64,000 nucleotides of DNA from Micromonospora terminaliae (GTDB lineage: Bacteria > Actinomycetota > Actinomycetes > Mycobacteriales > Micromonosporaceae), in contig NZ_CP045309.1 in NCBI RefSeq assembly GCF_009671205.1, forward strand, positions 2,914,001-2,978,000, given 5' to 3'. Below the pieces are notes generated by a model, which was not told the origin of the DNA, did not search any database, and worked only from the letters and a program-made list of their open reading frames with translations. Both the position numbers and the translations under genes were made by a program. Shown piece after piece: positions 1-64,000 of the stretch (its first letter is position 1; each line of letters starts with the position of its first letter).

Positions 1-637
1 CGGGGAGGGCCGGCAGGTCGACCACGGCGACGTCCCCGGCGGCCGCCGGGTCGACGCCGACGGTGACACCGGCGTGCACCACCACCGCCTCGCCGTCGCC
101 CTCGGGTTCGTACCAGGCGATGGTCGGTCCGGTGGGCCGGACCTCCGCGACCTCCAGACGGCGGAACAGCTCCGGGTAGAGCGGCTGGATCACCGGACCG
201 ATGTCCGGCGGCTGGTAGCCGGCGGCGACCCCGGTCAGCTCCGCGATCCGCACCGCGGGGATCTCCTTCAGTACGACGTCCTCGGTGGTCATGCGTCCCT
301 CCGCATCGAGCATCCGGAGCCTCGCCTCGACCGCGGCCAGCCGGGCGGTGTCGGCGGCGACCTGCGCCGCGAGCTGGGCACGGCGCAGCCGCAGCATGCC
401 GCGCAGCTCGGCGACGTCCAGCCGGTCGTCGAGGATCGCCCGGACCTGGTCCAGCGTGAGGCCCAGGTCCTTCAGGGCGACCACCCGGTTGAGCCGGCCG
501 AGCTGGTCCGCCCGGTAGTGCCGGTAGCCGGTGCGCGGGTCGACGACGGCCGGGCGGAGCAGCCCGATGCCGTCGTAGTGGCGCAGCATCCGGACCGACG
601 CCCGGCCGAGTGCGGCGAACTCTCCGATGGTGAACAT
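1..637 (-). CDS. MerR-family transcriptional regulator, C-terminus cut by window edge
   Basis: The protein starts MFTIGEFAALGRASVRMLRH, a typical MerR winged-helix DNA-binding domain (residues 1 to about 70, with the YRHYRADQL wing). A helical dimerisation segment follows (about 75-120), then the start of a GyrI-like effector-binding domain (from about residue 125: VVLKEIPAVRIAELTGV). Members with this layout bind small or amphipathic ligands and activate promoters with over-long spacers. The reading frame leaves the window at its left end, so the last part is missing. The ATG at 637 is supported by the MerR-type promoter just upstream, which suggests autoregulation. The ligand and other targets cannot be inferred. 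Confidence 0.9.
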   Translation of the reverse strand, partial: MFTIGEFAALGRASVRMLRHYDGIGLLRPAVVDPRTGYRHYRADQLGRLNRVVALKDLGLTLDQVRAILDDRLDVAELRGMLRLRRAQLAAQVAADTARLAAVEARLRMLDAEGRMTTEDVVLKEIPAVRIAELTGVAAGYQPPDIGPVIQPLYPELFRRLEVAEVRPTGPTIAWYEPEGDGEAVVVHAGVTVGVDPAAAGDVAVVDLPALP

Positions 638-646
638 GGCCCCCTC

Positions 647-677
647 ACGCTCGTCCCTGACACCGTGTCAGAGTCAA
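647..677 (-). promoter_or_regulatory. MerR-type autoregulated promoter and operator
   Basis: Reading on the minus strand, a -35 box TTGACT (677-672) is followed directly by the perfect palindrome CTGACACGGTGTCAG (671-657) and a weak -10 GAGCGT (652-647). The 19-base spacer filled by a dyad is the hallmark of MerR-family promoters, where the regulator untwists the DNA to align -35 and -10. It lies about 10-40 bases before the MerR ATG. Confidence 0.8.
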
Positions 678-686
678 GCGCCGGGG

Positions 687-2291
687 TCACGGGCGGGACG
701 CGACGCGCCGCACGACGCGCGGGCCGACCAGCCGCCGGACCACCGGCACGGCGTTCCACCTCGCCGCGCCCACCAGGTCCCGAGCGTGCTCCAGCACCGT
801 GTAGTCCGGGCGGGCCAGCCCGTCGGCGATGGCCCGGTCCAGGTCGTTGCCGCAGCGGGTGAGCACACTGTCGAAGTCCCGCCGGACGGGTTCGAGCAGC
901 GGGTAGCCGAAGGAGCGGTGCAGCCGGGCGAAGAGCGGCTTGTAGAGCCGGGCCCGCTCGTGCAGCCCGGAGGAGTACGACATCGGGTTCTTCGGCCGCC
1001 GCCGGATGTAGTCCGGCAGCACGTCGGCGAACGCCCGCCGGACGATCCACTTCTCCTGGCCGTCGCGCAGCTTGAGGTCCAACGGCAGCCGCATGGCCAG
1101 CTCGACCACGCTGAGGTCGAGGAAGGGCACCCGGGCCTCCACCCCGTGGCCCATGCTGGCCCGGTCCACCCGCTGCAGCTCGGTGCGGCACAGGTTGCGG
1201 ATTCGGTGGAGGAAGAGGCGGCGGGACCGCTCGGGGCCGACCTGGTGGTACATGGGGTAGCCGCCGAACAGCTCGTCCGAGCCGTCGCCGGTGAGCACCA
1301 CCTTGACGCCCAGCTCGCGCAGCCGCCGGAAGATGGGCACCGAGACCACGGCGTTGATGATGTCGCCGTACTCGGTCAGCTCGGAGATCCGGATCGCCTC
1401 GCGCACGTCGGCCAGCCGGATGTCGCGCGGGCGCAGCTCGATCACCTCGTGCGGCACGCCCAGGTCGGCGGCGAGCCGCCGGGCGTACGCCACGTCGGGG
1501 CTGTCCGGCACGCCGACCGTGACCGCCACGCAGTCCGGGTGCAGCTGGGCGGCGTGCAGCAGGGCCAGCGAGCTGTCGAGGCCGCCGGAGAGCACCACGC
1601 CCACGGTGAGGTCGGTGTCCAGGCGTACCCGCATGCTGTCGGTGAGCGCGACACGGACGAGCAGGGCGGCCTCGTCCGGATCGTCGATCACCGGCAGCCC
1701 GGCGCCGAGGGTGAGCAGGTCGACGTACGGACGCAGCCGGACCGGCCCGCCGGGCTCGGCCCAGCCGTGGTGCCCGGGCGGCACCTCGCTGATCGGCGCG
1801 CCGTGCCCGACCAGCGCCTTCACCTCGGAGGCGACGTGCAGGCAGCCCGGGCCACCGGACCAGTAGAGCGGCTTCACCCCGAGCGGGTCCCGGGCCAGGT
1901 AGGCCCGGCCGGTGGCCCGTTCCACCACGGCGAACGCGTACTCGCCGCGCAGGCGGCGCACCGCCTCCTCGCCCCACTGCCGGAAGGCGGCGAGGACCAC
2001 CTCGGTGTCGCCGCCGGTGCGGAACCCGTGCCCGAGCCGCGTCAGCTCCGCGCGCAGCTCGTGGTGGTTGAAGACCTCGCCGTTGTAGCAGAGGACGTAC
2101 CGCTCGTCGGGCGAGACCCAGGGCTGCACCGCCCGCTCGCGGTCCACCACCCGCAACCGCCGTACGCCGGCGAGCAGGCCGTTCTCCTGCCGGGTCTCGG
2201 TGACCTCACCGCGCGGGGCGAGGACGGCCAGCATCCGCCGGAAGACGGCCGGATCGGCCTCGGGGCCGATGCTCAGCGCGATCCCGCACAT
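687..2291 (-). CDS. Glutamine-hydrolysing asparagine-synthetase-like amidotransferase
   Basis: A 534-residue class II amidotransferase of the AsnB family. The start was placed at the internal ATG giving MCGIALSIG, because Cys2 must become the N-terminal nucleophile of the glutaminase domain. That domain covers residues 1 to about 190 (CYNGEVFNHHELR, EYAFAVVERATG). The synthetase domain carries the PP-loop SGGLDS at 235-240 and GDGSDELFGGY further on. The usual HRGPD glutaminase motif reads PRGEV, a real deviation. Such enzymes make asparagine or amidate other carboxylates, including peptidoglycan (LtsA) and natural products. Its start lies 4 bases after the stop of the M15-like gene upstream, so the two are probably translationally coupled and act together. 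The substrate is unknown. Confidence 0.88.
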   Translation of the reverse strand: MCGIALSIGPEADPAVFRRMLAVLAPRGEVTETRQENGLLAGVRRLRVVDRERAVQPWVSPDERYVLCYNGEVFNHHELRAELTRLGHGFRTGGDTEVVLAAFRQWGEEAVRRLRGEYAFAVVERATGRAYLARDPLGVKPLYWSGGPGCLHVASEVKALVGHGAPISEVPPGHHGWAEPGGPVRLRPYVDLLTLGAGLPVIDDPDEAALLVRVALTDSMRVRLDTDLTVGVVLSGGLDSSLALLHAAQLHPDCVAVTVGVPDSPDVAYARRLAADLGVPHEVIELRPRDIRLADVREAIRISELTEYGDIINAVVSVPIFRRLRELGVKVVLTGDGSDELFGGYPMYHQVGPERSRRLFLHRIRNLCRTELQRVDRASMGHGVEARVPFLDLSVVELAMRLPLDLKLRDGQEKWIVRRAFADVLPDYIRRRPKNPMSYSSGLHERARLYKPLFARLHRSFGYPLLEPVRRDFDSVLTRCGNDLDRAIADGLARPDYTVLEHARDLVGAARWNAVPVVRRLVGPRVVRRVASRP

Positions 2292-2295
2292 CGGC

Positions 2296-3261
2296 TCAGA
2301 TCCCCATCTCGGCCTCGTAGGCCCGCCGGTACCGGCGGCGCGCGGTGGGCGCGAGGCACACGTGCCAGGCCTGACCCTCGTCGACCACGTTGATCTCGCC
2401 GGCCTCCTGCCGGGCCAGGAGCACCTCGGCGAGGACGTCCCGGACGCCGAACCGGCCGTACCACTCCAGTTCCACGTCGGCCGCCCAGCCGAGGCAGTGC
2501 CCACTGGGCACCATGGCGGCGTAGCCCAGCCGGCGCAGCCGGTACTGGTGCTCGGCGCTGCGGGCGAGGCTGGTCACCCAGAGCGGCGGGGTGGCCGGCG
2601 GAGCGATCGCGGCGAATTCCCGGCCCAGGTCGTTGAGCAGCGCGATCACCTCGCGCCGCGCCCGGCGGAACCGCAACCCGGCGGTACGCGGGGTGGCGTC
2701 CGGGCGCAGCCGCCGCTGGACCGCCCGCAGCCCGCGACCGGCGACGGTGCCGGGCTGCTCCTGGTAGCGGAAGGCGAGCAGGCCACGCCGGCGCAGCCAC
2801 TCCAGGTCGACCAGGTCGGTGCTGGTGTCGACCTGCCCGTCGGTGAGGAAGGTCCCGCTGTCCCGCCACCACAGCACGTCGATCCGGGAGAGCAGGTAGA
2901 TCCGGACCAGCGCCGTGAGGTCGTGCGCCGAGCTGCGGGCGTTGGGCTGGTAGCGGGCCATCTCCAGCAGCAGGGTCTCCCGGGCGCCGACGAATCCCTG
3001 CGGGGTGGCGTCGAGGACGGCGGCGATGGCCGGCTCGCGCAGCCGCTGGTCGAGCAGCACCTGGCGGGCGGTGGTCGACGGCGCGTCCGCGAGGGCGCCC
3101 ACCTCGACCAGCAGCTCCGCCACGGCGGCCCGGTACGCGGCCAGGTCCGGCTCCCCGGGCGGGGTGCGGCGGCCGGCGGACGGGGGCAGCCGGCGGGCGG
3201 GGGCGGCGGACGCGACGGCTGGCCGGGGCTGGTGGCCGGGGCTTCGGCTGGGCACTCGCAT
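2296..3261 (-). CDS. M15-peptidase-like (DUF5715-type) protein
   Basis: A 321-residue protein. Residues 253-262 read SGHCLGWAAD, which fits the SxHxxGxAxD zinc motif of M15/VanY-type peptidases, and a later AWH (298-300) supplies the expected third ligand. Predicted metal ligands are H255, D262 and H300. The N-terminal 220 residues are helical with no recognised domain, and there is no clear signal peptide. The ATG at 3261 was chosen because GGAGAGG lies about 8 bases upstream; an in-frame start at 3309 has no ribosome site. It precedes the amidotransferase by 4 bases. Known family members are poorly characterised, so peptidase activity is an inference from the motif. Confidence 0.7.
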   Translation of the reverse strand: MRVPSRSPGHQPRPAVASAAPARRLPPSAGRRTPPGEPDLAAYRAAVAELLVEVGALADAPSTTARQVLLDQRLREPAIAAVLDATPQGFVGARETLLLEMARYQPNARSSAHDLTALVRIYLLSRIDVLWWRDSGTFLTDGQVDTSTDLVDLEWLRRRGLLAFRYQEQPGTVAGRGLRAVQRRLRPDATPRTAGLRFRRARREVIALLNDLGREFAAIAPPATPPLWVTSLARSAEHQYRLRRLGYAAMVPSGHCLGWAADVELEWYGRFGVRDVLAEVLLARQEAGEINVVDEGQAWHVCLAPTARRRYRRAYEAEMGI

Positions 3262-3370
3262 GGTCGGCCCCTCTCCGGGCAGGACACGGCGTAGTCGAAC
3301 CTGAAACACACCGTAATCACCAGGACGGGCAGCTCCCCGAACAATCCTCCTATCTCCCCCCTAAGGTGCC

Positions 3371-4156
3371 TCATCCCGCCACGAGGTCCTGCACCCAGGC
3401 GTAATCCGGTGCGGGTGGCAGGCCGGCGTCCCGGCCGGCCCGGACCGCGTCGGCCAGGTGCAGCGCCGCGCCCAGGGCGGCGCGGAACAGCAGCGAGCCG
3501 GTGCTGACCCGGGCCACCCCGAGCCGGCCCAGCGTGGCCAGATCCGGGCCGCCCGGCCGGTGCAGCACGTTGAGCGGCAGCCCCACCTCGGCCACCAGCA
3601 GCTCGACGGTGTCGTCCGGAGCGGCCGGGGCGAACAGCCCGTCCGCGCCCGCCGCCCGGTACGCCGCCGCCCGCTCCAGCGCCGCCGGCAGCGGGTCGGG
3701 CGCCCCCAGCCACCAGGCGTCGGTGCGCGCGTTGACGAAGAGGCCCGGCACCCCGGCGCGGATCGCCGCGATCTTGGCGGCCACCTCGTCCGCGGGCGCG
3801 AGGGTGCCGTCCGGCCGGCCGTCCTCCAGGTTCACACCCACCACGCCGAGCGCGGCCAGTTCGCCGACGTACCCGGCCACCCCCGCCGGGTCGGCGTCGA
3901 AGCCGTCCTCGATGTCCACGGTGAGCAGCACCGGCAGGTCCCGCAGGCGACGGGCCAGGTCGAGGGTCTCGTCGCGCGTCGCCCCCGTCCCGTCCGGCCG
4001 CCCGGCGGCCGCGGCCACCCCGAGGCTCGTGGTGCCCACGGCCGGATGGCCCCGGGCCGCGAGCGCCGCGGCGGAGGCGTGGTCCCAGGCGTTGGGCAGC
4101 AGCAGCGGCCGGCCGGACCGGTGCAGGGCACGGAAGGCGGCGGCGCGGTCGGTCAT
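3371..4156 (-). CDS. Isocitrate lyase/PEP mutase superfamily enzyme
   Basis: A 261-residue TIM-barrel enzyme of the ICL/PEPM superfamily. Recognisable pieces are LLLPNAWDHASA near the N-terminus, TVDIEDGFD (about 94-102, Mg-binding acids), GVNLEDG and FVNARTDAWW. The EDK-x5-NS signature of true phosphonopyruvate-forming PEP mutases is absent (the site reads NLEDGRPDG), so a lyase, decarboxylase or hydrolase acting on a 2-hydroxy or 2-oxo acid is more likely than phosphonate synthesis. The start overlaps the stop of the upstream P450 gene by ATGA, so the two are coupled. The substrate is not known. Confidence 0.85.
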   Translation of the reverse strand: MTDRAAAFRALHRSGRPLLLPNAWDHASAAALAARGHPAVGTTSLGVAAAAGRPDGTGATRDETLDLARRLRDLPVLLTVDIEDGFDADPAGVAGYVGELAALGVVGVNLEDGRPDGTLAPADEVAAKIAAIRAGVPGLFVNARTDAWWLGAPDPLPAALERAAAYRAAGADGLFAPAAPDDTVELLVAEVGLPLNVLHRPGGPDLATLGRLGVARVSTGSLLFRAALGAALHLADAVRAGRDAGLPPAPDYAWVQDLVAG

Positions 4157-5211
4157 CGGAACATCACCTCGAGGCTGGTCGGAACACGCAGGGTGGGGTG
4201 TGGGTCGTAGCTCACGGGCTCGGCGCCGGGGGCGGCGGGCACCGTGGGGCGGCACCGGTCGCGCAGCACCTCGACCACCCCGGCGGCGAGGGCGAGGGCG
4301 TGCCGTTCGCCCGGGCAGCCCCGGGGACCGGCGCCGAAGGTCAACGCCCCGCCGGGCCGGCCGGGGCGGAACGCATCCGGGTCCGGATGGACGGCCGGGT
4401 CCCGGTTGGCCGCGTCGAAGCGGAGCAGCAGCACGCTCTCCGGGCCGATCTCCTGGCCGCCCAGGCGCCGCGCGCCGGTCGCGACCCGGCGGGTGGCGCG
4501 CACCGGCGGGTCCAGGCGCAGCACCTCGGCCAGCAGGTCGGCGGTGTCGAGAGTGGCCGGCGCGGCCAGCCCGTACCGGACGGCGTTGCCGATCAGCCCG
4601 GCCGTGGCATCGGCGGCCTGCACGAGCAGACCGATCCGGTTCGCGGCGGCCTCGGCCGGGGCCGGCGGCGACAGGGCGAGCAGCGCGGCCACCGCGCGGT
4701 CGGCGCGCGCCACGGCCGCCGGCTCGGCGCCCGGGTGGTAGGCCGCGGCCACCGCGGTCACCGCCGGCACGGCCGCCGCCGGGTCGGCCAGGCCGAGCCG
4801 CGCCGCCAGCACCTCCAGGGGTACGCGCCGCGCGAGCAGTGCCATCACGTCGACCCGCTGGTCGGAGCCGTGACCCGCTACGGCCGTCGGCAGGGTCACC
4901 GCGTCGAGCAGGGCGGCGGTGGATCGGGCGGTTGCCGCGCGCAGCTCGTCCGGGTCGAGGCCGGCCAACGCGGCGACCCCGATCGCCCGCCGGGCGGGGT
5001 GCCGGTCCGGCGGGCTGAACCGGCTCACGGCGCCGCGCAGCCAGGCCAGGGTGCCGTACGGTCCGCCGGGCGCGGTGGGCACCACGTACCCGGGGTCGGT
5101 CAGCACGGCGACCACGTCGGCGTGCCGGGTGATCAGCCAGCCGTCGTGGACGGGCAGCGGTGGCCCGCAGGCCGGCGTGTGCGGGGCGGGCGGGAGCGTC
5201 GGGCAGGTCAT
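4153..5211 (-). CDS. Cytochrome P450, short and atypical
   Basis: A 352-residue P450, about 50 residues shorter than the usual bacterial form. Evidence: ExxR helix as EVLR, I-helix region LVQAADATAG, and a heme-ligand loop FGAGPRGCPGERHALALAAG with the axial Cys kept and the common His two before it replaced by Arg. The shortening is N-terminal: the protein opens at DGWLITRHADVVAVL, lacking the first helices. Upstream in-frame starts exist (for example at 5310) but add arginine-rich sequence unlike P450. It is coupled by a 4-base overlap to the ICL/PEPM gene. Redox partners are not encoded here. Substrate unknown. Confidence 0.85.
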   Translation of the reverse strand: MTCPTLPPAPHTPACGPPLPVHDGWLITRHADVVAVLTDPGYVVPTAPGGPYGTLAWLRGAVSRFSPPDRHPARRAIGVAALAGLDPDELRAATARSTAALLDAVTLPTAVAGHGSDQRVDVMALLARRVPLEVLAARLGLADPAAAVPAVTAVAAAYHPGAEPAAVARADRAVAALLALSPPAPAEAAANRIGLLVQAADATAGLIGNAVRYGLAAPATLDTADLLAEVLRLDPPVRATRRVATGARRLGGQEIGPESVLLLRFDAANRDPAVHPDPDAFRPGRPGGALTFGAGPRGCPGERHALALAAGVVEVLRDRCRPTVPAAPGAEPVSYDPHPTLRVPTSLEVMFR

Positions 5212-5332
5212 CGTCCGACCGTAGGGCCGGCTCGCTTCGGTCCCGACCGAACGATCGTGCCGCCGCCGGCTCGTCACGGCACGCATTTCCCACGGGACGC
5301 CGCCGCGCACCGCCGGCGGCTAGCCTGACGGC

Positions 5333-5863
5333 GTGCGTACGGTCGAACTGCTCTGCTCGCCGGAGCTGGAGGAGGCGGTACGGGCGGCCTGGGAACGGCT
5401 CGCCGCCGCCGGCCTGCCCAGCCTGGCCCGCCACCAGCACCCGACCAACCGGCCGCACCTGACCCTCGCCTCGGTCGACGAGTTTTCGCCCGGCGCCGAG
5501 CAGCGCCTCGCCGACCTCTGCGACGCGGCGCTGCCGCTGCCGGCCCGGCTGGACCGGGTGGCCGTCCTCGACGGCAGCGCGCCGCTGGTGTGGCTGGTTC
5601 GCCCCACGCCGCAGCTCGTCGCCCTGCACGGCGCGGTCTGGGACGTGCTCGCCGGGGCGCCCGGGCCGCAGCCGTGGCACCTGCCCGGGCGCTGGGTGCC
5701 GCACCTGAGCCTGGCGCTGCGGTTCCGCGACGCCGACCGCCGCCAGGCCCGGGCGCTCGCCGGGCCGGACCGGCCGGGCGGGGAGTTCGTGGCCGCGCGC
5801 AGCTACGACAGCGACACCCGGACGGTCTGCGACCTGACCCGGCCTGCCCGCGCCCCGGGGCGT
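5333..5863 (+). CDS. 2'-5' RNA ligase-family (2H phosphoesterase) protein, no in-frame stop
   Basis: From a GTG start the product shows the two HxT/Sx motifs of the 2H phosphoesterase superfamily: HLTL in RPHLTLASVDEF (about residue 43) and HLSL in WVPHLSLALRF (about 121). These form the two-histidine active site used on cyclic or 2'-5' phosphodiesters. The recognisable domain ends around SYDSDTRTVCDL (near base 5840). The frame then has no stop: it runs through a terminator hairpin and antisense to the next gene. The end given is only the approximate limit of the domain. A stop exists in another frame at 5863-5865, so a recent frameshift or a sequence error is likely. Confidence 0.7.
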
Positions 5864-5897
5864 GACCGGGGCTGCCCGTCATCGGACGATCCCGGCG

Positions 5898-5931
5898 GAC
5901 CGGGGCCGCCCGTAGCCGGACGGCCCCGGTC
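5898..5931. terminator. Bidirectional hairpin between convergent genes
   Basis: GACCGGGGCCG at 5898-5908 pairs perfectly with CGGCCCCGGTC at 5921-5931. It lies between the 2H phosphoesterase gene and the end of the GH43 gene on the other strand, which supports the former ending before this point. No T-run is present, as is usual in actinomycete terminators. Confidence 0.6.
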
Positions 5932-5938
5932 GCCCGGT

Positions 5939-8161
5939 TCAGCGGTAGAACCGCAGGTAGTCGAACTCCGCGGTCACCGCCGGGGTGGCGCCGCCGTGCG
6001 CGACCAGACCGATCCGCGGCGTCGTGTCAGCCGGGAAGGTCCAGACCGCGCCCCACGTCCAGTGCGTGCCGTCGCGGCTGGAGGCGGCTCGGAACTCGTG
6101 CTCGCCGGTGGCCCGGTCGACGTGGTGCGCCAGCCGCAGCCAGGTCGTGGTGGCCGGGGTGCCGACGATGCTGCCGCCGTAAACGGGCCGGCCGGCGAAG
6201 GGCAGCTCGTAGCCGTACTCGACCTGGCGGGTGTTCCAGATGGCCACCTGGGCGAGCCGGGCGAACCGGTCGTCGTCCACGTAGGCCACGAGGCCCGCCT
6301 GCTGGTAGTTGCGGACGACGTCCTCGCCCAGGTCGAGGGTCACCTTCGTCTCCGCGACGTAGTCGCCCGCCGGCGCGTCGCGCAGCAGGACCCCGGCGGT
6401 GTTGCCGGTGCCCACCAGGTCGGTCGACTCGACCGGCCAGCGCAGCGCCCCGCCGGTCACCGTGGCGGCCGGGTTGGGCCGGATCCACTGCCAGGCCGGG
6501 TCGAGCCCGCCGGTGAACTCGTCGGAGTACCCGGCGAGCACCGGGCCGACGCGGGGCGGCGCGACGGTGTGCCGGACCGGGCGGTACAGCGCTGCCGCGC
6601 TGACGTTGTCGAACTCCGCCGGGCCGCCGTCGGCGCGCAGCGCGAGCGGACCGGCCGCGGGCCGGGTGAGCGTCAGCGCCACCACGGCGAGCTGGTCGCC
6701 GAGGCGGGCCGGGCTCAGCTCGGCGACGAGCCGGCGGTCACGGATCTCCACGGCCAGGTTGTGCCGGTCGGTGAGGTCGAGACCGGCGGGCAGCGGCACG
6801 CTCGCCGTCGCGCCGCCACTCTCCCGGGCGGTCAGCCGGCCGCCGCCGACCGTGACGTCCACCCGGCCGAGCCGCAGCCCGGCGGTGTCCGCGCCGGCCA
6901 ACCGCAGGTCGGCTTCGGCCCGTACGTCGCCGCCGAGGCCGGCCCGGGCGGTCAGCGTGCCGGTGCCGGCCAGTACGCCGCCGGTGACCCGCCAGTGGCC
7001 CGTGCCGCCCCGCCAGCCGCCCAGGTCGGCGGTGTCGAAGCGGGCGTCGACCCGGCCGGTGGTGACCGGCGCGGGCCGGGCGTCTTCGGAGGGGCCGGCG
7101 CCGGCGTTGACGGTCGGCCAGCCGTCCACCCAGTCGAGGCGGTCCAGCAGCATGGGCCGCTCGTTGATCCCGAACGGCTCGTCCAGGTACGGGTCGGCCC
7201 GGTCGATCGCGTGGTAGGCGATCCAGTCCTGCCCGGAGAGGTCGGTGAGCACGGCGTTGTGCCCGGTGCCGATCCACCGGTTGCCGTTCTGGGTGAGCAC
7301 CGGCGTGCCGCCGGCCCGGGACACGTCCAGCCGCTGGCCGTCCCGGTCCACGAACGGACCACGCGGGTCGCGCGCCCGGCCGACCTGCACCGAGTAACCG
7401 GTGGCCGGGCCGGCGCAGCAGTTCGCCGTGGAGGCGAACAGCCAGTACCAGCCGTCGTGGCGCAGCACGTAGCCGCCCTCGAACTTGTTGTCGATGGCGA
7501 CCAGGCTCGGCGTGCCGACCGCGTGCAGCCCGTCGGGCGTGAGCTCGGTGACCGAGATGCCGCCGTAGTAGCTGCCGAAGTAGAGGTACGACCGGCCGTC
7601 GACGTCCGTGAACTGGCTCGGGTCGATGGTCCAGAGGTAGCCGCCGCCCCCGCCCGGCCGGGGTGCGACCACGGGCGAGTCGGCGAACGTCCACGGTCCG
7701 GCCGGGGTGGGCGCGGTGGCCGCCCCGATCGCGGTGTCGAAGGTGTCGCCGGAGACGGTGGTGTCGGTGACGGTCACGTACATCACCCAGCGGTCGCCGA
7801 TCCGGCGCACGTCGGGCGCCCAGAACGCGGCCCCGGGTGCGGCGAAGGACGGTCGCTGGTCGGGCGCGAAGGCGTCGCCCACGTAGGTCCAGTCGACCAG
7901 GTCGGCCGAGCGGGCGATCGGCACCCGGTGCGCCTGGCGTTCGCCCTCGCGCAGCGGGTCGGAGGTGCCGAAGGCGTACCAGAGGCCGTCGTCGCCGCGG
8001 ACGACGACGGGGTCGGCGAAGGTGTCGGCGAAGCCGGCCGAGACCGGGTTCCGGTAGCGGTCGGCTGCCGCGGCCGCCGGTGCGGCGGCCGCGGCCGTGG
8101 TCGTCGTCAGGAGCAGAGCGAGTGCGGCGGCGAGCACGCCGCCGCGGTGGAGGTGTCCCAT
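5939..8161 (-). CDS. Secreted glycoside hydrolase family 43 (arabinanase-like) with C-terminal lectin-like domains
   Basis: A 740-residue exported enzyme. Residues 1 to about 33 form a signal peptide ending in an Ala-rich stretch. The five-bladed GH43 propeller follows: ADPVVVRGDDGLWYAFG supplies the catalytic base Asp, WTIDPSQFTD the pKa-modulating Asp, and KFEGGYVL the acid Glu. GHNAVLTDLSGQDWIAYHA is typical of endo-1,5-arabinanases or related enzymes. From about residue 350 come a beta-sandwich and then a DUF1349 or xylosidase-C-terminal-like domain (SDEFTGGLDPAWQW onwards). It probably cleaves arabinan side chains of plant pectin outside the cell. An inverted repeat 49-72 bases upstream may bind a sugar-responsive repressor. 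Confidence 0.9.
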   Translation of the reverse strand: MGHLHRGGVLAAALALLLTTTTAAAAAPAAAAADRYRNPVSAGFADTFADPVVVRGDDGLWYAFGTSDPLREGERQAHRVPIARSADLVDWTYVGDAFAPDQRPSFAAPGAAFWAPDVRRIGDRWVMYVTVTDTTVSGDTFDTAIGAATAPTPAGPWTFADSPVVAPRPGGGGGYLWTIDPSQFTDVDGRSYLYFGSYYGGISVTELTPDGLHAVGTPSLVAIDNKFEGGYVLRHDGWYWLFASTANCCAGPATGYSVQVGRARDPRGPFVDRDGQRLDVSRAGGTPVLTQNGNRWIGTGHNAVLTDLSGQDWIAYHAIDRADPYLDEPFGINERPMLLDRLDWVDGWPTVNAGAGPSEDARPAPVTTGRVDARFDTADLGGWRGGTGHWRVTGGVLAGTGTLTARAGLGGDVRAEADLRLAGADTAGLRLGRVDVTVGGGRLTARESGGATASVPLPAGLDLTDRHNLAVEIRDRRLVAELSPARLGDQLAVVALTLTRPAAGPLALRADGGPAEFDNVSAAALYRPVRHTVAPPRVGPVLAGYSDEFTGGLDPAWQWIRPNPAATVTGGALRWPVESTDLVGTGNTAGVLLRDAPAGDYVAETKVTLDLGEDVVRNYQQAGLVAYVDDDRFARLAQVAIWNTRQVEYGYELPFAGRPVYGGSIVGTPATTTWLRLAHHVDRATGEHEFRAASSRDGTHWTWGAVWTFPADTTPRIGLVAHGGATPAVTAEFDYLRFYR

Positions 8162-8209
8162 CAGGCCTGCCTTGGAGGTAGACGGAGGTCACTGCGGTGC
8201 CCCCGTTTC

Positions 8210-8233
8210 TACAACGTTGGAGACAACGATGTA
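8210..8233. promoter_or_regulatory. Inverted-repeat operator upstream of the GH43 gene
   Basis: TACAACGTTG (8210-8219) and CAACGATGTA (8224-8233) form a 10-base inverted repeat with one mismatch and a 4-base spacer. Its size and CG-centred half-sites resemble LacI-family operators of sugar-utilisation genes. It lies in the divergent region between the GH43 gene and the ArsR-type gene, so it could serve either. The regulator is not identified. Confidence 0.55.
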
Positions 8234-8290
8234 AAGCGCGACGCGCACGTGTCGGTGGGTGCCGAACGATTCACGTGCCAGCATTGCCGC

Positions 8291-9031
8291 ATGACCACCC
8301 GCACCGACGGACACACCCTCGCCGGGCTCGCCGCGCTGCTCGCCGACCCGACCCGGGCCGGCTTCTGCCTCGCCCTGCTCGACGGGCGGGCGTGGACCGC
8401 GGGCGAGCTGGCCCGGTCGGCCGGGGTGGCGCCGTCCACCGCGAGCGACCACCTCACCCGCCTGGTCCGGGGTGGACTGCTGACCGAGGAGCGGCAGGGC
8501 CGGCACCGGTACATGCGCCTCGCCGACCCGTCGGTGGCCCAGCTCATCGAGGACCTGGCCGGCCGGGCGCCCGCCCCGGCGACCCCGCCCCGCACGTTGC
8601 GCGCCGCGTCCGCCCAGGCGTCCCTCGCGTACGCCCGGACCTGCTACGACCACCTGGCCGGCCGGCTGGGCGTACTGGTGCACGACGCCCTGCTGGCCCG
8701 GGGCGTGCTCGACCGCGCCGGCGGGCTGGCGGTGACCCCGGCCGGGATCACCTGGCTGACCGACCTCGGCGTGCCCGTCGAACCGCTGCGGGCCGCCCGG
8801 CGGCCCCTGGTCCGGGACTGCCTGGACTGGACCGAGCGCCGCCCCCACCTGGCCGGCGCGCTCGGCGCCGCGCTCTGCCGGCGCTTCCTCGACCTCGGCT
8901 GGACGGCACGCGGCACCGGCCGGGCGCTCCGTCTCACCCCGGCCGGCCGCCCCGCCCTGGCCGCGGCCCTGGCGCTCGACCCGGCCGCCCTCGCCCCACC
9001 CTCCCGGGACACCGGCCCCGCCCGCGCCTGA
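8291..9031 (+). CDS. ArsR-family winged-helix transcriptional regulator
   Basis: A 246-residue protein. The N-terminus (MTTRTDGHTLAGLAALLADP) leads into an ArsR winged helix: WTAGELARSAGVAPSTASDHLTRLVRGG is the helix-turn-helix (about 33-60) and RQGRHRYMRLAD the wing. The C-terminal 150 residues are a helical domain found in larger ArsR-like regulators, with a second wing-like segment (LAVTPAGITWLTDLG); no cysteine metal site is seen. Notably the same frame is open without a stop all the way back to the 2H phosphoesterase start at 5333, but the HTH is complete from this ATG. The effector is unknown. Confidence 0.85.
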   Translation: MTTRTDGHTLAGLAALLADPTRAGFCLALLDGRAWTAGELARSAGVAPSTASDHLTRLVRGGLLTEERQGRHRYMRLADPSVAQLIEDLAGRAPAPATPPRTLRAASAQASLAYARTCYDHLAGRLGVLVHDALLARGVLDRAGGLAVTPAGITWLTDLGVPVEPLRAARRPLVRDCLDWTERRPHLAGALGAALCRRFLDLGWTARGTGRALRLTPAGRPALAAALALDPAALAPPSRDTGPARA

Positions 9032-9079
9032 GCCGTCGCCAACCGCCCCCGCGGCCCCGCCCGCGCCTGAGCCGTCGCC
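9014..9079. repeat. Short tandem duplication over the ArsR stop codon
   Basis: A 27-base unit (starting GGCCCCGCCCGCGCC) occurs at 9014-9040 and again, identical, at 9053-9079, a period of 39 bases. The first copy contains the stop codon of the regulator; the second has the same TGA in untranslated DNA. It looks like replication slippage. Confidence 0.7.
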
Positions 9080-9086
9080 GGCCGGG

Positions 9087-9692
9087 TCAGAGCCAACCGG
9101 CCTCGCGGGCCCGCCGGACCGCCTCGGCCCGGTCGGCGGCGCCGAGCTTCTGCACGCACGCGGCCAGGTGGTTGCGGACCGTCCCGGCCGCCAGGTGGGT
9201 CCGCCGGGCGATCACCGCGACCGGCGTGCCCAGCTCGGCCAGCCGCAGCGTCTCCAGCTCCCGCGGCGTGAGCGGGCACTCGGGCAGGGTCAGCGCCTCG
9301 GCGGCGAGGGCGGGATCGACGTACCGGGCGCCGGCGTGCACCCGGCGGATCACGTCGGCCAGCGCGCCACCGGGGGCGCCCTTGGCGAGGAACCCCCGCG
9401 CGCCCGCGGTCAGCGCCGGCCGGAGGTGGGCGGGCCGGCCGTGCCCCGTGAGGATCACCGTGGCGCAGCCGGGCAGGACGCGGGCCAGCTCGGCGGCGAC
9501 CTGGACCCCGCCGGGCGCCGGCATCTCCAGGTCCAGCACGGCGACGTCGGGGCGGTGGGCCAGCGCCGCGTCGAGGGCGGAGCGGCCATCGGCGGCGTGC
9601 GCCACCACCTCGATGTCCGGCTCCAGGTCGAGCAGGGCCGCGAGGGCCAGGCGGATCAGCTCCTCGTCGTCGGCCAGCAGCACCCGGATCAC
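9087..9692 (-). CDS. NarL/FixJ-type response regulator
   Basis: A 201-residue two-component response regulator. The receiver domain (1 to about 120) shows the acidic pocket LLADDEE, the phospho-acceptor Asp in VAVLDLEMP (about residue 53), the Thr/Ser in VILTGHG and the Lys in FLAKGA. The LuxR-type HTH follows (about 140-200: LTPRELETLRLAELGTPVAVIA). The GTG start overlaps the kinase stop by GTGA, so kinase and regulator are translationally coupled. A perfect inverted repeat in the divergent region upstream of the kinase is a candidate binding site. The trigger is unknown. Confidence 0.93.
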   Translation of the reverse strand: MIRVLLADDEELIRLALAALLDLEPDIEVVAHAADGRSALDAALAHRPDVAVLDLEMPAPGGVQVAAELARVLPGCATVILTGHGRPAHLRPALTAGARGFLAKGAPGGALADVIRRVHAGARYVDPALAAEALTLPECPLTPRELETLRLAELGTPVAVIARRTHLAAGTVRNHLAACVQKLGAADRAEAVRRAREAGWL

Positions 9693-10831
9693 GCGGTCAC
9701 CGGCACGGTCGCCACGAGGTGGAACACCCCGTCCTCGGCGTACGCGCGAACGCTGCCGCCGGCCGGGGCGAGCCGGTCGGCCAGCCCGCGCAGGCCGCCG
9801 CTGAACCCGTCCGGGCCGGCGCCGCTCGCGCCGTCGTTGCGTACGGTCATGGTCACCAGGCCGTCCTCCCGGGAGAGCTCGATCCGGCACCAGCCGGCCC
9901 GGCTGTGCCGCAGCACGTTCGTCCCCGCCTCGCGCAGCACGGCGGCCAGGTCGGCGGCGACGGCAGCGGGCAGCTCGCCGGCGGGCGGCACCACGGTGCA
10001 GCGCACCCCGCTGGAGCGCAGCACCTCCCCCACCGCCGCCAGCTGCTCGGCCAGGTCGACGGCGCGGTAGCCGTGCACCGCCTCGCGTACCCGGGTCAGT
10101 GCGGACCCGGCGAGCCGGCGCACCTCGGCCGCCTCCCGGCCGGCCCGGGCGGCGTCCACCGGTGCGAGCCGCTCGGCCAGCTCCGCCTTGAGCGCGATCA
10201 CGGTGAGGTCGTGGCCGAGCAGGTCGTGCACATCGCGGGCGAAGCGCAGCCGCTCCTCGGCGGCGGCGAGCCGGGCCCGGGCGGCCTGCCCCTGCCGGGC
10301 CTCGACGACCACGTCCCAGAACCAGACCTGGAGCCAGGTCACCCCGGCGATGCCGGCGCCCACGCCGCCAGTGACCAGCAGGGCGGTGGGCAGCGGACCG
10401 CCGGTCACCCGCGTCACGGCGGCCGAGGCGCCGAGCACCGCCAACGCCGCGAACAGGGCGGGCAGCGGCCGGAACAGCAGCGGCGACATGCCGACCAGCG
10501 ACGCACCCAGCCACGCCCAGGTGGGCCAGGCGCCCGCGGCGACCGGGCCGACCAGCGGCAGGCTGAGCAGGGCGGCGACCGCCAGCGCGGCGTGCCGGCG
10601 GCGCCGGTCCCGCCCGGCGAGCCAGGGGGTGACCGCCGCGTGCAGCACCGCGGCCTGGGCGGCGGTGAAACCGGCGAGCCCGAGCACGCCGAGCGCCAGG
10701 CGCCGCGGGTCCGGCTCCCGCGCCAGCCCGACGCCGGGCAGCAGCAGGGTGGTCCAGACGTTCGTCGCCAGCGACAGCAGGGTGAGCTGCCGGGCCCGCC
10801 GCAGCCGTCGATCCGCCGCGTCGACCGTCAT
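9689..10831 (-). CDS. DesK/NarX-type sensor histidine kinase (HisKA_3)
   Basis: A 380-residue membrane kinase. The first 180 residues hold about five or six hydrophobic membrane segments with little extracytoplasmic sequence, which suggests membrane-state or intramembrane sensing. The HisKA_3 dimerisation helix reads FARDVHDLLGHDLTVIALK (about 200-220), with the phospho-acceptor His in DVHD. The ATPase domain is short, with the N box in LREAGTNVLRHS and a GLRGLADRLAPAGG G-box. It is the first gene of the pair with the response regulator. It diverges from the membrane protein gene at 10965, a probable target of the system. Confidence 0.92.
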   Translation of the reverse strand: MTVDAADRRLRRARQLTLLSLATNVWTTLLLPGVGLAREPDPRRLALGVLGLAGFTAAQAAVLHAAVTPWLAGRDRRRRHAALAVAALLSLPLVGPVAAGAWPTWAWLGASLVGMSPLLFRPLPALFAALAVLGASAAVTRVTGGPLPTALLVTGGVGAGIAGVTWLQVWFWDVVVEARQGQAARARLAAAEERLRFARDVHDLLGHDLTVIALKAELAERLAPVDAARAGREAAEVRRLAGSALTRVREAVHGYRAVDLAEQLAAVGEVLRSSGVRCTVVPPAGELPAAVAADLAAVLREAGTNVLRHSRAGWCRIELSREDGLVTMTVRNDGASGAGPDGFSGGLRGLADRLAPAGGSVRAYAEDGVFHLVATVPVTA

Positions 10832-10891
10832 GTCCGCCGATCCTAGGGCCGCCGGCCGCCCGGTTCACCCCTGCGGAATGTCACGCCGTAC

Positions 10892-10908
10892 CCGTGCGCG
10901 ACGCACGG
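10892..10908. promoter_or_regulatory. Inverted repeat in the kinase/membrane-protein divergent region
   Basis: CCGTGCG (10892-10898), a CGA spacer and CGCACGG (10902-10908) form a perfect 7-base inverted repeat between the divergent starts at 10831 and 10965. It fits the size of NarL-type dimer sites, so the local response regulator is the obvious candidate to bind it. No binding data. Confidence 0.45.
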
Positions 10909-10964
10909 TTCTCCGGTGACGGACGCGCCTGGTTCCACGCTCGGGCCCCCGGCAGGCTCGGGAC

Positions 10965-11792
10965 ATGACCGAGACGACGGTAGGCGTACCCCTGCGGGCG
11001 GACGCACGACGGCTGGCCGGCCACCTGGCCGGGATGGTCGTGGCGATGGTGGTCGGCATGCTGCTGCTCGGCCCGCTGTGGCGGGCCGGCACGGCGCTGC
11101 TGGGCGGCGCGGACGTGCTGGCCCGGGCGGATGTCGGCGCGCTGGTGATGGCGACGGACATGGGGCTGGGCATGGCCGCGTGGATGTGGCACCGGGGCCA
11201 CGGATGGGCCGCCACCGCCGAGATGGTGGCCGTCATGTACGTCCCGTTCCTGCTGCTGCTCCCGGCCTGGTGGGGCGGCCTCGTGGGGGACGACGCGCTG
11301 ATGCTCGGCGGCCACCTGCTGATGCTGCCGGCGATGGCGCTCGTGGCGGTGCGGCACCGGCACGCGCATCCGGCGCCGGCCCGCCGCCACCCGGTCGCCG
11401 CCGCGGTGGCGCGCCGCTGGCCGACCGGGCTGGCCCTGCTCATGACCGTGGACCTCTGGGTCGCGCCGACCGTGTTCGCCCCGTGGACGCTGCTGGTGCT
11501 GCCGGCCGGCTACCTGCTTCTCGGCACCTGGCGGCGGCAGTGGGGCGACCGCCGGAACCTGGCGTGGCAGCTCGCCGGGCTGGCCGGTTGGGGCGGCCTG
11601 GCCGGGGGCGCGCTGCTCGCGCCGGACGGCCTGGCCGGCGTGCTGGTCGGCGCCGGCTGGCTGGGGCACGCCGCCTGGGACGTCGCGCACCACCGCACCG
11701 GCCGGGTCGTGCCCCGGGGGTACGCGGAGTGGTGCGCCGTGCTGGACGTGGCCGTGGGCACGACCACCCTGCTGGCCGTCCTGACCGGCTGA
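10965..11792 (+). CDS. Polytopic membrane protein of unknown function
   Basis: A 275-residue integral membrane protein with about seven to eight hydrophobic segments (for example LAGMVVAMVVGMLLLGPLW, ALVMATDMGLGMAAWMWH, MYVPFLLLLPAWWGGL). Several membrane segments contain Met, Asp and His residues (MATDMGLGMAAWMWHRGHG), but no known transporter or enzyme signature. It is transcribed away from the sensor kinase pair with a shared 133-base control region, so it may be the output or accessory of that system. I do not recognise the family. Confidence 0.75.
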   Translation: MTETTVGVPLRADARRLAGHLAGMVVAMVVGMLLLGPLWRAGTALLGGADVLARADVGALVMATDMGLGMAAWMWHRGHGWAATAEMVAVMYVPFLLLLPAWWGGLVGDDALMLGGHLLMLPAMALVAVRHRHAHPAPARRHPVAAAVARRWPTGLALLMTVDLWVAPTVFAPWTLLVLPAGYLLLGTWRRQWGDRRNLAWQLAGLAGWGGLAGGALLAPDGLAGVLVGAGWLGHAAWDVAHHRTGRVVPRGYAEWCAVLDVAVGTTTLLAVLTG

Positions 11793-11884
11793 GGGACCCG
11801 GCCGGACTCACCCCGGCGTGGCGAGGGCGACGGTTTGCGACGGTCGGCGCGACGGCCCGGTGGCGGTGATGAAAGGCTTGTCCC

Positions 11885-13684
11885 ATGAGTTCCGCACCAA
11901 CCCCGACCGATCCCGCCCACTCCGCCGACGACGACGCCGCCGCCTTCGCGGACCTCGGACTGCGCACCGAGCTGCTGAAGGCGCTGTCCGTCCTCGGCTA
12001 CGAGGAGCCGACCCCGATCCAGCGGGAGGCGATCCCACCGCTGCTCGCCGGCCAGGATCTGCTCGGGCAGGCGGCGACCGGCACCGGCAAGACCGCGGCG
12101 TTCGCGCTGCCGCTGCTCCAGCGGATGCCCGACGACCGCTCCGGCGGGGACCCCGTGTCGCTGGTGCTGGTGCCGACGCGGGAGCTGGCGGTGCAGGTCT
12201 CCGAGGCGTTCCACCGCTACGGCCGGGACCTGGGCGCCCGGGTGCTGCCGATCTACGGCGGCCAGCCGATCGGCCGGCAGCTGCGCGCCCTCGACGCCGG
12301 TGTCGACGTGGTCGTGGCGACGCCGGGCCGGGCCCTCGACCACATCGCCCGGGGGACCCTGCGGCTCGGCGCGCTCGCCACGGTGGTGCTGGACGAGGCG
12401 GACGAGATGCTCGACATGGGCTTCGCCGAGGACATCGAGGCGATCCTGGAGCACGCCCCGGCCGGGCGGCAGACCGTGCTCTTCTCGGCCACCATGCCGG
12501 CGCGGATCGACGGGCTGGCCCGCCAGCACCTCACCGATCCGGTCCGCATCCAGATCGAGCGCGAACGGCCGGTCGCGGGCGAGGCCCCGCGGGTGCGGCA
12601 GAGCGCGTACATCGTGGCGCGGGCGCACAAGCCGGCGGCCCTGGGCCGGGTGCTGGACGTGGAGTCGCCGACCGCGGCGATCGTGTTCTGCCGGAGCCGG
12701 GAGGAGGTGGACCGGCTCACCGAGACCATGAACGGCCGCGGCTACCGGGCCGAGGCGCTGCACGGCGGGATGAGCCAGGAGCAGCGCGACCGGGTGATGG
12801 GCCGGCTGCGTGCGGGCACCGCCGACCTGCTCGTGGCCACCGACGTGGCGGCCCGCGGGCTGGACGTGGAGCAGCTCACCCACGTGGTCAACTACGACGT
12901 ACCGTCGGCCCCCGAGTCGTACGTGCACCGGATCGGCCGGGTGGGCCGGGCCGGGCGGGAGGGCGTGGCCATCACCCTGGCCGAGCCGCGTGAGCACCGG
13001 ATGCTCAAGACCATCGAGCGGGTCACCGGCCAGCGGATCACGGTCGACAAGATCCCCACGGTGGCGGACCTGCGTACCCGGCGGCTGGAGCTGACCCAGG
13101 CGGCGCTGCGGGAGTCGCTGCTCGAGGACGACCTGGAGCCGTTCCGGGCGATCGTCGAGTCGCTGACCGACGAGTTCGACCTCGTGGAGGTCGCGCTGGC
13201 CGCGGTGCGACTGGCCCACGAGGCCACCCTGCCCGGCACGGCCGACGAGGACGAGGAGATCCCGCAGGTCGCGGTCCGCCCGACCCGGGAGCCCCGACCG
13301 GGGTACGACAGCCGGGACCGGCGCGGCGGCGCGCGTCCCCGCTCGGGCGGCACCACACAGGTGTTCATCGGCCTGGGCCGGCGCGCCGGGGTACGCCCGC
13401 AGGACCTGGTCGGGGCGATCACCGGCGAGACCGGGGTGAGCGGCCGGGACATCGGCTCGATCGAGATCGCCGACCGGTTCTCCCTGGTCGAGGTGCCGTA
13501 CGGGGTCGCCGACGAGGTGATCCAGGGGCTGCGGGGCAGCACCATCAAGGGCCGCAAGGCCACGGTGCGCCGCGACCGGGACGGCGACGGCGGCGGCGAG
13601 CGCCGCTTCGACGGCGACCGCCGGGAGCGGCGCGGCCGCGATGGCGACGGCGGCGAGCGGCGGGAGCGCCGGGACCGCTGGTGA
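11885..13684 (+). CDS. deaD: DEAD-box RNA helicase (DeaD/CsdA type)
   Basis: A 599-residue RNA helicase. Visible motifs in order: Q motif in YEEPTPIQREAIP, Walker A AATGTGKTAAF, PTRELA, DEAD in VVLDEADEMLD, SAT in LFSATMPARI, and HRIGRVGRAGREG in domain 2. The C-terminus holds a DbpA/CsdA-type RNA-binding domain (VFIGLGRRAGVRPQDLVG, about 490-565) and a basic tail rich in Arg, Asp and Gly (RDGDGGERRERRDRW). Such helicases remodel structured RNA in ribosome assembly, mRNA decay and cold adaptation. GAAAGG lies a few bases before the ATG. It is monocistronic and ends at a strong hairpin. Confidence 0.95.
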   Translation: MSSAPTPTDPAHSADDDAAAFADLGLRTELLKALSVLGYEEPTPIQREAIPPLLAGQDLLGQAATGTGKTAAFALPLLQRMPDDRSGGDPVSLVLVPTRELAVQVSEAFHRYGRDLGARVLPIYGGQPIGRQLRALDAGVDVVVATPGRALDHIARGTLRLGALATVVLDEADEMLDMGFAEDIEAILEHAPAGRQTVLFSATMPARIDGLARQHLTDPVRIQIERERPVAGEAPRVRQSAYIVARAHKPAALGRVLDVESPTAAIVFCRSREEVDRLTETMNGRGYRAEALHGGMSQEQRDRVMGRLRAGTADLLVATDVAARGLDVEQLTHVVNYDVPSAPESYVHRIGRVGRAGREGVAITLAEPREHRMLKTIERVTGQRITVDKIPTVADLRTRRLELTQAALRESLLEDDLEPFRAIVESLTDEFDLVEVALAAVRLAHEATLPGTADEDEEIPQVAVRPTREPRPGYDSRDRRGGARPRSGGTTQVFIGLGRRAGVRPQDLVGAITGETGVSGRDIGSIEIADRFSLVEVPYGVADEVIQGLRGSTIKGRKATVRRDRDGDGGGERRFDGDRRERRGRDGDGGERRERRDRW

Positions 13685-13689
13685 GCACG

Positions 13690-13727
13690 GCCGAGGCCCC
13701 CGGTCCGGGTGGACCGGGGGCCTCGGC
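13690..13727. terminator. Bidirectional terminator between deaD and lon
   Basis: A 17-base perfect stem (GCCGAGGCCCCCGGTCC at 13690-13706 with its complement at 13711-13727) closes a GGGT loop. It sits between two convergent stops, 13684 and 13739, and can serve both genes. No T-run. Confidence 0.8.
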
Positions 13728-13738
13728 GTGCCGGGTGG

Positions 13739-16075
<2,337 letters not shown>

Positions 16076-16097
16076 CGAACACCTGCTATCGCGTTGG

Positions 16098-16118
16098 GTT
16101 GAGCGTGTCTGACTCAAG
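16098..16118 (-). promoter_or_regulatory. HAIR element (HspR-binding site) of lon
   Basis: On the minus strand CTTGAGT (16118-16112), a 7-base spacer and GCTCAAC (16104-16098) match the HspR-associated inverted repeat CTTGAGT-N7-ACTCAAG at 12 of 14 positions, with one half perfect. In Streptomyces HspR represses dnaK, clpB and lon through such sites. It lies immediately upstream of lon and overlaps the likely promoter. Confidence 0.8.
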
Positions 16119-16320
16119 TAACAAACCGTCTCCCTTGTTCCGGCTTGTGACCCACGCCACTCCTCCGCGCCGCCGAACTCGCCGCTCCGGGCCGGCACCC
16201 ATTTGCCGCCCGGGGATAAGCCGACCCGCCGAATGGCGAAGGGGCGGGTATTGTTGCGAAATTGCCGCGAGATACGTCAAACTCATAGCCACACCCCGCC
16301 CGACACAGGGAGTAATGGCG

Positions 16321-16668
16321 ATGGCAAGGAAAGTAATCACCGTTCTGACCGACGACCTCGACGGCGGAAAGGCCGATCGGACCGTCGAGTTCAGCCTGGA
16401 CGGCGTGGCGTACACGATCGACGTCTCCGACGAGAACGCGGGCGTCCTGCGCAAGGCGCTGGACCCATACATCAGCGCTGGCCGGCGCATCGGGCGCGGC
16501 CCGGTCGAGGCCGGTCGCGCGCCGCGGGGCACCTCGCGCCCCGGCACCTCGGGAATGGATCGCGAGCAGAACCGCGCCATCCGGGAATGGGCCGTGAAGA
16601 ACGGCTACGAGATTTCCGAGCGGGGCCGCATCCCCGTGTCGGTGGTCGAGGCCTACAAGAACCGCTGA
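16321..16668 (+). CDS. lsr2: Lsr2-family nucleoid-associated protein
   Basis: A 115-residue Lsr2 homologue. The N-terminal dimerisation domain starts MARKVITVLTDDLDGG and runs to about residue 58. A Gly/Arg/Pro linker follows, then the DNA-binding domain (about 78-115) with the minor-groove hook RGR in YEISERGRIPVSVVEAY. Lsr2 coats AT-rich, often horizontally acquired DNA and silences it, the actinobacterial counterpart of H-NS. Start choice: GGGAG at 16308-16312 is 8 bases before the ATG at 16321 and only 2 bases before the ATG at 16315, so the second is preferred. Its upstream region is markedly less GC-rich than its neighbours. Confidence 0.95.
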   Translation: MARKVITVLTDDLDGGKADRTVEFSLDGVAYTIDVSDENAGVLRKALDPYISAGRRIGRGPVEAGRAPRGTSRPGTSGMDREQNRAIREWAVKNGYEISERGRIPVSVVEAYKNR

Positions 16669-16839
16669 GCCCTCCCGGATCACCGTCGGGCATCCCGGGG
16701 TCACGCTGAGAAATCGGTGTGGCCCCGATCGGCTTTTCCCGGCGTTAACAATTTTCAGCCGGGCGGGGAGTCCCGGCAGCCGACTTCAGCCCGCGCCGGC
16801 CGTCCCGGCGGCCGGCCGTCCCCGACCGGGAGGCCGAGG

Positions 16840-17685
16840 GTGCGCGTCAGCATGGCGACCAGCGCCGGCACGTCCGGCCGGCCGAACGAGGACTTCGCCG
16901 GCGCCGTCCCCGGCGCCGCGGTCCTGCTCGACGGCGCCGGCATCCCGGGCACGGAGGCGATCTGCGCCCATGGCGTCGCCTGGTACACGCACCGTCTCGG
17001 CGGCGCCCTGCTCGGCCGGCTGTCCCGCGACGACGGCCGGGACCTCGCGACGATCCTCGCCGCCGCGATCGGCGAACTCGCCGCCGAGCACCGCGGCACC
17101 TGCGACATCGCGGACCCCGGCAGCCCGCAGGCGACCGTGGCGATCGTCCGCGCCCGCCGGGGCCGCCTGGACCACCTCCTGCTCGCGGACTCCTTCCTGG
17201 TCCTCGACCAGGCCGGCGGCGGCCCGCGGGTCGTGACCGACGGGCGGGAGGCGGCCGCCCGGCGCGCCTGCTCCGCGCCCCTGGCCGGCCTGCCCGAGGG
17301 CACGCCCGAGTACGAGCGTGTCCGGGCCGCCTGTTCCCAGGCGCTGCGCGCCCGCCGGAACCGGCCGGGCGGGTACTGGATCGCCAAGGACGACCCGCAC
17401 GCGGCGGAGGAGGCGGTGACCGGCAGCCGGCCCCTGCACGGCCTGGCCGGCGTCGCGCTGCTCAGCAACGGCGCGAGCCGCATCGTCAGCCCGTACGGCG
17501 TGACCGACTGGCCCGGCGTGCTGGCCCTGCTCGCCGCCGGTGGGCCGGAAGAGGTCGTCCGGCGCGTGCGGCACGCCGAGGCCGGCTCGGCCGCCCCGGT
17601 CCCGGACGACGCCACGGTCGTGCACTGCACCGACCTGGCCCGCGGAACACCCGGCGACGCGCCGGGGCCGGCATCCGCCCGCTGA
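16840..17685 (+). CDS. PP2C-like phosphatase-fold protein
   Basis: A 281-residue protein with PP2C features: GRPNEDFAGAVPGAAVLLDGAG near the N-terminus (metal-binding Glu/Asp and the DG pair), LLLADSFLVL, VALLSNGASR, and PDDATVVHC near the C-terminus where DDxT metal ligands are expected. Part of the family dephosphorylates Ser/Thr, but several of the canonical DG and GD motifs are altered (LADS instead of GDS), so activity is uncertain. A GTG at 16840 follows GGGAGG by about 6 bases; an ATG at 16852 is the alternative. Role unknown. Confidence 0.7.
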   Translation: MRVSMATSAGTSGRPNEDFAGAVPGAAVLLDGAGIPGTEAICAHGVAWYTHRLGGALLGRLSRDDGRDLATILAAAIGELAAEHRGTCDIADPGSPQATVAIVRARRGRLDHLLLADSFLVLDQAGGGPRVVTDGREAAARRACSAPLAGLPEGTPEYERVRAACSQALRARRNRPGGYWIAKDDPHAAEEAVTGSRPLHGLAGVALLSNGASRIVSPYGVTDWPGVLALLAAGGPEEVVRRVRHAEAGSAAPVPDDATVVHCTDLARGTPGDAPGPASAR

Positions 17686-17711
17686 GGCGGGCGACCCGGG
17701 AGGCGCGCACA

Positions 17712-17755
17712 ACGGCCGGAGCCGCCCGGGCGTGCCCCCGGGCGGCTCCGGCCGT
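17712..17755. terminator. Bidirectional terminator, 19-base perfect stem
   Basis: ACGGCCGGAGCCGCCCGGG at 17712-17730 pairs perfectly with 17737-17755 around a 6-base loop. It lies between the convergent PP2C-like gene and the repeat-protein gene and can stop transcription from both sides. Confidence 0.8.
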
Positions 17756-17761
17756 CGGTGC

Positions 17762-19099
17762 TCAGTTGACCCGGATCCGCACCGCGTCGAAGGCCGGGGT
17801 CTGGTTGGCCCGCTCCATCATGGGGATGCGGTGCGAGCCGTCACCGGCCCAGACCGCGCACTGCGCGAGGCCCGACTGGGGCAGACCGGGGATCTGGATG
17901 GTCACCTGGTCGGCCTGGTTGCCGCCGCCGCCGTCCTCCGTCGCCACGAAGAACGCCGGAACGTCCTGCGGATTCGACGGTGCCGCCTGGGTGGTCTGCA
18001 GCATCCGGCAGGCGGTGTGGAAGTGGCCCCGCACCAGGCCCTGGTCGTTGAGCAGCGAGCTCTCCAGGTAGTAGCCACCCTGGCCGGCGGCGAGGAAGCG
18101 GTCCCGCACCAGGTTCCGGGTGCTGACCCGGAGGGTGAACGGCTGGTTGCGCTGGACCCGGTTCGGGAACTGCGTGATCAGCAGCGAGGGATTGTTGGCG
18201 GCGGCGCCCACCTCACCGAACGCGGTGCTCACGCAGCGATTGCCGTTCTGGAAACCGTCGTGCGCCTGGAGCTGACTGTTCGAGCAGTCCTTCGCGAGCA
18301 CCTCGAGGCCGTTGTTACCACCATTGTTGCCGCCGTTGTTCCCGCCGGTCTGGCCACCGTTGTTGCCACCGGTCTGGCCGCCGTTGTTGCCACCGGTCTG
18401 GCCGCCGTTGTTGTTCCCGCCGGTCTGACCCCCGTTCTGGCCGCCGGTGTTGCCGCCGTTCTGACCCCCGTTCTGGCCGCCGTTCTGGGCGTTGTCGGCG
18501 AGGGCGCACTGGGCCAGCTGGTCCAGGCCCTCGGGGCGGTCGGCGACGCGGTCGATGGCCGTCGCGATCCGGTTCAACGTGGCGGTCCGTTTGTCGGCGA
18601 GCGGCCGCAGGATCGCGTTGTTCACGAAGTCGCCGTTGCGGGCGCCGTCCGCCGCCAGCCGCCGGTTGGCCTCGGCGATCTGGCTGTCCAGCAGGGCGAG
18701 GTTGCGGTCGACCTCGGCGCGCGCCTGCTGGGGCACCTCCGGCAGCTTGCTCCGCACGTCCGGGCAGGCCACGGTCGGTTTCACGGCGCCCGCGCCGCCG
18801 CCCTTCGTCTGCTGGCACTCGGCGGACGACATCTGCCCGTCACCCCAGTGGTTGCGCACCCAGCGACCGTTCTGCCAGGTCCGGGTGGTGCTGCCGCGGC
18901 CGTCCGGCGCGGTCGCTCCCGGGCTCGCGGGCACACAGGACGCCGAGGCGGTGCGGACGGTGGTCCGCCGGTCCTGGGCGGACGAGATCTGGGTGACGGC
19001 GACGATTCCGCCGAAGACCGCGAGCGTGCCGACCACGGCCAGCAGACGCTTGCTCCGCGCGTTACCGGATGACCGGCGCGCCCGTGTGGACCTGCGCAT
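17762..19099 (-). CDS. Exported protein with Gly/Asn/Gln repeat linker, function unknown
   Basis: A 445-residue exported or membrane-anchored protein. The basic N-terminus ([18 protein letters not shown]) precedes one hydrophobic segment (about 19-38) and an SSAQ stretch. A helical part follows (about 110-205: conserved Cys, [19 protein letters not shown]), then a low-complexity linker of repeated GQTGGNNG units, then a beta-rich C-terminal domain of about 175 residues ([24 protein letters not shown]... [14 protein letters not shown]) with several Cys. AAGGAG lies about 8 bases before the ATG. The layout suggests a cell-surface protein with two globular parts on a flexible tether. Family not recognised. 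Confidence 0.8.
18307..18490 (-). repeat. Tandem coding repeat (GQTGGNNG units)
   Basis: Within the exported protein gene, degenerate 24-base units encoding GQTGGNNG and shorter QNGG units repeat through this stretch. Near-identical copies around 18350-18410 indicate recent expansion, so copy number probably varies between strains. Confidence 0.8.
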
Positions 19100-19366
19100 C
19101 GAATTGCTCTCCTTCTCGATCCGGTAGTTGACTGGTGACCCCGGCGGACCGATGGATTTCGGGGTGAGGATCACTGCGACGTTCCGGTCGCACGTCGATG
19201 ACCGACGATGCCCTTTCCGCACCGTCCCCGCGCCGTCCGGCGCGGCGGGGAAGATCTGCGTCCATTCCCGCTTAGGTACGGAGCGACAGCGGCGAAGGTT
19301 CAACCGCGATCGGGAGAATTCGTGGAGACGTCCGGAGCGGCCCGGTGGCGGCCGCGCGGCGCCGGG

Positions 19367-20233
19367 TCAGTCGGCGCAGAGGTGGTCGAAGGCGAAGCCG
19401 CCGTCGAACTCGTCGCGCCGCGCGGCCAGCCGGCGGATCTGCCCGCGTACCTCGTCGCGGTCCACGAGGGACGGCCCGGCGGCGTCCAGGTCGCGCAGCC
19501 GCTCCCCGATCGCCACGGCGGCCAGGTCCTCGGCGAGCCGGCCCGGGTCCACTCCGCAGGAGAAGCGCTGCGCGACCAGGTGCACCCGCTCGACCAGGCA
19601 CCGGCCGGGCCGCACCTCGACCCAGCTCCAGCCCTCCGCCGGGCCGTCCGTCCACCGCACGTGCAGCCCGCGGACGATCGGGTCGGCGAGCCGGCGCTCC
19701 ACGTACGCCTCGACGGCCGCGGCCCGGGTCAGCGCCCCGAGGTCGTTGACCGGCCCGCGCCGGCCGTCCGGGAGGCGGCCCACGATGTCCCGGAACCCGA
19801 CGGCGTCGGCGCTGTCCGGGTCGGTGCCGGCGGTGTAGGCGCGCGCGTCGACGACGTACTCGACGAGGCGGCGGGCGTGCTCGGCGCCGCGCAACGTCGG
19901 CGACTCGACCCGCAGCAGCGGCAGCCCGACCGCGGCGCAGACGGCGCTGGTCATCCGTTCGGCGCGGCGGGCCGGCGACCCGGCCGGCGCGGGCGGGGCG
20001 AACTGCACGGCGAACAGCGGCAGGCCGGTGTCGGCGGCGCAGACCACCTGGTCGAGGCCCTCGCGGCCGGCGGTGCTCCACTGGTGCCCGGTGACACCCG
20101 GCGGCCGGCCCTGCACCAGCTCGCCGAGCCGCCGGGCCGGATATCCGACGTGACCGGCGCGGCTGAGCTGGGGCGCGATCCCGGGCGGGATCGGACGCAG
20201 CCAGGAGGTGGCCACGCTGCCGGTGCTCGTCAT
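19367..20233 (-). CDS. DUF2726-like protein (possible nuclease fold)
   Basis: A 288-residue cytoplasmic protein. The middle part, WSTAGREGLDQVVCAADTGLPLFAVQF followed by RRAERMTSAVCAAVGLPLLRVES, resembles DUF2726 domains (VDFVVCD... R..R...K...CAAAGLPLLR), which have a predicted PD-(D/E)XK nuclease-like fold. The C-terminal half is predicted helical with DIVGRLPDGRRG. Catalytic residues are not certain, so nuclease activity is only a possibility. The ATG at 20233 precedes MTSTGSVATSWLRP; longer in-frame starts add low-complexity sequence. It diverges from the acetyltransferase gene at 20355. Confidence 0.6.
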   Translation of the reverse strand: MTSTGSVATSWLRPIPPGIAPQLSRAGHVGYPARRLGELVQGRPPGVTGHQWSTAGREGLDQVVCAADTGLPLFAVQFAPPAPAGSPARRAERMTSAVCAAVGLPLLRVESPTLRGAEHARRLVEYVVDARAYTAGTDPDSADAVGFRDIVGRLPDGRRGPVNDLGALTRAAAVEAYVERRLADPIVRGLHVRWTDGPAEGWSWVEVRPGRCLVERVHLVAQRFSCGVDPGRLAEDLAAVAIGERLRDLDAAGPSLVDRDEVRGQIRRLAARRDEFDGGFAFDHLCAD

Positions 20234-20354
20234 CTCGCCCGTTCCATCCGTCGGTCCGTCGACGCCCGAGTCTAGGCGTCGATCATGGCGGCCGCCTCGG
20301 CGGTGCGGCGGAATCCGGTTGCCCGGACCGGCCGGGCCGGGTGGAATCGGCCGG

Positions 20355-20966
20355 GTGGCGATCTTCCTGACCACCGGACGCCTGGTGCTGCGCGAGTTCA
20401 CCCCGGAGGACGTCCCGCTCCTGGCCGAGCTGGACGGCGACCCGGCGGTGATGCGCTACCTCACCGGCGGCCGGCCCACCCCGGCCGACGAGGTCCGCGA
20501 CCGGGTGCTGCCCACCATGCTGGCCGCGTACCGCCGGCCGCCCGGGCTGGGGTGGTGGGCCGCGGAGCGGCGGGCCGACGGCGCCTTCCTCGGCTGGTTC
20601 GAGTTCCGGCCGCTGCGCGACGGCGACCCGCGCGAGGTGGAGCTGGGCTACCGGCTGCGCCGGGACGCCTGGGGCGCCGGGTACGCCACCGAGGGCGCGC
20701 GGGCGCTGGTCGACCACGGCTTCACGGCGCTGGGCGTGGAGCGGGTCGTGGCGACCACCATGGCGGTCAACGCCGGGTCCCGGCGGGTCATGGCGAAGGC
20801 CGGTCTGGCGTACCGGCGGACGTTCCATCAGGACTGGCCGGAGGCGATCCCCGGCTCGGAACACGGCGAGGTGGAGTACGCGCTGACCCGCGCGGAGTGG
20901 GCGGCGCGCCGCCCGGACACCGATCCCGACCCGTCGTCCGGTGCGCACCGGGGTCCGGGCCTCTAG
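20355..20966 (+). CDS. GNAT-family N-acetyltransferase (RimJ/RimL type)
   Basis: A 203-residue acetyltransferase. LTTGRLVLREFTPEDVPLLAEL opens the RimJ/RimL-like fold; GYRLRRDAWGAGYATEGARAL (about 98-118) is the acetyl-CoA-binding motif A with the R/QxxGxG/A pattern; NAGSRRVMAKAGL is motif B. Relatives acetylate ribosomal proteins, antibiotics or small amines. The GTG start is the first sensible one for the fold. It is followed after 9 bases by the DICT-domain gene. The substrate cannot be told. Confidence 0.88.
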   Translation: MAIFLTTGRLVLREFTPEDVPLLAELDGDPAVMRYLTGGRPTPADEVRDRVLPTMLAAYRRPPGLGWWAAERRADGAFLGWFEFRPLRDGDPREVELGYRLRRDAWGAGYATEGARALVDHGFTALGVERVVATTMAVNAGSRRVMAKAGLAYRRTFHQDWPEAIPGSEHGEVEYALTRAEWAARRPDTDPDPSSGAHRGPGL

Positions 20967-20975
20967 GCTCGGCCG

Positions 20976-22061
20976 GTGCACAGCGGACGGAGCCCGGAGC
21001 GGCTGACCAAACGCAGTCTCGTCGCCGTCTCCCACGCCATCGAACGGGCCGCGCTGGCCGAGGCCGAGGACGGACCGCTGGTCGTGTTCGCCCTCTTCCA
21101 GCGGCTGCCATACTTCGCCCGGGAACGCGCGGTCTACCGGCGGATCGCCGCCCGGGCCGCGGTCACCGTGGTCGGGATGGTCGGCGGGCCGCCGCCGGAC
21201 CTGCCCGCCGGGGCGTACCCCGTGGTGCTGGAGGAGACCGAGGACCTGGCCCGGGAGTGGAGCGTGGTGGCGCTGACGCCGCGCTTCGGGGCCGGCCTCG
21301 TGGCGTACGACCGGGAAGAGGTGGCGCCGGCGGAGACCCTGGAGGCCGGCCGCCTCTTCGACGGGCGCTGGAGTTTCCGCCGCGACGAGGCGCTGCACGA
21401 CGTGCTCCGGCTGTACGGGCGGCTCGCCGAGCGGCTGCCCGGTCCGGCGCGGGCCGGGCTGGAGCAGGCGGTGGCCCGGGTCCGGGACATCCCGGCCGCA
21501 CCGGGCGAGCCCCGTGCCGAGGCGGCGCTGCGCCTGCTGGCCCGGCGGGGCGAGCGGGCGCACCCGGCCGAGCCGGCGGACGCCCTGCTCGACGAGCCGG
21601 GGCTGCGCCGGTGGACCGGCGTGGACGGCGTGACCGCCACGGGCACCCTGCCGGTGGCGCTGGTGGGCCTGCGGGTGGACGAGCCGGCCGGCACGCCGGA
21701 ACGCTTCGGCCGGCGCGGCGCGGCCCGGGAGGGCCAGGCCGTCCTCGCCGCCGTCACCAGCGTGCTGACCCCGGTCGACCGGGCGGTCCGCCTCGCCGAC
21801 AACGAGTTCCAGCTGATCCTGCCCGGGCGGGACGAGGCGGCGGCGCTCGCCGTGGCGGGCCGGCTGCGGGAGGCGGTGGGCGGGTTGGCCCACTCGTACC
21901 CGTTCGTCGCGTACGCGGTGCACGCGGCGGTCACGGTGACGGCCCGGCGCCCGCTACCGGTCGCCGAGCTGCGGCACGCGGTGGAGTGGGCGGTGCGGGA
22001 GGGCGTACCTGTCGCGTCCCTGCCCTCGGAGCGTCCGGCCGTCCCCGCCGGGGCGGGCTGA
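20976..22061 (+). CDS. DICT sensory domain protein with degenerate GGDEF domain
   Basis: A 361-residue protein. The first 150 residues match the DICT domain (LTKRSLVAVSHAIERAAL, VVFALFQRLPYFARERAVYRRI, EWSVVALTPRFGAGLVA), a predicted light or small-ligand sensor. The C-terminal part (about 215-350) is laid out like a GGDEF diguanylate cyclase (VALVGLRVDEP... VDRAVRLADNEFQLILPG... AVHAAVTVTA), but the GGDEF loop reads ADNEF, so it should not make cyclic di-GMP. It may act as a receptor or scaffold in signalling. The start is GTG at 20976. It lies upstream of the envelope-stress gene set. Confidence 0.75.
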   Translation: MHSGRSPERLTKRSLVAVSHAIERAALAEAEDGPLVVFALFQRLPYFARERAVYRRIAARAAVTVVGMVGGPPPDLPAGAYPVVLEETEDLAREWSVVALTPRFGAGLVAYDREEVAPAETLEAGRLFDGRWSFRRDEALHDVLRLYGRLAERLPGPARAGLEQAVARVRDIPAAPGEPRAEAALRLLARRGERAHPAEPADALLDEPGLRRWTGVDGVTATGTLPVALVGLRVDEPAGTPERFGRRGAAREGQAVLAAVTSVLTPVDRAVRLADNEFQLILPGRDEAAALAVAGRLREAVGGLAHSYPFVAYAVHAAVTVTARRPLPVAELRHAVEWAVREGVPVASLPSERPAVPAGAG

Positions 22062-22143
22062 CCGCCGCGGCCGGAGGACTGCGCGGCCCGGAAACGGGTA
22101 CGCCCCGCCGGTCCGGTCGGTCGCGACGGAGCGGGGGTGGGGC

Positions 22144-22332
22144 ATGACGCGCGGGCAGTTCGGCTTCCTGGCCGGCTTCCTGGTGGTCGCGGTCTGGGCG
22201 CTGGGCGGCGCCGGGGCGGCCGCCGCCGCCACCCTGGCCGGCCTGGTCGGTTGGCTGCTGGTCCGGGTACACGACGGGGACGTCAGCGTGCCGGGGCTCG
22301 CCGACCGGGCCACCGCGGACCGGCGACGCTGA
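22144..22332 (+). CDS. Small DUF2273-like membrane protein
   Basis: A 62-residue protein with two closely spaced hydrophobic helices (FLAGFLVVAVWALGG and TLAGLVGWLLVRVHDG), the layout of DUF2273 proteins that accompany Asp23 and AmaP. It is the first gene of a four-gene run (22144 to about 23800) of envelope-stress type. A GGGGTGGGG stretch precedes the ATG. It probably helps place Asp23-like protein at the membrane. Confidence 0.75.
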   Translation: MTRGQFGFLAGFLVVAVWALGGAGAAAAATLAGLVGWLLVRVHDGDVSVPGLADRATADRRR

Positions 22333-22344
22333 GGCGGACCCGCG

Positions 22345-22695
22345 ATGACCGGCACCCTGCCCCGGCGCGCCACCGCCCCGGCCACCCGGTCGGAGGAGCG
22401 GATCGCCGGGCTCGCCGAGGAGGCGGCGCGGCGTGATCCGGCCGTCAGCGACCCGGTGGCCACGGTCCGCGTCGACGGCGTGGCCGTACGGGTCGACCTC
22501 GATCTGGTGGTCGCGCACGGCGCGCCGCTGGCGGCGGTGGCCGAGGCGGTCCGCCGCCGGGTCGCCGCCCGGGTCGGGGCGCACACCGGGCTGACCGTGG
22601 AGGCGGTGACCGTCACGGTGGTCGGCCTGCGCCTGCCCGGCGAACCGGCGGGCCTGAGGGCCGGGCGGGGCGGCCCGGCGCGGGAGACGACGTGA
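22345..22695 (+). CDS. Asp23/Gls24-family envelope stress protein
   Basis: A 116-residue soluble protein. RSEERIAGLAEEAARRDP is followed by VRVDGVAVRVDLDLVVAHGAPLAAVAEAVRRRVAARV and LTVEAVTVTVVGLRLP, the alternating strand-helix-strand pattern of the Asp23/Gls24 domain. In Firmicutes Asp23 coats the inner face of the membrane through AmaP; the actinobacterial role is less studied. Start is 12 bases after the DUF2273-like stop, in an apparent operon with the two AmaP-like genes that follow. Confidence 0.8.
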   Translation: MTGTLPRRATAPATRSEERIAGLAEEAARRDPAVSDPVATVRVDGVAVRVDLDLVVAHGAPLAAVAEAVRRRVAARVGAHTGLTVEAVTVTVVGLRLPGEPAGLRAGRGGPARETT

Positions 22696-22723
22696 GAGCC
22701 GGCCCGGGTGAGCGGAGCGCGTC

Positions 22724-23242
22724 GTGCGCACGGTGAACCGCGTCGCCACCCTGCTGCTCGCCGTGGCCCTGCTGGCGGGCGGGGTGCTGGTGGCCGTCGC
22801 GGGACTGCTCGCCGCGCTGGACCGCCCCGGTCCCCTGCCGGCCGCCTGGTCGGCCACGCTGACCACGGTCCGCTGGCGGGACGCCCCGGTACGCGGAATC
22901 GCCGCCGCCGTGACCCTGCTCGGCCTGCTGGTGCTCGGCGCCGAACTGCGCCGCTGGCGGCCGGCCCGGCTGCGGCTCGCCGACGACGACGGCTGGCACC
23001 TGCACCGCCGCTCGGTGGAGCGGCGGCTGGCCCGGGCGGTCCGGTCGGTGCCGAGTGTGCGCCGGGCCCGGGTCCGCGTCCGCCGGCGCGGCGACGCCTG
23101 GCGCCCCCGGGTGACCGCCACCGGCGACCCGTCGGCCCGGGCCGACGTCGAGTTCGCGCTGCGCCGGGAGCTGGACCGGTTGACCGCGCCCCGCCGCGGC
23201 CCCATCGAGGTACGGCTCGTCCCCGCACGGCGGACGCCGTGA
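22724..23242 (+). CDS. DUF6286/AmaP-like membrane protein
   Basis: A 172-residue protein with two N-terminal membrane helices (VATLLLAVALLAGGVLVAVAGLLA and GIAAAVTLLGLLVLGAEL) and a basic cytoplasmic domain (WHLHRRSVERRLARAVRSVPSVRRARVRVRRRG) of the DUF6286 or AmaP type found next to Asp23 genes. It probably anchors or organises the Asp23-like protein at the membrane. The GTG start at 22724 is the first in frame, and the stop overlaps the next gene's start by GTGA. Confidence 0.75.
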   Translation: MRTVNRVATLLLAVALLAGGVLVAVAGLLAALDRPGPLPAAWSATLTTVRWRDAPVRGIAAAVTLLGLLVLGAELRRWRPARLRLADDDGWHLHRRSVERRLARAVRSVPSVRRARVRVRRRGDAWRPRVTATGDPSARADVEFALRRELDRLTAPRRGPIEVRLVPARRTP

Positions 23243-24303
23243 GCAACGCCGCCCACCGGCTGCTGTGGACGGTGCTCGCCCTGGTGCTCGTGGGGGCCGG
23301 CGGCACGGCCTCGGCGGTCGGGGCGGGCCGGCTGCCCGGCGGCGGCGTGCCGCTGCTCGGAGCCGGGCCGCTGAGCTGGTGGCGGGCCGGCGCGCCGTGG
23401 AGCGCTCTCGCGGTGGCGGTCGGCGGGCTGCTGCTCGCCCTGCTCGGGCAGCGGCTGCTCGCCGCCGGGCTGCGGGTGCCGCACCGGCTCGGCGGCACGC
23501 TCGCGCGGCGCGCCGACGGCGCCGGGCGGACCCGGGTGGCGAGTGGGGTGCTGACCGGCGCGCTGGAGCGCGACCTGCTGCGGGCGCCCGGGGTCCACCG
23601 GGCCCGGGTGGTCCTGACCGGCCCGGTCACCGGGCCGGACGTGTGGGTGGAGGTGTGCCTGGCCCCGACCGCCGGGGTCGGCGCGGCCCGGGCGCACGTC
23701 GACGCGGCGGTACGCCGGTTCGCCGCCACGGTCGGCTGCCGCCCCGCCCACCTCGACGTGACGGCGCTGGTGGACGAGCCGGCCGTCCCTGACCCCGGCA
23801 TCGACGACCCTCGATGGGCGACGATGGGCCGGGACGAGGGAGGGAGCCGCCGTGCGCGTGGTGTCGTTGGTGCCGTCGTTGACGGAGGCGGTCGCGCTGA
23901 CCCGCCCCGAGGTGCTGGTGGGCGCCACGGACTGGTGCAACCACCCGGCGGGACTGGACGTCGCCCGGGTGGGCGGAAGCAAGTACCCCGACCTGGACCG
24001 GGTGCGCGCGCTGCGGCCCGACCTCGTGCTGCTCAACGAGGAGGAGAACCGCCTCGCCGACGCGGACGCCCTGCGGGCGGCCGGCGTGCCGGTGCGGGTG
24101 ACCTTTCCCCGTACCGTGCCGGAGGCGCTGACCCAGCTCGGCGAGCTGGTCGCCGCGCTGGGCGTGGCCGGCGAGCCGGACTGGCTGCGGGCCGCCCGCC
24201 GGGCCTGGGCCGCGCCGCCCGCACCGGCGACGCCGCGCGCGGCCGTGGTGCCGGTCTGGCGGCGCCCCTGGGTGGTGCTGGGCCGGGACACCTTCGCCGG
24301 TGA
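23239..24303 (+). CDS. amaP: AmaP-like alkaline-shock membrane anchor, anomalous 3' end
   Basis: From GTG 23239 the product has two membrane helices (LLWTVLALVLVGAGGTASAVG and SALAVAVGGLLLALLGQRLLA) and an AmaP-type domain (RVASGVLTGALERDLLRAPG, ARVVLTGPVTGPDVWVEV, VGCRPAHLDVTALVDEPAV). That domain is complete near base 23785. The frame nevertheless stays open to 24303, crossing 450 bases of the next gene in another frame; this tail is Arg/Gly-rich and looks like shadow translation. A stop in another frame at 23790-23792 falls exactly where the protein should end, so a one-base frameshift near there, or a sequence error, is likely. Confidence 0.6.
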   Translation: MSNAAHRLLWTVLALVLVGAGGTASAVGAGRLPGGGVPLLGAGPLSWWRAGAPWSALAVAVGGLLLALLGQRLLAAGLRVPHRLGGTLARRADGAGRTRVASGVLTGALERDLLRAPGVHRARVVLTGPVTGPDVWVEVCLAPTAGVGAARAHVDAAVRRFAATVGCRPAHLDVTALVDEPAVPDPGIDDPRWATMGRDEGGSRRARGVVGAVVDGGGRADPPRGAGGRHGLVQPPGGTGRRPGGRKQVPRPGPGARAAARPRAAQRGGEPPRRRGRPAGGRRAGAGDLSPYRAGGADPARRAGRRAGRGRRAGLAAGRPPGLGRAARTGDAARGRGAGLAAPLGGAGPGHLRR

Positions 24304-24568
24304 CGTGCTGCGCCGGCTCGGCGTCACCAACCGGTACGCCGACCACCCCGAGCGCTACCCCCGGCCCGCCCTCGACGAGCTGCGCGCCCGGGCCCCGGAG
24401 CTGGTGGTGCTGCCGGACGAGCCCTACCGGTTCACCGCCGACGACGGGCCGGAGGCCTTCCCCGGCGTGCCGGCCGCGCTGGTCTCCGGCCGGCACCTCA
24501 CCTGGTACGGACCCTCCCTCGCCGAGGCTCCCGGCCTGCTCACCGCCCAGCTCGCCACGGCCGGCTGA
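23852..24568 (+). CDS. BtuF-like helical-backbone metal or cobalamin binding protein
   Basis: A 238-residue protein starting MRVVSLVPSLTEAVALTRPE, the opening of class III periplasmic binding proteins (BtuF/FepB type), with GATDWCNHPAG, RALRPDLVLLNEEENR and a second lobe (WVVLGRDTFAGDVLRRLG). It has no signal peptide or lipobox, unlike true transport receptors, so it is probably a cytoplasmic homologue; such stand-alone forms are common in actinomycetes and uncharacterised. No ABC permease or ATPase is adjacent. A GAGGGAGGGAG stretch before the GTG is a good ribosome site. Confidence 0.78.
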   Translation: MRVVSLVPSLTEAVALTRPEVLVGATDWCNHPAGLDVARVGGSKYPDLDRVRALRPDLVLLNEEENRLADADALRAAGVPVRVTFPRTVPEALTQLGELVAALGVAGEPDWLRAARRAWAAPPAPATPRAAVVPVWRRPWVVLGRDTFAGDVLRRLGVTNRYADHPERYPRPALDELRARAPELVVLPDEPYRFTADDGPEAFPGVPAALVSGRHLTWYGPSLAEAPGLLTAQLATAG

Positions 24569-24718
24569 GCCCCGCCGGGCCGACCGGACCGGGTGGAGAG
24601 GGGACCAAGGTCCCGGTCCGGAGGGCACCGGTCGGCCCTGACCCGCGCCGCCGGACGGAGGTGGAATGAAGATGCCACCGGGAAGCGCGGTGCGAGGCAC
24701 AGAAGGGACGTGGAGACC

Positions 24719-25285
24719 ATGACCGCGACGATCGAGCGGATCACCGCCGACACCATCGCTCCGGCGGCCGAGACCACCCGGGACGCCGGAACCACCCGGC
24801 AGAAGGCCACCCGGTACGTCTTCGCCGGACTGCGGGTCGCCCTGGGCTGGACGTTCCTCTGGGCCTTCCTCGACAAGATGTTCGGCCTCGGCCACGAGAC
24901 CGCGGCGAAGGCCGCCTGGATCAACGGCGGCAGCCCGACCAAGGGGTTCCTGACCTTCGGCGCGGCCGGCCCGTTCAAGGGGTTCTACAACGAGATCGCC
25001 GGCGCGGCCTGGGCGGACTGGCTGTTCATGCTCGGCCTGCTCGGCATCGGCGTGGCCCTGATCCTCGGCATCGGCACCCGGGTCGCCGCGGTCGCCGGCG
25101 GGCTCCTGCTGGTGATGATGTGGACGGCCGCGCTGCCCCCCGAGAACAACCCGTTCATGGACGACCACCTCATCTACGCGGGTCTGCTGGCCGGCCTGGC
25201 CCTCGTCGACGCCGGTGACACCCTCGGCCTCGGCCGGGCCTGGGCGAGGCTCCCCCTCGTGCAGCGGCTGCCCTGGCTCAAGTGA
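24719..25285 (+). CDS. DoxX/DoxD-like membrane protein
   Basis: A 188-residue protein with a polar N-terminus (1-35) and four membrane segments (for example YVFAGLRVALGWTFLWAFLDKMF, WLFMLGLLGIGVALILGIG, AVAGGLLLVMMWTAAL, LIYAGLLAGLALVDAG), as in DoxX/DoxD-type or thiosulfate:quinone oxidoreductase small-subunit relatives. No cysteine redox motif is visible, so a catalytic role is not supported. GGGACGTGGAG precedes the ATG at 24719. It stands alone and is followed by a hairpin. Confidence 0.75.
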   Translation: MTATIERITADTIAPAAETTRDAGTTRQKATRYVFAGLRVALGWTFLWAFLDKMFGLGHETAAKAAWINGGSPTKGFLTFGAAGPFKGFYNEIAGAAWADWLFMLGLLGIGVALILGIGTRVAAVAGGLLLVMMWTAALPPENNPFMDDHLIYAGLLAGLALVDAGDTLGLGRAWARLPLVQRLPWLK

Positions 25286-25357
25286 GGTCACCGCGGGCGG
25301 TACCCACCGGGCGGGCGTCACCGAGAGGCGGCGCCCGCCACTTCCATGCCCGCCACC

Positions 25358-25387
25358 GGTCCCCGCCGCCACGCCGCGGTGGGGACC
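25358..25387 (+). terminator. Hairpin terminator after the DoxX-like gene
   Basis: GGTCCCCGCCGC (25358-25369) pairs with GCGGTGGGGACC (25376-25387), one wobble, 6-base loop. It lies between the DoxX-like stop and the FKBP start. Confidence 0.6.
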
Positions 25388-25460
25388 GACGCGTATCGGC
25401 CGGCCGCGATCCGGCAGGATCGACGGGGACCGCAGTTGTCAGCACCGAGGAGACCCGCTC

Positions 25461-25829
25461 ATGGAGAAGCCCGAGGTTGGCCCGATCGAGGGCGCGCCGC
25501 CCGCCGATCTCGTCATCGAGGACATCACGGTCGGCGACGGCCCGGAGGCCCGCCCCGGCCAGCTGGCCAGCGTGCACTACGTGGGCGTGGCCCACTCGAC
25601 CGGCCGCGAGTTCGACGCGTCGTACAACCGGGGTGACACGTTCGAGTTCCCGCTCGGCGGCGGCCAGGTCATCGCCGGCTGGGACCAGGGCGTGGTCGGC
25701 ATGAAGGTCGGCGGCCGGCGCCGGCTGACCATCCCGCCGCACCTGGGCTACGGCGCCCGGGGCGCCGGCGGTGTGATCAAGCCGAACGAGACCCTGGTCT
25801 TCGTGGTGGACCTGGTCGGCGTGCGCTGA
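25461..25829 (+). CDS. FKBP-type peptidyl-prolyl cis-trans isomerase
   Basis: A 122-residue single-domain FKBP. Typical pieces are VHYVGVAHSTGREFDASYNRG, FEFPLGGGQVIAGWDQGVVGMKVGGRRRLTIPP and LGYGARGAGGVIKPNETLVFVVDLVGV, including the active-site Tyr, Asp, Phe, Ile and Trp positions. It catalyses proline isomerisation in the cytoplasm; there is no signal peptide. GAGGAG lies 8 bases before the ATG. Monocistronic. Confidence 0.95.
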   Translation: MEKPEVGPIEGAPPADLVIEDITVGDGPEARPGQLASVHYVGVAHSTGREFDASYNRGDTFEFPLGGGQVIAGWDQGVVGMKVGGRRRLTIPPHLGYGARGAGGVIKPNETLVFVVDLVGVR

Positions 25830-25847
25830 CCCGTAGGCAGTCCGTGC

Positions 25848-25880
25848 GCAGGGCCGTCGGCGGCACGCCGGCGGCCCTGC
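25848..25880. terminator. Bidirectional terminator between FKBP and STAS genes
   Basis: A 15-base stem (GCAGGGCCGTCGGCG at 25848-25862 with 25866-25880, one wobble) and 3-base loop lies between the convergent stops at 25829 and 25894. Confidence 0.7.
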
Positions 25881-25893
25881 GGCGTCCGGCCGG

Positions 25894-26277
25894 TCAGGCC
25901 GCCGCGCAGAGCTCCCGTGCCGGCTCCCGTGCCGGCTCGAGGGCCGGCTCGCGGGCCGTCTCGTGCACCGGCAGCACCCGGTGCAGGCCGGTGGCGCGCA
26001 GCACCCGGCCGACCACCGGGTCGGGGTCGAGCAGCACCAGCTCGCCGCCGCGGGCGCGGACCCGCAGGTGCGCGGCGACCAGCGCGCGCACCCCGGCGGC
26101 GGAGAGCAGCCGCACGCCGGACAGGTCGAGACGCAGCACCGGCCGGGCCGGCGCGGCCCAGAGTGCGGCCCGCAAGGCCCCCACGGTGGCGATGTCGATC
26201 TCGCCGACCGCCCGCACGTCGACCACGTGGTCGCTGACGCTCGTCGCCACGTGGAACCGGTCCCCGCCCTCTCGCAT
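25894..26277 (-). CDS. STAS-domain anti-sigma factor antagonist
   Basis: A 127-residue SpoIIAA-like protein. VRAVGEIDIATVGALRAAL begins the STAS fold, and LRLDLSGVRLLSAAGVRALV holds the Asp-Leu-Ser site whose serine is phosphorylated by an anti-sigma kinase in the partner-switch mechanism. The C-terminal tail repeats EPAREPA units and is probably flexible. No kinase or sigma factor lies next to it, so its partner is encoded elsewhere. Confidence 0.88.
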   Translation of the reverse strand: MREGGDRFHVATSVSDHVVDVRAVGEIDIATVGALRAALWAAPARPVLRLDLSGVRLLSAAGVRALVAAHLRVRARGGELVLLDPDPVVGRVLRATGLHRVLPVHETAREPALEPAREPARELCAAA

Positions 26278-26448
26278 GCACCGAACCTATCCCCCACCAC
26301 CGACAGTTCCGGCCGTCCACGATGGGGTTCCGGGTAGGTCCCGGGTGGGACCCTGAGCGGTCTCCGGGTCATCCCGCAGACGGCGGGCCGCGGCGGGACA
26401 CGCCGCCGGGGACTCCCGGCCGGGGCATCGGCGGTGAAGAATGGCCGG

Positions 26449-27468
26449 ATGGTCGTCCCCCGCCCGCGCGCGCCCCTGCTGATCCGGCCGGTCCGTGAGC
26501 CGGCCACCGTGCCACCGCCACTGGACGGGCCGTGGACCCCCACCGACGTCCGGCTCGACCGGGCCGACCTGCTGCCGCTGCCCGACGGCGCGCACGGCCC
26601 GGAGGACGTGCTCATCGACCCGGACGGCCGGGCGGTCAGCGGCGACGAGGACGGCCGGCTCTGGTGGTGGCCGGCGGACGCCCCCGCCGGCACCCGCCCC
26701 ACGCTGCTCGCCGAGACCGGCGGCCGGCCGCTCGGCATCGAGCTGGACCCGGTCGACGGCGGGCTGGTGGTCTGCGACGCGTACCGGGGGCTGCTGCGGG
26801 TCACCCCCGACGGCCAGGTGCACGAGCTGACCGGCACGGGGCCGCCCGTGCACCTGGCCGACAACGCCGCGGTGGCCCGGGACGGCACGATCTACTTCAC
26901 CGACTCCTCGGACCGGTTCCCGCTCTCGCACTGGAAGCGGGACCTGCTGGAGCACCGGCCCAACGGCCGGGTGCTCGCCTACGACCGGCGGACCGGGCGC
27001 ACCGAGGTCGTGGCGAGCGGGCTCTACTTCCCCAACGGGGTGGCGCTCACCCCCGACGAGTCCGCGCTCATGCTGGTCGAGACGGCCACCCATCGGCTGC
27101 TCCGGGTGGACCTGCCCGACGGCCGGGCCACCGTGCTGGCCGACCTGCCGGCCTACCCGGACAACGTCTCGGCCGTGGGCGACGGGACCTACTGGATCGC
27201 GCTGCCCAGCCCCCGGCTGCCGATCATGGAGAAGCTGCTGCCGCATCCCCGGGTGCGCCAGCTCGTCGCCCTGCTGCCGGGGGCCGTGCAGCCGCAGCCC
27301 CGCCGCTACGGGCTGGTCGCGCTGGTGGACGGCGCCGGGCGGGTGCTGCGCACGTTGCACGGCCCGAGCGGGGCGTACCCGATGGTCACCGGCGTGCGGC
27401 AGCACGGGCGGCGCCTCTGGCTGGGCAGCCTGACCGCGACGGGCGTCGCCCGGGTCGACCTGGACTGA
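26449..27468 (+). CDS. SMP-30/strictosidine synthase-like beta-propeller
   Basis: A 339-residue six-bladed propeller of the SMP-30/gluconolactonase/strictosidine-synthase superfamily. GPEDVLIDPDGRAVSGDEDGRL, PLGIELDPVDGGLVVCDAYRGL, LADNAAVARDGTIYFTDSS, FPNGVALTPDESALMLVETA and PDNVSAVGDGTYWIALPSP are the blade motifs; the Glu, Asn and Asp in them are the usual Ca-binding residues. No signal peptide is seen. The reaction could be lactone hydrolysis, unproven. A GTG at 26434 is an alternative start five codons upstream. Confidence 0.82.
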   Translation: MVVPRPRAPLLIRPVREPATVPPPLDGPWTPTDVRLDRADLLPLPDGAHGPEDVLIDPDGRAVSGDEDGRLWWWPADAPAGTRPTLLAETGGRPLGIELDPVDGGLVVCDAYRGLLRVTPDGQVHELTGTGPPVHLADNAAVARDGTIYFTDSSDRFPLSHWKRDLLEHRPNGRVLAYDRRTGRTEVVASGLYFPNGVALTPDESALMLVETATHRLLRVDLPDGRATVLADLPAYPDNVSAVGDGTYWIALPSPRLPIMEKLLPHPRVRQLVALLPGAVQPQPRRYGLVALVDGAGRVLRTLHGPSGAYPMVTGVRQHGRRLWLGSLTATGVARVDLD

Positions 27469-27475
27469 ACGGCGC

Positions 27476-27508
27476 GGGGCCGGCCCGCGTTGGTCGCGGG
27501 CCGGCCCC
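27476..27508. terminator. Bidirectional terminator
   Basis: GGGGCCGGCCCGCG (27476-27489) pairs perfectly with 27495-27508 around TTGGT, between the convergent stops at 27468 and 27529. Confidence 0.75.
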
Positions 27509-27528
27509 GGCCGTTCCTCCCCCCGTGG

Positions 27529-28815
27529 TCAGCCGCCGGTGTTGCTCTTGGACGGGGCCGGGGCGGGCGCCGATCCGCCGGCCACCGCGCCCGGGTGCGG
27601 CGTGGCGCTGTGCGTGGGCTTCAGCCCCGCCGGCACGGGCAGCGCGCTGCCCTTGGCGAACTCGTCCCAGCCGACGTTCCACGCCGTGAAGCCGTTGCCC
27701 TGGTCCAGCTTCACCTCGGTCCCCTTGACGGTCACCAGGTCGCCGACCTGGGTGACGCCCATCAGCCAGTCCGCTGCTGCGGCGGAGACGTTGGTGCAGC
27801 CGTGTGAGGTGTTGGTGAAGCCCTGCTCCCCCTCCGACCACGGGGCGGAGTGGATGAACTCGCCACCCCAGGTGAGCCGCTGGGCGTCGTCCACCTCGAC
27901 CACGTACGGATCGGCCGAACCCCGCGTGTCGAAGACGGTGTGGTCGAACTTCTCCATGATCACCATCTTGCCGCTGGAGGTGGGCGTGCTCGACTTGCCG
28001 AGGCTCACCGGCACCTTCCGGAGCAGCTTGCCCTCCCGGAAGACGGACATCTGCTTGGTGGCGTTGTCGATCTCGAGCGAGGCCTGCCGGCCGACCTTGG
28101 AGGTCGCGCTGTGGTCGGCGTCGCCGATGGCGTCCTTGCCGATCGGCAGCCCCTCCAGAGCGCTCCGCACGCTGATCTTCGTGCCGGGCTTCCAGAAATC
28201 GGGCGCCCGGTACTCGACCTGCTTGCCGTCGGACATCCAGGACCAGGTGCCGGGCTGCGGCGGGTCGGTCTTCACGAACAACCGGCGCTGCACATCCGCT
28301 CTGGCCTCTTTCGGAATGGGCGGATCGAATGCGACCACCACCGGCATGGCCGTCCCGTACGTCTGATTACTGGTGAAATAGAGCTCGCTAGTCACGGCCG
28401 GTTTGGTGGATTTCGCCATCGTGGTGAACGTCGTCTTCTGCGTGGTGGACCGACCGGAATCGCCGGTCGCGGTCACCTCCGCCGTGTACGTCCGCGAGTT
28501 CTCCAGCGGCTTGTCCGGCACCCAGCCCGACCCGTCCTCGCGCGGCTGTGCCGGCACCGGTCGACCCTTGTCGTCGGTGAGCTTCACCGCGGTGACCTTC
28601 CCGCCGCTGACCGTGGTCCCCACCTCGGCGCTTACCGGCACGTTCTTCGCCCGGTCCGCCGGAGTCAGGGCCACCGACGGCGCAGCGGCCGCCTTGCCGT
28701 GGCCGGGCTTCACGGCCTCCCGCTGGCCGGCGGTGCACCCGCCGACGACCAACGGTGTGGCTGCGATGGTCACCGCCAGCAGCGTCATTCGCCGCCTCAC
28801 GTCCATATTCCGCAC
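27529..28815 (-). CDS. L,D-transpeptidase lipoprotein (YkuD, LdtMt2-like)
   Basis: A 428-residue cell-wall enzyme. The N-terminus carries a lipoprotein signal peptide ending LVVGGC, so it is lipid-anchored outside the membrane. Two Ig-like domains follow (about 45-135 and 140-240: VSAEVGTTVSGGKVTAVKL, DPPIPKEARADVQRRLFVKT), then the YkuD catalytic domain with the His/Cys site in FIHSAPWSEGEQGFTNTSHGCTNVSAAAA. This is the layout of actinobacterial Ldt enzymes that make 3-3 peptidoglycan cross-links and resist most beta-lactams. The tail is Ala/Pro/Ser-rich. Start is GTG 28815 or ATG 28806. Confidence 0.95.
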   Translation of the reverse strand: MRNMDVRRRMTLLAVTIAATPLVVGGCTAGQREAVKPGHGKAAAAPSVALTPADRAKNVPVSAEVGTTVSGGKVTAVKLTDDKGRPVPAQPREDGSGWVPDKPLENSRTYTAEVTATGDSGRSTTQKTTFTTMAKSTKPAVTSELYFTSNQTYGTAMPVVVAFDPPIPKEARADVQRRLFVKTDPPQPGTWSWMSDGKQVEYRAPDFWKPGTKISVRSALEGLPIGKDAIGDADHSATSKVGRQASLEIDNATKQMSVFREGKLLRKVPVSLGKSSTPTSSGKMVIMEKFDHTVFDTRGSADPYVVEVDDAQRLTWGGEFIHSAPWSEGEQGFTNTSHGCTNVSAAAADWLMGVTQVGDLVTVKGTEVKLDQGNGFTAWNVGWDEFAKGSALPVPAGLKPTHSATPHPGAVAGGSAPAPAPSKSNTGG

Positions 28816-29001
28816 CCCATTTCCGCTCCCCTTGGCTCACATTTTGTACGGCCGCCGGAACGCCGTGTCACATTCGGCGAAATTGCCTGCGGCAAACGGC
28901 GCCGATTTCGTCAGCGGCGTGCGGAATTGGGAATTCGCGGCATGGCCGGGCGCGGCGTCACGGCCGCGACCCCACGCGCCGGACGGGCCGGGACGACCGG
29001 T

Positions 29002-30681
29002 TCAGGCCCACTCGTCGTCCCCGTGGTTGCGGTCCCACCGGCCGCCGATCGGTGGCGTCTCCAGCCGAGTGGGCCCCACCGCGTTTCCGGCGAGGTCGTT
29101 GTCCTCCACCCGGCAGCTCACACAGCTGCCCCGGTCAGTGATCCATAGACCGTGCGTCTGCGTCGCCGGCTCGTGGCTGTCCCAGATCCGGTTGCTCCGG
29201 ACAGTGGCCGCATCCATCGCCGCGTCGACCGCGATGCCGGCCCGGATTTCCGCCTGCTCGGGCAGCTCGTAGGCGCTGCCCGGGCTCGGGGTGTCACCAC
29301 TCCAGGCCGTGAACGAGTCCGGCCGTACCGGCGCCAGGTGGAGCTCGTTCTCGTTGTTGGCCGCCACCACGGCGGCGCAGTTCCCGACCCGGACCGTCTT
29401 GCCCCGGTGACCGTCGGGCAACCAGGTCGCTCGTCGGTCGACCACCGACTTCTCGGTGTAGCGGACCGAGTCGCCGCCGCCCTGGGCGGCCGGGCCGCAC
29501 TGGCGCCCGTTCGCCCGGATCCGGTTGCCCGTGATGACGGCGTCCCGGAGCGGCCGGGCGACCCGGATGGCGTCCAGGCTGTTGCCGTAGAAGTCGTTGC
29601 TCTCGATGACGATCTCCCGGGCACACTCCTGGTCCTCGCCGCCGAGGGTGCACTGGTGATAGCCGTACCGGCCGTTTCCGCTGATCCGGTTGCCCCGCAC
29701 GGTGTACGGCCCGGGGGTGTTGCCGATGCTGACCCCGTCGCGCAGGTTCCCGTCGATGACGCAGTCGGTCAGCAGGCCACCGCGGCCCGCCGTGCTGGTG
29801 GTGCCCTTCGCCGAGACCTGGAAGCCCGCATCCAGGTTCCGGACCATCGTGCACGCCGAGACGATCAGCCCGTTGGCGCCCCAGTCGGCGATGCCGAACC
29901 GGTTCCCCTCCGCGTGACAGCCGATCACCCGGATGCCCCGGGGCCGCAGGCCACCCGGGAACTGCAACTCGAAGAAGATCCCGTTCGTGGCGTTGCCGAC
30001 CGCCGAGCAGTTCACCACGTTGAGCCGCTCCACGCTGCCCCAGCCGCCGATGCCGATCCCGATCCCCGCGCCGCCCAGCTCGGTGCCGTTGTCCATCCGC
30101 CCGCAGCCGACCACCAGCACCCCGTCGATCAGGCAGTCCTGCAGGAAGTCGCAGCCGAGCCCCGTCGCCGCCGTGTGGTGGATGTAGAGGTTGCGGAACA
30201 TCCCCCGGACCACGTACTGGAGACCGAGCCCCTTGGCGAGCGGGTTGTACTCGGCCATCGCCACGCCGGAGCCGTCGATCTCGAAATCGGCGAAGGTGCA
30301 GTCCGCCAGATGACGGTCCCGGTCCGCGCCGTGCAGCTCGGCGGTGTAGAAGGCCAGCGGCGTCGGGTCGGCCCGGTTGCCGGGGTTGCCGAGCACGAAC
30401 CGCGTGGCTCCGGGACCAGCGCCAACCAGCGAGACCCCGCTCCGCCAGACGGTGCCGGCGTCCCGGATCGAGTAGACCCCGGGCGGGCAGTAGATCACCC
30501 GGACCCGCCCGTCGGCGGCGTACGCGTCGCCCAGCCGGTCGACCAGGGCGGCCAGGGCCGGTTGGTCGTTGGTCGCCCCGTCCCCGGCCAGCCCGTGGTC
30601 CCGCGCGTCGCACAGCAGCGGCGCTCCGGCGACCGGATACGGGCGCACCCCGCCGGCCGCGATCGAACGTGGGTGTGCCAT
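29002..30681 (-). CDS. Right-handed parallel beta-helix repeat protein
   Basis: A 559-residue protein. After a pectate-lyase-3-like entry (CDARDHGLAGDGATNDQPAL, IYCPPGVYSI) it consists of short repeats rich in NxI/V/N patterns (VERLNVVNCSAVGNATNGIF, GIRVIGCHAEGNRFGIADWG, YTVRGNRISGNGRYG), the beta-helix solenoid of polysaccharide lyases and hydrolases. No signal peptide is evident at the ATG chosen (30681, with GGGGAGGGG just upstream), which is odd for such a fold. Catalytic residues cannot be assigned; a carbohydrate substrate is an inference. Confidence 0.8.
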   Translation of the reverse strand: MAHPRSIAAGGVRPYPVAGAPLLCDARDHGLAGDGATNDQPALAALVDRLGDAYAADGRVRVIYCPPGVYSIRDAGTVWRSGVSLVGAGPGATRFVLGNPGNRADPTPLAFYTAELHGADRDRHLADCTFADFEIDGSGVAMAEYNPLAKGLGLQYVVRGMFRNLYIHHTAATGLGCDFLQDCLIDGVLVVGCGRMDNGTELGGAGIGIGIGGWGSVERLNVVNCSAVGNATNGIFFELQFPGGLRPRGIRVIGCHAEGNRFGIADWGANGLIVSACTMVRNLDAGFQVSAKGTTSTAGRGGLLTDCVIDGNLRDGVSIGNTPGPYTVRGNRISGNGRYGYHQCTLGGEDQECAREIVIESNDFYGNSLDAIRVARPLRDAVITGNRIRANGRQCGPAAQGGGDSVRYTEKSVVDRRATWLPDGHRGKTVRVGNCAAVVAANNENELHLAPVRPDSFTAWSGDTPSPGSAYELPEQAEIRAGIAVDAAMDAATVRSNRIWDSHEPATQTHGLWITDRGSCVSCRVEDNDLAGNAVGPTRLETPPIGGRWDRNHGDDEWA

Positions 30682-30736
30682 CCGTCCCCTCCCCGTCGGC
30701 AACCGGGCTCGCATTCCCGGGCCGACGGAGGAGAAA

Positions 30737-30765
30737 CGGCCCCGGCCCGCGCGGGGCCGGGGCCG
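30737..30765 (-). terminator. Terminator of the bkd operon
   Basis: CGGCCCCGGCCC (30737-30748) pairs with GGGCCGGGGCCG (30754-30765) around a 5-base loop, just beyond the E2 stop on the minus strand. Confidence 0.65.
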
Positions 30766-30769
30766 GGAC

Positions 30770-32176
30770 TCAGACGTTCGCCACCAGCAGGGCGGGCTGC
30801 TCGACGCAGTCCGCCACGTGCCGCAGGAAGCCGCCGGCCACCCCGCCGTCGCAGACCCGGTGGTCGAACGTGAGGCTGAGCTGGGTCACCTTGCGCACGG
30901 CGAGCTGACCGTCGACCACCCAGGGCTTGTCCACGATCCGGCCGACGCCGAGCAGCGCCGCCTCCGGGTGGTTGATGATCGGGGTGGACCCGTCGACGCC
31001 GAACACGCCGTAGTTGTTCAGCGTGAAGGTGCCGCCGGTCAGCCGCGCCGGGGGCAGGGTGCCGGCGCGGGCGGCCGCCGTGGTCTCGGCGAGCGCGGCG
31101 GCCAGCTCCCGGGTGGTCAGCCGCTGGGCGTCGCGCAGCACCGGGACGACCAGGCCCCGGTCGGTCTGCGCGGCGATGCCCAGGTGCACCCCGGCCGACT
31201 GGACGATCCGCTGCCCCTCGGTGTCCACGTGGGCGTTGAGCTGCGGGTACCTCCGCAGGCCGCTGAGGCAGATCCGGGCCAGCAGGGCCAGGATGCTGAC
31301 CGGCGCGTCCGGGGTGGCGGCGTTGATCGCGGCCCGGGTCGCCAGCAGCCCGGTGGCGTCCACGTCCACCCAGATGGTCACCTCGGGGATCTCCCGCCGG
31401 CTGCGGGAGAGCTTGTCGGCGATGGCCTTACGGATGCCCGTGAGCGGGATGACCACGTCGCCGTCCGCGGCGGGGGCCAGCCCCACGTGCGCGGCCGGGC
31501 TGTCCGGCACGGCGGCGAGCTTCGCCGCCGGCGCGGCCGACGCGGCCTCCACGTCGGCGCGGCGGATCACCCCGCCCGGCCCGGTGCCGTGCAGCGCCGC
31601 CAGGTCGAGGCCGCGTTCCCGGGCCAGCCGCCGGACGATCGGCGAGATGACCAGCGGAGCCGTCCGGGGCCCGCCGTCCGCTCCGGTGGCCGGCGTCGCC
31701 GTCCCGGTCGGCGCCGCGTCCACCTCACCTACGGCGGGGATCGGGCCTGCCGTCGCGTCCCCGGTGCCGGCGGTGGTCTCCGGGGCCAGGGCCAGCCGGG
31801 GGCGGCGGCGCCGGCGCCCGGAGCCGCCGTGACCGGTGCCGTAGCCGATCAGGACGTTGCCCGAACCGGCCCGCTCCTCCTCGCGGTAGGTGGCGTGCGG
31901 GTCGTCGCCGCCGCCGTCGAGCGGCGCGATCGTGATGAGCGGCTGGCCCACCGGGCGGACCTCACCCGCCGCGCCGTGCAGGGCCACGACCCGGCCGGCG
32001 TACGGGCAGGGGACGTCGACCACGGCCTTGGCGGTCTCCACCTCCACGACGGTCTGGTCCACGGTGACCACGTCACCGACGGCGACGCGCCACTCGACGA
32101 TCTCCGCCTCGCTCAGCCCCTCGCCCAGGTCGGGCAGGAGGAAGTCGCGGGTTCCGGTCGCGGTGCCTTCGCTCAT
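30770..32176 (-). CDS. bkdC: Branched-chain 2-oxoacid dehydrogenase E2 (dihydrolipoyl acyltransferase)
   Basis: A 468-residue E2. Order of domains: one lipoyl domain (about 10-85) with the lipoylated Lys in VEVETAKAVVDVP; an Arg- and Ala/Thr/Pro-rich linker; a peripheral-subunit-binding domain (ISPIVRRLARERGLDLAALHGTGPGGVIRRADV); and the acyltransferase domain with the catalytic His in TFDHRVCDGG. It transfers the acyl group from E1 to CoA and forms the complex core. Its ATG overlaps the E1 beta stop by ATGA. It is the last gene of a three-gene operon. No E3 is encoded here. Confidence 0.93.
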   Translation of the reverse strand: MSEGTATGTRDFLLPDLGEGLSEAEIVEWRVAVGDVVTVDQTVVEVETAKAVVDVPCPYAGRVVALHGAAGEVRPVGQPLITIAPLDGGGDDPHATYREEERAGSGNVLIGYGTGHGGSGRRRRRPRLALAPETTAGTGDATAGPIPAVGEVDAAPTGTATPATGADGGPRTAPLVISPIVRRLARERGLDLAALHGTGPGGVIRRADVEAASAAPAAKLAAVPDSPAAHVGLAPAADGDVVIPLTGIRKAIADKLSRSRREIPEVTIWVDVDATGLLATRAAINAATPDAPVSILALLARICLSGLRRYPQLNAHVDTEGQRIVQSAGVHLGIAAQTDRGLVVPVLRDAQRLTTRELAAALAETTAAARAGTLPPARLTGGTFTLNNYGVFGVDGSTPIINHPEAALLGVGRIVDKPWVVDGQLAVRKVTQLSLTFDHRVCDGGVAGGFLRHVADCVEQPALLVANV

Positions 32177-33177
32177 GCCGCCACCCACCGCTCGTCGGGC
32201 TGGTCGTCCCACTGGAGCCGGGCCACGGCGTCCAGCACCCGGTCGACCGAGGGCAGGTGGGTGTGCTCCAGCATGGGCGCCGGGTACGGGATGTCCAGCC
32301 CGGACACCCGCAGCACCGGGGCGTGCAGGGCGTGGAAGCAGCGCTCCTGCACCCGGGCGGCGATCTCGGCGCCGACACCGGCGAAGCCCTGCGCCTCCTG
32401 GATCACCACGCAGCGGCCGGTCTTCCGCACCGAGGCGGTCACGGTGGCGTCGTCGAACGGCACGATGGTGCGCACGTCGACCACCTCCAGGTCCCAGCCC
32501 TCCTCGCGGGCGGCCTCGGCGGCCTCCAGCGCGACCGGCACCGCCGGGCCGTAGGCGACCAGGGTGGCGTCGGTGCCGGCGCGGCGCACGACGGCCTTGC
32601 CGAACGGGGCGGTCCGGGCCGGCAGCTCCGCCTCGCCGCTTCCGAAGTAGAGCTTCTTCGGCTCCATGAACACGACCGGGTCCGGGTCGTCGATGGCCTC
32701 GCGCAGCAGCGAGTACGCGTCCTCCACGGTGGCCGGGGTGACCACCTTCAGGCCCGGGGTGTGCGCGTAGTACGCCTCGGACGAGTCGCAGTGGTGCTCC
32801 ACGCCCCCGATGCCACCGGCGTACGGCACGCGGATGACGATCGGCACGCTGAGCGCGCCCCGGGTGCGGTTGCGCAGCTTCGCCACGTGCGAGGCGATCT
32901 GCTCGAACGCCGGGTACGCGAACGCGTCGAACTGCATCTCGACCACCGGGCGCAGCCCGGACATGGCCAGGCCCACCGCGAAGCCCACGATGCCGGCCTC
33001 GGCGAGCGGGGTGTCGAAGCAGCGCTTGTCGCCGAACCGGGCCTGCAGCCCGTCGGTGATCCGGAAGACGCCGCCCAGCTGCCCGACGTCCTCGCCGAAG
33101 ACGACCACCCGCTCGTCGTCGAGCATCGCGTCGGCGAGCGCCGCGTTGAGCGCCTTCGCCATGGTCATGGTGGCCAT
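32173..33177 (-). CDS. bkdB: Branched-chain 2-oxoacid dehydrogenase E1 beta
   Basis: A 334-residue E1 beta subunit (MATMTMAKALNAALADAML; VFGEDVGQLGGVFRITDGLQ; FDTPLAEAGIVGFAVGLA; HHCDSSEAYYAHTPGLKVV). It completes the TPP site with E1 alpha. The start overlaps the E1 alpha stop by one base (TGATG), and the end overlaps E2 by four, so subunits should be made in equal amounts. Gene content favours the branched-chain over the pyruvate enzyme because of the Lrp-type regulator that diverges from the operon. Confidence 0.92.
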   Translation of the reverse strand: MATMTMAKALNAALADAMLDDERVVVFGEDVGQLGGVFRITDGLQARFGDKRCFDTPLAEAGIVGFAVGLAMSGLRPVVEMQFDAFAYPAFEQIASHVAKLRNRTRGALSVPIVIRVPYAGGIGGVEHHCDSSEAYYAHTPGLKVVTPATVEDAYSLLREAIDDPDPVVFMEPKKLYFGSGEAELPARTAPFGKAVVRRAGTDATLVAYGPAVPVALEAAEAAREEGWDLEVVDVRTIVPFDDATVTASVRKTGRCVVIQEAQGFAGVGAEIAARVQERCFHALHAPVLRVSGLDIPYPAPMLEHTHLPSVDRVLDAVARLQWDDQPDERWVAA

Positions 33178-34349
33178 CAGGCGTCCCCTTCCTCGTCGCG
33201 GGCGGCGGCCAGCTCGGCCCGGACCTGCTCGCGCTGCTCGACCAGTTGCGGGGTCGGCTGCGCGTAGACGTGGTCGAAGAGGCTGAGTGGGTCCACCTCG
33301 GGCTGGGCGTTCATCCGGTCGCGCAGCGCGGCGGCGTACGCCTCGGCCTCCTCGGCGATCGCCGCGACCGCGGCGTCGTCCAGCACGCCCCGGTTCCGCA
33401 GGTACGCCTCCAGCCGGGCGATCGGGTCGCGGTCCCGCCACGCCTCGACCTCCTCGGCGTCCCGGTAGCGGGTCTGGTCGTCGGCGTTGGTGTGCGGCTC
33501 CATGCGGTAGGTGTGCGCCTCGACGAGGTATGGCCCCTTGCCGGCGCGCGCGTGGGCGACGGCGCGGTTGAGCACCGCGAGCACGGCCACCGGGTCGTTG
33601 CCGTCGACCTGCTCGCTGGGCACCCCGTAGCCGACGCCCTTGTAGGCCAGGCTCGGCGCGGCGGTCTGCCGGGACAGCGGCACGCTGATCGCGTACTTGT
33701 TGTTCTGCACGAAGTAGACGACCGGCGCCTTGAACACGGCGGCGAAGTTGACGCCCTCGTGGAAGTCGCCCTCGCTGGTGGCGCCGTCGCCGATGAAGGC
33801 CAGCGCCACGGTGTCGCGCCCCTGGTAGGACTCGCCGTAGGCCAGCCCGGCGGCGTGCACGCACTGGGTGGCCAGCGGGGTGCACTGCGGCGCGGTGTGC
33901 GCGGCGGCCGGGTCGTAGCCGCAGTGCCAGTCGCCGCGGAGCAGGGTGAGCACCTCGACCGGGTCGATGCCGCGGGCGGTGAGCGCCATGGACTCCCGGT
34001 AGGTGGGGAAGACCCAGTCGGTGTCGCGCAGCGCCAGCACCCCGCCGACCTGGCAGGCCTCCTGGCCCCGCGAGGACGGGTAGACGGCGAGCCGGCCCTG
34101 CTTGGTCAGCGCGGTGGCCTGCACGTCGAAGCGACGGCCGACGACCATCCGGCGGTACATCTCGCGCAGCGCCTCGACCGGCGGCTCCGGGTAGTCGTCC
34201 CGGGCCGGCAGCGGGGTGCCGTCCGGGTTCAGCAGTCGGACCGGCTCGGTGCGCGGCAGCAGGCCGGCCGACGGGTCTGCGGCGGCCGGGGTGGCCGGCC
34301 GGCGGGTGCGCGGGGATGCCCTGCGGACCGCCTCGGGTGTGGTCGTCAC
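33177..34349 (-). CDS. bkdA: Branched-chain 2-oxoacid dehydrogenase E1 alpha
   Basis: A 390-residue TPP-dependent E1 alpha. The TPP-Mg motif is GDGATSEGDFHEGVNFAAVF ending in QNNKYA (about 195-230); HTYRMEPHTNADDQTRYR carries the regulated-loop region. It decarboxylates branched-chain 2-oxoacids from Val, Leu and Ile, feeding short-chain acyl-CoA primers for branched fatty acids and polyketides. The GTG start at 34349 follows AGGAGG by 8 bases; the first 40 residues are an unconserved Ala/Arg/Pro-rich leader. First gene of the operon. Confidence 0.92.
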   Translation of the reverse strand: MTTTPEAVRRASPRTRRPATPAAADPSAGLLPRTEPVRLLNPDGTPLPARDDYPEPPVEALREMYRRMVVGRRFDVQATALTKQGRLAVYPSSRGQEACQVGGVLALRDTDWVFPTYRESMALTARGIDPVEVLTLLRGDWHCGYDPAAAHTAPQCTPLATQCVHAAGLAYGESYQGRDTVALAFIGDGATSEGDFHEGVNFAAVFKAPVVYFVQNNKYAISVPLSRQTAAPSLAYKGVGYGVPSEQVDGNDPVAVLAVLNRAVAHARAGKGPYLVEAHTYRMEPHTNADDQTRYRDAEEVEAWRDRDPIARLEAYLRNRGVLDDAAVAAIAEEAEAYAAALRDRMNAQPEVDPLSLFDHVYAQPTPQLVEQREQVRAELAAARDEEGDA

Positions 34350-34393
34350 GGCGGGGACCTCCTGGACGTGTGGTGGCCCTATGCTTCCGCTGT

Positions 34394-34415
34394 CGGATGA
34401 TTGACTCAACATCCG
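34394..34415. promoter_or_regulatory. Candidate Lrp/BkdR operator
   Basis: CGGATG (34394-34399) and CATCCG (34410-34415) form a perfect inverted repeat around an AT-richer 10-base core containing TTGACTCAA, itself a TTGA/TCAA palindrome. It lies in the 105-base gap between the divergent bkdA and Lrp-type genes, where an autoregulating Lrp protein would bind. Confidence 0.55.
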
Positions 34416-34454
34416 GGATGAACGCGGGACGAATGGCACGGGAGGGCGGGCTTC

Positions 34455-34961
34455 ATGAGCCAGGAGACCGGAACCACACCGGGCACGGCGGGCGCAACGG
34501 GACGTTCGGCCGGGCCGCTCGATGAGGTGGACCGGCGGATCCTGCGCGAACTGACCCAGGACGCCCGGCTCTCCATCCGTACGCTGGCCGAACGGGTGCA
34601 CGTCTCGCGCACCAACGCGTACGCGCGGGTGGAGCGGCTGCTGCGCGACGGGGTGATCACCGGGTTCCGGGCCCAGGTGGCGCCGGAGCCGGCCGGGCTG
34701 GGCACGTCGGCGTACATCGCGCTCACCATCGAGCAGAACACCTGGCGCGAGGTCTCCGCCGAGCTGGCCCGGGTGCGCTACATCGAGCACGCGGCCCTGC
34801 TCAGCGGCGAGCACGACGTGCTGGCCCTGGTGCGGGCGCCCGACAACGCCACCCTGCGGGACGTGGTGCTGGACCGGGTGCAGAGCATCGCCGGGGTGCT
34901 GTCGACCCGGACCTGGCTCGTCTTCGAGGAGTTCGACGGGACGCTGAGCCCGTGGGAGTGA
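34455..34961 (+). CDS. bkdR: Lrp/AsnC-family regulator, probable BkdR
   Basis: A 168-residue Lrp/AsnC protein. LDEVDRRILRELTQDARLSIRTLAERVHVSRTNAYARVERL is the N-terminal HTH (about 22-62); the C-terminal RAM effector domain follows (YIALTIEQNTWREVSAELARV... STRTWLVFEEFDG). In Streptomyces an Lrp-type BkdR lies beside and controls the bkd genes; here the gene diverges from bkdABC, the same arrangement. Its effector is probably a branched-chain amino or oxo acid. Confidence 0.85.
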   Translation: MSQETGTTPGTAGATGRSAGPLDEVDRRILRELTQDARLSIRTLAERVHVSRTNAYARVERLLRDGVITGFRAQVAPEPAGLGTSAYIALTIEQNTWREVSAELARVRYIEHAALLSGEHDVLALVRAPDNATLRDVVLDRVQSIAGVLSTRTWLVFEEFDGTLSPWE

Positions 34962-34965
34962 CCGG

Positions 34966-35940
34966 CTAGCGCTCGGGCGGGGCCTCCAGGCCCTCCCGGT
35001 CGGCCAGCTCCAGCAGTGGCTCCAGCGAGAACCGGCGCTCGTCCAGGCCGGCGTGCGGGTCGCCCCGCTCGGCGAACCGGGCCGGCATGCTCACCACGTC
35101 GAAGTCCTCCGGTCGCGCGTCGTCCAGCTCCGCCCATTCCAGCGGCGCGGAGACCAGCGCCCGCGGGGTGGGCCGGATCGAGTACGCCGACGTCACGGTG
35201 TGGTCGCGGGCCATCTGGTTGTAGTCGACGAAGACCGGCCGGTCCCGCTGCTCCCGCCACCACGTCGTGGTGACCAGGTCCGGCAGCCGGCGCTGGATCT
35301 CCCGGCCCAGCGCCAGCACCGCGCGCCGGCAGTCGCCGAAGCTCCACCGCGGCTCGATCGACAGGTAGACGTGGATGCCCCGGCCGCCGGTCGTCTTCGG
35401 GTAGCCGACCAGGCCCAGCTCGTCGAGGAACGCGCGCACCTCGTGGGCGACCGGCACCACCTGGGCGAAGTCCACCCCGGGCATCGGGTCCAGGTCGATG
35501 CGGAGCTGGTCGGGGCGCTCCACGTCGCCCGCGGAGACCGGCCAGGGGTGGAACCGCAGGGTGCCCAGGTTGGCCGCCCAGATCACCACGGCCAGCTCGC
35601 TCGGGGCCACCTCGTCGGCGGTCCGGCCGCTCGGGAACGTGATGTGCGCGGTGCGCACCCAGTCGGGCGCGCCGGCCGGCAACCGCTTCTGGTAGAACGC
35701 GTCGCCCTTGTTGGTCTGCCGGGTGGCGATCGTGGCGCCCTCGAACACGCCGCGCGGCCAGCGCTCCAGCATGGTCGGTCGGTCGCGCAGTGCGCGCAGG
35801 ATGCCGTCGCCCACGGCGAGGAAGTAGCGGACCACGTCCAGCTTGGTCAGCCCGCGTTCCGGGAAGTAGGGCTTGTCCGGGCTGGAGACGCGGACGACCC
35901 GCTCCCCCACCCGGATCTCCTCGGCCGCCGTGGTCGCCAC
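34966..35940 (-). CDS. ligD: LigD-type polymerase/primase domain protein (NHEJ)
   Basis: A 324-residue stand-alone LigD polymerase domain. VSSPDKPYFPERGLTKLDVVRYF starts the fold; LRIDLDPMPGVDFAQV contains the catalytic Asp pair; GGRGIHVYLSIEP and RPVFVDYNQMARDHTV complete the AEP active site and nucleotide pocket. It fills gaps and adds ribonucleotides in Ku-dependent end joining. The ligase and nuclease domains fused to it in mycobacteria are absent, so they are separate here. The GTG start (35940) fits the family N-terminus. Convergent with bkdR, 4 bases apart. Confidence 0.93.
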   Translation of the reverse strand: MATTAAEEIRVGERVVRVSSPDKPYFPERGLTKLDVVRYFLAVGDGILRALRDRPTMLERWPRGVFEGATIATRQTNKGDAFYQKRLPAGAPDWVRTAHITFPSGRTADEVAPSELAVVIWAANLGTLRFHPWPVSAGDVERPDQLRIDLDPMPGVDFAQVVPVAHEVRAFLDELGLVGYPKTTGGRGIHVYLSIEPRWSFGDCRRAVLALGREIQRRLPDLVTTTWWREQRDRPVFVDYNQMARDHTVTSAYSIRPTPRALVSAPLEWAELDDARPEDFDVVSMPARFAERGDPHAGLDERRFSLEPLLELADREGLEAPPER

Positions 35941-35984
35941 GCCTCACACCGTACGACGCGGACGGTCCCGGCGCGGGGATCTCG

Positions 35985-36314
35985 TCACGTGATGAGCAGG
36001 ACGCCGACGATGATCAGCGGCACCGAAACGAACAGGAAGATGCCGACGCCGGTGAGCACGCGGCCCCCGCCGCCGTCCTCCCGCTCGGGCGCCAGCCCGA
36101 AGGCGGACCGGGCCGGCAGCATGCCGATCCGGCTCAGGGTCAGGTCACCGGTCATCCCGATGACCGCGCCGACCAGCATGAACGCCACGCCCAGCCGGTG
36201 GACGAAGTCGCCGCCGCTGACTCCCACCCAGATGCCCACCGCGATCCCGATCGTCACCACCGCGACGAGGAAGAGCACCAGTGCTTCCCGCAGACCCCTG
36301 ATGACCGTCGCCAT
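35985..36314 (-). CDS. Small three-helix membrane protein, unknown
   Basis: A 109-residue membrane protein with about three hydrophobic helices (ALVLFLVAVVTIGIAVGIWVG, LGVAFMLVGAVIGMTGDLTL, VGIFLFVSVPLIIVGVLL) and a polar loop with ERED before the last. GGGGAGG precedes the ATG by 6 bases. No known domain; it may pair with the LigD-domain gene only by position. Confidence 0.7.
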   Translation of the reverse strand: MATVIRGLREALVLFLVAVVTIGIAVGIWVGVSGGDFVHRLGVAFMLVGAVIGMTGDLTLSRIGMLPARSAFGLAPEREDGGGGRVLTGVGIFLFVSVPLIIVGVLLIT

Positions 36315-36424
36315 GCGTCGCCTCCCCGGGACCCGGCCCGCCCCGGTCCGCCGGACGACATTGTGCCCGGTCGATACCACCCCCGCCGCCCCGCCGGCGC
36401 GCGTGTCGGACTCCGGACACGGTC

Positions 36425-36454
36425 GTGGCCGGGTGGGCGCACCCACCCGGCCAC
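36425..36454 (-). terminator. Hairpin terminator
   Basis: GTGGCCGGGTGGG (36425-36437) pairs perfectly with 36442-36454 around CGCA, just beyond the stop of the 79-residue gene on the minus strand. Confidence 0.7.
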
Positions 36455-36466
36455 CGGCGTGTACGG

Positions 36467-36706
36467 TCAGCCGTTCTCCTTCTGGAGCCGGTCGGCGAGC
36501 ATCTTCTTGCCCTGGTCGCCGGCCTTGCGGTTGCTCTCCTGGATCTTGCGGAACCAGGCGGCGAGCTCCGTGTCGCCCCGGTCCTCCGCGTCGGCGATGT
36601 AGGTCTCCATCTGCCAGACGTGCTGGAGTGACATCTGGACCGCGTGGATCAGGTCGTAGTTCTTGTCCTTGACCGGGCTCATCGGCTCCTTGACCATCGT
36701 CGCCAC
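36467..36706 (-). CDS. Small conserved helical protein, unknown function
   Basis: A 79-residue soluble protein, almost entirely helical (DLIHAVQMSLQHVWQMETYIADAEDRGDTELAAWFRKIQ). I recall similar short proteins in other actinomycetes but no assigned function. His, Glu and Met residues spaced along the first helix could bind a metal, with no proof. A clean ribosome site (AGGGGAGG) lies about 8 bases before the ATG and a strong hairpin follows, so it is a free-standing gene. Confidence 0.75.
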   Translation of the reverse strand: MATMVKEPMSPVKDKNYDLIHAVQMSLQHVWQMETYIADAEDRGDTELAAWFRKIQESNRKAGDQGKKMLADRLQKENG

Positions 36707-36842
36707 GGCACACCTCCCCTGGGTCGGCTTCGTAGCCCTCCGGTAGCCGACCGCGCTTACCCGCCCGGCCGCCGTTCACGCCCGCCGGGTACGCGGGACC
36801 GGGCACGGTTACCCACCGGACCGCCCGGGTACCGGAGGCCGC

Positions 36843-37574
36843 ATGGCGGAACTGGCAGCCCTCTGGATCGTCCGGCACGGCGAGAGCACGGCGAACGTCG
36901 CGGCCACAGCGGCCGAGGCGTCCGGCGCCGAGCTGATCGACCTGACCCACCGGGACGCGGACGTGCCGCTGTCGCCCACCGGCGAGGAGCAGGCCCGGGC
37001 GACCGGCCGGTGGCTGGCCGGCCTGCCCGAGGGGCGGCGGCCGGACGTGGCGGTGGTGTCGCCGTACCTGCGGGCCGTGCGCACCGCCGAGCTGGCCCTC
37101 GCGGGCACCGGGGTGCCGGCCAGCCGGGACGAGCGGCTGCGCGACCGTGAGCTGGGCATCCTCGACGGCCTGACCGGCCACGGTGTGCGGCAGCGTTATC
37201 CCGAGGAGGCGGCGCGCCGCGCCCGGCTCGGCAAGTTCTACTACCGCCCGCCGGGCGGTGAGTCCTGGACCGACGTGGCGCTGCGGCTGCGCACGCTCCT
37301 CGCCGACGTGCGCCGGGACCACGCCGGCGGCCGGGTGCTGCTGTTCGGCCACGACGCGCTGGTCTTCCTACTCCGATACCTGGTGGAAGGGCTCACCGAG
37401 GCGGAGCTCATGGCCCTCACCCGGGAGCATGTCATCGCGAACTGCTCGGTCACCGGCTGGTCGGCCGACGCCACCGGCCGGCTGGTCCCGGAGGCGTTCA
37501 ACGACGTGGCCCACCTGCACCGGCAGGGAGCGCGGCCGACCAGGGAGGACGAGGTCCATGCCGAGCCGGTCTGA
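36843..37574 (+). CDS. Histidine phosphatase (phosphoglycerate mutase-like)
   Basis: A 243-residue histidine phosphatase. WIVRHGESTANVA holds the catalytic His in RHG; SPYLRAVRTAELAL and RDRELGILDGLTGHG are the phosphate pocket and specificity loop; LLFGHDALVFLLRY carries the second catalytic His. Substrates in the family range from phosphoglycerate to sugar phosphates. It overlaps the start of the NAD(P)H-hydrate dehydratase gene by 17 bases, so both are probably cotranscribed. Confidence 0.9.
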   Translation: MAELAALWIVRHGESTANVAATAAEASGAELIDLTHRDADVPLSPTGEEQARATGRWLAGLPEGRRPDVAVVSPYLRAVRTAELALAGTGVPASRDERLRDRELGILDGLTGHGVRQRYPEEAARRARLGKFYYRPPGGESWTDVALRLRTLLADVRRDHAGGRVLLFGHDALVFLLRYLVEGLTEAELMALTREHVIANCSVTGWSADATGRLVPEAFNDVAHLHRQGARPTREDEVHAEPV

Positions 37575-38421
37575 GGTCATCACCCCCGCGCTGCTGCGGG
37601 ACTGGGCGCTGCCGGTGCCGACCGGCGGCAAGGAGGCCCGTGGCACGGTGCTGGTGGTCGGCGGGTCCCGCTTCACCCCCGGCGCGGTGCTGCTCGCCGG
37701 GGTCGCCGCCCTGCGCGCCGGCGCCGGCGTGCTGCAACTGGCCGCCGCCGAGTCCACCGCCGCGGCGCTCAGCATCCAGGTGCCGGAAGCGCTGGTGGTC
37801 GGGCTGCCGGAGACCGCCGACGGCGCGGTCCAGGGGGACTCGGGCGACCTGCTCGGCGGCCTGGTCGCCGAGGCGGACGTGGTGGCGGTCGGCCCCGGCC
37901 TGAAGGACATCGACGCCACCCGGGCGCTGCTGCACGTGGTCCTCGACGCGGCCGGCCCGGAGACCTCGCTGGTGCTCGACGCGTACGCCCTCGGGGCGCT
38001 CAGCCACGAGCCGGACCTGCTGGTCGGCTCGGGCCGCAAGGTGGTCCTCACGCCGAACCTCACCGAGGCGCGGCACCTGCTCGGCCGGAAGCCCGGCGAC
38101 GACCTCGACGCCGACGCGGTCGAGCTGGCCCGCCGGTACGACGCCGTGGTCTCCCTCTACGGCCACATCGCCACCCCGGAGGGGCGGGCCTGGCGGGAGG
38201 AGAGCGGCGACGCCGGGCTGGGCACCTCGGGCAGCGGCGACGTCCGGGCAGGGCTGCTCGCGGGGCTGCTGTCCCGGGGCGCCGAGCCGGCGCAGGCCGC
38301 CTGCTGGGCCGCCTTCGCCCACGCGGTGAGTGGGCAACGCCTGGTCCCCCGCTACGGCCGGATCGGCTTCCTGGCCCGCGAGCTGCTCGACGAGATCCCC
38401 TATACCGTGGCCACCGTCTGA
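37558..38421 (+). CDS. nnrD: ADP-dependent NAD(P)H-hydrate dehydratase
   Basis: A 287-residue YjeF C-terminal-domain enzyme of the ribokinase-like fold. GTVLVVGGSRFTPGAVLLAGVAALRAGAG binds the nucleotide; VGPGL, PNLTEARHLLG and GTSGSGDVRAGLLAGLLSRG (catalytic Asp in GSGD) complete the site. It repairs the damaged hydrated forms of NADH and NADPH using ADP. The partner epimerase (NnrE, usually fused) is not in this protein, and none is adjacent. ATG at 37558 lies inside the end of the phosphatase gene. Confidence 0.92.
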   Translation: MPSRSEVITPALLRDWALPVPTGGKEARGTVLVVGGSRFTPGAVLLAGVAALRAGAGVLQLAAAESTAAALSIQVPEALVVGLPETADGAVQGDSGDLLGGLVAEADVVAVGPGLKDIDATRALLHVVLDAAGPETSLVLDAYALGALSHEPDLLVGSGRKVVLTPNLTEARHLLGRKPGDDLDADAVELARRYDAVVSLYGHIATPEGRAWREESGDAGLGTSGSGDVRAGLLAGLLSRGAEPAQAACWAAFAHAVSGQRLVPRYGRIGFLARELLDEIPYTVATV

Positions 38422-38432
38422 CGGTTGTTGTT

Positions 38433-38446
38433 CATCCGTTCGGATG
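38433..38446. promoter_or_regulatory. Short palindrome before the subtilase gene
   Basis: CATCCG-TT-CGGATG (38433-38446) is a perfect inverted repeat 12 bases after the nnrD stop. It could be a small terminator or an operator for the protease; no T-run follows, and the same half-site recurs in the bkd control region. Confidence 0.35.
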
Positions 38447-38567
38447 TGTGTAACACCACACCGGCTCCCTACGCTGGTTGACCGAAGGCAAGCAACCTGC
38501 TCGTCTTCCGCCGGCCCGCTTCCCGCCAGGGAGTGGGTCCGACTGGATCGGCCCCCTGGGAGTCTGT

Positions 38568-40055
<1,488 letters not shown>

Positions 40056-40070
40056 CGGCAGCACCATCCC

Positions 40071-40112
40071 GTTGGGGCCCGGCGACGTGTCGCCGGGCCC
40101 CAACTCGTTTTT
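40071..40112 (+). terminator. Rho-independent terminator of the protease gene
   Basis: GTTGGGGCCCGGCGAC (40071-40086) pairs perfectly with 40089-40104, followed by TCG and a run of five T (40108-40112), one of the few terminators in the window with a T-run. Confidence 0.9.
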
Positions 40113-40168
40113 CCTGGTCGGGGGCGGGGTAGAGGGAGCGGCATCAGCCGAACCTAGGAGGTACCCCG

Positions 40169-40669
40169 GTGTCCACCGATGCGATCGTCCTGCTCAAGGA
40201 GGACCACAAGGAGATCCGCCGACTCTTCAAGGCCTTCCAGGACGCCGAGGAGGGCCCGGCGAGCGAGCGGCAGAAGCTGGTGAAGCAGATCCTCGAGGCG
40301 TTGACGGTGCACACCTACCTCGAGAACGAGGTGATGTACCCCGAGGTCCGCAAGCTCGTACCGGACGTCGAGGACGACATCCTGGAGTCGTACGAGGAGC
40401 ACCACGTCGCCGACGTGCTCTGCTTCGAGCTGTTCACCATGGACGCCGACGACGAGCGCTACAACGCCAAGACGACGGTGCTGATCGAGAACGTCCTGCA
40501 CCACGTCGAGGAGGAGGAGCAGGAGTGGTTCCCGAAGGTCCGCGAGGCCCTCGGCCGTAACCAGCTCCAGGAGATCGGCCAGCGCATGATCGATCTGCGC
40601 CCGAAGGCGCCGAAGACCCCGGCCGCCCCGAAGGCCCTGAAGAAGTCGCTGGACGCGGTCGTCGCCTGA
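40169..40669 (+). CDS. Hemerythrin HHE-domain protein
   Basis: A 166-residue protein with a four-helix HHE bundle. Putative diiron ligands: the His of LLKEDHKEIRRLF, His and Glu of LTVHTYLENEVMYPEV, His in SYEEHHVADV, and His with Glu in VLHHVEEEEQEWFP. It may bind oxygen, sense redox state or protect iron. The Lys/Pro/Ala-rich tail is unconserved. A perfect AGGAGGT lies about 6 bases before the GTG. It ends at a strong terminator. Confidence 0.9.
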   Translation: MSTDAIVLLKEDHKEIRRLFKAFQDAEEGPASERQKLVKQILEALTVHTYLENEVMYPEVRKLVPDVEDDILESYEEHHVADVLCFELFTMDADDERYNAKTTVLIENVLHHVEEEEQEWFPKVREALGRNQLQEIGQRMIDLRPKAPKTPAAPKALKKSLDAVVA

Positions 40670-40681
40670 CCCGGCACCACG

Positions 40682-40723
40682 CGACGGCGGGACCCGGCCG
40701 CAGGCCGGGTCCCGCCGTCGTTT
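40682..40723 (+). terminator. Terminator after the hemerythrin gene
   Basis: CGACGGCGGGACCCGGCC (40682-40699) pairs perfectly with 40703-40720 around GCA and is followed by TTT. Confidence 0.85.
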
Positions 40724-40728
40724 CCGCG

Positions 40729-40794
40729 GTACCCGATGCCGCTGGACGCGCCGGTCACCACGGCGAGCGGACGGTCGGTGGTCGGTCTGCTCAT
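40729..40794 (-). pseudogene. 5' stub of a short-chain dehydrogenase (SDR) gene
   Basis: From an ATG at 40794 with the ribosome site GAGAGGAG upstream, 22 codons read MSRPTTDRPLAVVTGASSGIGY, unmistakably the start of a classical SDR with the Rossmann motif TGASSGIG. The next codons (RGNDGGTR) are unrelated: the frame runs into the terminator hairpin of the hemerythrin gene on the other strand. The rest of the dehydrogenase (about 230 residues) is gone, so this is the remnant left by a deletion. Its promoter side appears intact. Confidence 0.75.
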
Positions 40795-40922
40795 GCTCGT
40801 GTCTCCTCTCCCGGACGCGGACCGCGTGGCCCGGCCCCTCCCCCAGGGTTTGCCCAGCCCCGGGCCACCCAACCGCGCCGGCACGCGGCGGAGGTGCGCC
40901 CGCCCCGCCCCGGCACACCCGG

Positions 40923-41013
40923 TAGGATCGGCGCGGGCCGTGACTGGCGCGTGGGGATGGAGAACCATCGGGAAGCGGTCCCGACATGAGGACGCACGCC
41001 GAGCGCCTGGGCC
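40923..41013 (+). promoter_or_regulatory. ZTP (pfl) riboswitch with promoter upstream of glyA
   Basis: A -10-like TAGGAT (40923-40928) is followed by an aptamer-like leader (about 40935-41013). It contains CGTGACTGGCG, a GGATGGAGAACCATCGGG hairpin element and AGCGCCTGGGCC, the conserved parts of the pfl motif that binds ZTP/ZMP, the alarmone of one-carbon shortage. pfl RNAs are known before glyA, folD and pur genes, so high ZTP should raise glyA expression. About 24 bases separate it from the glyA ATG. The mechanism (transcription or translation control) was not resolved. Confidence 0.85.
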
Positions 41014-41037
41014 TTCCGCACGTCACCAGGAGGTCGC

Positions 41038-42474
41038 ATGTCGCTGAACGCCGAATCCACCGCCTTCCGCAGCGCGCTGGAGGTGATCCGCGCCGTCGAG
41101 CCGCGGGTGGCGGACGCCATCGGCGCCGAACTCGCCGACCAGCGCGAGTCGCTCAAGCTCATCGCCAGCGAGAACTATGCCTCCCCGGCCACCCTGCTGG
41201 CCATGGGCAACTGGTTCAGCGACAAGTACGCGGAGGGCACCATCGGCCGCCGCTTCTACGCCGGCTGCCAGAACGTCGACACTGTCGAGGCGCTCGCCGC
41301 CGAGCACGCGAAGGAGCTGTTCGGGGCCGCCCACGCGTACGTGCAGCCGCACTCCGGCATCGACGCCAACCTGGTCGCCTTCTGGGCGATCCTGGCCGAC
41401 CGGGTCGAGTCCCCGGCGCTGAAGAAGGCCCAGGTACGCCAGGTCAACGACCTGACCGAGGCGGACTGGTTCGCCCTGCGCCGCGAGCTGGGCAACCAGC
41501 GGATGCTCGGCATGTCGCTGGACGCCGGCGGCCACCTCACCCACGGCTTCCGCCCGAACATCTCCGGCAAGATGTTCGACCAGCGCAGCTACGGCACCGA
41601 CCCGGCCACCGGCCTGATCGACTACGACAAGGTCGCCGAGGCGGCCCGCGAGTTCAAGCCCCTGATCCTGGTCGCCGGCTACTCGGCGTACCCCCGGAAG
41701 GTGAACTTCCGGATCATGCGGGAGATCGCCGACTCGGTCGGCGCGACCTTCATGGTCGACATGGCGCACTTCGCGGGCCTCGTCGCCGGCAAGGTCTTCA
41801 CCGGCGACTTCGACCCGGTGCCGCACGCCCACATCGTCACCACCACCACCCACAAGTCGCTGCGCGGCCCGCGCGGCGGCATGGTGCTCTGCGGCCCGGA
41901 GCTGGCCGACCAGGTCGACCGGGGCTGCCCCATGGTGCTCGGCGGTCCGCTGCCGCACGTGATGGCCGCCAAGGCCGTCGCCCTGGCCGAGGCCCGCCGC
42001 CCCGACTTCGCCGACTACGCCCAGCGCATCGTCGACAACGCCCAGGCGCTCGCCGAGGGGCTGCTGCGCCGGGGCACGAAGCTCGTCACCGGCGGCACGG
42101 ACAACCACCTGGTGCTCATCGACGTCTCCGGCTACGGCCTCACCGGCCGGCAGGCCGAGCAGGCGCTGCTCGACTCCGGCATCGTGACCAACCGCAACGC
42201 CGTCCCGCAGGACCCGAACGGCGCCTGGTACACCTCCGGCATCCGGATCGGCACCCCGGCGCTCACCACCCGGGGCCTCGGCGGCACCGAGATGGACACC
42301 ACGGCCGAGCTCATCCACACCGTGCTCAGCCAGACCACCCCGGGCGCCAACGCGGACGGCACCCCGTCCAAGGCCAAGTACGTCCTCGACCCGGCCCTGG
42401 CCGAAACGGTCAGCAAGCAGGCCAGCGACCTGCTGAGCGGCTTCCCGCTCTACCCGGCGGTGGACCTGGGCTGA
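41038..42474 (+). CDS. glyA: Serine hydroxymethyltransferase
   Basis: A 478-residue PLP enzyme that interconverts serine and glycine with tetrahydrofolate, the main one-carbon source. [17 protein letters not shown] and [15 protein letters not shown] open the fold; the PLP Lys lies in [36 protein letters not shown] is typical. It is about 55 residues longer than the E. coli enzyme, with an insert around 115-165 ([20 protein letters not shown]) seen in some actinobacterial forms. AGGAGG lies 5 bases before the ATG, and a ZTP riboswitch precedes it. Confidence 0.96.
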
Positions 42475-42581
42475 CCCGCCACCTGTCACTCCCCCGACGC
42501 ACCGCCCGGCCCCGGCCGAGCGGTGCGCCGGCCTTCCCGGACCCCGCCGGCCCCCGCCCGCGCCCGCGCCGCGCCCTGCGG

Positions 42582-42648
42582 CGTTGATCATGAAGTTGTA
42601 GCCCTGGAACGCGCCCGCTTTCCCTAGGCAATAACTTCATGATCGACG
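42582..42648. repeat. Intergenic inverted repeat, copy A (diverged)
   Basis: CGTTGATCATGAAGTTGTAG (42582-42601) pairs with 42629-42648 at 16 of 20 positions. It belongs to the same family as the repeats at 42698, 57623 and 59267 but has CATG in place of CAAG. It lies between the convergent glyA and araB genes and may help terminate transcription. Confidence 0.75.
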
Positions 42649-42697
42649 GGGCGGGGGCAAATCACCTGCCGCCGCAGGCGGCAACCGGCCGCAGCGG

Positions 42698-42760
42698 CGC
42701 TGATCAAGAGGTTTGCGTCAGCGGCAAGCGCGTTCCGAAACGCAAACCTCTTGATCAACG
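42698..42760. repeat. Intergenic inverted repeat, copy B
   Basis: The left arm 42698-42718 (CGCTGATCAAGAGGTTTGCG plus T) matches the complement of the right arm 42740-42760 at 20 of 21 positions around a 21-base loop. The core TTGATCAAGAGGTTTGCGT is shared with the copies at 57.6 and 59.3 kb. It follows copy A by 49 bases. Confidence 0.85.
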
Positions 42761-42792
42761 TGGCGGGGCGAGGCCGGACCTCCCGGCGCGGC

Positions 42793-42821
42793 GGGGTGGG
42801 GTGGGGTGCGGCGGGGTGGGG
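42793..42821 (+). other. G-quadruplex-type G-tract
   Basis: Five runs of four G (42793, 42798, 42803, 42813 and 42818) with one- to six-base gaps fit a strong G-quadruplex pattern on the plus strand, just beyond the araB stop (araB is on the minus strand). The rest of the 42475-42850 gap holds only the two hairpin repeats; no gene is seen. Confidence 0.6.
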
Positions 42822-42850
42822 CCGGGTGCGGGGCAGGTCGGCCGCGGAGG

Positions 42851-44503
42851 TCAGGGGGTGGGGTGGGTTCGGTTGCGGAGGGCGTGGAGGCGGTGGAGGA
42901 CGTTCGTGCCGCCGCGGCCGAAGTGGTCGTGCAGGGCGCGGTACTCGGCGTACAGCTCGTCGTAGGCGTCGGCGCGGGCCGGGTCCGGGTGCCAGGTCTC
43001 GCGGCGCGCCGCGCCCATGGCCGCCGACGCGCTCTCCACGTCCGGGTACGCCCCGGCGGCCACCGCCGCGTGGATTGCCGCGCCCAGCGCCGCCGGGTGC
43101 GCGGCGTCCACCACGTGCAGGGGGCGGCGCAGCACGTCGGCGTAGATGCGCAGCAGCAGCCGGTTGGCGGTGAGCCCGCCGGCGGCGGTGAGTTCGTCGA
43201 CGGGTACGCCGGCGGCCTCGAACGCCTCGACCACGGTGCGGGCGCCGAACGCGGTCGCCTCCAGCAGCGCGCGCCAGATCTCCTCGGGCCGGGTGGCCAG
43301 GGTGAGCCCGACGAGCACCCCGCTCAGCGCGTGGTCCATGAGCACCGACCGGTTGCCGCTGTGCCAGTCCAGCGCGAGCAGCCCGTGCCCGCCGACGGGC
43401 TGGTCGGCGGCGAGCGAGTCGAGCAGGTCCTGCACGGGCATCCCGCGGCGCGCGGCCTCGGCGGTGTACGACGCGGGCACGGCGCGGTCGACGTACCACG
43501 CGAAGATGTCGCCGACGCCGCTCTGGCCGGCCTCGTAGCCCCACCGGCCCGCCGTGACGCCGCCCTGGACGACGCCGCAGACGCCGGGCACCTCGTGGCA
43601 GGTGTCCGCGTTCATGATCAGGCAGGTGGAGGTGCCGAGGACGGCGAGCATCCGCCCGGGCGCGACCGAGCGGGCAGCCGCCGCGGTGACGTGGGCGTCG
43701 ATCGCCCCGGCGGCCACGGCGACGCCGGCGGGCAGGCCCGTCCAGCCGGCCGCCTCGACGGTCAGCGCGCCGGCGCGGGCCGCCGGGGGCAGCAGCGGGC
43801 CGTCCACCTTGGGCAGCAGGCCGGGCAACTCGGGGTGCAGGCTGGCGAGGAAGTCGGGCGCCGGTGAGCGCCCGTCCTGGCGCAGCCCCTTGAAGCCGGC
43901 GGCCGAGGCGTTGCGCGTCTCCCGGCCGCAGAGCCGCCGGACCAGCCAGTCGGCGGTCTCGACCCAGCGGTCGGCGTGGCGGAAGACCTCCGGATCCTCC
44001 TCCAGCACCTCCAGGGCCTTGGCGAGCTGCCACTCGGCGGAGACCCGGCCGCCGTAGCGGGCCAGCCACGGCTCGCCGCGGGCGGCGGCGAGGGTGTTGA
44101 TCCGCTCGGCCTGCCGCTGCGCCGAGTGGTGCTTCCAGAGCTTCGGCCAGGCGTGCGGCCGGTCCCGGAACTCGGGCAGCTCGGCGAGCGGGGTGCCGTC
44201 GGCGCGGGTCGGCAGCACCGTGCAGGAGGTGGCGTCGACGCCGACGCCGACCACCTGGGCCGGGTCGATCCCCGCGGCGCGGACGGCGGCGGGCACGGCG
44301 GTGCGCAGCACCTCGACGTGGTCGGCCGGGTCCTGGAGCGCCCAGCCGGGCGGCAGCGCCGGCCCGCCGGGCAGCCGCTCGGTGATCACCCCGTGCCGGT
44401 ACGCGTGCACGGCGCTGCCCCGCTCGGCGCCGTCGGCCACGTCGACCACCACGGCGCGCCCGGACAGCGTGCCGAAGTCCACGCCGACGACGTACCGGCC
44501 CAC
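42851..44503 (-). CDS. araB: L-ribulokinase
   Basis: A 550-residue FGGY kinase. VVGVDFGTLSGRAVVVDV (phosphate-1 region, with the TLSGR form typical of ribulokinase), KLWKHHSAQRQAERIN, VSAEWQLAKALEVLEEDP and TAAGGLTANRLLLRIYADVL are diagnostic for AraB. It phosphorylates L-ribulose to L-ribulose-5-phosphate in arabinose breakdown. No araA or araD neighbours are present, so the pathway is split. It may act with the secreted GH43 arabinanase-like enzyme at 5.9-8.2 kb, though they are not linked. Confidence 0.93.
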   Translation of the reverse strand: MGRYVVGVDFGTLSGRAVVVDVADGAERGSAVHAYRHGVITERLPGGPALPPGWALQDPADHVEVLRTAVPAAVRAAGIDPAQVVGVGVDATSCTVLPTRADGTPLAELPEFRDRPHAWPKLWKHHSAQRQAERINTLAAARGEPWLARYGGRVSAEWQLAKALEVLEEDPEVFRHADRWVETADWLVRRLCGRETRNASAAGFKGLRQDGRSPAPDFLASLHPELPGLLPKVDGPLLPPAARAGALTVEAAGWTGLPAGVAVAAGAIDAHVTAAAARSVAPGRMLAVLGTSTCLIMNADTCHEVPGVCGVVQGGVTAGRWGYEAGQSGVGDIFAWYVDRAVPASYTAEAARRGMPVQDLLDSLAADQPVGGHGLLALDWHSGNRSVLMDHALSGVLVGLTLATRPEEIWRALLEATAFGARTVVEAFEAAGVPVDELTAAGGLTANRLLLRIYADVLRRPLHVVDAAHPAALGAAIHAAVAAGAYPDVESASAAMGAARRETWHPDPARADAYDELYAEYRALHDHFGRGGTNVLHRLHALRNRTHPTP

Positions 44504-44544
44504 CCGCTGCTCCTCCCCCTGACCTGGGAGGACACGCTAGCCGG

Positions 44545-44796
44545 TCAGCGCAGCGGGCGCTTGAGGTGGTAGCGGTGCACCTCGGTGCTGCCCTGCACGT
44601 TGTTGACGTCCTCGGCGGCGGAGACCAGCTCCCAGCCCTCCCGGCCGACCCGGTTGAGGTGTGCGATCGCGGTGTCGCCGTAGGCGGTCACGTCGTTGCG
44701 GGACCCGTCCGGGCCGTACCAGACGAACGTGACGTGGAAATTGCGGCCCTGCCCCTGATAGCGGCGGACCAGCAACGCGTACTCCCAGGCAACCAT
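44545..44796 (-). CDS. DUF4177-like small protein
   Basis: An 83-residue protein. WEYALLVRRYQG at the start and LNRVGREGWELVSAAEDVN later match the WEY...LN..G..GWELVS pattern of DUF4177. Function is unknown. The ATG at 44796 fits the domain start, and the longer in-frame ATG at 44835 adds unrelated residues. Not clearly in an operon. Confidence 0.75.
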   Translation of the reverse strand: MVAWEYALLVRRYQGQGRNFHVTFVWYGPDGSRNDVTAYGDTAIAHLNRVGREGWELVSAAEDVNNVQGSTEVHRYHLKRPLR

Positions 44797-44865
44797 CCGT
44801 CCATTATCAACGGTGGCCGCGCCGGCCGGGAACACGGGTGGTGGCGGAACGACGACAGCGCGGTG

Positions 44866-46179
44866 TCAGGCCGGGGCGCCCACCGTGGCCAGTTCGTCGG
44901 TGATCAGCGCGGCGAGCCGGTCCAGGCCCAGGTCGATCTGCTCCGGGGTGACCGCGCTGACCGACAGCCGCAACGCGTTCACCGGGGTGCCGGCGTCGTA
45001 GAAGTGCGCCATCGGGGTCCACAGCACGCCGTACTCGCGGGCGGAGCGGTGCAGCAGCGCGTCGTCCACCCCGAACGGCACGGTCACCACCACGAAGAAG
45101 CCGCCGGCCGGGACGTTCCACCGCACCGGCCCGCCGGCCGGGAAGCGCCGGGCCAGGCCCTCGATCAGGTGCCGCTGGTTGCGGGCGTACGCGGCCCGCT
45201 CCCGGGCGTTGGCCGCCACGAGCGAGCAGTCGTGGGCCAGCAGCGCGCCCCCGATCACCGCCTGGCTGATCGGTGACGTGTTCACGGTGACCATGCTCTT
45301 GATCTTGGCGAGCTGGTCGGCGAGCGGGCCGACCGTGCCGTCGGAGGCGGCCACCCGCTGGTCGGCGACCACGTAGCCGACCCGGGCGCCGGGCAGCACG
45401 GTCTTGGCGAACGAGCCCAGGTAGACCACGCGACGGCCGGTGTCCAGCGCCTTGAGGGTCGGCAGCCGCTCGGTGCCGGCGGCCGGGAACAGCCCGTACG
45501 GGTTGTCCTCGACGAGCAGCAGGTCCTCCTCGACGGCCAGGTCGAGCAGCCGCCGCCGGTGCGCCACGTCCATGCTCACGCCGGAGGGGTTGGCGAAGTC
45601 GGGCATCACGTAGCAGGCGCGCGGACGCAGCCCCTCGGCCCGGGCGCGTCGCACCTGGGCGCGCAGGTCCGCCAGGTCGACGCCCTCCGGCCCGCCGATG
45701 ACCGGGCGCACCGGCAGGTCCACGAGGCGGGCCGCGCCGGTCAGCCCCACGTACGTGGGCGCGACCGCGAGCAGCACGTCGTGCGGCCCGGCCCGCAGCG
45801 CCCGCAGCACCAGGAACATGGCCTCCTGGCAGCCGACGGTCACCACGATCGACTCCGGGTCGACGGTGAGCCCCTCGTCGACGGCGAGGTTGCGGGCGAT
45901 GAGGTGGTGCACGATGCCCTTGGTCCGGCCGTACTGCAGCAGCGTCCGGTCGACCTGCTCCCGGCTCAGGCCCAGGTCCTCGGCGAGGTGCCGGCGGAAG
46001 GTGTCCAGGTGCCGGTGCAGCAGCGCGGAGTCGAAGAACTCCTCGTAGGGCCGGCCGGCCGCGAGCGACACCGCGTCCGGGTAGTGCTGCGCCACCTCGT
46101 TGAGGAAGTTCATCGAGTTCAACGCGGGGTCGTCCACGCTCGGATGCAGGGCCGCGACGGCCAGGTCCACCGGCTCCAC
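44866..46179 (-). CDS. hpgT: HpgT-like PLP aminotransferase (4-hydroxyphenylglycine transaminase type)
   Basis: A 437-residue class I/II aminotransferase. SMNFLNEVAQHYPDAVSLAAGRPYEEFF, QYGRTKGIVHHLIARNL and YVMPDFANPSGVSM match what I recall of HpgT from glycopeptide and nocardicin clusters; the PLP Lys lies in YLGSFAKTVLPGARVGYV. HpgT turns 4-hydroxybenzoylformate into 4-hydroxyphenylglycine with tyrosine as donor. The GTG start lies one base after the Hmo stop. The preceding Hmo-like gene supplies the substrate, which strengthens the call. It is the last gene of the operon. A related aryl- or alkylglycine is possible. Confidence 0.8.
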   Translation of the reverse strand: MEPVDLAVAALHPSVDDPALNSMNFLNEVAQHYPDAVSLAAGRPYEEFFDSALLHRHLDTFRRHLAEDLGLSREQVDRTLLQYGRTKGIVHHLIARNLAVDEGLTVDPESIVVTVGCQEAMFLVLRALRAGPHDVLLAVAPTYVGLTGAARLVDLPVRPVIGGPEGVDLADLRAQVRRARAEGLRPRACYVMPDFANPSGVSMDVAHRRRLLDLAVEEDLLLVEDNPYGLFPAAGTERLPTLKALDTGRRVVYLGSFAKTVLPGARVGYVVADQRVAASDGTVGPLADQLAKIKSMVTVNTSPISQAVIGGALLAHDCSLVAANARERAAYARNQRHLIEGLARRFPAGGPVRWNVPAGGFFVVVTVPFGVDDALLHRSAREYGVLWTPMAHFYDAGTPVNALRLSVSAVTPEQIDLGLDRLAALITDELATVGAPA

Positions 46180-46180
46180 G

Positions 46181-47404
46181 TCAGCCTCCGATCAGGGTGC
46201 GCAGCGCGCGTGCGGCGGCCGGGTCGGCGCAGCCGCTGAGGATCAGCGCGTCACGCAGCTCGGCGGCGAGCAGCACCAGGGCCGCCTCGGCGCCGGCCCG
46301 CCCGCCGGCCGCCAGGGCCCAGAGCAGCGGCCGGCCGACCAGCACGCCGTCCGCGCCGAGGGCGAGGGCGCGCAGCACGTCCGTGCCGCTGCGCACGCCG
46401 CTGTCCAGCAGCACCGCGCAGCGCTCCCCCACCTCGGCGACCACCTCGGGCAGCACGGTCGCGCTGCCCGGCGCGCCGTCGAGCTGCCGGCCGCCGTGGT
46501 TGGACACCACCACGGCGTCCACGCCGAGCTCCGCGGCGCGGACCGCGTCGCGCGGGTCCAGGATGCCCTTCACGAGCAACGGCACCGGGGTACGCTCCCG
46601 CAGCCAGGCCAGGTCGGCCCAGCTCAGCGCGGGGGCGAAGACCGCGCCGGTGTGCACGGCCACGGCGGACACCCCGGGGGTGCCCTGGTGGGCCAGGTCG
46701 TTCCGGCCTCCGGGCAGGTTCGCGGCGGTGATGTGCGGCGGCAGCGCGAAGCCGTTGCGCACGTCGCGCAGCCGCCGGCCGAGCACCGGCACGTCGACGG
46801 TCACCATGAGCCCGGCGCAGCCGGCCGCGAGGGCCCGGTCCACCAGGTCGGCCACCATGCCGCGGTCGCGCAGCCAGTAGAGCTGGAACCAGACCGTGCC
46901 GCCGACCGCGGCGACGTCCTCGACGGGCGTGCTGGCCAGGGTGCTCGCCACGTAGGGCACGCCGGCCGCGCGGGCGGCCGCCGCAAGCCCCACCTCGCCG
47001 TCGGGGTGCAGCAGTCTCTGGTACGCCATGGGCGCGACCGCCACCGGCAGGGCGAACCGGCCGCCGGGCAGCGGGGCCTCGGTGGCCGGGACGTCGACCC
47101 CGGCCAGCATCCGGGGCAGCACGGCCACCCGGTCGAGGGCGGCCCGGTTCGCGGCGAGGGTGGTCTCGGTGCCGCTGCCACCCGCCACGAAGTCCCACAC
47201 CTCGGCGGGGAGCGCCGCCCGAGCCAACTCGGCGAAGTCCGCGAGGCTGGCCGGCGGCACGAACGCGCGCTCGCCGGGTGCCTGCCCCGGCACGGCCGGC
47301 TCCGCGGCGCCCTCGACCGGTCGAGGGCCGGTCGGCGTGGCGTCCGGCCGGTCGAGCGGGTGAGGCGTCGCCGGATCCGGGTCGGTCGTCCGGAGGTCAG
47401 CCAT
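46181..47404 (-). CDS. hmo: Hmo-like FMN-dependent 4-hydroxymandelate oxidase
   Basis: A 407-residue alpha-hydroxyacid oxidase with a 45-residue Pro-rich leader. AALPAEVWDFVAGGSGTETTLAANRAALDRVAVLPRML and GRRLRDVRNGFALPPHITAANL closely resemble Hmo of vancomycin-type clusters. The FMN-binding Lys lies in LLVKGILDPRDA, and the catalytic His in VSNHGGRQLDGAPGS; GVLVGRPLLWAL ends the barrel. It oxidises 4-hydroxymandelate to 4-hydroxybenzoylformate. It overlaps the hydrolase gene by 8 bases. Plain mandelate or lactate-like substrates remain possible. Confidence 0.82.
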   Translation of the reverse strand: MADLRTTDPDPATPHPLDRPDATPTGPRPVEGAAEPAVPGQAPGERAFVPPASLADFAELARAALPAEVWDFVAGGSGTETTLAANRAALDRVAVLPRMLAGVDVPATEAPLPGGRFALPVAVAPMAYQRLLHPDGEVGLAAAARAAGVPYVASTLASTPVEDVAAVGGTVWFQLYWLRDRGMVADLVDRALAAGCAGLMVTVDVPVLGRRLRDVRNGFALPPHITAANLPGGRNDLAHQGTPGVSAVAVHTGAVFAPALSWADLAWLRERTPVPLLVKGILDPRDAVRAAELGVDAVVVSNHGGRQLDGAPGSATVLPEVVAEVGERCAVLLDSGVRSGTDVLRALALGADGVLVGRPLLWALAAGGRAGAEAALVLLAAELRDALILSGCADPAAARALRTLIGG

Positions 47405-48380
47405 GGTCCGGTCCGCCCGCCGCCGCGCCGGTCGTCGCGCCGGCCGGGGTGAGCCCGAACCGTGCCCGCAGGAAGGCGGCCACCTGTTCCTGCGCCCGCT
47501 TCCCGGCGTCGAACACCCCGGGCATCGCGAAGAAGCCGTGGACCATGCCCTCGTACCGGGTGGCCTCGGTCGCGACGCCGGCCTCGGCCAGCCGCTCGGC
47601 GTACCGCTCGCCCTCGTCGCGCAGCGGGTCGTGTTCGGCCGTGATGACCAGCGCCGGAGGCAGTCCCGCGAGGTCCTCGGCGAGCAGCGGCGAGGCGAGC
47701 GGGTGGGCCGCGTCGCCGGGGTCGGCGAGGTAGTGCCGGCGGTACCACTCGACCGAGTGCCGGTTGAACAGCAGCGGGTCCTCGTCGCCGGATGGCGCGC
47801 GGCGGGGCCGCTGGTCGGTGTTCGGGTAGACCAGCACCTGGGCGGCGAGCCGGGGACCGCCGTCGGCGCGGGCCAGCAGCGTGACCGCGGCGGTCAGGTT
47901 GCCGCCCGCGCTGTCCCCGCCCACGGCCAGCCGGTCCGGGTCGACGCGGAACTCCTCGGCGTGCCCGGCCAGCCGGCGCACGGCCGCGGAGCAGTCGTCC
48001 ACGGCGGCCGGGAAGCGGTGCTCGGGGGCCAGCCGGTAGCCGACGGTGATCGTCTGGCAGCCGGCCAGGTTGACCAGCCGGCGGCAGATGCCGTCGGCCG
48101 TGTCCACGCTGCCCAGCGTCCAGCCCCCGCCGAAGAAGTAGACGAGCGTGGGCAGCGGGCCGTCGCCGGCCGGCCGGTGGATCCGCACCGGCAGCGGCCC
48201 GCCCGGGCCGGGAAGCTGCGTGTCGCGTACCTCGTGGACGGGCTCGACCGCGCCGGAGCCTGCGCGGATCGCGGCGAGGTCGGCGGCGCGGGCCTGCGCC
48301 AGGGTCTGGGTGTAGAGGGGCGCCGTGCCGGCCGCCGCCCGCGCAGCCCGCCAGGCGACCACCTGCGGGTCGAGGGTCAT
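47397..48380 (-). CDS. Alpha/beta hydrolase of the hormone-sensitive lipase family
   Basis: A 327-residue HSL-type esterase. The oxyanion motif usually written HGGG reads FGGG here (LVYFFGGGWTLGS); the nucleophile is the Ser of VGGDSAGGN; Asp lies in EHDPLRDEGE and His in GMVHGFFAMPG. It is flanked by P450 and Hmo genes with 4- and 8-base overlaps, so it belongs to their pathway, possibly freeing a product from an ester or thioester. There is no signal peptide. Confidence 0.88.
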   Translation of the reverse strand: MTLDPQVVAWRAARAAAGTAPLYTQTLAQARAADLAAIRAGSGAVEPVHEVRDTQLPGPGGPLPVRIHRPAGDGPLPTLVYFFGGGWTLGSVDTADGICRRLVNLAGCQTITVGYRLAPEHRFPAAVDDCSAAVRRLAGHAEEFRVDPDRLAVGGDSAGGNLTAAVTLLARADGGPRLAAQVLVYPNTDQRPRRAPSGDEDPLLFNRHSVEWYRRHYLADPGDAAHPLASPLLAEDLAGLPPALVITAEHDPLRDEGERYAERLAEAGVATEATRYEGMVHGFFAMPGVFDAGKRAQEQVAAFLRARFGLTPAGATTGAAAGGPDHG

Positions 48381-49600
48381 CGGGCCTCCCCCGTCGTCAC
48401 GAAGAGCTTGTCGATGCCGCGCAGGAACAGACTGCCACTGTAGGAGTAGGGCTGGGTGACCGCCAGACCGGGAAAGCGGGCGAAGAGCCGGGGCAGGGCG
48501 AGCCGGCCCTCCAGCCTGGACACCGCCGAACCGAGGCAGAAGTGCAGCCCGACCCCGAAGGCCAGTGACGGCGGGCCGGCGCGGTGCGGGTCGAAGCGGT
48601 CCGGGTCGGGGAAACGGGCCGGGTCGCGGTTGGCCGCGGCGATCAGCAGCAGCACGTTCTCGTCCCGCGCCACGGGCACACCGCCCAGCTCGGTGTCGTG
48701 CGGCGCGGCGCGGGCCAGGAAGTGCACCGGGCTCTCCATCCGCAGGACCTCGTCCACGCAGCCGCGGGCCAGCCCGTCGTCGCCCGGCAGCGCGGCCACC
48801 ACGTCCGGGTGGGCCAGCAGCAGCGGCAGGCCGTTGCTGAACATGTAGACGGTGGTGACGAAGCTGGCGTTGAACAGCACGATGAGGTTGCTGATCAGCT
48901 CCTCCTCGGTGAGGTCGACGCCGCCCGCGTCCAGCACCTCGACCAGCCCGCTGATCAGATCCTCGCCCGGCTGCTTCCGCCGGTGGGCCAGCAGCTCGCG
49001 GTAGTAGCCGCGCAGCTCGTCCGCGGCCTGGTTGGCCCTGGCCAGCCGCTCCGGCGTCTTGCCGGCCACGTCCATGTACTCGTCGATCCAGTCGACCCGC
49101 TGCCGGTACCAGGCCAGGTCCGCCGCGGGCAGCCCGATGAACTCGGCCATCACGAGCGCCGGGACCGGGTACGCGAAGTCGGCCACGAAGTCCACCTCGG
49201 CGCCGTCCGCGCCGGCCTCGGCCATCCGGTCCAGCCGGTCCTCGACGACCCGCACGATCACCGGTTCCAGCGCGCCCAGCCGGCGCGGGGTGAACGTCTT
49301 GGCGAAGACCGCCCGCATCCGGGTGTGGTCCGGCGGGTCGATGAACATCATCGAGGTCAGGAAGGTGCGCAGGATCTCCTGGTCCTGCCAGCCGGGCGGG
49401 GCGCCCTTGTACCAGCCCGGGTCGCGCAGCACCTGGTCGACCAGGTCGTAGCCGCCGGCCACGGCGGTGATCGTGCTGTGCTCGGCCCGCTTCGGGACCG
49501 CGCTGACGGGCCCGTGCTCGTGCAGGGCCGCGTACCACGGGTACGGGTCCTGGCGCCCCTGCTCGCTGTAGAGGCCGGTCAGGATCTCGTCGACGTCCAC
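48377..49600 (-). CDS. Cytochrome P450 with unusual I-helix
   Basis: A 407-residue bacterial P450, normal length. ExxR is EVLR, and the heme loop FGVGLHFCLGSAVSRLEGR is canonical. The I-helix, where AGx(D/E)TT normally delivers protons to the bound oxygen, reads NASFVTT, so the acidic residue is missing; this can mark P450s acting on unusual or carrier-bound substrates. GGGGAGG lies before the GTG. It is the first gene of the operon with the hydrolase, Hmo-like and HpgT-like genes, and could provide the hydroxylated acid that Hmo needs. Confidence 0.9.
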   Translation of the reverse strand: MDVDEILTGLYSEQGRQDPYPWYAALHEHGPVSAVPKRAEHSTITAVAGGYDLVDQVLRDPGWYKGAPPGWQDQEILRTFLTSMMFIDPPDHTRMRAVFAKTFTPRRLGALEPVIVRVVEDRLDRMAEAGADGAEVDFVADFAYPVPALVMAEFIGLPAADLAWYRQRVDWIDEYMDVAGKTPERLARANQAADELRGYYRELLAHRRKQPGEDLISGLVEVLDAGGVDLTEEELISNLIVLFNASFVTTVYMFSNGLPLLLAHPDVVAALPGDDGLARGCVDEVLRMESPVHFLARAAPHDTELGGVPVARDENVLLLIAAANRDPARFPDPDRFDPHRAGPPSLAFGVGLHFCLGSAVSRLEGRLALPRLFARFPGLAVTQPYSYSGSLFLRGIDKLFVTTGEAR

Positions 49601-49661
49601 GGTTCCTCCCCAGGAAAGACGGCCGGGGGCGGCGTGGTGCCGGTGCCGCCCCCAACCGGTG

Positions 49662-50969
49662 TCACAGACCGAGCAGTCGCAAGGGCACGGCGTCGGCCAT
49701 CGCCTGCGCGCCGGCGTCGTTCGGGTGGATGTGGTCCCCGGCGTCGTACGCCGGCAGCAGCCGGCTCGGGTGCGCCGGGTCGCGCAGCACGGCGTCGAAG
49801 TCGATCACCCCGTCGAACTCCGCCTGGCCGGGGCCGCGCAGCCAGGTGTTGACCGCCTGCCGGGTGGCGTCCTTCTCCTCGGTCCACACCCCCGGCCCGC
49901 CGTTGCCCTCGTACGGGGTGATGGTGCCGACCAGGCTGGTCAGGCCGCGCTCCTGGACCTGCCGGTTGAGCTGGCGCAGCGAGGCGATGATGGCCTCCGC
50001 GCTGTCGCCGTTCATCCAGATGTCGTTGATGCCCAGGTGGGTGACGACGGTCCGCACCCCGGTCTGCGGGAAGACGTCCTCGTTGAGCCGGGCCAGCGCG
50101 TTCGGGCCCAGCTCGTAGTAGCCGGGGAAGCCGCCCGCGCCGGGCTCGGTGCCCTCGTGGTTGAGCCGGTTGCCGGACAGGCTCAGGTTGAGCACGCCGG
50201 GGGTGCGCACCTCGGGACGGGCGTCGATGAGCCGGTCGGCCAGCAGGTCCGGCCAGCGCCGGTCGGCGTTGACCGTGCTGCCGTTGCCGTCGCCGATGGA
50301 GTCGCCGAGGACCACCACCGAGCCGGGGCTGAGCCGGCGCTCCACGTCGATGCCGGACAGGAACATCCAGCAGCAGTCGATCTTGCGGGTGAACTCGGGG
50401 CTGGTCACGGCGGTGGTGAGGTCGGTCGCGCCGATGAAGTTGGTGACGCGGGACTGCCCGTGGAAGCTGACCGGGCCGGTCAGCACCGGGAAGTACAGGG
50501 TGACCACCAGGTCCTCCTGCTCCTCCACCGGGTAGGACAGCGGGTCGCTGAGCAGCTCGGCGCCCTTGTTGATGGTGGTCGAGGAGGCGCCCTGGAAGGT
50601 CAGCTCGCGGACGGTGGCCAAGTCGATGTCGGAGCGGTCCTCGGTGGCGGTGTCCGGCCGGGCGACGGTGGCGTGACCGACCTTGACCGCCTGCTCGCCG
50701 TAGAGGTTGGTGAGCCGGACCCGGAGCCGGTCGCCGCCCACGGTGGTCTGCACGGTCATCCGGATGCTCTGGTTGTTCAGGCCCGTGTTGGTCAGGCCGA
50801 CGGTGTTCCCGCGGGTCACCGCGGCGGCCCAGGTCCCGGCCCACTCCGCGCGCCCGTGCCGGGCGCCGTCGGTGTCGGTGGGGCCGGCGCTCGCGGTGAC
50901 CGCGGGGGTGCCGGCGATCAGCAGTGTCGCGGCGGAAGCTATGACGTGCCATCTCTTCGGGGTCGGCAT
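49662..50969 (-). CDS. Secreted SGNH/GDSL hydrolase
   Basis: A 435-residue exported lipase/esterase-like protein. Signal peptide about 1-33 (RWHVIASAATLLIAGTPAVTA). A beta-rich N-terminal domain (WAGTWAAAVTRG... RMTVQTTVGGDRLRVRLTNLYG) precedes the SGNH core: block I Ser in VVLGDSIGDGNG, block II Gly in LSLSGNRL, block III Asn in THLGINDIW, block V Asp-x-x-His in GDHIHPNDAG. It hydrolyses esters outside the cell, with unknown substrate. The ATG at 50969 follows GGGAG. It diverges from the ANL ligase gene. Confidence 0.9.
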   Translation of the reverse strand: MPTPKRWHVIASAATLLIAGTPAVTASAGPTDTDGARHGRAEWAGTWAAAVTRGNTVGLTNTGLNNQSIRMTVQTTVGGDRLRVRLTNLYGEQAVKVGHATVARPDTATEDRSDIDLATVRELTFQGASSTTINKGAELLSDPLSYPVEEQEDLVVTLYFPVLTGPVSFHGQSRVTNFIGATDLTTAVTSPEFTRKIDCCWMFLSGIDVERRLSPGSVVVLGDSIGDGNGSTVNADRRWPDLLADRLIDARPEVRTPGVLNLSLSGNRLNHEGTEPGAGGFPGYYELGPNALARLNEDVFPQTGVRTVVTHLGINDIWMNGDSAEAIIASLRQLNRQVQERGLTSLVGTITPYEGNGGPGVWTEEKDATRQAVNTWLRGPGQAEFDGVIDFDAVLRDPAHPSRLLPAYDAGDHIHPNDAGAQAMADAVPLRLLGL

Positions 50970-51237
50970 TGATCTCCCATCGTTGGCAGCCCCGGGTGCG
51001 GCGCGATCGGCGCCGCCGCCGGGCGATGGACCGGAAACTAACCGTAGGCGGTGACGAGCGTCAATCAACCTGATCGACATGATCGAATGTCTTCGGGGTG
51101 CCACCGAACGCCGTTCGGGCGCTGTCCGCTGGGGACGCCGGCTGCCTAGGCTCGGCACTGGCGGCGGTGCGGTCGCCGGCCCTGGCACCTGCCGTCGCGT
51201 CCCGGCTCCGACCTGCCCAGACGATGGGGGTTGCCCG
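50970..51237. promoter_or_regulatory. Divergent control region with TGATCGA direct repeat
   Basis: The 268-base gap between the SGNH gene and the ANL ligase gene holds no supported gene. TGATCGA occurs twice (51071-51077 and 51080-51086), 9 bases apart, close to one helical turn. This AT-richer stretch is the likely site of the two divergent promoters and a regulator. Confidence 0.4.
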
Positions 51238-52809
51238 ATGACCGACCGGCCGAACTACGTGCACGAGGCGCTGGACCTGTTGGCCGGGTTCGGCGACCGG
51301 GAGGCGCTCGTCGGCGGGGGCCGCCGGCTCACCTACCCCGAGGTCACCGCCGAGGTGCGCGGCCTGGCCGGCGCGCTGCTGCGGCACGGCGTACACCCCG
51401 GGGACGCGGTGCTCGTGATGCTCGGCAACACCGTGGAGGGGCCACTGCTCCAGCTCGCGCTGCACCTGCTCGGCTGCCGGAGCATGTGGGTCGCCCCGGT
51501 CACCTCCCGGCGCGAGGTCGACGAGTTCGTCGCGTTGGCCCGCCCGGACGCCTTCGTGCACGACCCGCGCGACCCGCTCGGCGCGCGGATCGCGGCGGAG
51601 CTGACCGGCGTACCGGTGCTCTGCCTCGGCCCCGGCGGCGCGTCACCGGACCTCACGGCCCCTGGCGGCGAGCCGGCCGGACTGCCCGCCACACCGCCCG
51701 CACCGGAGTCGTTCCTCCAGACCAGCGGCACCACCGGCACCCCGAAGCTGGTGCACCACCGGGAGAGCTTCTACCGGCAGATCCTCGCCCTGGCCGCCGA
51801 CTTCCGGGCGGCCGGCTTCCCCCTGCTGCGGCACCTGTCGCACTCGCCCATGTGGCTGGCCAGCGGCCAGATCACCACGCTGTTCAACCTGTTCACCGGC
51901 GGGGTGCTGTTCCTCCGCGAGCAGTGGGACCCGGCCGCGTTCATCCGGACCGTCGACACCGAGAAGCTGACGTCCACCTTCGTCACCCCGCCGATGCTCT
52001 ACGAGGTGCTCGACCACCCGGCCCTCGACGGCGCCGACTTCTCCGCCATGTTCATGTTCAACGTGGGCGCCGGGCCCGCCGCGCCCGCCCGGCTGCGCCA
52101 GGCGATCGCCCGCTTCGGCCCGTGCCTGCGCATCGTGTACGGGCTCAGCGAGGCCGTGGTCATCTGCGCCCTGCCGGGGCTCACCGAGGACCCGGAGCAC
52201 CCGGAGCGGCTGCGCTCGTGCGGCCGCCCGTACGGGGACGTGGCCGTGGAGATCCGCGACGCCGACGGCCGTGTGCTGCCGGCCGGTGTGGACGGCGAGG
52301 TGTGGGTACGCACCAACCTGAGCTTCGCGGGCTACCACGGCCAGCCGGAGCTCACCGCCGAGACGCTGGTCGACGGCTGGGTCCGCACCCGCGACATCGG
52401 TCACCTCGACGCCGACGGCTACCTCTACCTGGTCGACCGGCTGCAGGACCGCATCCTGACCCGGCAGCGCAGCTGGCCGATCTACTCCCGCCCCATCGAG
52501 GACGTGCTCGCCGCCCACCCCGAGGTCCGCGCCGCCGCGGTGATCGGCGTGCCCGACCCGGTCGCCGGGGAGCTGCCGCACGCGTACGTGGTGGCGGCGC
52601 CGGGCGCCACGGTGACCGGGGAGGAGCTGATCGCGCTGGTCACCCGGGAGCTGAGCGAGACCTGGGCGCCCGGCGCCGTGGAGTTCCTCGACGCGCTGCC
52701 GCTGAACCGCTCCGCCAAGGTCGACAAGCGCGCCCTGCGCGCCCGCTATGCCGCCGCCCACCCGGCCGACGCCGGGGCGCTGGGCACGGTCCTCGGCAGC
52801 CGGGCGTGA
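51238..52809 (+). CDS. ANL-superfamily acyl/aryl-CoA ligase
   Basis: A 523-residue adenylating enzyme. The P-loop is TSGTTGTPK (about 163-171), A5 is YGLSEAV, the hinge region GYLYLVDRLQDRIL and the A10 Lys lies in NRSAKVDKRALR. It would make an acyl- or aryl-adenylate and pass it to CoA or a carrier. No carrier domain is attached. The GTGA overlap couples it to the MFS gene. Near the Hmo/HpgT operon it may activate an arylglycine or benzoate-type acid. The substrate is not predicted from sequence. Confidence 0.88.
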   Translation: MTDRPNYVHEALDLLAGFGDREALVGGGRRLTYPEVTAEVRGLAGALLRHGVHPGDAVLVMLGNTVEGPLLQLALHLLGCRSMWVAPVTSRREVDEFVALARPDAFVHDPRDPLGARIAAELTGVPVLCLGPGGASPDLTAPGGEPAGLPATPPAPESFLQTSGTTGTPKLVHHRESFYRQILALAADFRAAGFPLLRHLSHSPMWLASGQITTLFNLFTGGVLFLREQWDPAAFIRTVDTEKLTSTFVTPPMLYEVLDHPALDGADFSAMFMFNVGAGPAAPARLRQAIARFGPCLRIVYGLSEAVVICALPGLTEDPEHPERLRSCGRPYGDVAVEIRDADGRVLPAGVDGEVWVRTNLSFAGYHGQPELTAETLVDGWVRTRDIGHLDADGYLYLVDRLQDRILTRQRSWPIYSRPIEDVLAAHPEVRAAAVIGVPDPVAGELPHAYVVAAPGATVTGEELIALVTRELSETWAPGAVEFLDALPLNRSAKVDKRALRARYAAAHPADAGALGTVLGSRA

Positions 52810-54029
52810 CCCCGCGCCGGGAGCTCTACACGCTGGTCGGCGCCGACCTGCTGTCCAACCTGGGCACCCGGATCTCGGTGGTGGCGATCCCCTGGCTGGT
52901 GCTGGAGACCACCGGCAGCCCGACCCGGATGGGCCTGGTCGCGGCGGCGGAGACCCTGCCGTACATGCTCTCCAGCGCGCTGGCCACCCCGTGGGCGGAC
53001 CGGTTCGGCGTACGCCGTACCTCGGTCGCCGTGGACGCGGCCAGCGCGGCCGCCATGGCGGTCGTGGCGCTGGCGCCCTGGCTCGGGTTCGGCACGCTGC
53101 TGGTGCTGGTCGCGGTGGCCGGCGGGCTGCGCGGCATCGGCGACCGGGTCAAGCACGTGCTGTTCAAGCCGGCTGCCGAGCGGGCCGGTGTGCCGCTCAT
53201 CCGGCTCACCTCCGCCTACGACGGGCTGGCCCGGGGCATGACGCTCTTCGGGGCGGTGCTCGGCGGCCTGCTCATCGACTGGGTGGGCGTGACCCGGGCG
53301 ATCTGGATCGACGCGGCCACCTTCGCGGCGTGCGCGCTGGTGATCGGGCTGCTGGTCCGCCCGCCCGCGCCGGCCCAGCCGGCGCCCCGGGAGAGCTACC
53401 TGCGGGCGCTGCGCGGCGGCTTCGCCTACCTGCGCACCGACCGCACCCTGCTCACCATGCTCATCGTGGTCTCCGCGTCGAACATGTTCGCCAACGCGAG
53501 CGTCGCCGTCTGGATCCCGCTCTGGGTGGACCGGGTGCTCGGCGACCCGGCCGGGTTCGGCCTGCTGCTGGGGGTGTTCTCCGCCGGCGCGCTGCTGGGC
53601 AACCTGCTCTTCACGGTGGCCGGCACCCGGCTACCCCGGCGGGCGACGTTCGCGCTGGGGCTGGCGCTCAGCGGCGCGCCCCGGCTGCTCGCCCTGGCGC
53701 TCAGCGACGACCTCGTGGTGGTGCTCGTCGTGACGTTCGTGTCCGGCATCGCCATCGCGGCGGTGAACCCGCTGCTCGGCGCGGCCCTCTACGAGCGGGT
53801 GCCGGAGTCGTTGCAGACCCGGGTGCTGGGCATCTCCGGCTCGGTGGCCTTCCTGGGCCTGCCCGTCGGGGCGCTGCTCGGCGGCTGGTCGGTGGCGGTG
53901 CTGGGGCTGACCCCGGCGCTGCTGGTGATGGCGGTGGCCTGCCTCGTGCTCACGGTCGCGCCCCTGCTGGTGGCCCGCCCGCCGACGGAGCGGCCCGCCG
54001 CGGAACCGGTGGCCTCCACACCGGCCTGA
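52806..54029 (+). CDS. MFS transporter
   Basis: A 407-residue membrane protein with about 12 helices of the major facilitator type (LYTLVGADLLSNLGTRISVVAIPWLVLETTG, TPWADRFGVRR between helices 2 and 3, LLLGVFSAGALLGNLLFTVAG). It resembles the MFS_3/enterobactin-exporter group of drug and siderophore exporters. It shares a GTGA overlap with the ANL ligase, so it may export that pathway's product. Direction and substrate are inferred. Confidence 0.88.
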   Translation: MTPRRELYTLVGADLLSNLGTRISVVAIPWLVLETTGSPTRMGLVAAAETLPYMLSSALATPWADRFGVRRTSVAVDAASAAAMAVVALAPWLGFGTLLVLVAVAGGLRGIGDRVKHVLFKPAAERAGVPLIRLTSAYDGLARGMTLFGAVLGGLLIDWVGVTRAIWIDAATFAACALVIGLLVRPPAPAQPAPRESYLRALRGGFAYLRTDRTLLTMLIVVSASNMFANASVAVWIPLWVDRVLGDPAGFGLLLGVFSAGALLGNLLFTVAGTRLPRRATFALGLALSGAPRLLALALSDDLVVVLVVTFVSGIAIAAVNPLLGAALYERVPESLQTRVLGISGSVAFLGLPVGALLGGWSVAVLGLTPALLVMAVACLVLTVAPLLVARPPTERPAAEPVASTPA

Positions 54030-54066
54030 GGGCGGGCGCGGCGCGGACCGGCCGCCGGGGGCCCGG

Positions 54067-54618
54067 TCAGCGGTAGCTGAGTTGCACGACGCCGTTGCCG
54101 AACCGCCGCTCGGTGCGCAGGTCGAGGTCGAGGCGGGTGCCGGGCGGGAAGAGCGGGCGGCCGGCGCCGAGCACGACCGGGACGACGTAGAGCCGCCACT
54201 CGTCGACCAGGCCGTGCCGGGCGAAGGCGGCGGCCAGCTCGGCGCCGCCGAGGGCCATGTCACCGCCCGGCTGCTCCTTGAGCGCGCGCACCTCCTCCGG
54301 GACGACCTCGCGCACGATGGTCGAGTTCCAGTCGGCGCGTTCGAGGGTGCGCGAGTAGACGAGCTTCGGCATGTCCCGCCAGATGCCGGCGAACTCGCGC
54401 TCCTGGGGCGAGGCGGCCGGATCCTGGTCGGCGGTGGGCCAGTACGACCCCATCAGCTCGTAGTTGCGGCGGCCGTCGAGGAAGGCGGACATGCCGCGCA
54501 GCTCGTCGTTGAAGTGCTGGTGCAGCTCGTCGTCGACCCGGTGCCAGCTCAGGTCGCCACCCGGTCCCTCGAAACAGCCGTCGAGCGAGACCGACATGGC
54601 CACGATGATCCTGCGCAT
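54067..54618 (-). CDS. Dihydrofolate reductase-fold (RibD C-terminal-like) protein
   Basis: A 183-residue protein of the DHFR/RibD-C superfamily. MRRIIVAMSVSLDGCFEG is the usual start; NYELMGSYWPTADQDP and MALGGAELAAAFARHGLVDEWRLYVVPVVLGAGRPLF carry the NADPH pocket. These stand-alone proteins are common in actinomycetes and mostly uncharacterised. Convergent with the MFS gene. Confidence 0.88.
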   Translation of the reverse strand: MRRIIVAMSVSLDGCFEGPGGDLSWHRVDDELHQHFNDELRGMSAFLDGRRNYELMGSYWPTADQDPAASPQEREFAGIWRDMPKLVYSRTLERADWNSTIVREVVPEEVRALKEQPGGDMALGGAELAAAFARHGLVDEWRLYVVPVVLGAGRPLFPPGTRLDLDLRTERRFGNGVVQLSYR

Positions 54619-54753
54619 CCCACTCCGATCGGGCCGGCGGACGGTGCTGCCAGTCTGCCAGGACCTGCCGCCGCACGCGTCCCGCCGGCCGGCAGCGGCG
54701 GGCCTCCGGTGCGTACGGGCACCGGTGTCGGTGGGGCGGCGTAGGGTCGGCGC

Positions 54754-55146
54754 ATGGCGACCTGGGACGACGTGCGGCGGATCGCGCTCGCGCTGCCGGA
54801 GACCACGGAGCGTGGTTCCTACGACGGCCTGCCGGCCTGGCGGGTCCGCGACAAGTCCTTCGTCTGGGAGCGGCCGCTGCGTCGCGCCGACCTCGACGCG
54901 CTCGGCGACGCCGCGCCCGGCGGCCCGGTCCTCGGCGCCCGGGTGCCCGACCTGGGCGCCAAGGAGGCGCTGCTCGCGGACGATCCCGGGGTCTACTTCA
55001 CCACGCCGCACTTCGAGGGCTACCCGGCGGTGCTGGTCCGGCTCGACCGGATCGGCGTCGAGGAGCTGACCGAGCTGATCACCGAGGCGTGGCACGCGCG
55101 CGCCCCGAAGCGGCTTGCCGCCGCCCACCGGGCGGCGGCCGAGTGA
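54754..55146 (+). CDS. MmcQ/YjbR-family protein
   Basis: A 130-residue protein with the MmcQ/YjbR fold: WDDVRRIALALPETTERGSYDGLPAWRVRDKSFVW, and a YPAVLVRLDRIGVEELTELITEAWHARAPKRL C-terminal helix. A DNA-binding role has been proposed for the fold but is unproven. Its stop overlaps the HAD gene's start (GTGA). Confidence 0.88.
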   Translation: MATWDDVRRIALALPETTERGSYDGLPAWRVRDKSFVWERPLRRADLDALGDAAPGGPVLGARVPDLGAKEALLADDPGVYFTTPHFEGYPAVLVRLDRIGVEELTELITEAWHARAPKRLAAAHRAAAE

Positions 55147-55775
55147 CCGGGCCGGTGGCCGGCATCGTCTTCGACATGGACGGCACGCTCATCGAGTCGC
55201 ACGAGGTGGTGCCCGCGGCCTATCGCGCGGCCGTGCGGGCCGGCGGCGGGCCGGAGCGCACCGACGCCGAGGTCATCGCGGCCTACTCGCTCGGCTCGCC
55301 CGCCGACCTGCTGACCCACCTGCTGGGGCGCCCGGCCACCGGGGCCGATCTCGACACCTACCACGCCGAGCTGGCCGCCCTCGCCGAGCGGGTCACCGTC
55401 TACCCGGGGGTGACGGAGGTGCTCGCCGAGGTCGCCGCCCGGGTGCCGGTGGGCCTGTTCACCGGCGCGAGCCACCGGGCGGCCGAGATCCTGCTCGACC
55501 GGGTCGGCCTGCTCGGCCGTTTCCGGGTCGTCCTCGGCGACGACCAGGTCGCCCGCCCGAAGCCGGCGCCGGACGGCGTCGAGCTGGCCTGCCGGCGGCT
55601 GGGCGTGGCGCCGGGCCGCGCCGCGTACGTGGGTGACTCGCCGCTGGACCTGCGGGCCGCCCGGGACAGCGGCGCGGTGGCGGTGGCCGCGGCCTGGGGC
55701 CACCAGTACGACCCGGCGGAGGCCGCCGACGTCAGCGTGACCCGGCCCGGTGACCTGCTGGCGCTGCTCGGCTGA
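55143..55775 (+). CDS. HAD-superfamily hydrolase (PGP/beta-PGM-like)
   Basis: A 210-residue HAD phosphatase. Motif I is VFDMDGTL (nucleophile and acid Asp), motif II the Thr in LFTGASHR, motif III the Lys of ARPKPAPDGV and motif IV YVGDSPLDLRAAR. The cap is helical (C1), as in phosphoglycolate phosphatase. GTG start with a 4-base overlap with the MmcQ-like gene. Substrate unknown. Confidence 0.92.
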   Translation: MTGPVAGIVFDMDGTLIESHEVVPAAYRAAVRAGGGPERTDAEVIAAYSLGSPADLLTHLLGRPATGADLDTYHAELAALAERVTVYPGVTEVLAEVAARVPVGLFTGASHRAAEILLDRVGLLGRFRVVLGDDQVARPKPAPDGVELACRRLGVAPGRAAYVGDSPLDLRAARDSGAVAVAAAWGHQYDPAEAADVSVTRPGDLLALLG

Positions 55776-55795
55776 CGGGGCGGCGAAGAGCGCCG

Positions 55796-56260
55796 TCAGC
55801 TCCCGAGGGCCAGGCGCACGGCCGCGTCGGGTGTGGCCGCGTGGACCGGCCCGGGCACCGGGGCGCCGTGGGCGTCGACGACGCGCCAGCCGCCGAGCAC
55901 CACCACCGGGATCCCGCCGCGCCGCATCGCCAGCGCCACCTCGCTGAGCGTTCCCCAGGAGCCGCCCACGGCGATCACCGCGTCCGCGCTCCACACCAGG
56001 ATGGCGTTGCGGGCCTGGCCCATGTTGGTCACCACGGAGGCGGACAGCTCCGCGAGGGCCGGAGCGGTGCCGTCGTCGGGGCGTACCCCGATGACCAGGC
56101 CGGCGCGGTCGCGGACGCCGGCGGCGACCGCGGCCATCACCCCGCCGCCTCCGCCGCAGAGCACCGTGACGCCGCGCTCGGCCAGCAGCTCCCCCACCCG
56201 CCGGGCCTGCGCCGTCTCCTCCGGCGTCGCCTCCGCCGGCCCGCACACCGCCACCTGCAC
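55796..56260 (-). CDS. SLOG/LOG-family (TIGR00725-type) nucleotide-binding protein
   Basis: A 154-residue Rossmann-like protein. VAVCGPAEATPEE at the start, CGGGGGVMAAVAAGV and AVGGSWGTLSEVALAMRRG match the SLOG superfamily near lysine-decarboxylase-like LOG proteins (PGGxGT motif altered to GGSWGT). Such proteins bind nucleotides or split nucleotide-derived ligands. Start GTG 56260. It lies convergent to the HAD gene and divergent from the SGNH gene. Confidence 0.85.
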   Translation of the reverse strand: MQVAVCGPAEATPEETAQARRVGELLAERGVTVLCGGGGGVMAAVAAGVRDRAGLVIGVRPDDGTAPALAELSASVVTNMGQARNAILVWSADAVIAVGGSWGTLSEVALAMRRGGIPVVVLGGWRVVDAHGAPVPGPVHAATPDAAVRLALGS

Positions 56261-56335
56261 CCCGCCATTGTCCCGGCCCCGGGGCCGCCCGCCGCATGAT
56301 CGACGGATCCGGTACGGCTGGGCTAGCGTGCGGGG

Positions 56336-57019
56336 ATGGGATCGACGGTGACCGAAGCGACGGACCCGTGGTGCCTGCGCCCGGGTGAGGCCGGCGAGCT
56401 GCTGCGCGGGCATCCGTGGCGGCGGTTCGTGGTGCTGGGCGACAGCGTGGCCGAGGGCATGTGCGAGCCGGTCGACGGCTACCCCGACCTGCAGTGGGCC
56501 GACCGGATCGGCGCCGAGCTGCGCGCCGTGCGGCCCGAGCTGGCGTACCGGAACCTGGGTCGGCGCGGCCTGCGGGCGCACGAGGTACGGGCGATCCAGT
56601 TGGCGCCGGCGCTGGAGCTCGCGCCGGACCTGGCGCTGGTGGTGTGCGGCGGCAACGACGCGTTCCGGCCGGCGTACGACCCGGAGGCGGTGGACGCCGA
56701 GCTGACCGCCATGGTCACCGCGCTCCAGGGCGCCGGGGCGGACGTCATCACGGTCGGCATGTTCGACGTGTCGCACAGCCCCGCGGTGCCCGACCCGCTG
56801 CGAGCCGGCCTCGGCGAGCGGATGCGCCTGCTGTCGGCCCACACCGGACGGCTGGCGGCGCGGCTCGGCACGCTGCACGTGCACCTCACCGACCACCCGC
56901 TCGTCGCGGACCCGTCGCTGTACAGCAGCGACGGCCGGCACGGCAGCGCCCGCAGCGACGCGGTAGCCACGGCGGAGACCCTCCGCGTGCTCGGCAGCCA
57001 CCTCCGCGCACATGCCTGA
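56336..57019 (+). CDS. Cytoplasmic SGNH/GDSL hydrolase
   Basis: A 227-residue hydrolase without signal peptide. FVVLGDSVAEGM (block I Ser), RNLGRRGLRAHEV (block II), VVCGGNDAF (block III, Asn) and a C-terminal His in DGRHGS fit the family; the Gly/Asn-rich order is complete. The usual DxxH reads SSDGRHGS, so spacing between the Asp and His is uncertain. Substrate unknown. Confidence 0.85.
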   Translation: MGSTVTEATDPWCLRPGEAGELLRGHPWRRFVVLGDSVAEGMCEPVDGYPDLQWADRIGAELRAVRPELAYRNLGRRGLRAHEVRAIQLAPALELAPDLALVVCGGNDAFRPAYDPEAVDAELTAMVTALQGAGADVITVGMFDVSHSPAVPDPLRAGLGERMRLLSAHTGRLAARLGTLHVHLTDHPLVADPSLYSSDGRHGSARSDAVATAETLRVLGSHLRAHA

Positions 57020-57087
57020 TCGACGGGTGAGCGTCGTCAACGGAGATCGCTTACCGTCGTCCGCACCCTGTCGAGTGGAGGACCCGC

Positions 57088-57582
57088 GTGGCTGAGCACG
57101 AGACGACCGCCTTCCGGACGTCCCCGGCACGGATGGCCGGACTGCTGCTGCTGATCGGCGCCGTGGGCTGGGTGATCGCCCAGACCACGTTCGCCCTCGT
57201 GGCCCGGCACCCGCCGACCGACCTGTCCGGCACGGCGGGCTCGGGGGTGGTGTTCGTGGTCGCCTTCACCGCCCTGTCGTTCGTCTTCCACCGGCGCAAC
57301 TGGCCGGCGGTCGACGTCACCGGCGCGGGGCTGGGCCTGGCCGACAAGGGGCGGGGGGTAGTCCTCCCGTGGCAGGCGATCGAGTCGGCGGTGATCCGGC
57401 ACGGCGGCCCGCTCACCACCCTCCGGGTCACGCTGCGCCCGGAGGTGGTCCCGCCCGCGGCCACCCTGCAGCCTCGCGTACGCGCTGGCCGGCCGGAATA
57501 CCGGATCCACATCGGCGTGCTCCGCCCCTCGGCGAAGGCCCTGCGCACGGCGCTGGCCCGCCACCTGCCCGCCCCCACCTGA
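57088..57582 (+). CDS. Membrane protein with PH-like domain, unknown
   Basis: A 164-residue protein. Two membrane helices (GLLLLIGAVGWVIAQTTFALV and GVVFVVAFTALSFVF) precede a soluble part with beta-strands of PH-like character (ADKGRGVVLPWQAIESAVIRHGG). No named family. It ends 41 bases before repeat copy C. Confidence 0.65.
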   Translation: MAEHETTAFRTSPARMAGLLLLIGAVGWVIAQTTFALVARHPPTDLSGTAGSGVVFVVAFTALSFVFHRRNWPAVDVTGAGLGLADKGRGVVLPWQAIESAVIRHGGPLTTLRVTLRPEVVPPAATLQPRVRAGRPEYRIHIGVLRPSAKALRTALARHLPAPT

Positions 57583-57622
57583 CCCACCCACACCCACCCG
57601 CGCCCCGCTCCCGCCCGACGGG

Positions 57623-57684
57623 CGTCGATCAAGAGGTTTGCGTCAGGAACCGGGCTCTGGATGACGCCAACTTCTTGATCAACG
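57623..57684. repeat. Intergenic inverted repeat, copy C, supplying the TetR stop codon
   Basis: The left arm 57623-57645 matches the complement of the right arm 57662-57684 at 20 of 23 positions around a 16-base loop. The core is TTGATCAAGA(A/G)GTT. TTGATCAA contains TGA on both strands, and the TetR-type gene to the right ends at the TGA inside this arm (57681-57679). Confidence 0.85.
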
Positions 57685-58380
57685 CCGTCTTGCGGGCGGG
57701 TCGGGGGTGAGCAGGCCGGTCAGCAGGCTGCGGAGGGTGCGTTCGAAGAGGTCCTCGGCGGGCGGGGCGGACGGGGGTTCGGCGAACGCGGCGGCCAGGT
57801 GCGGGTACGCCGCCAGGTCGACGTGGTCGAACGTGACCGTGCCGGCGGCCGCGGCGCTGCGGGCGAACAGCGAGACCACGCCGGTGACCATGGCGATCGC
57901 CTCGAACTTCGCGGCCACCCCGGTCCGGACCGGGCGCAGCAGGCCCAGGCAGGCGTCGAAGTAAGCGAGGGTGTTCGGCCCGGGGACCGTGGGCCGGGTG
58001 AGCGCGTCGGGCAGCCACGGGTGGCGCCGGTAGAGCGCCAGCTGCCGGCGGGCCAGCAGCACGAACCGGTCCTGCCAGCTCCCGTCGTCGGCCGGGTACG
58101 GGAGAAGCTCGCCCACACACCGGTCGACCATGAGGTCGAGCAGGTCGTCCCGCGAGGACAGATGCCGGTAGAGCGAGCCGGCGGCCATCCCGAGCGCACC
58201 GGCGACCGCGCGCATCGACACGGCGCCCAGCCCGTCGGCGTCGGCCAGCGCCACGGCGGCGGCCACGATCTCGTCCCGGCTGTGCGTCGGCGCGGGACCG
58301 CGGGCGCCGCGCTGCGGCCGGGTCCAGATCGACCGTCCGGCGGAGTCGCCGTCGGCCGGATTCCTCGGTGCGCCGCTCAC
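57679..58380 (-). CDS. TetR/AcrR-family transcriptional regulator
   Basis: A 233-residue TetR regulator with an extended N-terminus (about 35 residues before the HTH). The HTH is SRDEIVAAAVALADADGLGAVSMRAVAGALGMAAGSLYRHLSSRDDLLDLM (about 37-87). The rest is a helical ligand-binding domain of the TetR_C type. GTG 58380 (or the GTG at 58383) is the start. It diverges from an alpha/beta hydrolase gene across a short operator-like region, so it probably represses that gene and itself. Its last codons run into repeat copy C. Confidence 0.9.
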   Translation of the reverse strand: MSGAPRNPADGDSAGRSIWTRPQRGARGPAPTHSRDEIVAAAVALADADGLGAVSMRAVAGALGMAAGSLYRHLSSRDDLLDLMVDRCVGELLPYPADDGSWQDRFVLLARRQLALYRRHPWLPDALTRPTVPGPNTLAYFDACLGLLRPVRTGVAAKFEAIAMVTGVVSLFARSAAAAGTVTFDHVDLAAYPHLAAAFAEPPSAPPAEDLFERTLRSLLTGLLTPDPPARRR

Positions 58381-58387
58381 CACACCA

Positions 58388-58404
58388 CTGTAAACTGCAA
58401 ACAG
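58388..58404. promoter_or_regulatory. TetR operator-like palindrome
   Basis: CTGTAAACTGCAAACAG (58388-58404) has perfect CTGT/ACAG ends 17 bases apart and lies between the divergent TetR and hydrolase starts, where a TetR dimer would sit. The TGTAAACT stretch may overlap a -10 box. Confidence 0.5.
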
Positions 58405-58438
58405 CGTTCGCGGTTTCGCGGGGTCGAAGGGAGCGGTC

Positions 58439-59272
58439 ATGCAGCGGATCACGGCACCGGACGGCGCTGGAATCGTCCTGCACTCGACGGGCAGCGGCCC
58501 GGATCTCGTGGTGGTGCACGGGGGCGGGGTCACCGCCCACGAATACCGGCGGCTCGCCGCGCGGCTGGCCGACCGGTTCACCGTGCACCGCTACAACCGG
58601 AGGGGCCGGGCGGACGCGGCGCCTCGGCGCGAGCCGTACACGGTGGAGCAGGAGATCGACGACCTCGGCGCGGTGCTCGCGCACACCGGCGCCCGCCGGG
58701 CCATCGGGCACAGCTACGGCGCGTTCGTCGTGCTGCGGGCCGCGCTCCGGCTGCCGCTGGACCGGATCGCGGTCTACGACGCCCCGCTCCGCCTGGACGG
58801 GCACGGCCTGCCGACGGCGTTCCTCGACCCCGCCGAGGAGGCGGTCCGGGTGGGGAACACCGCGCGGGCGCTCGCCATCGTGGGCGCGGCCGTCAACCCG
58901 CAGTCACCGGCGTCGAAGCTGCCGCTCGGCGTGCGGACCGCGATCTGCCGGGCGTTCCTGCGCACCGAGGTGGGGCGGACCATGGGCAGCCTCGTGGGGA
59001 TGACGCTCGCCGAGTCGCGGCAGATCCAGGCGTACGAGGGACCGGCCGAGGAGTACGCAGGGATCGCCGCCGAGACGCTGCTGATCAGCGGCGCCAAGGC
59101 CGCGCCCTACTTCACCGAGATCAACGACCGCCTGGGCGCCGTCATCCCCCGGGCCCGGACCCTGCGCGTCCCGGGCAGCCCCCACAACGGGATCGCGGTG
59201 GCACCCCCCGCGCTGATCAACCCCCTCACGGCCTTCTTCACGACCCCCACGGCGCCGGCCACCCAGCGTTGA
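58439..59272 (+). CDS. Alpha/beta hydrolase
   Basis: A 277-residue alpha/beta hydrolase. The oxyanion region is VVVHGGGVTAHEY, the nucleophile lies in IGHSYGAFV (Ser), and a late His in PGSPHNGIAV completes the triad; the acid may be the Asp of EINDRLG. The TetR regulator diverges from it, which suggests inducible detoxification of an ester or an antibiotic. Its stop codon TGA is contributed by repeat copy D (59270-59272). Confidence 0.9.
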   Translation: MQRITAPDGAGIVLHSTGSGPDLVVVHGGGVTAHEYRRLAARLADRFTVHRYNRRGRADAAPRREPYTVEQEIDDLGAVLAHTGARRAIGHSYGAFVVLRAALRLPLDRIAVYDAPLRLDGHGLPTAFLDPAEEAVRVGNTARALAIVGAAVNPQSPASKLPLGVRTAICRAFLRTEVGRTMGSLVGMTLAESRQIQAYEGPAEEYAGIAAETLLISGAKAAPYFTEINDRLGAVIPRARTLRVPGSPHNGIAVAPPALINPLTAFFTTPTAPATQR

Positions 59273-59328
59273 TCAAGAGGTTCGCGTCAGGATTCCGGGC
59301 CTGCGAGACGCAAACTTCTTGATCAACG
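59267..59328. repeat. Intergenic inverted repeat, copy D, supplying the hydrolase stop codon
   Basis: The left arm 59267-59288 matches the complement of the right arm 59307-59328 at 20 of 22 positions, 18-base loop. Same core as copies B and C. The alpha/beta hydrolase gene uses the TGA in the left TTGATCAA as its stop; the ATP-grasp gene on the other strand ends 17 bases beyond the right arm. Confidence 0.85.
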
Positions 59329-59344
59329 CGGGGCGGGGCGGGCG

Positions 59345-60700
59345 TCAGTCGGTCAGGAGGATGCCGGTCATGAGGACGCCTCTCGCCAGGTTGAGGACCT
59401 CCTCGCAGCCGGGGTAGCCGACCCGGGCCAGGGCGCCGGAGCCGGTTCTGCCGAACAGGTACGGGGCGAGGCTGTACGGGACCTCGGCCGTGATGGTCTC
59501 GCCGGTCTCGATCTGCACGAAGTCCATGGCCACCCGGTCGGCCTCGTGGTAGCGCTGGAGGATGTTGCCGCCCGCGTCGACGGCGGCGCGGACACCGTCC
59601 TCCCACGCCACCGGGCTCATCTCCCGGCCGATCAGCACCCCGTGCCCGGCCGAGCCGCCGGCCGGCTTGGCGACCAGGTCCGCCTGCTCGGCCAGGGCGC
59701 GGTCGAGCTGGTCGGCGGTGAGCGCCACGGTGTGCGGGACGTACCGGCGGATCAGCGCCCGGTCGGCCTCGGGCAGCAGGTCGAGGTCGGCCCAGAGCCA
59801 GGCGTAGTTCAGCTTGTTGCTGAGCAGCCAGGCCGCGCTGCTCACGAACATCGGCAGGGTGCCGGCCGCGAGGGCGCCGGCCACCGCGTCCAGGCCGGAG
59901 CTGGAGGTGACCCGGTTGGGCACGAAGAGCCGGAACAGGGCGTCCACCGGTGCGCCGCCGACCACGAGCCGGCGCTGCTCGTCCAGCGTGGCGGTGCGGA
60001 CCGGCGCGATGACCAGGTCGATGCCGAAGCGCTTCGCCTGGTCGGCCAGCGGCGAGAGGATCCGGATGAACGTGTCCGGGTCGTCCAGGCCGGGGTATTC
60101 GGCGTCGAAGTCCATGAGCAACGCCACCCGGGCGCCGTCGGGCAGGCCGAGGGTGTCGCGGATCGCCACGAACCGCTGGTCGAGCAGGGACGGCGCGGGG
60201 CGGACCGGCAGCCCGTCGAGCAGGCCGTGCTCCCGGTACAGCTCGGCGTACCGGTAGATGACCGTGTCGGCGTCGAAGCCGCCGCCCAGGCTGCTGTCGA
60301 TGTTGTACTCCACGATGCACGGCACACCGCCGGAGAACAGCACGTCCGGCCGGTACGCGGCCAGCAGCCCCTCGTGCAGCGGCTCGTCCTCGTCGAGCAG
60401 CCGGGTCTCCCCCACCGGCACGTCGAGCAGCCGGCGCAGTTCCCCGGCGGTGCGGGCCCGCCGCCGGCAGGCCTCGAGGATGAGCTGGGCGATCCGGTCG
60501 CAGACCTCGTTCAGCTCGCGGAACGCGTCGGCCGTGAGCACCGGCGGGCGGGCCAGCCGCCACTGCTTGTTGTACGTGGCCCGGCCGTGGAAGATCTTCT
60601 CCCAGGCGCCGGCGCCGGCCGCCACCATCGCCGTACGGGTCGGCTCGGGCAGGTCGGTCCACGCCTGCCCGGCGGGCGGCCACGGGTAGTTCGGGTCCAT
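59345..60700 (-). CDS. ATP-grasp ligase-like protein (glutathionylspermidine-synthase-like)
   Basis: A 451-residue protein of ATP-grasp character. CIVEYNIDSSLGGGFDADTV resembles the preATP-grasp or N-terminal segment of glutathionylspermidine-synthase relatives; LVAKPAGGSAGHGVLIGRE (about 340-360) is an ATP-grasp phosphate loop; NILQRYHEADRVAMDFVQIETGE supplies later ATP and Mg contacts. Such enzymes join a carboxylate to an amine using ATP. It is the last gene of the coupled run beginning beyond the right edge; AAGGA lies about 9 bases before the ATG. Substrates unknown. Confidence 0.78.
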   Translation of the reverse strand: MDPNYPWPPAGQAWTDLPEPTRTAMVAAGAGAWEKIFHGRATYNKQWRLARPPVLTADAFRELNEVCDRIAQLILEACRRRARTAGELRRLLDVPVGETRLLDEDEPLHEGLLAAYRPDVLFSGGVPCIVEYNIDSSLGGGFDADTVIYRYAELYREHGLLDGLPVRPAPSLLDQRFVAIRDTLGLPDGARVALLMDFDAEYPGLDDPDTFIRILSPLADQAKRFGIDLVIAPVRTATLDEQRRLVVGGAPVDALFRLFVPNRVTSSSGLDAVAGALAAGTLPMFVSSAAWLLSNKLNYAWLWADLDLLPEADRALIRRYVPHTVALTADQLDRALAEQADLVAKPAGGSAGHGVLIGREMSPVAWEDGVRAAVDAGGNILQRYHEADRVAMDFVQIETGETITAEVPYSLAPYLFGRTGSGALARVGYPGCEEVLNLARGVLMTGILLTD

Positions 60701-60703
60701 CGT

Positions 60704-61669
60704 TCATCCGTCCTTAACGGTCAGTTGGATGGCGGCGGTGAGCTGGTCGCGGCCGGGCTGCACGGCCCGGTCCAGGGCGGGCGCGAAGGGCAGCACGGCG
60801 CCGTCCGGGCGGGTGACCCGGCGGGGCGGCGCGGCGAGCGGGACGTGCTCGACGACGGTGGCGATGATCTCCCCGGCGATCCCGCAGGACCGGTTGGAGT
60901 CGTCCACCACCACGAGGCGCCCGGTGCGGGACACCGAGTCGAGCAGCCCGTCCCAGTCGAACGGGTACAGCGTGCGCGGGTCGAACACCTCCACGGAGAC
61001 CTGGCCGGCCAGTTCCTCGGCGACGGCCAGGGCGTCGTGCACGAGGTGCCCGACGGCGACCACCGTGACGTCGGCGCCCGGGCGGCGCACCACGCCCCGT
61101 CCCAGCGGCACCGGGGCGAGGTCGGTGACGTCCGCCCGCACGTCGAGCGCCCCGGCGGGGGCGAACACCACGACCGGGTCGTCGCAGCGGATCGCCGAGA
61201 CCAGCAGCCCGTACGCGTCGGCCGGAGTGGCCGGCACCACGGTGGTCACCCCGACGTGCGCGAAGAGGCCGTACGGGTGGTCGGAGTGCTGCCCGGCCCA
61301 GCCGGTGCGGGAGCCGGAGCCGGGCACCAGGTAGGTGACCGGCACCGCGCACTGGCCGCCGGTCATCAGCGGGAACTTGTGGGCGTGGTTGACGATCTGC
61401 TCGAAGACCAGGAAGAGCAGCGAGGGGATCTGGAACTCGATCACCGGCCGCGCCCCGGCCAGCGCGGCGCCGGTGGCGAAGCTGGTGAACGCCTGCTCCG
61501 ACAGGGGCGTGTCGAGGACCCGCTCCGGGCCGAACTTCTTCAGCAGGCCGGTGGTGACACCGGCGGCGGCCACCCGGATGTCCTCGCCGAGCAGGAACAC
61601 CGACTCGTCGCGAGTCATCTCGTCGGCGAGCGCCCGGGTGAGCGCCCTGCGGTAGGAGAGCCGGGGCAT
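60704..61669 (-). CDS. Orphan TPP-dependent dehydrogenase E1 beta-like
   Basis: A 321-residue E1 beta of the acetoin/pyruvate dehydrogenase type: RALTRALADEMTRDESVFLLGEDI, LDTPLSEQAFTSFATGAALAGARPV, AGQHSDHPYGLFAHVG. It overlaps E1 alpha by one base (TGATG) and its stop is 3 bases before the ATP-grasp ATG. No E2 or E3 gene is nearby, and the bkd operon elsewhere has its own subunits, so this E1 pair may act alone, transferring an acyl group to another acceptor. Confidence 0.88.
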   Translation of the reverse strand: MPRLSYRRALTRALADEMTRDESVFLLGEDIRVAAAGVTTGLLKKFGPERVLDTPLSEQAFTSFATGAALAGARPVIEFQIPSLLFLVFEQIVNHAHKFPLMTGGQCAVPVTYLVPGSGSRTGWAGQHSDHPYGLFAHVGVTTVVPATPADAYGLLVSAIRCDDPVVVFAPAGALDVRADVTDLAPVPLGRGVVRRPGADVTVVAVGHLVHDALAVAEELAGQVSVEVFDPRTLYPFDWDGLLDSVSRTGRLVVVDDSNRSCGIAGEIIATVVEHVPLAAPPRRVTRPDGAVLPFAPALDRAVQPGRDQLTAAIQLTVKDG

Positions 61670-62640
61670 CAGCCACCTCCGGTCCGGGCGGTGAGCCCGC
61701 TGGCGTACAGGTGGTCGAGGGCGGTGGCGGGGTCGGGCGCGGGGCCGGCCAGCGCGAAGTCCACCGCCGCGGCGAGGGTGGCCTCGACCTCCGCGTCGAC
61801 CGCCGCGCGGACCTCGGCGGGCAGCCGGTCGCCCTGGATGAGCACGGGGTCCCGGCGGCGCGCCGCCGCCACCTCCTCGGGCGGGCGGTAGTCGAGGCGT
61901 ACCCGGTGTTCGAAGGTGTGGTGGGCGTCGAACCGGTAGGTGCGGGCCTCGACCAGTTCGGGGCCGCCGCCGGCGCGCATCCGCGCGACGGCGGCGGCGG
62001 TGACCGCGCGTACCTGCTCGGGGTCCTGGCCGTCGACGGCGGTCGCCGGCATGCCGAAGGCGGCGGCGCGGCCGGCGATGGTGCCGGCCACCGCGCCCTC
62101 GACCGGCATGGTGGTGGCGTAGCCGTTGTTCTCGCAGACGAACAGCACCGGCACCCGCCAGAGCGCGGCCAGGTTGAACGCTTCGAGGAGCATCCCCTCG
62201 TTGACCGCGCCGTCGCCGAAGAAGGTCGCCCCCACCACGTCGTCGCCGCGCCGCCGGCGCGCCCACACCGCTCCGGTGAGGATCGCGCCGGCGGCCCCGA
62301 CGATGGCGTTGGCGCCGAGCACCCCGACGCCGAGGTCGGCGGCGTGCATCGACCCGCCCCGGCCGCGGTTGAGCCCGGTGACCCGGCCGCACAGCTCGGC
62401 GAGCATCCGGGCCGGGTCGGCGCCCTTGGCGAGCACGTGCCCGTGCCCGCGGTGGGTGCCGGTCACCAGGTCCCCGGGGCCCAGCGCCGCGCAGACGCCG
62501 GCGGCGACGCCCTCCTGGCCGAGGTACGGGTGGATGCCGCCGACGATCTCACCGGCGTCGACCAGCTCGATGGCCCGCTCCTCGAAGCGGCGGATGAGCC
62601 GGACCGTCCGGTAGAGGCCGGCCGGGTCGGGACCGGTCAC
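61669..62640 (-). CDS. Orphan TPP-dependent dehydrogenase E1 alpha-like
   Basis: A 323-residue E1 alpha. The TPP-Mg motif runs [21 protein letters not shown] to CENNGYA (about 145-175); [17 protein letters not shown] and [13 protein letters not shown] are typical of the acetoin-dehydrogenase-like class. With E1 beta it decarboxylates a 2-oxoacid and carries the acyl unit on TPP. GTG start overlaps the DUF3050 gene's stop by GTGA. Unlike bkdA it has no N-terminal extension. Confidence 0.9.
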
Positions 62641-63434
62641 GCCGGGCGGCCCTCCTTGATCGCGGCCAGGATGTCGTCCCAGAGCCGCGCGCGGGCGGCG
62701 AGGGCGGCGTTGACCGTGTCGGCGCACTCCTGCCATTTCCCGTCGTCGTCGCCGCACAGGTCGGCGAGCATCTGCATGGCCATGGGCGTGTGCTGCTCGC
62801 CGTCGACCTCGATGTGCCGCTCCAGGTAGTCGACGAACGTGTTGAGCCGGTTGCTGCGCTCGTTGACCGCCACGACCTGGGTGAACATCTCCGGGATGAG
62901 GTCCTCCCGGCCGAACGCGAAGGCGGCCGCCTGGCAGTGCACCGGGGTGCTCTCGATGATCCGCCAGGTGGTGGCGGCGAACGCGGCCGAGGGCGCGGGC
63001 ACGCCCGCCTCGGCCAGCGCCGCGGTGACCGGGCGGCCGGCGCGCAGCAGGTCGACCAGCCGGTCCACGGCCCCGGTGTCGGCCCCAGCCTCCCGCATGC
63101 CCCGCACGTACAGCTCGAAGTGGCTGATGTAGCCGTCGCCCAGCTCGTCGCTCTCCTCGACCATGACGATGTCGTTGATGAGGCGGCGGCTGCCGGTCGG
63201 GCCGGTGGGGATCCACGGGACGGCCACGCAGGTGAGCTGGCGCTGCAACGACTTCAGCAGCGACATGAAGTCCCACACCGCGAAGACGTGGTGCTCCATG
63301 AACGTGACCAGCGCCTCGTGGGTGTCCAGGTTGGCGTAGAGCGGGTGCTTGACCACCACGTCGCGGCGGTCGGTCACGGCCCGCTCCAGCCGCTCGATGC
63401 CCGGGTGGGTCCTCCCCCAGTCGTACCGTGACAT
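62637..63434 (-). CDS. DUF3050-family protein (heme-oxygenase-like fold)
   Basis: A 265-residue helical protein that matches what I recall of DUF3050: [51 protein letters not shown] and [18 protein letters not shown]. The fold is related to heme oxygenase and to heme-oxygenase-like diiron oxidases. Candidate metal ligands are the Glu and His of MEHH, the His and Glu of SHFELY, and Glu, Asp and His of HIEVDGEQH. No reaction is established for the family to my knowledge. It is coupled to E1 alpha and starts 1 base after the dioxygenase stop. Confidence 0.85.
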
Positions 63435-63435
63435 G

Positions 63436-64000
63436 TCAGCCTCCCTGCGGGGCGCGGTCGCGCCAGATGACCGGGCAGAAGTCGGGGTCGGCGTAGTCCG
63501 GCCGGCCCTCGGGGGTGCGGCGGACCAGCACGTCGTGGTTGTACGCGGCGAGCGTGCCGTCGGAGAGCGGATACTCCCGCCAGGCGTTGGCGCCGTCCTG
63601 CAGGTGCAGCGAGACGGCCTGCCGGGGGCGGCCGCTGACGTTCGGGCCGCTGCCGTGGTAGACGCGGCAGTGGTGGAAGCTCATGTGCCCCTTGGGGATC
63701 ACCATGGGCACCTTGCGGATCTCCGCCCGGTTGTGCGCGGCGTTCTCGGCGAGCATCGCCTCCAGCTGGTCGCGGTCCCGGTCGGCGAAGTGCCGGACCA
63801 CGGTGTCGTCGGCGCCGACCTCCCGCCAGCGGTGCGAGCCGTCGACGATGGTGATCGTGCCCATCTCCTCGCCGCAGTCGTGGAACGGGATGAACGCGGT
63901 GAGCATGTTCTCCGAGGAGGAGGACGCCCAGTAGTGCTTGTCGAAGTGCCAGGGCACGATGTTGGACGGCTCGCCGGAGATCGGCGGCTTGTAGATGAGG
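63436..64000 (-). CDS. Phytanoyl-CoA dioxygenase (PhyH)-family protein, N-terminus beyond window
   Basis: The visible 187 residues form the C-terminal part of a PhyH-type Fe(II)/2-oxoglutarate oxygenase. WHFDKHYW gives the HxD iron ligands; [25 protein letters not shown] holds the distal His and the Arg that binds 2-oxoglutarate. [24 protein letters not shown] is the usual strand pair after HxD. The frame continues through base 64000, so the start is not seen. It is the first visible gene of a coupled operon with DUF3050, E1 alpha/beta and ATP-grasp genes and probably hydroxylates a pathway intermediate. Confidence 0.88.

Follow-up and report, generated by a model that had tools for sequence, protein, structure and literature searches.

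Several described biosynthetic systems resemble the locus studied here. The ava and cma clusters encode highly reducing type II polyketide synthases (PKSs) for avenalumic acid and p-coumaric acid, respectively (PMC10777205), and the amc and cfa clusters encode the KS-CYF type II PKSs of cispentacin and coronafacic acid, which use a 2-oxoglutarate route (PMC10698177). In the pgl operon for the phenylglycine of pristinamycin, as described in PMC7089894, the orphan E1 pair PglB/PglC converts phenylpyruvate to phenylacetyl-CoA, which is then oxidised by PglA (a dioxygenase in the text of that paper and a dehydrogenase in its table). The same paper names the hydroxyphenylglycine route, which uses HmaS, Hmo and an aminotransferase.

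The DNA analysed here (the window) is a stretch of 64,000 nucleotides from Micromonospora terminaliae. Five genes on the minus strand at its right end encode a PhyH-type Fe(II)/2-oxoglutarate oxygenase (C-terminal part at 63436..64000, 71.6 bits to PhyH for that part; the complete gene reaches 64359, beyond the window), a DUF3050 protein (62637..63434), the alpha (61669..62640; E1_dh, 213 bits) and beta (60704..61669; Transket_pyr and Transketolase_C) subunits of a ThDP-dependent E1 of the 2-oxo acid dehydrogenase type, whose genes overlap by 1 base, and an ATP-grasp ligase (59345..60700). The initial annotation, made from the window alone, took these genes to be a coupled unit and a whole pathway for a small molecule. 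Gene calls in the window and in the flanking genome DNA confirmed that the five are real genes, overlapping or adjacent, and showed that they close a larger coupled operon, so that only the second part of that claim has to be given up. When the DNA was extended to the right of position 64000, as that annotation had proposed, the operon continued upstream into the gene of a hydroxymandelate-synthase-like enzyme (HmaS) and a type II PKS-type cassette. The gene order is ACP, ACP-like, KS2, KS-like, LigA (an ANL enzyme similar to AvaA6), KS1, HmaS, PhyH, DUF3050, E1 alpha, E1 beta and ATP-grasp. Coupling spans the ACP gene through the ATP-grasp gene, and the widest gap, 65 bases, lies ahead of HmaS. 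The LigB gene stands before the ACP gene, and a KSalpha/CLF operon lies further upstream. In total, the cassette has two ACP-like proteins, three KS-family proteins, two AMP-forming enzymes and one hydroxymandelate-synthase-like enzyme.

Past the end of the operon, between convergent genes, a long palindrome (59269..59326) folds at -37.1 kcal/mol (z -6.1) and may act as a terminator-like hairpin. The window has three such places, with half-sites also at 42700-42758 and 57625-57682. A promoter scan found no sigma-70-like site, a result that is uninformative for Micromonospora.

The first half of the cassette follows the order of the ava and cma clusters, in which the fifth place belongs to a CLF-like protein and the sixth to an AvaA6-type ANL enzyme. 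LigB (a putative acyl-ACP ligase), ACP, ACP, KS2, KS-like and LigA correspond to A1-A2-A3-A4-A5-A6 in the printed table of PMC10777205, on which this synteny rests because none of 296 genomes at class level exceeded the AvaA6 cut-off. LigA scored 494 bits on the AvaA6 diazotase model NF058622, below the curated cut-off of 975, and 407 bits against 8ztz. The second carrier (sm81) had no Pfam or NCBIfam match and was assigned as an ACP by inspection. Unlike ava and cma, the operon proteins scanned include no 3,4-AHBA synthase (no family match), AvaA7, nitrite-forming enzyme or ketoreductase, nor was a dehydratase found among them; in their place the cassette has HmaS, PhyH, DUF3050, E1 alpha/beta, an extra KS1 and sometimes ATP-grasp. 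The KS proteins also resemble those of the KS-CYF systems, though at scores well under the curated cut-offs. The KS-like protein (198 aa) has AmcG as its sole NCBIfam match (E 1.5e-8; 34.5 bits, cut-off 80), and KS2 matches AmcF below cut-off (156 of 325 bits) while scoring higher on general FabF models. On the other hand, the cassette has aromatic supply genes where amc and cfa use 2-oxoglutarate. In KS2, Asn replaces the first His of FabF-type KSs in 66 of 66 sequences, so the condensing enzyme may be KS2 or another of the KS proteins.

HmaS has the His, His and Glu iron ligands of a hydroxymandelate synthase (H164, H244 and E323, in 70/70 aligned sequences). The diagnostic position, where HPPDs have Phe, is Ile in 69 of the 70 and Val in one. 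The best solved relative of HmaS is 2r5v (312 bits, versus 244 for the HPPD 1t47). The second and third, 7yvv (292 bits) and 3zgj (252 bits), were deposited as HPPDs and both carry Ile, so the Ile is not exclusive to hydroxymandelate synthases by deposited name. A separate HPPD-like gene (40% identity) is present in the same genome. PhyH has the HxD...H and Arg motif, with H138, D140, H235 and R246 in all 72 aligned sequences; its solved relatives are weak, the best being SnoK at 39 bits.

DUF3050, which is 97% identical to its M. chersina homologue, has a heme-oxygenase-like diiron fold with six near-invariant metal ligands and is related to HamA and MgoB. The early assignment of PhyH and DUF3050 as two metal-dependent oxygenase-type proteins holds. 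The closest solved relative is named HamA and, judging from that name, may be the HamA of the fragin/valdiazen cluster. The main text of PMC8154892 makes no mention of DUF3050. The ATP-grasp protein has the fold of the glutathione-synthetase/glutathionylspermidine-synthetase ligases, which form amides.

The E1 pair carries the ThDP motif and the conserved residues of 2-oxo acid dehydrogenases (E58 and H128 of E1 beta in 70/70 aligned sequences; GDG of E1 alpha in 70/70 and its E-N-N in 68-70 of 70), and it did not reach the NCBIfam equivalog cut-offs for pyruvate dehydrogenase E1. The cassette operon contains no E2. Of the four E2 genes found genome-wide, the nearest (window 30782-31459) is about 28 kb away, beside another E1 alpha (33258-34160), in agreement with the initial view of an E1 pair with no E2 neighbour. 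Such an orphan pair has a precedent in PglB/PglC (PMC7089894). In the pgl operon, as proposed here, the E1 uses an aromatic 2-oxo acid and is accompanied by an oxidising enzyme, a likeness of described functions rather than of compared sequences. The two systems differ in that the cassette contains HmaS, and counterparts of PglD/PglE (thioesterase, aminotransferase) were not found among the operon proteins. The hydroxyphenylglycine route, named in PMC7089894, shares the HmaS-like first enzyme; Hmo-like and aminotransferase genes were not found among the operon proteins, and we propose that PhyH and E1 replace them.

The HmaS-PhyH-DUF3050-E1 set recurs widely in other genomes. Among 72 cluster-type PhyH loci, one of which has a PhyH remnant only, HmaS was found in 71 (71/71 with full-length PhyH), DUF3050 in 71 and E1 in 72, the last count including two loci where E1 sits just outside the first stretch and was placed via the adjoining stretch. 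In 50 control DUF3050 loci, neither HmaS nor E1 was found within the stretch fetched. The apparent lack of E1 in two loci (L025 and L082) had suggested that E1 is optional, an idea we rejected since the adjoining stretches hold E1, that of L082 lying on a contig matched by length. For L025, KS1 and LigA were also recovered from the adjoining stretch (L158); for L082, LigA was recovered (L157) and KS1 was not found with the adjoining stretch included. The cassette genera include Salinispora, Kribbella, Actinophytocola, Dactylosporangium, Catellatospora and Kitasatospora. ATP-grasp is confined to Micromonospora/Salinispora and Kribbella among the cassette loci and was not found in 26 of the 72; it is thus accessory to the conserved core, and some other genera have a stand-alone condensation-type enzyme or an O-methyltransferase in the locus instead.

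Natural knock-outs also exist: some genomes have lost DUF3050, others HmaS or the entire cassette. DUF3050 is absent and the remainder kept in two genomes (G022 and G405); in G022 the loss is in-frame, and the neighbouring genes are still open (96-97%). Nine LigA-family matches lay outside known cassettes, and the six neighbourhoods examined were one cassette without DUF3050 (L159) and five other contexts (L160-L164). The genome of L159/L165 lacks DUF3050 and still has HmaS, PhyH and E1 together with the KS/ACP/ligase set. In G002 (L155), HmaS is gone and PhyH is cut to 36 residues, so that in one genome DUF3050, E1 and ATP-grasp outlive HmaS. No published cluster with this gene set was found in the literature searched, as judged from titles and the starts of abstracts, and the early remark that the combination matches no known pathway agrees with this. 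The 12-gene set, conserved over several actinobacterial families and with no described product in that literature, represents a large unexplored pathway.

Gene content and order, conservation, motifs and folds are what was observed; every substrate and reaction given below, like the tie to the pigment-type PKS, is inferred from them. The cassette probably converts an acid derived from tyrosine into a type II polyketide building block, in keeping with the small-molecule synthesis proposed at the outset. More specifically, and with confidence a little short of even, we propose a conserved aryl-polyketide cassette whose supply-and-tailoring end is formed by the five genes: HmaS, PhyH and E1 would provide an aromatic acyl unit to the ava/cma-like type II PKS, with DUF3050 and ATP-grasp as tailoring enzymes. 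HmaS, encoded by the next gene upstream, would convert 4-hydroxyphenylpyruvate to 4-hydroxymandelate, which PhyH would oxidise, most simply to 4-hydroxyphenylglyoxylate, the step of Hmo in hydroxyphenylglycine pathways. E1 alpha/beta with ThDP would decarboxylate the glyoxylate and transfer the aroyl unit, with CoA, a carrier protein or a borrowed E2 as acceptor; alternatively, it would release the unit as aldehyde or acid. LigB would load or reload the aromatic acid on one of the two ACPs; because the presence of LigB implies a free acid, E1 may not be the thioester maker. Extension may involve KS2/KS-like, and KS1 with the AvaA6-like LigA, as in the ava and cma cassettes. DUF3050 could carry out a later diiron oxidation, and ATP-grasp could couple the acid to an amine in Micromonospora and Kribbella. 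If so, this would be a new way to feed a tyrosine-derived aromatic unit into a type II PKS, and actinobacterial DUF3050 proteins would gain a pathway context.

The role of E1 allows other readings. One, which we consider unlikely, is that the E1 heterodimer works without a lipoyl E2 and passes the aroyl of the HmaS/PhyH-made aryl-glyoxylate directly to an ACP, or carboligates it onto an acyl-ACP; if true, this would be a new chemistry for making type II PKS starter units, spread over at least eight named actinobacterial genera. With similarly low confidence, E1 may act as in the phenylglycine route, converting 4-hydroxyphenylpyruvate to a 4-hydroxyphenylacetyl thioester in parallel to HmaS, with PhyH and DUF3050 oxidising the thioester. 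The PglB/PglC and PglA reactions described in PMC7089894 and the retention of E1 without HmaS in G002 are in its favour, but HmaS would then compete for the substrate and yet is kept in every locus with a full-length PhyH, and the thioesterase and aminotransferase of that route are those missing among the operon proteins. The AvaA6-like scores of LigA raise the idea of a nitrogen-nitrogen product, with LigA as the ATP-dependent diazotase and DUF3050 in the role of nitrogen oxygenase. HamA is listed as a putative N-N enzyme in a review (PMC11705231), and 72 of 134 ava-related clusters have no nitrite genes of their own (PMC10777205). However, LigA stays under the NF058622 cut-off, no aminotransferase or amine-making gene was found among the operon proteins, and HamA is reported as non-essential for the hydroxylamine intermediates towards valdiazen (PMC11659414), which makes this product improbable. 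It is hardly credible that the five genes make up a complete pathway by themselves: despite their tight coupling, the operon and its conserved context extend upstream, ATP-grasp was not found in 26 of the 72 loci, and two genomes that keep the remainder have no DUF3050.

Whether the building block proposed for the HmaS-PhyH-E1 pathway serves the adjacent operon is a separate matter. That operon encodes KSalpha, CLF, a cupin, an ACP-aromatase/cyclase fusion and SchA/CurD-like proteins (several named by inspection), and we take it to be a whiE-like type II PKS operon for spore pigment. The position of the cassette beside it in Micromonospora suggests that the aryl unit may be its starter or side chain, and the cassette may therefore bear on a pigment-type PKS whose KSalpha occurs in 59 of the 61 Micromonospora genomes sampled. 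The two are on one contig in 31 cassette-bearing Micromonospora genomes and lie within about 21 kb of each other in all 31 (in 6 more they are on different contigs), but one ancestral insertion would also explain this closeness. It is nearly an even prospect, though slightly less, that they are two independent pathways merely adjoining in Micromonospora, which would be compatible with the pathway proposed above. The cassette is present in only 37 of the 61 genomes and behaves as an optional neighbour of the whiE-type operon, being found elsewhere without it. KSalpha at 60% identity or more was found in 0/31 cassette loci outside Micromonospora (from 27 genomes, four of which were fetched twice), most of these stretches stopping near LigB; it was also not found in seven genomes where the reading around the cassette covered about 33 to 60 kb, and it is absent in 4/4 Kribbella genomes tested at E 1e-80.

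In cassette-free Micromonospora, 9 of 17 loci (L141, L144-L150 and L153) carry an E1 pair of 32-40% identity at a distance of 7-13 kb from CLF. We considered a replacement E1 cassette and rejected it, since in the two loci inspected (L141 and L148) the pair has an Lrp-like regulator before it and a third long gene after it, so that it resembles a common branched-chain dehydrogenase operon.

The five genes for PhyH, the DUF3050 protein, E1alpha, E1beta and an ATP-grasp ligase were all found open on the minus strand where the initial annotation had placed them. In that order, consecutive genes are separated by 1 base, overlap by 4 bases, overlap by 1 base and are separated by 3 bases. The window maps to 2914001-2978000 of contig G000:C1. 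The DUF3050 protein is 97% identical to one from M. chersina, which points to Micromonospora as the genus. The window edge cuts PhyH, and the extension of the operon was read in the same chromosome (L002, L003), where the complete PhyH gene spans 64359-63436 (window-extended numbering, minus strand). The genes before it, all on the minus strand, encode a HmaS/HPPD-like protein (HmaS, 65462-64356), KS1 (66793-65528), the AvaA6-like enzyme LigA (68406-66790), a KS-like protein (68999-68403), KS2 (70186-68996), an ACP-like protein of 81 residues (70424-70179) and an ACP (70687-70424). The HmaS gene overlaps PhyH by 4 bases, KS1 lies 65 bases before HmaS, and the successive genes from ACP through KS1 are coupled by overlaps of 1 to 8 bases each. 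The LigB gene (72716-71319) precedes the ACP gene on the same strand, with PPTase-like and GNAT-like genes nearby on the opposite strand. Further upstream, behind a SARP-like regulator, is a second coupled operon (81143-73426) with the order SchA/CurD-like, carboxyltransferase, BCCP, biotin carboxylase, ACP-aromatase/cyclase fusion, cupin, KSalpha and CLF. Pfam or NCBIfam underlies the naming of the KS, ligase, ACP and HmaS proteins, whereas GNAT, SchA/CurD, the acetyl-CoA-carboxylase parts, cupin, SARP and KSalpha/CLF were named by inspection.

The cassette is conserved across genera. A scan of named genomes yielded 80 loci. Across all loci fetched for the count, 72, including L155 with a PhyH remnant of 36 residues, had a cluster-type PhyH (at least 60% identity; 65 distinct sequences). 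Among these 72 loci, HmaS was found in 71 (exception L155) and DUF3050 in 71 (exception L137), the latter count being biased upward, since DUF3050 itself was the route to almost every locus. E1alpha and E1beta were in 70 of the 72 fetched stretches, and in the adjoining stretch for L025 and L082. KS2 was present in 70, KS1 and the KS-like gene in 67 each, LigA in 65, LigB in 64 and ATP-grasp in 46, with several misses reflecting short contigs or stretch ends. In 50 further DUF3050 loci, the thresholds applied gave no HmaS, E1, KS2, KS-like or LigB match within the fetched stretch. The set occurs in named genera such as Micromonospora, Salinispora, Kribbella, Actinophytocola, Catellatospora, Dactylosporangium, Phytohabitans, Kitasatospora, Streptomyces and one Catenulispora MAG. 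ATP-grasp was limited to Micromonospora/Salinispora and Kribbella among the 72 loci; elsewhere, sequence homologues come from, among others, Solwaraspora and Nocardiopsis and from a Jatrophihabitantaceae MAG. Stand-alone condensation-domain proteins (Pfam) occur in ATP-grasp-free cassette loci (L044, 16725-18134; L029, 17914-19302; L093, 14389-15726; L076, 15777-17336), and may be an alternative means of joining the acyl unit to its partner.

Some loci depart from the full set. At the PhyH-E1alpha junction of genome G022 (L137), DUF3050 is gone by an in-frame deletion that kept the last residues of the gene and left the operon otherwise open; the neighbouring HmaS, PhyH, E1alpha/beta and ATP-grasp still match at 96-97% identity, and no other DUF3050 was found genome-wide. 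Locus L159, found by the AvaA6 model, has HmaS, PhyH and the KS/ACP/ligase genes, with E1alpha/beta 8.6 kb away (L165) and no DUF3050 match genome-wide. In genome G002 (L155), a deletion at about 4214-4346 has removed HmaS and left just the final 36 residues of PhyH, with DUF3050, E1 and ATP-grasp kept; this speaks against a strict bond between HmaS and E1. The real unit is larger than the five genes, ATP-grasp is optional and DUF3050 can be lost.

The order LigB-ACP-ACP-KS2-KS-like-LigA matches genes A1-A6 of the ava/cma clusters for avenalumic and p-coumaric acid, in which A1 puts an aromatic acid (3,4-AHBA) on an ACP and KS/CLF then extend it (PMC10777205). The cassette machinery is a new variant of this kind of type II PKS cassette. 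Unlike ava/cma, no AHBA gene was seen in the cassette operon, and HmaS, PhyH, DUF3050 and E1 are in its place; the simplest reading is therefore a replacement starter supply. 4-Hydroxyphenylpyruvate would be converted to hydroxymandelate, then to an aryl-glyoxylate and, by ThDP decarboxylation, to an aroyl unit. The analysis establishes the anatomy and conservation of the genes, and we infer each of these reactions. PglB/PglC of the pristinamycin pgl operon show that an aromatic 2-oxo acid can be the substrate of an E1 pair in a biosynthetic gene cluster (PMC7089894). A side or later step for DUF3050 fits the two genomes that have HmaS, PhyH and E1 without it. Within the limits of the literature searches, the suspicion that the pathway is undescribed is supported.

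Among 61 Micromonospora genomes, DUF3050 (at least 87% identity) and HmaS (at least 71%) were each found in 36, either one in 37, and KSalpha (at least 85%) in 59. The cassette and KSalpha are at most about 21 kb apart in all 31 of the 37 cassette genomes that have both on one contig (different contigs in the other 6), and are neighbours in every testable Micromonospora genome. The complete order from ATP-grasp to LigB is kept in 17 loci fetched around cluster-type DUF3050, with KSalpha inside the stretch in 16 and about 5 kb beyond it in L015. KSalpha neighbourhoods were fetched for 17 of the 24 cassette-free genomes, and 16 of these had no cassette genes. The remaining one (L138, genome G053) holds an E1beta fragment adjoining CLF (about 7020-7330) as its sole cassette remnant, a deletion scar; the cassette was therefore once present there and then lost. 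Functional coupling of the cassette with the pigment-type PKS is possible, and a single ancestral insertion accounts for the Micromonospora linkage equally well. In the 31 non-Micromonospora cassette loci, many with stretches ending near LigB, no KSalpha of at least 60% identity was found within the stretch. Reading roughly 33 to 60 kb around the cassette in seven genomes likewise revealed none. KSalpha is 311 kb from the cassette in one genome (G068), and none was found at E 1e-80 in the four Kribbella genomes tested.

DUF3050 also occurs close to a pair of AMP-forming enzymes with weak similarity to LigA/LigB (26-30%) in L100, L108-L113 and L115-L123, another uncharacterised cluster type, from Streptomyces, Parafrankia and Actinoplanes; L110 and L112 have PabAB-like and FAD monooxygenase-like genes by inspection. 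It is likewise found near aromatic type II PKS genes in Actinoallomurus, Rhodococcus rhodnii, Kibdelosporangium, Streptomyces and Amycolatopsis (KSalpha in L087, L095 and L098; SchA/CurD-like or aromatase-like genes in L092 and L097; FAD hydroxylase-like by inspection). Another E1alpha gene, with an E2 gene beside it, lies at 30782-34160 of the window, and several cassette-free Micromonospora genomes have an ordinary-type E1 pair 7-13 kb from CLF. After the last operon gene, a palindrome (59269-59326) folds at -37.1 kcal/mol (z -6.1). It is one of three in the window built on GACGCAAACTTCTTGATCAA, with the others at 42700-42758 and 57625-57682; the half-sites gave 6 matches (at most 3 mismatches) versus 0 expected by shuffling. 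The L138 deletion scar shows a similar palindrome.
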